Of a stretch of 20,664 nucleotides of DNA, positions 1 to 20,664 are shown piece by piece (positions within the stretch are counted from its first letter, which is position 1; each line of letters begins with the position of its first letter). A program made the translations under genes and the position numbers. The notes beneath the pieces are model-generated. The model was not told the origin of the DNA and made no database searches. It was given only the letters and a program-made list of their open reading frames with translations. The stretch is from a virus, in IMG/VR virus record IMGVR_UViG_3300017713_000116, positions 1 to 20,664 of that record; one strand, 5' to 3'.

Positions 1-14
1 ATAAAAGTTTGCAT
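1..14 (-). CDS. Possible start of a further gene, cut by window edge
   Basis: An ATG on the minus strand at position 14 lies two bases after the stop codon of the CDGSH-like peptide gene and continues off the window (first residues M-Q-T-F). The tight spacing matches the rest of the operon. Only four full codons are visible, so this is a positional inference. Confidence 0.3.
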
Positions 15-16
15 AT

Positions 17-94
17 TTATTTATTTAAATGGCTACCATCGCAGTAACCTTCTGGGTTATTTGTGCATCCGCACTTACATTTTACTTCTATCAT
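17..94 (-). CDS. Miniature CDGSH-like metal/iron-sulfur binding peptide (25 aa)
   Basis: This 25-codon ORF encodes a peptide dominated by the motif CKCGCTNNPEGYCDGSH (residues 6-22). It resembles the CDGSH signature C-x-C-x2-(S/T)-x3-P-x-C-D-G-(S/A/T)-H, in which three Cys and one His bind a 2Fe-2S cluster. Here Cys6, Cys8, Cys18 and His22 would be the ligands, Cys10 is extra, and the Cys8-Cys18 spacing is one residue longer than the usual form. Almost nothing lies outside the motif: five residues before and three after. The start ATG overlaps the stop of the preceding holin-like gene as ATGA, which supports coupled translation. Known CDGSH proteins are redox or iron-sulfur proteins. In a phage late operon the role is unknown. 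Zinc instead of iron-sulfur is possible. Confidence 0.72.
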   Translation of the reverse strand: MIEVKCKCGCTNNPEGYCDGSHLNK

Positions 95-501
95 AACTTT
101 CCTTTTGGGTGGTTATTTTTATTATCAAAGTCCATTGCTGCTTTTAATATAATTTTATCCATCATATTATCTTGGTTTTGTAGCATTTCTCTTTGTAAGT
201 TTATTACCATATCTTCTAACCTATCTTTAGCATCTACAAGCATTTGTATTTGATGGTCTTTCTTTTCTAATGTAGATTTTAAAGCATTTACATCATCAGG
301 CTTTGTACCACTAATAGCACTTATTAAAACAGGTATTGAAGCAGCAATAGAACCAATCAACATTAATACAATCTCTTTGTTAGATTCTAATACTGGGTAT
401 TGAACAAACGTAATTATAATTCCTACTATAAAGAAAAATATAAGTAAACTTCCTGCATAACTACGCAGTTCTTTCGCCACACCGTTTTTAGGTAATTGCA
501 T
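91..501 (-). CDS. Two-TM membrane protein with coiled-coil tail, holin candidate (136 aa)
   Basis: The protein has two predicted membrane segments, about residues 16-36 (rich in I, F and V) and 42-64. A charged helix follows at about residues 68-115 with heptad character (LKSTLEKKDHQIQMLVDAKD), and the C-terminus is short and Lys/Asn-rich. The small size, two N-terminal membrane spans, charged cytoplasmic end and position after the tail fibre gene fit a holin or spanin-like accessory, but no family signature is seen. I chose the ATG at 501, which overlaps the upstream stop as TGATG, over the GTG one codon earlier at 504. A membrane-anchored coiled-coil protein of another function remains possible. 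Confidence 0.6.
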   Translation of the reverse strand: MQLPKNGVAKELRSYAGSLLIFFFIVGIIITFVQYPVLESNKEIVLMLIGSIAASIPVLISAISGTKPDDVNALKSTLEKKDHQIQMLVDAKDRLEDMVINLQREMLQNQDNMMDKIILKAAMDFDNKNNHPKGKL

Positions 502-641
502 CACTTTAGCTTTTTATAAATTGAAATAGATGTATACACTACTGCAAGTATTAAACTGATTGACTGAAGCATAGGGTTCGCCTCACTTATAGAAATGCCT
601 AAAGCAAAAAAGTTAACGAAACCTATCTTCAACTCTTCCAT
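501..641 (-). CDS. Small hydrophobic membrane protein (46 aa), holin-like
   Basis: This ORF fits exactly between the fibre gene and the holin-like gene. Its ATG overlaps the fibre stop (TAATG) and its TGA overlaps the next ATG (TGATG). The peptide begins MEELKIGFVNFFALGIS and has one clear membrane segment at about residues 24-42 (MLQSISLILAVVYTSISIY), possibly a second weaker hydrophobic stretch at residues 6-18, and a basic end (KKLK). Two adjacent small membrane proteins after the fibre gene suggest a holin/antiholin or holin/accessory pair. This is inferred from topology and position only. The perfect overlaps at both ends are the main argument that it is a real gene. Confidence 0.62.
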   Translation of the reverse strand: MEELKIGFVNFFALGISISEANPMLQSISLILAVVYTSISIYKKLK

Positions 642-3373
642 TATGCTATTGCTAAATAAAGATAGTTGGTGCTGTTAGCATTCATTCCATCCCAAGTATT
701 AAGATTCCCTACAGTCCCTACGGTAAATCCAGTTGCCGAACGATATATTGCTTCAGCTGAATTAGAATATTCCGCATCTGAAGTATTTGCTCTTAATCTT
801 GCACTTGCTGGATTAGTGGAAGCTCTTGCACTATCAATTACAACCCAAGGTCCTGTTCCATTATCTATTTTTTTAATCATTAAGAATCTTGGGCTGAATC
901 CTGTTGTAATACTTGGCGGTGTGGTAAGATCCCCTGCATAACTCCCTATCTTCTGATAACCATCTACTGAATGGAAGCAGTAGGCGATAAAATCACCTGA
1001 AATACCTGTATCTTTAAATGTAAATACAGAAGGAGTAGGATCTGTGCTGTCAAATCTTGTTGTACTTCCTTCAGGATCAGAAAGATCTAATACTAATTTT
1101 TTAGCATTACCAATAGGTTCAGCATATACTTGCCAGTTTGAATTAGCGTCTATTGGCTTTATTAATATTAATTCAGGTGTATCTATTCCGTGTCCAATAG
1201 TAGCAACTCCACCTGCTGCTGAAAATTTTACAATACTAAACCCTGCTGCTTGATTCGCACTAACTAAACTTGTTGTGCTTCCGTCTTGGTTTATAGTAGA
1301 TAAGCTTCTATCGTGGTCGGCAGCTTTCCAGTTCCACGATATATAATTCGGCGGTGTTCCTGAAAAAGTACCACCTGCTGAACCATTTACTGCATTATTA
1401 CCACCTGCAACATCTGAAACACTAAATCCATTTGAATCAAAAGAAGTCAATCCGTGTGGGTCTGCATTATATTCTACTGCTATGTCATTTGATTGTACTA
1501 ATTTATGGTCACCCCTAATACTATCAAACAAAGCGTGTCCCGCATTAGCCTCTCTGGCTTTTATCCAAACAAAATCTGGTTTCATCCCATTTGATAAAAC
1601 AATATTTTGAGTACCGCCATTTCCTGTATATGTTTTAGCTTCAAAACTATCCGCTTTAGTTGCAGGTGTAGTATCTGGGTCTTGAGCAAATGCCATAAAG
1701 ATATAAGTATTACTTCCACCATTCCAACCAGCATCAGTTGTATTAAGAGTAAATCCATTACTATTAAAAACCATTCTACCTACATAGGAATCTTCTGCAT
1801 TATTAAGATTGGCAAACAAAGCAATGTCAACTCCCCTTTTGTTGTCATATATAAGCCAATTGTCAGATGCTGTACTTACTTTTAGCATAACAAAAGCAGG
1901 TTCAAATCCTGTTACTATAGAATTACCTGTTGCTCCTGTGCCTTCATAAGAGCCTATACGAGAGTAGCCTTCTACTGAATGGAAGCAGTAGGCTATATAA
2001 TCTTTATTATTAGTTCCTGTTTCACCTGTATTACCAATAGTAAAAACGGAATCTGTTGGTCTTGCAGTTGGACTTCCAAAAATACTTCCTGAACCTGATT
2101 GACCAGAAGAACCATTTAATTGCAAAAAATTACCATTAGCACCATCTTTATGAAGTACCGACCAATCATTTATAGTTTCTAACCCTTTGACAATAAGTAA
2201 TTCTACAATAGAACCCAATCCGTGTCCAATAGTTGCAGTTGCACCTGTACCTGTATATTTAACAATACTAAACCCTGCATCTACATTCTTTTTTATAGTT
2301 GATGCAATTGTAGCACCGTTAGAACCTGCATTATTAGTTTCTGCAGTAGGAGCATACCAGTTCCAAGACACCATTGTTCCAGAATTTGTATCTGCTCTTG
2401 AGCCAACAGTAAATCCCCCTGTTCCACTTGAATCAAAAGAAGTTAAACCTTGTGTACGAGTATATTCTACGTCTGTATCATTAGTAAATAGAGCTTTAGT
2501 AACACCTCGCACAGAGTCATATAATTGATGAGAATATCCTACTCCGCCAGGAGTACGATTCTTTATCCAAGTAAAATCTGGCTGAAACCCTACTGTAATA
2601 GCTTTAGTTCCACTACTACCATTCCATATTACAGTATTAAAATGCTCACTTGGAGTTACAGCACTTGCACATTGTACCTCTGCATATAAAGTGCCTACTT
2701 CTGAAGCTGATATTGCTTTGTTAAATATTCTGATTTGGTCTATTTTACCGTCAAAAAACTGTTGAAATGAACCTCCTGTAAATCTATAGCTTCCTATACC
2801 TGCTTTTGTAGTTGGATGAAAATTAATTAAATTGTTTTGTGTTAATGTTACAGGTGTACCGTCATTAATATATATATTAGCTTGGGTTGTGCTTATAGTG
2901 AGCACTACATTTGTCCAAACATTATTAGCGACAGTTGCGGTTGTATTTAAATTACTTTGTGTACCGCTATTATAAAATTGAGCAGTTAAAGTTTGATTTG
3001 CATTTTTTCTCCATATAAAACCTCTTGAAGCACTTCCATCATAATCAAAACTATTAAATATACTTTGGTCTGCTGCACTTGAACTTGAATTAATCCAAGC
3101 ACTTATAGTTATTGTTGTATCATTAAAAGAACCTGCTGAAAATTCTACATTACTACTACTACCATTAAAACCACCTGCTAATCCGTACTTACCTTCTACA
3201 TTAAAATCAACTGAAGTAGGTGTTCCGTTATAAGAGCCACTTTCATCTGAAGCATCAGCCATCTTATAATAAGCAATACAAGATGAATCGCCTAATATTT
3301 GTAAAGTGTTAGTAGTACAAGCACCACCGCCACCTGTTGGCGCACCTGCTATTAATCTTTTATTTATAGCCAT
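641..3373 (-). CDS. Tail fibre / receptor-binding protein with LamG-like domain and two repeat modules (910 aa)
   Basis: This is the largest gene of the distal part and most likely the host-recognition fibre. Residues about 30-230 look like a concanavalin A/LamG-like jelly roll (YYKMADASDESGSYNGT near the start, DGKIDQIRIFNKAISASEV at the end), a common carbohydrate-binding fold. Residues about 240-562 and 575-910 form two copies of a module of the type called DUF7483 in marine phage fibres, recognised from memory. Each copy carries a GF.PDF.WIK-type strand, a GLTSFDS stretch, a SWNW motif, ATIGHG, and IAYCFHSV(E/D)GY followed by IGSY. The start ATG is three bases after the previous stop. Glycan binding is inferred from the fold; the exact receptor cannot be read from sequence. 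Confidence 0.8.
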   Translation of the reverse strand: MAINKRLIAGAPTGGGGACTTNTLQILGDSSCIAYYKMADASDESGSYNGTPTSVDFNVEGKYGLAGGFNGSSSNVEFSAGSFNDTTITISAWINSSSSAADQSIFNSFDYDGSASRGFIWRKNANQTLTAQFYNSGTQSNLNTTATVANNVWTNVVLTISTTQANIYINDGTPVTLTQNNLINFHPTTKAGIGSYRFTGGSFQQFFDGKIDQIRIFNKAISASEVGTLYAEVQCASAVTPSEHFNTVIWNGSSGTKAITVGFQPDFTWIKNRTPGGVGYSHQLYDSVRGVTKALFTNDTDVEYTRTQGLTSFDSSGTGGFTVGSRADTNSGTMVSWNWYAPTAETNNAGSNGATIASTIKKNVDAGFSIVKYTGTGATATIGHGLGSIVELLIVKGLETINDWSVLHKDGANGNFLQLNGSSGQSGSGSIFGSPTARPTDSVFTIGNTGETGTNNKDYIAYCFHSVEGYSRIGSYEGTGATGNSIVTGFEPAFVMLKVSTASDNWLIYDNKRGVDIALFANLNNAEDSYVGRMVFNSNGFTLNTTDAGWNGGSNTYIFMAFAQDPDTTPATKADSFEAKTYTGNGGTQNIVLSNGMKPDFVWIKAREANAGHALFDSIRGDHKLVQSNDIAVEYNADPHGLTSFDSNGFSVSDVAGGNNAVNGSAGGTFSGTPPNYISWNWKAADHDRSLSTINQDGSTTSLVSANQAAGFSIVKFSAAGGVATIGHGIDTPELILIKPIDANSNWQVYAEPIGNAKKLVLDLSDPEGSTTRFDSTDPTPSVFTFKDTGISGDFIAYCFHSVDGYQKIGSYAGDLTTPPSITTGFSPRFLMIKKIDNGTGPWVVIDSARASTNPASARLRANTSDAEYSNSAEAIYRSATGFTVGTVGNLNTWDGMNANSTNYLYLAIA
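963..985. repeat. 23-bp direct repeat, copy 1 (inside fibre gene)
   Basis: This 23-base stretch is identical to positions 1971-1993. It encodes the AYCFHSV core of the second fibre module. It contains an inverted repeat, CTACTG (964-969) and CAGTAG (978-983), around an 8-base loop. It most likely reflects duplication of the protein module. Confidence 0.6.
1971..1993. repeat. 23-bp direct repeat, copy 2 (inside fibre gene)
   Basis: Identical to positions 963-985, in the first fibre module and at the equivalent protein position (AYCFHSV). The flanking bases diverge immediately on both sides. Confidence 0.6.
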
Positions 3374-3376
3374 AGT

Positions 3377-3970
3377 TTATTCTTTTTCTATAACGACAGG
3401 GAAAAATTCATAAGTGTATTTTAATAATGCTTCGGCAGTTGTTAAAGCGTTTACCTCTGCTATTAACTCATCGGCTCTGCTTAAAAGTTCTAATCTATCG
3501 CCTACTATATTACTTGGTATTGTTACATCTCTTTCCGCCTTTCTAATTACATACCAATCTGTAGGTTGCAATCTTCTACCTGCTTCAGCATTTATACTTT
3601 CTATATACCCTGCTTTTAGCTTGTCTTTATCGTTAATGGGTTTTGTAGTTACATCATAAGTAGGTTCTCCATCTGCATCTAAAACTGCCTTTCCATCTTC
3701 ATCAACTATAGGCTCTTTATGCTCGTATGTACCTTCTACATCTTTTTTAACTACTGAATAAGTAAAAATCTTTTTCTTACCATTCCACTTAATTTCTGAT
3801 AGTCCTTCAGTTACTTTATCGTGTTCTGGTATTACTACATCATAAAAACCAAATACAGTTGCATCTTCAGTTTTTCTAAAGTTTAAATGCAATCCGTTTT
3901 CGTCTTTCCATTCTAAAGGAAGCCTTCCGTAAGTTACTATTTGACCGTTATCTGTTTTAATTGCTTTCAT
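3377..3970 (-). CDS. Probable tail fibre assembly / baseplate-associated protein (197 aa)
   Basis: This soluble, charged protein sits directly upstream of the large fibre gene. The N-terminal half (residues 1-85) looks beta-rich (TDNGQIVTYGRLPLEWKDEN). The middle has Asp/Gly-rich repeats (DEDGKAVLDADGEPTYD). The C-terminal third is helical and contains LQPTDWYVIRKAERDVTIPS, then ELLSRADELIAEVNALTTAEA. A TDWYV.RK.E element before a helical end recalls proteins annotated as fibre assembly factors or DUF4376-type fibre-associated proteins in tailed phages. The likely role is chaperoning or attaching the 910-aa fibre. This is inferred from position and a weak motif; it could equally be a minor structural protein. 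Confidence 0.5.
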   Translation of the reverse strand: MKAIKTDNGQIVTYGRLPLEWKDENGLHLNFRKTEDATVFGFYDVVIPEHDKVTEGLSEIKWNGKKKIFTYSVVKKDVEGTYEHKEPIVDEDGKAVLDADGEPTYDVTTKPINDKDKLKAGYIESINAEAGRRLQPTDWYVIRKAERDVTIPSNIVGDRLELLSRADELIAEVNALTTAEALLKYTYEFFPVVIEKE

Positions 3971-3973
3971 AAT

Positions 3974-4642
3974 CTATTGAGGTTGTGATGCTGTATAAGT
4001 TGCTATTGAGTAGTGATATATTTTTGCACCACTTGAATCGTCAGTACAAATTATCTGTATAAGGTTTGTTGAACTACCATCGTAAGTTGTAGAACCTACC
4101 TTGTTAAAAGTTGAGCCTGTTTCAGCAAAAGTCAAAGCGTGATTACCTGTAATTACTAAATCAATTACTTGACCTTGTACTGCATTAGAAAAAGTTAATG
4201 TAGCTGCTCCATTTGCTGCTGCTGTAAAGGTTGTTGCTGTACTAAAATCTAAAGCAAAAGAACTTCCTGTGCCTAAAGCAGAAAGTGCTGTATATCTGTT
4301 TTCAAGTTTAGCAAAAGTTACTCCATCATTTGCAATTTTTGCAGTTGTAACATTAGCATCTAATATTTTTGCTGTAATAACTTTATCATTACCTATTGTT
4401 AAAGCTGTTGCTCCTGTTACATCACCTGTATGCGTTGCATTTGGACTTGAGTTTGTAACTGTTACATCTCCTGTTGCTTGATTTACTGAAATACCTGTAC
4501 CTGCTACAATACTTCCTACATCTCCTGCATCATCTGTATAAAGTTCTGTAAAGTTGTCGTTTACTTTGTCAAAGGCATCTCTTATAAAGTCCCCTGTATT
4601 GTCATTCGGTGCTGAACCAATATTAATAACTTGTTTAGCCAT
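3974..4642 (-). CDS. Short tail fibre/baseplate structural protein with phage GSAPND...DAFDKVNDNF motif (222 aa)
   Basis: Residues 1-35 contain VINIGSAPNDNTGDFIRDAF followed by DKVNDNFTELYT. This element is very common at the N-terminus of tail fibre, baseplate or appendage proteins of marine myo- and siphoviruses. It is followed by a G/T/V-rich region (VAGTGISVNQATGDVTVT) and a Thr/Ala/Asn-rich beta domain at about residues 130-222 (TFSNAVQGQVIDLVITGN), typical of trimeric fibre shafts and heads. It lies directly before the 197-aa protein and the 910-aa fibre, so it probably links the adsorption apparatus to the tail. The motif supports a virion appendage; the exact position in the particle is inferred. 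Confidence 0.62.
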   Translation of the reverse strand: MAKQVINIGSAPNDNTGDFIRDAFDKVNDNFTELYTDDAGDVGSIVAGTGISVNQATGDVTVTNSSPNATHTGDVTGATALTIGNDKVITAKILDANVTTAKIANDGVTFAKLENRYTALSALGTGSSFALDFSTATTFTAAANGAATLTFSNAVQGQVIDLVITGNHALTFAETGSTFNKVGSTTYDGSSTNLIQIICTDDSSGAKIYHYSIATYTASQPQ

Positions 4643-4654
4643 AATTAATTTATT

Positions 4655-4870
4655 TTATATTTGTGTTGCATCTGCTCTATATTTATTAGTGTCTGCTCTA
4701 AATGCAGTACCTGAAATTTGTGTTAAATCTGCTGTTAATTCAAAAGTACCCCAACAACTAGGTGCTGATATATCAGGTATACTATTTGTTGAATATGCTG
4801 TGTCTGACCCAAAACCTGAGTCTGTAATCATCTGACAGTATATAGATCCCCAATTTATATTATTAGCCAT
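4655..4870 (-). CDS. Small phage protein of unknown function (71 aa)
   Basis: This short protein starts MANNINWGSIYCQMITDSGF, has aromatic and Cys residues in the first half (SAPSCWGTFEL) and ends in RADTNKYRADATQI. I associate it, from memory only, with small conserved proteins next to head-tail connector and fibre genes in uncultured marine phages. No catalytic motif, signal peptide or membrane segment is seen. Its ATG overlaps the stop of the 30-aa basic ORF (ATGGCTAA), so translation is probably coupled. A minor structural role is the simplest guess. Confidence 0.55.
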   Translation of the reverse strand: MANNINWGSIYCQMITDSGFGSDTAYSTNSIPDISAPSCWGTFELTADLTQISGTAFRADTNKYRADATQI

Positions 4871-4955
4871 TTACTTTTGGTTTTTTGTTTTTTAAGTAAC
4901 GCTCTAGTTTTATAACGTTTTTTTGCTTCGGTTTGTATTTTTTTAAAACACCCAT
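4863..4955 (-). CDS. 30-aa very basic small ORF, translationally overlapped
   Basis: The ORF starts at an ATG inside the end of the head-tail connector gene (13-base overlap) and ends inside the start of the 71-aa gene (8-base overlap). It fills exactly what would otherwise be a 72-base gap. The peptide begins MGVLKKYKPKQKNVIKLERY and continues with more Lys. It has 10 Lys and 1 Arg against 1 Glu in 30 residues. It could bind nucleic acid or an acidic protein partner, but no family is recognised. The A-rich DNA makes Lys-rich chance ORFs likely, so the two overlaps are the main support. Confidence 0.5.
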   Translation of the reverse strand: MGVLKKYKPKQKNVIKLERYLKNKKPKVNG

Positions 4956-5443
4956 CCTTGAAATAAACTGTCTTTGTCAGGATAAACGTCTTCGTTATTA
5001 TTTGTATTGTATTCAGGAAACAAACTATTATTAAAACTAATATAGTCTATCATTCTTCTAGTATAATATTCTGCAAAGTCACGTTCCTTGTTTACTAAGT
5101 AATCTACTTCGTTTTTTTCTACTGATTCTGCATTCTCACTTTGGTGCTTAAATACACCACCATTCTTAACTTGATATGCTGCAAAAGGTAAATAGTCTGA
5201 CATTGCGTAATGAATTAACATCGGCTGTACGTATTTATTTACTAATGTTAAATAGTGTCCTGCTAAATTACCTGCTACAATATGAGTACTAATTTTATTA
5301 TACAAGTCTGTACCTAAATAATTCTGTATATGTATTTCTTGTGCTATTTTAATAAACTGTATAAATTTATCAGTGTCTACATTACCGTCTAAAATAGTAT
5401 TTTTTACTAAATCTGTTCTTGATATAAAAAGTGCTGTTGCCAT
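4943..5443 (-). CDS. Head-tail connector protein, DUF6712-like (166 aa)
   Basis: This is a mainly helical protein without membrane segments, beginning MATALFISRTDLVKNTILDG. The middle (KIAQEIHIQNYLGTDLYNKI, then QPMLIHYAMSDYLPFAAYQV) resembles the DUF6712/gp6-like connector proteins of Bacteroidota phages, which form a ring below the portal. The C-terminal half is helical (VNKERDFAEYYTRRMIDYIS), followed by an Asn-rich tail ending in FQGWVF. Its ATG overlaps the portal stop codon (TAATG), so it is the gene immediately after the portal, the standard place for this adaptor. The assignment rests on helical pattern, size, position and recognition from memory. Confidence 0.66.
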   Translation of the reverse strand: MATALFISRTDLVKNTILDGNVDTDKFIQFIKIAQEIHIQNYLGTDLYNKISTHIVAGNLAGHYLTLVNKYVQPMLIHYAMSDYLPFAAYQVKNGGVFKHQSENAESVEKNEVDYLVNKERDFAEYYTRRMIDYISFNNSLFPEYNTNNNEDVYPDKDSLFQGWVF

Positions 5444-7197
5444 TAGTTACGTGGTTTTAAAAATCCTTCATTTTTCATATCTCTAGGACGCTGTGCTACT
5501 TTCTTAGGGTTTTTTACACCTGTAGGGTTACCAGTTGCCTTTTTTGCTTTAGGGCTTTTTACATCACCTTGTCCTTTAGGTAAATCAACAAACTTAAAGG
5601 TTTTCCTTACCCATTTGTGTTGGCATAGCCCACCTCCTTTGTAGAGCCAGATTGAATAAGTATCTGCACCATTCGGACCCCAACCTGCATTTACTGGTTT
5701 TTTGTCCATTGCTAGTATGTCTTCTTTTCTATAAAGTTTATTAGCTGCTACCATTTTTTTACAGAACTCTCTAGAGTTAGCAGAGATCCTTTGTGGGGAA
5801 TATTGGTAACGTACTTTATATTGTGTTTCGTCTATGTATTTATCCTGTTCACTTTTTGCTCTTGGTATTGCTGTGCCTGTAGATGCTAGACCTATCATTT
5901 TGTCTAACTTTTCTTCTGCATTGTAGTCTACTTCCATTTCGTCTACTAATTCCCAAGTGCCTTCATCAATGTCTTCACCTAATTCTATAAGATCATTAGC
6001 TACATTATCCATTTGTGCAGGTGCTTTCTGTGAACTTAACTGTTGTTCTTGATCTACACCAGTTTCTTCTTCTACTGTTTCGTCATTTATTAAGTCATCA
6101 CTATTTGTTAAGTCTGTAAATTCTAACGGCTGTAGTGTCTTAAAGTACAAGTTTAAGGAGATGTTATTAACTGCGAGTATTTTATTGAGTCCTTCTATAA
6201 TTAAATTTTGGAAAGGCTTTACCACTACATTGTCAGTTAGTATACTAGCTGTTTTTAATTCGTCTGCATTATTACCTAGTCCTGTGTTGTCTTTAATACC
6301 AAATAACATTGGGCTTACAATTCTGTGACTAACTAAAATCTTTTTGGAAGATTCACTAGAAAGGAATTCGTATTGTTGGTGTGCGTCTGATAATTGCACT
6401 GGTTCAATACTTGCTTGACTGTCAGTGTTGTCATTAAATGCTAAAATAAATTTTCCTGAATTACTACTACCACTAAACTTGTCATATATTCTACGCTCTA
6501 TTAATGCACGTTCTTCTTCATTAGGAATACCGTTGTTAAAATTAATTAACATACTAGGTGCTAGTCCATTTTTTATATTATTTAAATGATAGTTGCTAAT
6601 TTCTTCTTCTAGCTGTGCATATTGTAAACCACCTTGATAATCTACTGGACTATAATAGTAAAAGCCTGTCTTATAAGGTTTTATACAAAAAATTTCTATA
6701 GACTCATTACTAGTACCAAATGCAGGTATACGTTTTAGTTCATCACTAGGCTTAATATTAATCCAGTCTTTATGATAATAGTAAGCTTCAATTTCGCCTT
6801 CTTCGTTACATTTTTCAAACCGTAAAGTTTCAACTGGAAAGTGTTCTACTTGTGCTATTGTCTTACGATCCTTACTGTAAATAACTTGCAAAGTTGCTTG
6901 ACCCATTAACTTTAGATCAAATACTATTTTTCTCATACAGTCAGCATTAAACAATGACATAGTTTTTGCATATTCTTCAGGTTTTCTTGAAGCGTCAGTT
7001 GCTGACAAACCTTTACCATAGATCATTTCAGACAAACCATTTATAACAGCATTATTTGTTGCACTGCCATTATAACGGTCTATTAAATATTGAAAGTAAT
7101 TGTTGTCTTCTCCGTATTCAACGTAGTTTTTAAATTTTTTTTCTACAACTTTAGGGGTTGTATAATTTGAAAGGTTTACTATTCTTACGTCGCTCAT
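5443..7197 (-). CDS. Portal protein with C-terminal Cys/His extension (584 aa)
   Basis: This is the dodecameric portal at the capsid vertex through which DNA is packaged. The core spans about residues 1-365 and has portal-like features: a YNGSATNNAVINGLSEMIYG start region, a clip/stem region around 175-300 (YYYSPVDYQGGLQYAQLEEE) and a helical wing near 300-345 (GLGNNADELKTASILTDN). An acidic Asp/Glu/Gln-rich linker follows (365-425). Residues about 455-535 form a distinct module with RISANSREFCKKMVAANKLY, GWGPNGADTY and GGGLCQHKW, which recalls the C-terminal Cys/His motif of MuF/SPP1-gp7-type minor head proteins. The tail is Lys/Pro-rich (540-584). It overlaps the 116-aa gene before it as ATGA and the connector after it as TAATG. 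At 584 aa it is longer than a plain portal because of this extension. Confidence 0.78.
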   Translation of the reverse strand: MSDVRIVNLSNYTTPKVVEKKFKNYVEYGEDNNYFQYLIDRYNGSATNNAVINGLSEMIYGKGLSATDASRKPEEYAKTMSLFNADCMRKIVFDLKLMGQATLQVIYSKDRKTIAQVEHFPVETLRFEKCNEEGEIEAYYYHKDWINIKPSDELKRIPAFGTSNESIEIFCIKPYKTGFYYYSPVDYQGGLQYAQLEEEISNYHLNNIKNGLAPSMLINFNNGIPNEEERALIERRIYDKFSGSSNSGKFILAFNDNTDSQASIEPVQLSDAHQQYEFLSSESSKKILVSHRIVSPMLFGIKDNTGLGNNADELKTASILTDNVVVKPFQNLIIEGLNKILAVNNISLNLYFKTLQPLEFTDLTNSDDLINDETVEEETGVDQEQQLSSQKAPAQMDNVANDLIELGEDIDEGTWELVDEMEVDYNAEEKLDKMIGLASTGTAIPRAKSEQDKYIDETQYKVRYQYSPQRISANSREFCKKMVAANKLYRKEDILAMDKKPVNAGWGPNGADTYSIWLYKGGGLCQHKWVRKTFKFVDLPKGQGDVKSPKAKKATGNPTGVKNPKKVAQRPRDMKNEGFLKPRN

Positions 7198-7544
7198 AAT
7201 ATTATAAAGTCATTGTCAAAACTAGTGTCTGTTGTATATACATTCTTATTAACTGTGTAATAATCGTCGTTATTTTGGTTAACTGTTTGTGCTGTACAAA
7301 AAATTTTGTCTCTATATATAACGTCGCCTGAAGAATTTTCTAGTTTTAGATTATAGAACCTTCCTTCTTTTAATGCATAACTATTAGCTATTTGTAAATA
7401 ATTTCTGCTTGTCGTAGGGTTTACACTGTAACTTACAGTCGTATTAGCTGAGTCGTCAGTAATTTTTAAGGTAGCTGATGCTACATATTCTCTAGGAATT
7501 ACCTTTATGGTTTGACTACTAGTACTGGTACTTAATATTTTCAT
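7194..7544 (-). CDS. Small beta-rich phage protein upstream of portal (116 aa)
   Basis: The sequence alternates polar and hydrophobic residues as in a beta sandwich (IKVIPREYVASATLKITDD, YALKEGRFYNLKLENSSGDV, VIYRDKIF). Similar short proteins beginning MKI.STST..QTIKVIPREY are, from memory, recurrent in flavobacterial phages and prophages. It is the first gene after the terminator at 7583-7604 and shares an ATGA overlap with the portal, so it opens the portal-connector-fibre block. No enzyme motif is present. A minor virion component such as decoration or connector is likely, but function is not established. Confidence 0.58.
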   Translation of the reverse strand: MKILSTSTSSQTIKVIPREYVASATLKITDDSANTTVSYSVNPTTSRNYLQIANSYALKEGRFYNLKLENSSGDVIYRDKIFCTAQTVNQNNDDYYTVNKNVYTTDTSFDNDFIIL

Positions 7545-7557
7545 ACTTATATAACGA

Positions 7558-7580
7558 ATCTACAACTTTTTTTTGTAGAT
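7558..7580 (-). repeat. Inverted repeat in the leader of the portal block
   Basis: ATCTACAA (7558-7565) and TTGTAGAT (7573-7580) form a perfect 8-bp inverted repeat around a 7-base loop. It lies between the terminator at 7583-7604 and the ATG of the 116-aa gene at 7544. It could be an operator or a leader hairpin. As a terminator it would be weak because no T-tract follows on the minus strand. Confidence 0.5.
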
Positions 7581-7582
7581 AT

Positions 7583-7604
7583 AAAAAAAGCAGCCGAAGC
7601 TGCT
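7583..7604 (-). terminator. Rho-independent terminator after the 70-aa gene
   Basis: On the minus strand, AGCAGC-TTCG-GCTGCT is followed directly by T's. This is a perfect 6-bp stem with a stable TTCG (UUCG) tetraloop and U-tract, the textbook form of an intrinsic terminator. It starts 7 bases after the stop codon of the 70-aa gene (7611). Confidence 0.88.
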
Positions 7605-7610
7605 GTGTTA

Positions 7611-7823
7611 TTAAGAATGTAAGTCTTTCCGTTTATAGGTTTTACCTGTGGTTACATCTACTACTGTTTCGTTTTGTTCTGCAACAGCATCTTGGTGCAT
7701 CCTTATAACATCTTCTCTTGCTTTTTGTTCAGCTTTTTTAAATGTTATGGGTTTGTTAATTCTTTGATAAAAATCAAATGTTGACTGTGTTCTTACTAAT
7801 ACTAGTTTATCGAAATAATTCAT
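7611..7823 (-). CDS. 70-aa protein of unknown function, moron-like cistron
   Basis: This small charged, soluble protein (MNYFDKLVLVRTQSTFDFYQ, central KKAEQKAREDVIRMHQDAVA helix, end TGKTYKRKDLHS) matches no family I recognise. It has no membrane segment, signal peptide or Cys. Its setting is distinctive. A terminator ends the previous transcript (7907-7932), a Bacteroidota-type promoter lies 29 bases before the ATG (7852-7882), and a strong terminator follows seven bases after the stop (7583-7604). It is therefore an independent transcription unit within the structural region, the arrangement of a moron gene. Such genes often alter host physiology or superinfection and can be expressed from a prophage, but no function is proposed here. 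Confidence 0.68.
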   Translation of the reverse strand: MNYFDKLVLVRTQSTFDFYQRINKPITFKKAEQKAREDVIRMHQDAVAEQNETVVDVTTGKTYKRKDLHS

Positions 7824-7851
7824 TTTGTGTTATTTATTTTTTGTTATATTG

Positions 7852-7882
7852 TAAACGTACAGAATTTTACAGTAGTGTCAAA
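7852..7882 (-). promoter_or_regulatory. Bacteroidota-type promoter for the 70-aa gene
   Basis: On the minus strand TTTG (7882-7879) is followed after 19 bases by TACGTTTA (7859-7852). This matches the Bacteroidota primary sigma consensus TTTG-N19/21-TAnnTTTG at all but the last base. Transcription would start about 7 bases downstream, leaving a short A/T-rich leader (AACAAAAAATAAATAACAC) before the ATG at 7823. The element lies just after the terminator at 7907-7932, as expected for a new transcription unit. Confidence 0.7.
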
Positions 7883-7906
7883 ATATTTTAACATAATTTA
7901 ACTAAT

Positions 7907-7932
7907 AAAAAAAGGGGCATAAAGCCCCCTTT
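7907..7932 (-). terminator. Rho-independent terminator after the 182-aa gene
   Basis: On the minus strand GGGGC-TTTAT-GCCCC forms a 5-bp all-GC stem, extendable by three A-T pairs across a one-base bulge, followed by seven T's. It lies 18 bases after the stop codon of the 182-aa gene. Confidence 0.87.
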
Positions 7933-7950
7933 CTACACGTTACAATAAAT

Positions 7951-8499
7951 TTATGAGTTTGTACCCTGTGTAACTGTGACTGTTCCAGTAAGACCTGCAA
8001 AAGCATTAGCTTCTGTAGCACCTTCCAAGAAATTAGCAGGTAACTGCTCCATAGCAGTAAACGTAAGTGTATAACCTGACATATCGCCCATAGCTGCACC
8101 TGTTACAATAGTTCCACCTGTCACATCGCAACCGTGTTCTGCACCCATAAGGAAAGCATTTCCATTGTAATCGTGTACTACTATATGGGGTCTACCATAG
8201 GACATTAACTTTAGTTCCTTGTGGTCTTGGACTGTTAGCTTTTTGAGAGTTATATTTAATGTTTGCTCAAAGAAACTAGTTCCATTTTCCCTACTAGAAT
8301 TGAACGTTTGTTCAAAACTACTGTTACCTTTTAAATCATATTCAAATACAGTTACTGAACCAAAACTGTCTACAACATCTGTATCTGTACTATCATACGT
8401 AAGTGTTAAATCACCAAAGTCTGCGAAATAAACAGCTTTAATGCCACCAACCGAATCTTTACACGGTTCTTTTCTACCTTTTGTTAAATCACAAGCCAT
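7951..8499 (-). CDS. Structural protein, candidate tail tube protein (182 aa)
   Basis: The protein starts MACDLTKGRKEPCKDSVGGI and is beta-rich, with YDLKGNSSFEQTFNSSRENG, then FFEQTLNITLKKLTVQDHKE and YGRPHIVVHDYNGNAFLMGA. From memory, highly similar proteins are common in flavobacterial phages and uncultured marine viruses. Its size and alternating strands fit a tail tube subunit, which would also have to be abundant, but it could be another major virion protein. Two Cys near the start and one in EHGCDVTGG are notable. It is isolated between a terminator after the capsid gene (8519-8554) and its own terminator (7907-7932). No promoter is visible in the 20 bases between the upstream terminator and its ATG, so it probably depends on read-through. 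Confidence 0.55.
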   Translation of the reverse strand: MACDLTKGRKEPCKDSVGGIKAVYFADFGDLTLTYDSTDTDVVDSFGSVTVFEYDLKGNSSFEQTFNSSRENGTSFFEQTLNITLKKLTVQDHKELKLMSYGRPHIVVHDYNGNAFLMGAEHGCDVTGGTIVTGAAMGDMSGYTLTFTAMEQLPANFLEGATEANAFAGLTGTVTVTQGTNS

Positions 8500-8518
8500 A
8501 TCTACATTATTTTAAATT

Positions 8519-8554
8519 AAAAAAGGTGAGTAGGCACTACTGGCTTACCCACCT
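8519..8554 (-). terminator. Rho-independent terminator / attenuator after the capsid gene
   Basis: On the minus strand AGGTGGGTA (8554-8546) pairs with TACTCACCT (8532-8524) with one G-U pair, around a 13-base loop, followed by T's (8524-8519). It sits between the capsid gene stop (8576) and the next ATG (8499). No promoter is seen after it, so it probably acts as a partial terminator. Confidence 0.8.
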
Positions 8555-8575
8555 CTTCTATTGGTTAATTACTAA

Positions 8576-9505
8576 TTAAGAATAAAGTACGATATCACTT
8601 CCGATGCCATACTGAACACCTGCTGTAAATCTCATTACTACTCTTACATTTTGACTTCCGTCGATGTCAGCCATATCAATTACCTTAACTTCATTGTGGT
8701 CTGCTAGAAGACCAGTTCCAAAGTATAAGTTTGACTTTTCTGCTGCTACCATTGTATTGTCAGCTAATCCATTTGCTACTGCAATCTTAATACCGTCAAA
8801 CGATAAAGTACCACCTGTATACCATTGAGTACCGTCAGCGTTTATACCTGCTGCACCTACATTAGTTGCAAATCCACCTAACGCTCTTACATATGCTCTA
8901 GCTACGTTTTGTGAAACATAAATAAACATATCTTCTGACGTATAAAGGGTGCTGCCTATTGCATCTACAACTGCACCTAACTGTGCAATTACATTTCCAG
9001 AGTTTACACCACCACCGACTGCTGCTACATCTGTAACATCAGCATCTGCTGTCATTAATTCTGTAAAACCACCAAATTGACCTGCTGTTGCTGCTGCACC
9101 TGCCCATATAGACTGCTCAGTACGTTGTGCTACTTTACTAGCTACGTGACCAATTAAAAAGTCTGCAAATGAAGGAGGTAAGCTTTGAAAAGCACTAAAG
9201 CCCATTGAAGCTGCTTCCCAGTCTGACTGAAAGTCTTTTTTACATAATTGTAAGTTGACTTGCTGAAAATCAGGCTGAATTATACGTTCAGTTAACGTAA
9301 TTGCTGAAGTAGGGTCAAAGTCACAAGTTGCATCTTTTACAATGTCGTCTGTAGATACTTTTTTAATTACTTCTTTAAATTTAATATTTGGTTTAACAGT
9401 GATTAAACCGTTATCCAAAGTTGAACCACTTAAAAGTGCTGCTGAGATGTATTCCCCTGCAAATTCACCTGCATAAGTAGTCGTTATCGAATTAGTTGTT
9501 GCCAT
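8576..9505 (-). CDS. Major capsid protein (309 aa)
   Basis: This is the best candidate for the shell-forming coat protein. It has the right size, follows protease, scaffold and decoration genes, and is followed directly by a terminator. It begins MATTNSITTTYAGEFAGEYI. An element with FQSDWEAASMGFSAFQSLPP, then FADFLIGHVASKVAQRTEQS and IWAG, resembles, from memory, coat proteins of flavobacterial phages. The C-terminal half is Gly/Ala-rich with strands (MFIYVSQNVARAYVRALGGF, VVMRFTAGVQYGIGSDIVLY), consistent with an HK97-type fold. No long N-terminal delta region is seen, consistent with the separate scaffold gene upstream. The leader is A-rich (ACTAAAAAATGG) without Shine-Dalgarno. Identification is from context and pattern. 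Confidence 0.8.
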   Translation of the reverse strand: MATTNSITTTYAGEFAGEYISAALLSGSTLDNGLITVKPNIKFKEVIKKVSTDDIVKDATCDFDPTSAITLTERIIQPDFQQVNLQLCKKDFQSDWEAASMGFSAFQSLPPSFADFLIGHVASKVAQRTEQSIWAGAAATAGQFGGFTELMTADADVTDVAAVGGGVNSGNVIAQLGAVVDAIGSTLYTSEDMFIYVSQNVARAYVRALGGFATNVGAAGINADGTQWYTGGTLSFDGIKIAVANGLADNTMVAAEKSNLYFGTGLLADHNEVKVIDMADIDGSQNVRVVMRFTAGVQYGIGSDIVLYS

Positions 9506-9529
9506 TTTTTAGTTATTTATAAGTTATTA

Positions 9530-9937
9530 TTATGCTTCACTTGCCCAAACACCATCACCACCAGTTAAATACCAGTCAGTAAGTGCTACAGCTTTAATTG
9601 TACACCAGTCACCTTTATTAGCTGTTGCTTTAGTATTGATCCAGTCTTTATTGTCTACACCACCTGAATTTACAGCAGCTACTGCACCGTGAATTGCGTC
9701 TGTTGCAGCAGGACTAATAGTAATAATGTTATTACCGTCTGCACCTGTATTACGGAATGTAAATTCCATACCTATATTTTCTGAAGTGATAGCAGGAAGC
9801 GTCATAACTTTTGCGTCTGTTGCTATATTAAATTCAGTACCTGCTTTATTTACAGGAATATCTTGAGTAGTAGTCAAAGTTTCTTGCTTTGATCTTGCTC
9901 TCAATACATCGTTACTTGTTGTTATTGTTGTTGACAT
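9530..9937 (-). CDS. Probable head decoration protein (135 aa)
   Basis: This is a small beta-rich, Thr/Ala-rich protein with no Cys except Cys111 or thereabouts, in DWCTIKAV. The core reads as strands separated by Gly/Asn turns (KVMTLPAITSENIGMEFTFR, NTGADGNNIITISPAATDAI, LTDWYLTGGDGVW), a pattern shared by phage head fibre and decoration proteins. It lies between the scaffold and the major capsid protein, the usual place for a decoration or cement protein, and has an A-rich start region (AAAAAATGTC). Function is inferred from position and composition; a minor tail or fibre component is the alternative. Confidence 0.55.
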   Translation of the reverse strand: MSTTITTSNDVLRARSKQETLTTTQDIPVNKAGTEFNIATDAKVMTLPAITSENIGMEFTFRNTGADGNNIITISPAATDAIHGAVAAVNSGGVDNKDWINTKATANKGDWCTIKAVALTDWYLTGGDGVWASEA

Positions 9938-9943
9938 TTTTTA

Positions 9944-10576
9944 TTATTTTTTAATGTTAGCAATTTTTTGAAGTACTCTGTCTACAGTTGTCATTTGTCT
10001 GTTTTGTGAATACAAGTTTTGTTTACTTTCAACTTTTGCTTCAGGACTGTGTTTAATTGGTCCAGTTGCAGGTTTTGAAAGTTCTTTTTTTAGCTCTTCT
10101 TTTTCAAGAACCTCTTCAGCCTGTACTTCAACTTCTTTAGTTGACTCACTAGACATTTCTTCAGGTACTTCCTCTTCTTTAGGTTGCAGAATTGCTTTAA
10201 TTTCTTCAATAGCTTCTTTAACTTCTTGAAGTTCTTCTTTAGTTGCATACCCCATTTCCTCTTTTTCTTCTTGAGGTTGGTCTTCAGCTTCTACTTGGTC
10301 TTTGTCGATCATATCGTCTTTATTTTGAGATTTTATATCATTTATTAGTCCTTCGTCTATTACAACTAAAGTTCTACCATCTTCTAGTTCATATAAACCT
10401 TCAGGCAGTGGAACTTTGTCATCTTCAGTTTTAATGAAAACTTCATTATCTACTGCAAACTCTTCTGCTTCTAAAACAGTGCCGTTTTCTAATTTCATTT
10501 CAGCTAACTGAACATCTTCTAATAGTTCTATACCTAAAACATTTTTTATTTTATCAATAACTTCTGTTGCTTTCAT
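9944..10576 (-). CDS. Capsid scaffolding protein (210 aa)
   Basis: This very acidic protein has a small N-terminal region (residues 1-75; IKNVLGIELLEDVQLAEMKL, ENGTVLEAEEF), a long Glu/Lys/Gln-rich central helix likely to form a coiled coil (YATKEELQEVKEAIEEIKAI), a second acidic stretch, and a basic C-terminal helix (MTTVDRVLQKIANIKK). An acidic rod with a basic C-terminal helix is the layout of phage scaffolds, in which the basic end contacts the coat protein. It lies between the maturation protease and the decoration/capsid genes, which strongly favours this role. Its loss during maturation would be by the protease encoded just upstream. Confidence 0.72.
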   Translation of the reverse strand: MKATEVIDKIKNVLGIELLEDVQLAEMKLENGTVLEAEEFAVDNEVFIKTEDDKVPLPEGLYELEDGRTLVVIDEGLINDIKSQNKDDMIDKDQVEAEDQPQEEKEEMGYATKEELQEVKEAIEEIKAILQPKEEEVPEEMSSESTKEVEVQAEEVLEKEELKKELSKPATGPIKHSPEAKVESKQNLYSQNRQMTTVDRVLQKIANIKK

Positions 10577-10612
10577 ATTTTTTTAACGTTTAACTATAAT
10601 TTATTTGCATTT

Positions 10613-10762
10613 TTAAGTTCCATCACCTGTAACATTTCCTATTCCTTGTGAGTAATAACTTTCACCACAACAATCTCTACTGTATGTATTGTCTTGACAT
10701 AAACAAGCCCTTTTAGTGCTGTGTGGGACTGGTACTCTACGGTCTACATAATATTTTGACAT
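10613..10762 (-). CDS. Small Cys-rich phage protein (49 aa), unknown function
   Basis: This ORF begins MSKYYVDRRVPVPHS two bases after the protease stop codon. It carries the motif KRACLCQDNTYSRDCCGE (Cys20, Cys22, Cys31, Cys32), then SYYSQGIGNV. The pattern RACLC-x(D)NTYS-x2-CC-x-G, ending in QGIGN, resembles, from memory, short proteins found beside capsid genes of flavobacterial phages and prophages. Four closely spaced Cys suggest a metal-binding knuckle or disulfides in the virion. It lies between the protease and scaffold genes, so a head assembly role is plausible. It is too short for standard gene callers but is supported by the motif, tight spacing and frame. Confidence 0.72.
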   Translation of the reverse strand: MSKYYVDRRVPVPHSTKRACLCQDNTYSRDCCGESYYSQGIGNVTGDGT

Positions 10763-10764
10763 AA

Positions 10765-11631
10765 CTATTTTATTTTAACACAATTAGGTACTTTTTTTCC
10801 GTTCAACATTTTAGTTCCTATCATTTCGTAACCGTTCCAACAAGGTTTTTTTAAGTCTATATCTTCTTTTATATGTTCTTCACAAGGCATATACCAAGTT
10901 TTACCTTTAATATCGTGAGTATGGAAACCAACACAACCTATATTAATAGCCATTTCTTCAGCTTTTTCTTGTGTTGAATATGCTAAACGGTCATCTATTA
11001 TAGCATATTTTTCGTCAATTACTTGTTCTTCAAGTTCTTGCGGCTCTAATAATGATAAAATTGTATTAAGTTTTTCTTCTGCTTGTAATTCTTCTGACAA
11101 AGTTTTGTCTTGTGGTCTTTCCATTTTGTCTGCAAAGTAACCTTCAATACTGAATCCTTTAACTTTACCAGTCTTAACGTAGTCATTCCAAACCTCGTCA
11201 TTGTCAACTTTAACTGCACCCATCCAAGTTCCTAAAGGTACATTCATATTATATAGTGTACTTTTGTCTTTTTCCTTGTCTTCTACTATCCAAGACTCTA
11301 CAAGTGTCAGTCCTGTTAAAATTTCACTATGTTCTAATGTACTATTGCTTTGGTTTCCTGCTTTTAAATACATTTGAGAAGCTTTACGTACTGTATTTCT
11401 AGAAAAATATATATAGTATTCTTCATCACCTTGCCTACGAAAAATAGGTTTATTAGGCGTTAGTAATGCACCTATAAGTATTTTTTTTTCCTTGTCTGCT
11501 TCTGCAAATTTTATTTCTTGTGACTTTAAAGCTACAAAGTCTTCTTCTATTGCAGGGTTTTCTACTATACTAATAGCTTCAATTCCGTTGTCTTCGTCTG
11601 TTTCGTCTATAACTAGTTCTATTATTTTCAT
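10765..11631 (-). CDS. Capsid maturation protease, XkdF-like, with Cys/His C-terminal domain (288 aa)
   Basis: The N-terminal 170 residues match the phage XkdF-like putative serine protease family: a start like KIIELVIDETDEDNGIEAIS with VENPAIEEDF, a substrate-strand region (FRRQGDEEYYIYFSRNTVRK), then LEHSE with His101 and GFSIEGYF with Ser161. These are the expected His and Ser of a herpesvirus-like prohead protease, which cleaves scaffold and coat precursors. Residues about 208-255 form a separate module (DDRLAYST, C233-x3-H-x-H, W-Y-M-P-C-x2-H253). The end carries PCWNGYEMIGTKMLNGKKVP followed by NCVKIK. The gene starts with TAATG at the tape measure stop and is followed by the Cys-rich ORF, scaffold and capsid genes. 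Confidence 0.8.
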   Translation of the reverse strand: MKIIELVIDETDEDNGIEAISIVENPAIEEDFVALKSQEIKFAEADKEKKILIGALLTPNKPIFRRQGDEEYYIYFSRNTVRKASQMYLKAGNQSNSTLEHSEILTGLTLVESWIVEDKEKDKSTLYNMNVPLGTWMGAVKVDNDEVWNDYVKTGKVKGFSIEGYFADKMERPQDKTLSEELQAEEKLNTILSLLEPQELEEQVIDEKYAIIDDRLAYSTQEKAEEMAINIGCVGFHTHDIKGKTWYMPCEEHIKEDIDLKKPCWNGYEMIGTKMLNGKKVPNCVKIK

Positions 11632-13373
11632 TATCCTATACTGCTTTCGTTTATTATATTACGTTCTAATGCCTGTGAATTTGTTATTTCATTTGTAACT
11701 ACATATGCTCTAACTGGTTCTGCTTTTTGTTCACCTATAGTTTGTGCTAATTGGTTTTCAGGTGCTGCACCAACTACATTAAATGAAGGTGCCTGTGATG
11801 CTGAACCCTGTCTAGGTGCTGATGCTCCTGAAGGTTTTGAAGGGTTTGTAGCATATATTTTTTTAACAGTATTAAAAGCATTTAGTCCTGCTATTGCTGC
11901 CTGTACATAAGGATAGCCGGGAAATAATATTGTACTAGGGTTTGCTGATGCGTTTGCAAAGGTTGCTGATATAGATTTGTATGCGTCTAGTATTGCCATA
12001 CCTGCTGCCATTAATTTAGCTTCTTCACTACCTTCTTTAGCTAGACCACTTAAAGCACCTAATGCGTCTTGTGCTAATTGTATTTTAGCTTGTGTAACTG
12101 TTTGTTCTAGTTCTACTCTTTTAGCATTTTCTTCTTGGTCTATTTTTGTTAACTCTTCTTGATGTACTTTGTTAGCTGCTTCAATGAGTCTATTACGTTC
12201 CTGTTCATTTATAACTTCCTGATTTATAAAACGTATTTGATCTGCTAGTGCTTGTTCTTGTTCTGAACGTTGTCTGTCAAATTCTGTTTTACCTATAAGA
12301 CCTAGTTCCTTTTGAACTTCTATTCTTTCTTTATCTAAAGCTAAATCATTTGATTTTTGCTCTGCCATAAATCCTACAACTCTAGCACTAACTGCATCTA
12401 ATTCATTCTGAGCCTGTTGCAATGCTATTCTGTCTTCGTCGTTTTTAGTAAGGTCAAATTGTGCCTGTGCTGCATCTTTAACTTTTTGTGCCTGTTCAGT
12501 CATTGTTTTATTCTGTTCTTCTAAAACAGTCTTCAACTGATTATTAGCTTCTATTCTTGCAGCTATACCATTACGTTCTTCATCACGTACTTGTCTTAAA
12601 CTTTCTGCTTGTATATCATAACTTTCAATAAGCCCTTGATTAATTGCTTCAGCAAATCTTGCTTGTTTGTTTAGTTCAACAACATTTGTAGCTGCTGCAA
12701 GAGTACTTTTACCATAATCTACTGTTGCTTTTATAACACCTTTAATAGTTTCCTTGACTTTTTCTAATGAGTCATCTTGTCCTGTAAGAACGTCAACAGA
12801 TTCTTTACCTGCTTCCTTCATTGCCATAACTGCACCAGTAAAGTCACCTGAGAAAAATTTAACTGCTGCATCTGCAACTAAACCTAATACTTCTTTAGCT
12901 TGTTCAAATCTTGCTATGAATCCTTCCTGTATTGCTTTACCTAAATCCTTTATACTTTGTACTGGATCATCGAATACTTTATTAAATAATTCTGTTACTT
13001 TTCCAAAGTTGTTTATTACAAAAGTTGTGAAATCTGTTATTACTTGAGTAGCTGCTGTACCTGCAATTTTAAAAGCATCTAGTACTACTTGGTTTTCACT
13101 GAATGCTTGTCTTAGTCCCTCTATTAGTTTAGTAGCTATAAAGAATACACCTGAAGCTTTAAATAAATTACCTACACTAGATAGGTTTTTAAACATAGCT
13201 TTTATACCACCTACACTTTTCTTTGCACCTTTACCTATGTCACTAATTGCTTCAGCATTTTCTGAAACACCATCTAACTTAGTATTCATTTTAGACAGTA
13301 AGTCAACTATTTGTTGTAGTTCCTTATCTGACTTTCCTGTATTTAATTCTAAACCTACTTGTCTTTTTTCCAT
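11631..13373 (-). CDS. Tail tape measure protein (580 aa)
   Basis: This long, almost entirely helical protein would span the tail tube lumen and set tail length. The N-terminus (MEKRQVGLELNTGKSDKELQ, QIVDLLSKMNTKLDG) and Gly/Ala/Lys-rich region (GKGAKKSVGGIKAMF) are followed by hydrophobic segments near residues 66-90 and 110-130. A long coiled coil rich in Glu, Gln and Ala covers about residues 230-440 (RQVRDEERNGIAARIEANNQ and onward). A hydrophobic, Ala-rich stretch lies at about 445-515 (MAAGMAILDAYKSISATFAN, PGYPYVQAAIAGLNAFNTVK), followed by a disordered Pro/Ser/Ala tail. At the usual roughly 0.15 nm per residue the tail would be near 87 nm, short for a siphovirus. Confidence 0.74.
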   Translation of the reverse strand: MEKRQVGLELNTGKSDKELQQIVDLLSKMNTKLDGVSENAEAISDIGKGAKKSVGGIKAMFKNLSSVGNLFKASGVFFIATKLIEGLRQAFSENQVVLDAFKIAGTAATQVITDFTTFVINNFGKVTELFNKVFDDPVQSIKDLGKAIQEGFIARFEQAKEVLGLVADAAVKFFSGDFTGAVMAMKEAGKESVDVLTGQDDSLEKVKETIKGVIKATVDYGKSTLAAATNVVELNKQARFAEAINQGLIESYDIQAESLRQVRDEERNGIAARIEANNQLKTVLEEQNKTMTEQAQKVKDAAQAQFDLTKNDEDRIALQQAQNELDAVSARVVGFMAEQKSNDLALDKERIEVQKELGLIGKTEFDRQRSEQEQALADQIRFINQEVINEQERNRLIEAANKVHQEELTKIDQEENAKRVELEQTVTQAKIQLAQDALGALSGLAKEGSEEAKLMAAGMAILDAYKSISATFANASANPSTILFPGYPYVQAAIAGLNAFNTVKKIYATNPSKPSGASAPRQGSASQAPSFNVVGAAPENQLAQTIGEQKAEPVRAYVVTNEITNSQALERNIINESSIG

Positions 13374-13510
13374 AACTGCCTGTTAAATAGCTTTACTGCT
13401 TCTTTTATATTTTCAGGGTATTTATTTATTCCGAGTGCTATGTCTATATAACGACCCCTTGCCTTATTTTTTTTTGCTATATCTAATAACTCAAATATAT
13501 ATTGTATCAT
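13355..13510 (-). CDS. 51-aa small ORF between tail protein and tape measure genes
   Basis: The ATG lies one base after the stop of the 1065-aa tail protein (13512), and the stop lies 19 bases inside the tape measure gene. It thus occupies the only 138-base gap in this part of the operon. The peptide begins MIQYIFELLDIAKKNKARGR, continues YIDIALGINKYPENIKEAVK and ends LFNRQLWKKDK. It looks like an amphipathic helical peptide with a basic end and matches no family I know. The helical pattern and exact fit argue for a real gene. It could be a small partner of the tape measure protein. Confidence 0.58.
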   Translation of the reverse strand: MIQYIFELLDIAKKNKARGRYIDIALGINKYPENIKEAVKLFNRQLWKKDK

Positions 13511-13511
13511 A

Positions 13512-16500
13512 TTACGATGTGCTTTGTAAATCTCTTACTGTAAATCCTAATCCTAAATCACCTCCATTTAATACAGTTCCTGTGACTGTACCTCCTTTAA
13601 TCATTACAATAGGATAAGCGTTCAAAAACATATGGTATTTTACAAAAGCGTTTGTTTTATTACTCATATTAAATTTTGATGATTCATCTACTCCAAATCT
13701 ATTTAAAACTTTAAATGTATGCGATACTGGATAATAAGTACCTGCAATTGGGTTAGCTACACTTGATAACCATTCTACTATTTCTTTAACTGCTGTTTCA
13801 TTTGGAGTCAAAATATTATCTATCATAATACCGTCTTGGTCTTCAGCACCTCTTCCTGAAAAGTTACCTCTTGATAAGTTATGCTGAGGCGAACCTGCAC
13901 TCATATAACCTGCTGTACCAACAATACCATATAGGTTTTCACCATTTGCATTATTGTATTGAGTTACTGTAGAAGCTACTGTCGATGCTGTTTTACAATC
14001 AGAAATAGCATCTGCTAATCCGTGAGCAGGGTCTGTATTAGTTCTTGCATAAAATCTCCAATAGTATGTAGCAGGATGTGACAAGCCACTTTTCTCATAG
14101 TTTACTATTTTAGGTACTGTTAAAAATTGTGTCGCTGTGAAAGGAACAACAGAAACACCACCTGTTGCCTTTAATACGTCTACGTCATCACTACCTGTTA
14201 AATTACTTTTTGTTGTTGAATATAAGAAACCATATTCGTCAACTTGAGGCGTGTCTTGCAGTTTACCCATACCAGTTATTTGGTGATTAAAAAATACTGC
14301 TGTTGTTGTTGATACAGTAGCATTGTAATCTGCTATAGTAGGTGCAGTAACTGTTAACGGTACTTGGCTATAAATTGGTACTGGATTGTTTAATGGTATT
14401 GTATTTGGTACAACAGTTTGAGTACTAGGTATAGTAAACTGTGTATTACAATCCCCTGAAGCCCTAAGATTACCATTACTAGCCCTAAACGTATGAGTGT
14501 CTACTGTTGTACAATTCTGTGCAACTGCTACAAATGTTTTAAAACTAACTTCTTCGAATATGTTATTTAATTCAATAGTGCTTAAATTGGTTTCAAAGTT
14601 TGTTGTTATTTTATTGATCCTAAATATGTCATCAAACACTATAATTTTATCAGCTAGACTTAACTTTATTGTAACTTCTATTGGTAAATATGCCTTTACA
14701 ACTGTTAACCTTTTTCGTTTGTCAAACATATCCTGAACATAGTCTTTATAATATGTTTCAAAAAGTGTTTTAGTGTTTACCTGTCTTGAGTACTCATCAT
14801 ACTCTGCATTAAAATTTAAGTTCTGAAAATTACTAGATCCAAATATATTTAAAACCCCATTAGAATTTAAAGGTACATATGGCGCACTAATAGCTTCTTT
14901 AGTAGCCAAATCTATATTTAAAACATTGACTGAAGCAATTACTCTTCCACCATAAAATATTAAAGGATCTCCTAAGTACGGTTGCTGATCTTTGTCTACT
15001 GAATATCCATACTGAACATTACTGTTTTGTTTTACTTGGTTTCCTGCACTGTTTGTGGTTGTCTGTATTACATCATTAGTAGTTACATACAAATGTTCAT
15101 ACTGAAAATGTTCGAATGGAAGTTCTACTTTATAAATACTACCGTTATATTTGTCATCTGCAAAGTCTAACCTTCCCCATTCTTTTCCTGAGAGTTCTTT
15201 GTAATTATTTGCCAAAAAAGATTCTGTGCCTTTATACCTAAATACTATTTCTTTGTAAGGCAATACACTTTCTACTGTTTTTTCTTTTTTATCTAAGTGC
15301 TTTGTAATGTCCCAAACTTGTGAACTAGAATTAAAAAATTCATCTAAAGGTTGTATTACTAAAGTACCGTCTGTATTCTGGAATGCTGTCAAATTAAACA
15401 TTTTAAACAAACCTGTCAGAAAATCTATTATTTTTATATCAGGAACTATTGAAGTAATATTTACTGGTTTGTCTGTACCTCCAGTATATGCTGCTGCTGC
15501 GTTTATTACTGTTATTACTTGTTTGTCTTTAGAACCTTTTGCCCTGTGTTGCTCTATACTAAAGTCTACTGAATAAGAAGACACAACAATTGTCTCTATA
15601 AAATAAGTATACGTTCCACTAGGTATTTCTATATTCTGATCTTTTGCTACAAAACTTGAAGATTCTACACCATTGGTAGTAGTGCCTGTTAAATTGTCAA
15701 ACCTTTTAAAATCTTCACCATTTTTTTTAATTACTAAATTATAAGAGGCAGTTCCACTAGGTCTAACTGTAACTCTTAAAAATCTATTAAACGAATCTTC
15801 ATTATAGTCATTAACAAAAGTCTTATTTGTAATACCTGTAATTTTTCCTGTATCACCTATAACGGTATTAAATCCTGTAACTTGATACTGTGCGTCTTGG
15901 TTTTGAAATAAAGCACCTTCTTTATTATGCAGCCATAAATACAAATTGTAAAAGTCTAAATTAGTTTTACTAAAAAAGTCTTCACTAAATTTTAAATTAT
16001 ATTCTGCTTCGTTTTCAATAGCCTTAATTATAGCATACAACCTTATAGCAGGTTTCAACTCACTTATAGGTAAACCATAACTTGTGCTTGTGCCTATAGG
16101 ACCTGATACATTATATATTTTATTTGCTACATCATTAGCTTTTGCTGTGTCTGCAATTATTCTACTAGTGTGAGTAATTAACGGAAATATTATTGCTTCG
16201 TCTATTGTGCCACCAAAAAAATTTACATCTAGCCCATCAGCCATATAGGCTTTTATGTTTGCGTCAGTATACTGAAAGTCAAACAGTGACAAATTAGATA
16301 AGTTAACTAGTTTATCTTCACCTAGTACATCTTTAAGGTTTACTATGTTACCAAAGAAGGTTAACTTGTATGTATACGGCTCATTGTTTTTTAATGTAAC
16401 ACCTTCAAACTTTACCTTACCTTGTTTAAAAGGTTTGTAGTTTACAAATAACTCAGCTTCTTTTTTCTTTCTAGCGTCATAGAACTCATACTCCCCTGTG

Positions 16501-16709
16501 CTGCTATTAAAGGTTCTTATATGGAAGTTATAAAAATGCTTGAATATTTTATTGTTATTCTTAGAGGCAGGGACACTGAACGTTCTAGTAAAGTCTGTAA
16601 ATATTTTACTTATGTCTTTTATGTCCTGAATAGATTGCGTCAAAGTAATACTTTCGTCTTTGTACAACTCTATCTGCTGTCCTTCTATAAATAACTGTAT
16701 ATGTAACAT
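13512..16709 (-). CDS. Large tail/baseplate hub-like protein (1065 aa)
   Basis: This is the largest protein in the window. The N-terminal 150 residues (MLHIQLFIEGQQIELYKDES, then ITQSIQDIKDISKIFTDF or close, TFSVPASKNNNKIFKHFYNF) form a conserved start that I know from tail proteins of flavobacterial phages. A middle section contains LKPAIRLYAIIKAIENEAEY and IKIIDFLTGLFKMFNLTA, with beta-strand regions around it. Residues about 740-920 include Thr/Val-rich strands and a YYWRFYARTN stretch resembling a fibronectin-type III or Ig-like strand. It starts with a TAATG overlap at the 339-aa gene and lies next to the tape measure gene, the position expected for a distal tail or tail-tip hub. No lysozyme or peptidase motif is visible. 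Confidence 0.6.
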   Translation of the reverse strand: MLHIQLFIEGQQIELYKDESITLTQSIQDIKDISKIFTDFTRTFSVPASKNNNKIFKHFYNFHIRTFNSSTGEYEFYDARKKKEAELFVNYKPFKQGKVKFEGVTLKNNEPYTYKLTFFGNIVNLKDVLGEDKLVNLSNLSLFDFQYTDANIKAYMADGLDVNFFGGTIDEAIIFPLITHTSRIIADTAKANDVANKIYNVSGPIGTSTSYGLPISELKPAIRLYAIIKAIENEAEYNLKFSEDFFSKTNLDFYNLYLWLHNKEGALFQNQDAQYQVTGFNTVIGDTGKITGITNKTFVNDYNEDSFNRFLRVTVRPSGTASYNLVIKKNGEDFKRFDNLTGTTTNGVESSSFVAKDQNIEIPSGTYTYFIETIVVSSYSVDFSIEQHRAKGSKDKQVITVINAAAAYTGGTDKPVNITSIVPDIKIIDFLTGLFKMFNLTAFQNTDGTLVIQPLDEFFNSSSQVWDITKHLDKKEKTVESVLPYKEIVFRYKGTESFLANNYKELSGKEWGRLDFADDKYNGSIYKVELPFEHFQYEHLYVTTNDVIQTTTNSAGNQVKQNSNVQYGYSVDKDQQPYLGDPLIFYGGRVIASVNVLNIDLATKEAISAPYVPLNSNGVLNIFGSSNFQNLNFNAEYDEYSRQVNTKTLFETYYKDYVQDMFDKRKRLTVVKAYLPIEVTIKLSLADKIIVFDDIFRINKITTNFETNLSTIELNNIFEEVSFKTFVAVAQNCTTVDTHTFRASNGNLRASGDCNTQFTIPSTQTVVPNTIPLNNPVPIYSQVPLTVTAPTIADYNATVSTTTAVFFNHQITGMGKLQDTPQVDEYGFLYSTTKSNLTGSDDVDVLKATGGVSVVPFTATQFLTVPKIVNYEKSGLSHPATYYWRFYARTNTDPAHGLADAISDCKTASTVASTVTQYNNANGENLYGIVGTAGYMSAGSPQHNLSRGNFSGRGAEDQDGIMIDNILTPNETAVKEIVEWLSSVANPIAGTYYPVSHTFKVLNRFGVDESSKFNMSNKTNAFVKYHMFLNAYPIVMIKGGTVTGTVLNGGDLGLGFTVRDLQSTS

Positions 16710-17728
16710 TATCGTACATTGTTTATTCTGTCAAAAGCAAAGTCAAAGTCTACTGTGTAATTAATTAACTTATCATTCAGTGACGTTTTGTATTGCAGTG
16801 TTTTACTTTTAGGTATTACTGGCAAAGTTTTGTTTTCATACCTTATCCATACATTTTCTGTAAAAAATAATTCTTCTATAGTCTGATTCATATCTTCACT
16901 AATAAATCCTGTATTTAAAGTCAAACTAGTATTTGAGTTAATATTATAACGTTGCTTCTGCCCTTCATAGGTTTGATAAGTTGCTGTACTGTTAGCTACA
17001 GTATTTCTTTTGTAAGTTTCGTCTGTTACGTTTGTGTTTTCTACACTTTTCTTAAAGAAATAAAGATCCTGAAATGCACCAAACTTATTAACAAATGTTA
17101 ATTTATAAAATGTAAACTTTGGCTCACATATATTAGATACTTTAATTGTTTTTCTAAGTGTACTGTCATCTGTATCAAACACTTGTATTGTAGTACTATT
17201 CTGTGGAATTGTTACGTACTGTATTTTTTGGTTTGTATGCCCATTATCTTCTATCTGTGTTGTAGCTGAATCTATTATAACCTTACCTACACCTTCTGCA
17301 AATATTGGAAACTTACCTGCTGTGTTTTCAGGAATGTATATATTGTCTGCACTTATTAAAGCGTTTCTTGATAGTTCAGGATTAGTTCCGTCTTCAAAGT
17401 AACCATAGCCATCTGTAGCTACAAAAGTAAATGTCTGTGGGTTACTATAACCAAATGGAGTGTCTGACTGGTCAAAATATTCTACTACTGCTTTTACCCA
17501 TCTTGTCTGTGAATTTACTGTCACAGGAACACTACCTACATTGTAAGTATTTGCATAGTCATTAAAAGTTAATTCTAAATAGTCTCTGACTAACTCACCT
17601 ATTTCTACTGTAATATTATTATGGGTATCAATTCTTGCTTTTTGTATTACATACTGTGCTGTAGAAGGTAACGGAGTTTCTGTTCCTTCATATACATACA
17701 AATCTAAATCTATTCTTTTAAGTGCCAT
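16709..17728 (-). CDS. Tail structural protein (339 aa)
   Basis: The protein starts MALKRIDLDLYVYEGTETPL and is rich in beta strands and aromatic residues (YVIQKARIDTHNNITVEIGE, then LVRDYLELTFNDYANTY; later KFTFYKLTFVNKFGAFQDLY). It ends in a strand-rich region (LPVIPKSKTLQYKTSLNDK). It has no catalytic motif or membrane segment. It lies between the 502-aa and 1065-aa proteins, with its stop overlapping the next ATG (TAATG) and a one-base gap after the preceding gene. It is probably a component of the tail tip or baseplate acting with those two proteins. I recognise it as a type found beside them in flavobacterial phages but cannot name a family. Confidence 0.56.
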   Translation of the reverse strand: MALKRIDLDLYVYEGTETPLPSTAQYVIQKARIDTHNNITVEIGELVRDYLELTFNDYANTYNVGSVPVTVNSQTRWVKAVVEYFDQSDTPFGYSNPQTFTFVATDGYGYFEDGTNPELSRNALISADNIYIPENTAGKFPIFAEGVGKVIIDSATTQIEDNGHTNQKIQYVTIPQNSTTIQVFDTDDSTLRKTIKVSNICEPKFTFYKLTFVNKFGAFQDLYFFKKSVENTNVTDETYKRNTVANSTATYQTYEGQKQRYNINSNTSLTLNTGFISEDMNQTIEELFFTENVWIRYENKTLPVIPKSKTLQYKTSLNDKLINYTVDFDFAFDRINNVR

Positions 17729-17729
17729 A

Positions 17730-19238
17730 CTATATTGCTATTGAACCTGATGGGTTAATTAATTCTACTTGTGTAACTATTCCATTTGAATCTATTCTAT
17801 ATACATAAAAGTCTCCACCTGTGGGTCCTCCAACATTACTGTTGCTATTAAATATTGCATAAAATTTATCCTGACCATTAAAAGCATTACCATTCTCACA
17901 TATTTGTGCTGCTTGACCTGTTTTTAAATTTCCCTCTGTTGAAGTTACAGGATTACTTGTAGCATAAACAACATTATCAAAATCAGTTAAATTGTTTCTA
18001 CCAATAGAAATGAATTTATTATTTGTCCCACATATTGAAACTGTAGCAGGTTGTCTTACATCTACATTACAATTTATAGTAGCTGTTCCATTTGCACCAT
18101 TAAACGTAGGGGGAATAATAACTTGATATTGTATTGTATGCGTTGTATCTGTTGCTACTGTTGTTAATGCAGGGCTAGGTGGTGTAAAACTATCTACATA
18201 TTTATTACTAGCATCGTCTTGTGCTGTACTACCTAAACTAATTGAGCCGTCCTTACTAATTTGTTGATTTGTTAATGCTGCAATTTGACAAGTATAAGTA
18301 GCTGCTGTTGTTCCTGCTTGTACAAGTGTTGTCTCACAAAATAAAGAAGCACCTGCATTACTGTAACCATTAGGAACTAACATTTTAAAAAACAAATCTA
18401 TATTTCTTGACCCTGAACCTGTGTTTGCACTACCTGTATTTTCAGGACTAAGCAATGCTCCACCGTTAGTTAAAGATACACCTTGTATTGTTGCTGCTCC
18501 ACTAGGTCTAGTTATATCACCATTAGCTGCTATAGAGCCACCTGACAATGCAGGATTAACTGGCGAAGTACAACTCCACGCATCAGGAGTAGTTACCGTT
18601 ACTGCTATTGATTGAGTAGCTTCACAAGTAGTCGGATAACTATTATCTCTTCCTATTGCGTATAACGTTGCTGTCCCTCCTATATTATTTGTAGTCAATG
18701 TCAATACACTACCACTTAATGCTGTAGTAATTAACAAAGGGTTTGTGTTGTTTATGGCATAAGTTGTTTCGCTAGTAAAAGATCCACTTAAATCTATATC
18801 TACTGTTGCACCACCAACTGCTAAATTTTGTGCTGCAATAGATCCTGAAGTACTAGGTCCTCCACTACAAGGTGCTGTAGGTGCTGTACCTCCACCTGCC
18901 CCAGTACCGGGCTGTGTTGTTGTCTGTGGACAAGTAAAATATATATCTGACGAGTTACTAAATCCTGTTGGAATTGTAATTGTATAAACAACAGTCCTTG
19001 AAGTGTCACTATTTTCTACTGCAAACTTATCATTACTAAAATCACCATCTGTACTTGTTCTTGAGAAAACTGTACCAACTGAAGGTGTAGGGTCAGTAAT
19101 TATTCCTTGATTGTCTATAGAGAAACCAGTTGTCGAACCTGCAGGAAAAGCAACACTACAATCATAATCAGGTAACGGTGCTGTAGGCTCTGTCAAGTTT
19201 AAATAGAACGGACTTCTTACATTTATTTTTGTACTCAT
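17730..19238 (-). CDS. Tail protein with repeated beta domains and Ig/cadherin-like domain (502 aa)
   Basis: After an N-terminal MSTKINVRSPFYLNL, three related segments occur at about residues 24-106, 219-308 and 314-397. Each starts with a Cys (YDCSVAF, WSCTSPV, YTCQIAA), has a G-x-I-x(n)-G-x-I turn, and ends with strands containing an IP/VP-x-(G/T)F or GY element before a Cys (PTGFSNSSDIYFTC, PNGYSNAGASLFC, PPTFNGANGTATINC). Residues 125-217 form a different region with VDIDLSGSFTSETTYAIN and TALSGSVLTLTTNNIGGTAT, resembling an Ig/cadherin-like (CADG-type) domain. The C-terminus carries FYVYRIDSNGIVTQV. Paired Cys in each repeat suggest disulfides on an exposed part of the tail. A surface-adhesion role is possible. 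Its start overlaps the gp10-like stop (ATGA). Confidence 0.56.
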   Translation of the reverse strand: MSTKINVRSPFYLNLTEPTAPLPDYDCSVAFPAGSTTGFSIDNQGIITDPTPSVGTVFSRTSTDGDFSNDKFAVENSDTSRTVVYTITIPTGFSNSSDIYFTCPQTTTQPGTGAGGGTAPTAPCSGGPSTSGSIAAQNLAVGGATVDIDLSGSFTSETTYAINNTNPLLITTALSGSVLTLTTNNIGGTATLYAIGRDNSYPTTCEATQSIAVTVTTPDAWSCTSPVNPALSGGSIAANGDITRPSGAATIQGVSLTNGGALLSPENTGSANTGSGSRNIDLFFKMLVPNGYSNAGASLFCETTLVQAGTTAATYTCQIAALTNQQISKDGSISLGSTAQDDASNKYVDSFTPPSPALTTVATDTTHTIQYQVIIPPTFNGANGTATINCNVDVRQPATVSICGTNNKFISIGRNNLTDFDNVVYATSNPVTSTEGNLKTGQAAQICENGNAFNGQDKFYAIFNSNSNVGGPTGGDFYVYRIDSNGIVTQVELINPSGSIAI

Positions 19239-19744
19239 AATCCTAAACTGTCTTGTGCATCTTTTAAGAATGCTTTTAATATATCCTTTTCATATTTTAC
19301 GTATGCCTGTTCAAAAGGTTTTGTAAAAAATAACGTGGGCTTTATGCCTTTTTTATATATACTGTTCTGCATTACAAATGCAATACTTCTATACGAGCCT
19401 TTAGTAAACTTGCCTTTTTTGTCCCTGAATCTTATACGTTTAGTTTTAATCCAACTAAGTAGTGATTTAATAGGTGGCTTTTTATTAGTGTACGAAAACG
19501 GTGTATTATATTTTTTCTTTGTTCCACTAACACCTTGATCTAAATATGCACCATAGTCATTCATATCAAATGCAACTAACAGTGTGTCAGGGTCTTGCTG
19601 CAATTCATATTCTAATGACTGATACAAACTACCTGTTGCATTATGGGTCCTTCTGTTTCTGCCCTTAGTTAATCTACTTCTACTTTGCTGTACAACAAAC
19701 TTTCCGTATTGTCTTAGTACTTTCTTTGTTTTTTCTAACTGCAT
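19235..19744 (-). CDS. HK97-gp10-like head-tail/tail completion protein (169 aa)
   Basis: This basic protein has the HK97 gp10-like arrangement: an N-terminal helix (KKVLRQYGKFVVQQSRSRLT), a region with NATGSLYQSLEYEL and DTLLVAFDMNDYGAYLDQGV, a Lys/Phe-rich loop, and a C-terminal helix (FTKPFEQAYVKYEKDILKAF). The element YGAYLDQGVSGTKKKY corresponds to the Y-(A/G)-x-(Y/W)-(L/V)-(D/E)-x-G motif characteristic of this family, which acts at the head-tail joint or in tail completion. It overlaps the preceding terminator-like gene by 10 bases and the 502-aa gene by four (ATGA). Recognition of the motif is fairly secure; the precise role in this phage is inferred from the family. Confidence 0.78.
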   Translation of the reverse strand: MQLEKTKKVLRQYGKFVVQQSRSRLTKGRNRRTHNATGSLYQSLEYELQQDPDTLLVAFDMNDYGAYLDQGVSGTKKKYNTPFSYTNKKPPIKSLLSWIKTKRIRFRDKKGKFTKGSYRSIAFVMQNSIYKKGIKPTLFFTKPFEQAYVKYEKDILKAFLKDAQDSLGL

Positions 19745-20208
19745 ATGTCAACGTCGTTTTGTATTAACAAATCAAAAGTACAAGCCCATCCTGTTAACAA
19801 ATGTTCAAACCTGTCTGTAAAAGGTTCACATACTGGTTGGCTGTCTATTTGGTATTTTGTAGTGTATAGCGATCCTCTTGACAAATTAGATAACAATACA
19901 TTAAGTACTGCTAACTGTGTGTTTAAAATATCCTGTTCATTACTGTAACCTGTAGCTAGGTCAGTGGTCGTGTCTTTAGTTACGTCTACTATGTCCATAA
20001 CTAAAACTGAAACATTTAGTCTCCACATATTTGTTGCAAACTGTGCAGAGTTTACTATCAGGTGTGCTAGAGGAAAAATAGTCTGCTTACTTAGGTCTAC
20101 ATCACTTATATCCCCAACTGTAACCGTGTTAACGTTAGGGTCTAATAGTAATTGTGTCTCAATAGTTTTTACTACTTGGTAGTATCCCCTTACGCCTTGA
20201 TTACTCAT
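19735..20208 (-). CDS. Tail terminator-like / minor tail completion protein (157 aa)
   Basis: This mixed alpha/beta protein begins MSNQGVRGYYQVVKTIETQL, followed by LLDPNVNTVTVGDISDVDLS and KQTIFPLAHLIVN. It then has strands (NMWRLNVSVLVMDIVDV) and a central helix (NEQDILNTQLAVLNVLLSNL). It ends PVCEPFTDRFEHLLTGWACT followed by FDLLI. From memory, this is a well-conserved type in flavobacterial phages. Its size, fold pattern and location next to the gp10-like protein fit a tail terminator or completion protein. Its ATG overlaps the stop of the -1 frame chaperone product (ATGA), which implies coupled translation with that product. The Cys in the last third are unusual for the class. Confidence 0.6.
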   Translation of the reverse strand: MSNQGVRGYYQVVKTIETQLLLDPNVNTVTVGDISDVDLSKQTIFPLAHLIVNSAQFATNMWRLNVSVLVMDIVDVTKDTTTDLATGYSNEQDILNTQLAVLNVLLSNLSRGSLYTTKYQIDSQPVCEPFTDRFEHLLTGWACTFDLLIQNDVDICS

Positions 20209-20664
20209 TTAAAATTTTTTTTAAGTTCTTTATTTTCTAGTTCTATTTTTTCTTTCATAAACGTTAACATTGTCAAACAACTATGTAAATTTAATTTAGT
20301 GATATATTCAAATTTTGTAATGTCGCCTTGAGCGAGTGCAAAGACTGACTGATACCATCCCCATTTAATTGCAAAGCTGCTTGTTGATCCAAGTCCAGCT
20401 CCTGTCCCTGACCCAAATAATTCAGGGTAGTTTTCAGTAACTCCTGACTTAAATGATAAAAAAAAACCACTGCTCCAAAAACTATATCTAAAGGCATTTC
20501 AATTAATTTTTCGTTAGCCCCTTCGTAGTCTTGTATAGTGTACCTTTCTTGTTTTTTTTCTACAATAGGTCTGTACAATACCGACATAGCTTTATGCATA
20601 TTTGTCCATTCACCTAAATAATTATCCAAGTCTATAAATTCACCTAAAGTAATATCTTCTAGTA
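20205..20664 (-). CDS. Tail assembly chaperone, long form (gpGT-like) made by -1 frameshift, 5' partial
   Basis: The shorter frame (20664-20291) contains a run of nine T's on the minus strand, giving the slippery heptamer T TTT TTT at 20465-20459 in the correct phase. Slipping there by -1 opens 84 codons to a TGA at 20207-20205, which overlaps the ATG of the next gene as ATGA. The added segment contains SSFAIKWGWYQSVFALAQGD, then ITKFEYITKLNLHSCLTMLT and a charged helical end, a pattern I associate with the C-terminal half of phage tail chaperones. A long and short form at fixed ratio is the known mode of lambda gpG/gpGT. The -1 frame has no good start codon at its beginning. The exact slip site is inferred. 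Confidence 0.66.
20291..20664 (-). CDS. Tail assembly chaperone, short form (gpG-like), 5' partial
   Basis: The frame stays open to the right edge of the window (reading LEDITLGEFIDLDNYLGEWT into MHKAMSVLYRPIVE), so the true start lies outside; a TTG inside, at 20629, is not the start. The protein is helical, with KMPLDIV-like context (LIEMPLDIVFGAVVFF) and a C-terminal amphipathic stretch (GDGISQSLHSLKATLQNLNI). It ends with TAA at 20291, leaving 82 bases before the next gene, which is unusual in this tightly packed operon and is explained by the -1 frame extension. The short form would be the more abundant product. It is likely to help load the tape measure protein during tail assembly. The assignment is from pattern and gene arrangement. 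Confidence 0.64.
   Translation of the reverse strand, partial: LEDITLGEFIDLDNYLGEWTNMHKAMSVLYRPIVEKKQERYTIQDYEGANEKLIEMPLDIVFGAVVFFYHLSQELLKTTLNYLGQGQELDLDQQAALQLNGDGISQSLHSLKATLQNLNISLN
20459..20465 (-). other. Candidate -1 ribosomal slippery site (T TTT TTT)
   Basis: On the minus strand this is part of a nine-T run (20466-20458) read as GTT TTT TTT TAT in the short frame. It fits X-XXY-YYZ with all T. The downstream 120 bases are visibly richer in G and C than their surroundings and could hold a stimulatory structure, but I have not folded them. Confidence 0.6.

Follow-up and report, generated by a model that had tools for sequence, protein, structure and literature searches.

The microgene and its setting in the phage

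The window analysed here, 20,664 nucleotides of the IMG/VR virus record IMGVR_UViG_3300017713_000116, carries at one edge a gene for a protein of only 25 residues (Table 1). The product is little more than a metal-ligand motif, as the earlier note on this DNA had described it, with Cys6 and Cys8 forming a C-x-C pair and Cys18 and His22 lying within C-D-G-S-H; these four residues are the candidate ligands from the sequence and the alignments. Two peculiarities that the same note had pointed out are also present, an extra cysteine at residue 10 (Cys10) and nine residues between the second and third ligands, one more than the published eight. The start codon of the microgene (94-92) overlaps the stop codon of the upstream gene (93-91), giving the ATGA junction that had been reported, and is preceded by a AAAAGGAAAG stretch, while the microgene stop codon is separated by a gap of 2 nt from the start of the next gene at position 14. 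At the base composition of the window, the pattern CxC-x9-CDG[ST]H is expected by chance about 1.3e-6 times on the two strands together. The window contains no Rfam or tRNA matches.

Table 1. Features of the window, with one related locus carrying a protease fusion
Feature	Position	Strand	Basis or remarks
First codons of next gene, cut by window edge	1..14	minus	Compared with L024 and L053
25-aa CDGSH-like microprotein gene	17..94	minus	Translation MIEVKCKCGCTNNPEGYCDGSHLNK; 48/80 phage loci; purifying selection
Metal-ligand motif region	26..79	minus	Sequence, alignments A1 and A3, per-codon table
Upstream gene, 136-137 aa	91..504	minus	One predicted hydrophobic stretch, coiled-coil-like tail; 80 viral relatives
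Shine-Dalgarno-like stretch AAAAGGAAAGTT	95..108	minus	Directly before ATG; sequence, inference
46-aa transmembrane-like ORF, upstream of 136-137 aa gene	501..641	minus	ORF list
910-aa tail-fibre-like protein	641-3373	minus	Laminin_G_3 domain and DUF7483 (two matched stretches)
309-aa ORF, taken as major capsid protein	8576-9505
49-aa protein with CLC-x8-CC	10613-10762	minus	ACLCQDNTYSRDCCGESYYSQGIG
Protease	10765-11631		Peptidase_S78_2 and DUF3721 domains, without CDGSH-like tail
Protease fusion with CDGSH-like tail	L105:1854-3677	plus	Also L122, L127, L128, L131, L134

The upstream gene can be called holin- or spanin-like by its position only, and neither it nor the 46-aa ORF has a family match in Pfam or PHROG. 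In two related loci, L024 and L053, the block is densely packed and runs from a transmembrane (TM) gene through the microgene and a gene for a 59-aa TM protein to a Peptidase_M15_3 endolysin (Pfam E 2.7e-17 on L024) and a 93-aa holin-like gene. The microgene sits in the lysis block, after a tail-fibre-like gene recognized by PHROG and Pfam matches. The late, lysis-block location proposed earlier is borne out by the TM genes and the M15 endolysin that accompany the microgene in these relatives; the idea, also proposed, of a metal ornament at the tail tip finds no support, the microgene being placed behind the tail-fibre-like gene, among TM genes and an endolysin. The nearest isolates to the putative major capsid protein are the Nonlabens phages P12024S/L (33% identity), which makes a marine flavobacterium the probable host. 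The microgene motif is absent from Nonlabens phage P12024S.

Conservation in related phages

Related loci were fetched with the upstream gene as bait, and 80 viral loci were kept; because the bait was this neighbour, the presence of the microgene played no part in choosing the sample. The motif lies directly downstream of the bait gene in 48 of the loci, a decayed copy (CKCGYTNNAEGYCDSSH) occupies the same slot in two (L045 and L056), and the remaining 30 have none, as in L018, where the bait gene is followed by a short AT-rich spacer and then by the next TM gene. The microgene is therefore an accessory gene that occupies a fixed slot.

Across 22 distinct DNA variants the ratio pN/pS is 0.17, and the microgene is under purifying selection. 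The three ligand cysteines, the histidine, the aspartate and the glycines are invariant in these variants, with only silent codon changes and both Cys codons in use at the invariant Cys positions; the threonine three residues after ligand 2 changes to serine once. The Cys and His positions, whose conservation the earlier note had named as one of the points on which its proposal would stand or fall, are thus conserved in related phages. The nine-residue loop of the window is found in all 49 phage copies. Cys10 is kept in 20 of the 22 variants and so characterizes this phage clade, but members of the family elsewhere have N, K, Q or L at this position, and it is therefore unlikely to be needed as a ligand.

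Relation to CDGSH proteins

The ligand order C-x-C ... C-D-G-[STA]-H is common to the microprotein and to the CISD or NEET proteins (Pfam PF09360; types 1-7, Lin et al. 2011, PMC3174974). The CISD consensus, PhiCxCxx[ST]xxxPPhiCDG[STA]H, places eight residues between ligands 2 and 3 (PMC3174974, PMC5859297), and the CISD structures described are all dimers or tandem pseudo-dimers with a beta-sandwich (PMC3174974). Two further CISD features are retained, the Ser or Thr three residues after Cys2 in all variants of the microgene and the hydrophobic or aromatic residue before Cys3 in the microprotein family. The loop has nine residues instead of eight and carries a glycine where CISD proteins have a proline two residues before Cys3, a proline standing two residues earlier in most variants. 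The hydrophobic residue that precedes Cys1 at the end of the N-strand in CISD proteins is a lysine in the window, and both the beta-sandwich and the lid proline are absent, the structure model having no strands outside the loop. At 25 residues the microprotein is also shorter than the type 3 PcCISD (53 aa). With its loop longer by one residue, another residue in place of the proline and no beta-sandwich, the microprotein is not a CISD member by definition.

Pfam zf-CDGSH does not match the 25-mer, and its scores on relatives (13.7-16.6 bits) stay below the cut-off of 29.5. Many very small peptides in viral contigs have the canonical eight-residue loop (for example in L214, L237 and L275); they are likewise encoded by tiny stand-alone CDGSH motif genes but differ from the window microprotein in their loop, which contains the proline, and in their gene neighbourhoods. 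In hhalign comparisons the family profile of the microprotein (A1) aligns with that of the canonical-spacing phage peptides (A2) at a probability of 97 (E 1.2e-10), and A2 in turn matches solved CISD proteins (3tbn, E 3.6e-14; CISD3, 4.6e-10). Against full-length phage-borne CISD-like proteins A1 gives a probability of 85 (E 6.4e-6); against PDB sequences, A1 alone finds its best CISD match at E 0.2, which is not significant.

An AlphaFold model of the microprotein has a confident core, with a pLDDT of about 84 over the motif. Its sole PDB match in Foldseek is the type-4 CDGSH Fe-S protein 3tbm (20 columns, 1.3 A), which at E 4.4 is only suggestive, and a second look with VIA-align returned nothing. 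The model also resembles two viral proteins weakly and not significantly. These are A0A6J5L5F3 (E 2.6), a 72-aa protein of an uncultured Caudovirales phage named 'Iron sulphur-containing domain, CDGSH-type', and the unnamed 45-aa A0A516L2U7 (E 0.17), both longer than the microprotein. As UniProt already holds viral CDGSH-type proteins such as A0A6J5L5F3, the occurrence of CDGSH in phages is not new as such.

The SEC-C zinc finger (PF02810, about 19-22 residues) is likewise a tiny self-contained C-x-C ... C motif with a CxCG start. In SEC-C (C-x-C-x8-C-[CH]), however, the fourth ligand directly follows Cys3 and there is no CDGSH, whereas in the microprotein the spacing is nine and the histidine comes four residues after Cys3. 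With this difference in spacing and an hhalign probability of 7 for A1 against SEC-C, a SEC-C identity was rejected.

Judged from these alignments, the microprotein probably acts like a CDGSH loop and was derived from one. The term CDGSH-like, used in the earlier note, is justified for a stand-alone, conserved peptide that keeps the ligand set and shows kinship to CDGSH motifs in profile-profile comparison, with the reservation that the loop is one residue longer and the scores fall below the Pfam cut-off.

A wider family in phages and marine bacteria

Relatives were also sought with DNA patterns for the nine-residue loop in viral contigs and in one-per-species bacterial genomes, and the resulting counts are lower bounds. 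At least 160 distinct relatives of 21-35 aa were collected from phages and from chromosomes of marine Bacteroidota, with the consensus CxCGx[TS]x[ND]xxGxCDG[ST]H. Both searches fixed the Gly residues, and the pattern for bacterial genomes also fixed Thr and Tyr, so that the invariance of these residues in alignments A1 and A3 is partly built in; the 48 copies fetched through the neighbouring gene are free of this bias.

The genome matches listed come almost entirely from marine Bacteroidota (Flavobacteriaceae, Polaribacter, Cryomorphaceae), together with Opitutae, whose matches carry two motifs in tandem. In the genus of G001, a Polaribacter, the pattern was found in 9 of 40 genomes, as against 1 of 395 genomes drawn evenly across its phylum, and a reversed pattern gave no match. 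The family in hosts is therefore patchy rather than universal.

No model in Pfam, NCBIfam or PHROGs recognises the microprotein, and the family is largely missed by annotation owing to the small size of its genes, which have fewer than 35 codons. A search of open-access papers, which leave out most subscription journals, turned up no account of CDGSH microproteins in phages. No significant match to the peptide or its relatives came from tblastn against 50,697 annotated phages, a search that is insensitive at this length and so does not demonstrate absence. The earlier suggestion that a self-contained 25-aa version may be undescribed agrees with the missing models and papers, but this phage is not alone in carrying such a peptide, given the 160 or more relatives.

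In six phage loci a head-maturation protease (Peptidase_S78_2 with DUF3721) ends in the CDGSH-like unit as a C-terminal tail, which the protease of the window lacks. In L336, L351, L352, L362, L373, L374, L394 and L424, those with a known taxon coming from Opitutae, tandem CDGSH-like units are joined by linkers of about 8-13 residues. A structure model of the Opitutae tandem version had low confidence (pLDDT 60) and was left out of the fold search.

Gene neighbourhoods in host chromosomes

Among the matches listed there are 80 chromosomal loci, and their flanks look like ordinary chromosome rather than prophage. In 44 of these loci a YceI-family gene ends at most 100 nt upstream of the microgene on the same strand, and because these YceI genes fall into 26 clusters at 70% identity, the association does not reflect a single clone. 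An NADPH-dependent FMN reductase (FMN_red in Pfam) lies directly downstream in 13 of the loci and is followed by a pirin gene in 8, and HxlR regulators occur nearby in 10. The remaining flanking genes, recognised by eye, include those for tryptophan synthesis, pyrG, an rsgA-like gene and others. Redox or stress functions are associated with YceI, FMN reductase and pirin. Where the earlier note had left the choice between a redox effector and a zinc peptide, the host neighbourhoods lean towards redox, a reading that depends on YceI, FMN reductase and pirin as neighbours and is one of association, not proof. What the peptide does in the phage may differ from what it does in the host.

Function of the microprotein

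The explanation that we prefer, and to which we give about an even chance, is that the gene encodes a stand-alone metal loop of the CDGSH (CISD/NEET) type with one residue added, which likely holds a [2Fe-2S] cluster and serves as a small redox accessory; the ORF itself is real and under selection, and in this explanation it encodes a translated microprotein. The three cysteines and the histidine would be the ligands of a metal centre, for which a labile [2Fe-2S] cluster is the likeliest candidate. As 25 residues cannot build the CISD beta-sandwich, a second copy of the peptide or a partner protein would be needed, and would probably complete or shield the cluster site. In the host, the peptide might act alongside YceI, FMN reductase and pirin in redox processes or under quinone/oxidative stress, and a phage-encoded copy might serve to maintain or exploit such a redox function, or an iron-sulfur one, late in infection, while the lysis proteins are being made; both of these steps are more tentative than the binding of a metal.

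The strongest competitor, which we consider less probable but still a serious candidate, is a zinc-stabilised microprotein in which the Cys3His set holds one Zn(II) and forms a small, rigid clip resembling a zinc knuckle; such a clip would bind another protein, perhaps one involved in lysis or assembly, and have no redox role. The self-contained modules of about 20 residues with linkers of 8-13 residues in the Opitutae tandems resemble beads rather than a CISD pseudo-dimer, the same peptide fused C-terminally to Peptidase_S78_2 head proteases would suit a structural clip, and neither the beta-sandwich nor the lid proline of CISD proteins is present. The short linkers of the tandems and the fusions to proteases fit a zinc bead or clip equally well. 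What speaks for [2Fe-2S] is that CDG[ST]H is retained in full, as is the Ser/Thr at the third position after Cys2, both as in the 2Fe-2S CISD proteins, that the profile kinship is to CDGSH and not to the SEC-C zinc finger, and that the host neighbours are redox genes. On the grounds of the retained pattern and the host neighbours, [2Fe-2S] is modestly preferred over zinc.

A role in lysis timing, in which an antiholin-like accessory acts on the flanking TM lysis proteins with its metal centre sensing redox state or metal, would be in keeping with the slot between two TM genes just before the M15 endolysin, with genes that overlap or nearly touch, and with the accessory presence expected of a modulator. 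The relatives, however, are also found in other phage positions, in head-protease fusions and in host chromosomes without lysis genes, and we therefore regard a lysis-specific role as unlikely, and as secondary if it exists. The absence of the gene from 30 of the 80 related phages and its decay in L045 and L056 might suggest a chance ORF or a decaying, functionless remnant; this is very improbable, being already contradicted by the motif expectation of about 1e-6, the strong purifying selection, the exact packing between neighbouring genes and the hundreds of relatives.

Returning to the [2Fe-2S] explanation, a broader claim may be attached to it, namely that 21-35 aa CDGSH microproteins of marine Bacteroidota and their phages form a large overlooked class that binds [2Fe-2S] without the CISD fold; we find this plausible, although somewhat short of an even chance. 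If true, these would rank with the smallest genetically encoded Fe-S proteins in nature, redox function would be carried by phages, and marine flavobacterial phages would gain a redox or iron-sulfur accessory in their lysis block. A [2Fe-2S] cluster held by such peptides would show how little protein a CDGSH site needs, and would make the CISD loop a mobile microgene that is used singly, in tandem and as the tail of a head protease. A family that annotation misses could then be named, and the link to YceI offers an immediate, testable host function.

Other small cysteine motifs in phages

The canonical mini-CDGSH genes of L201-L280 lie in islands of 2OG-Fe(II) oxygenases, which make up 20% of the ORFs at distances of up to 3 kb as against 3% beyond 5 kb. 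As this neighbourhood concerns canonical-spacing peptides and phages with such islands, it is not evidence on the window. Some of the canonical genes adjoin AhpC/TSA and CMD-family genes. Beside its protease gene, the window encodes a further tiny, Cys-rich protein, the 49-aa product with CLC-x8-CC, which has no Pfam or PHROG match and is possibly metal-binding.
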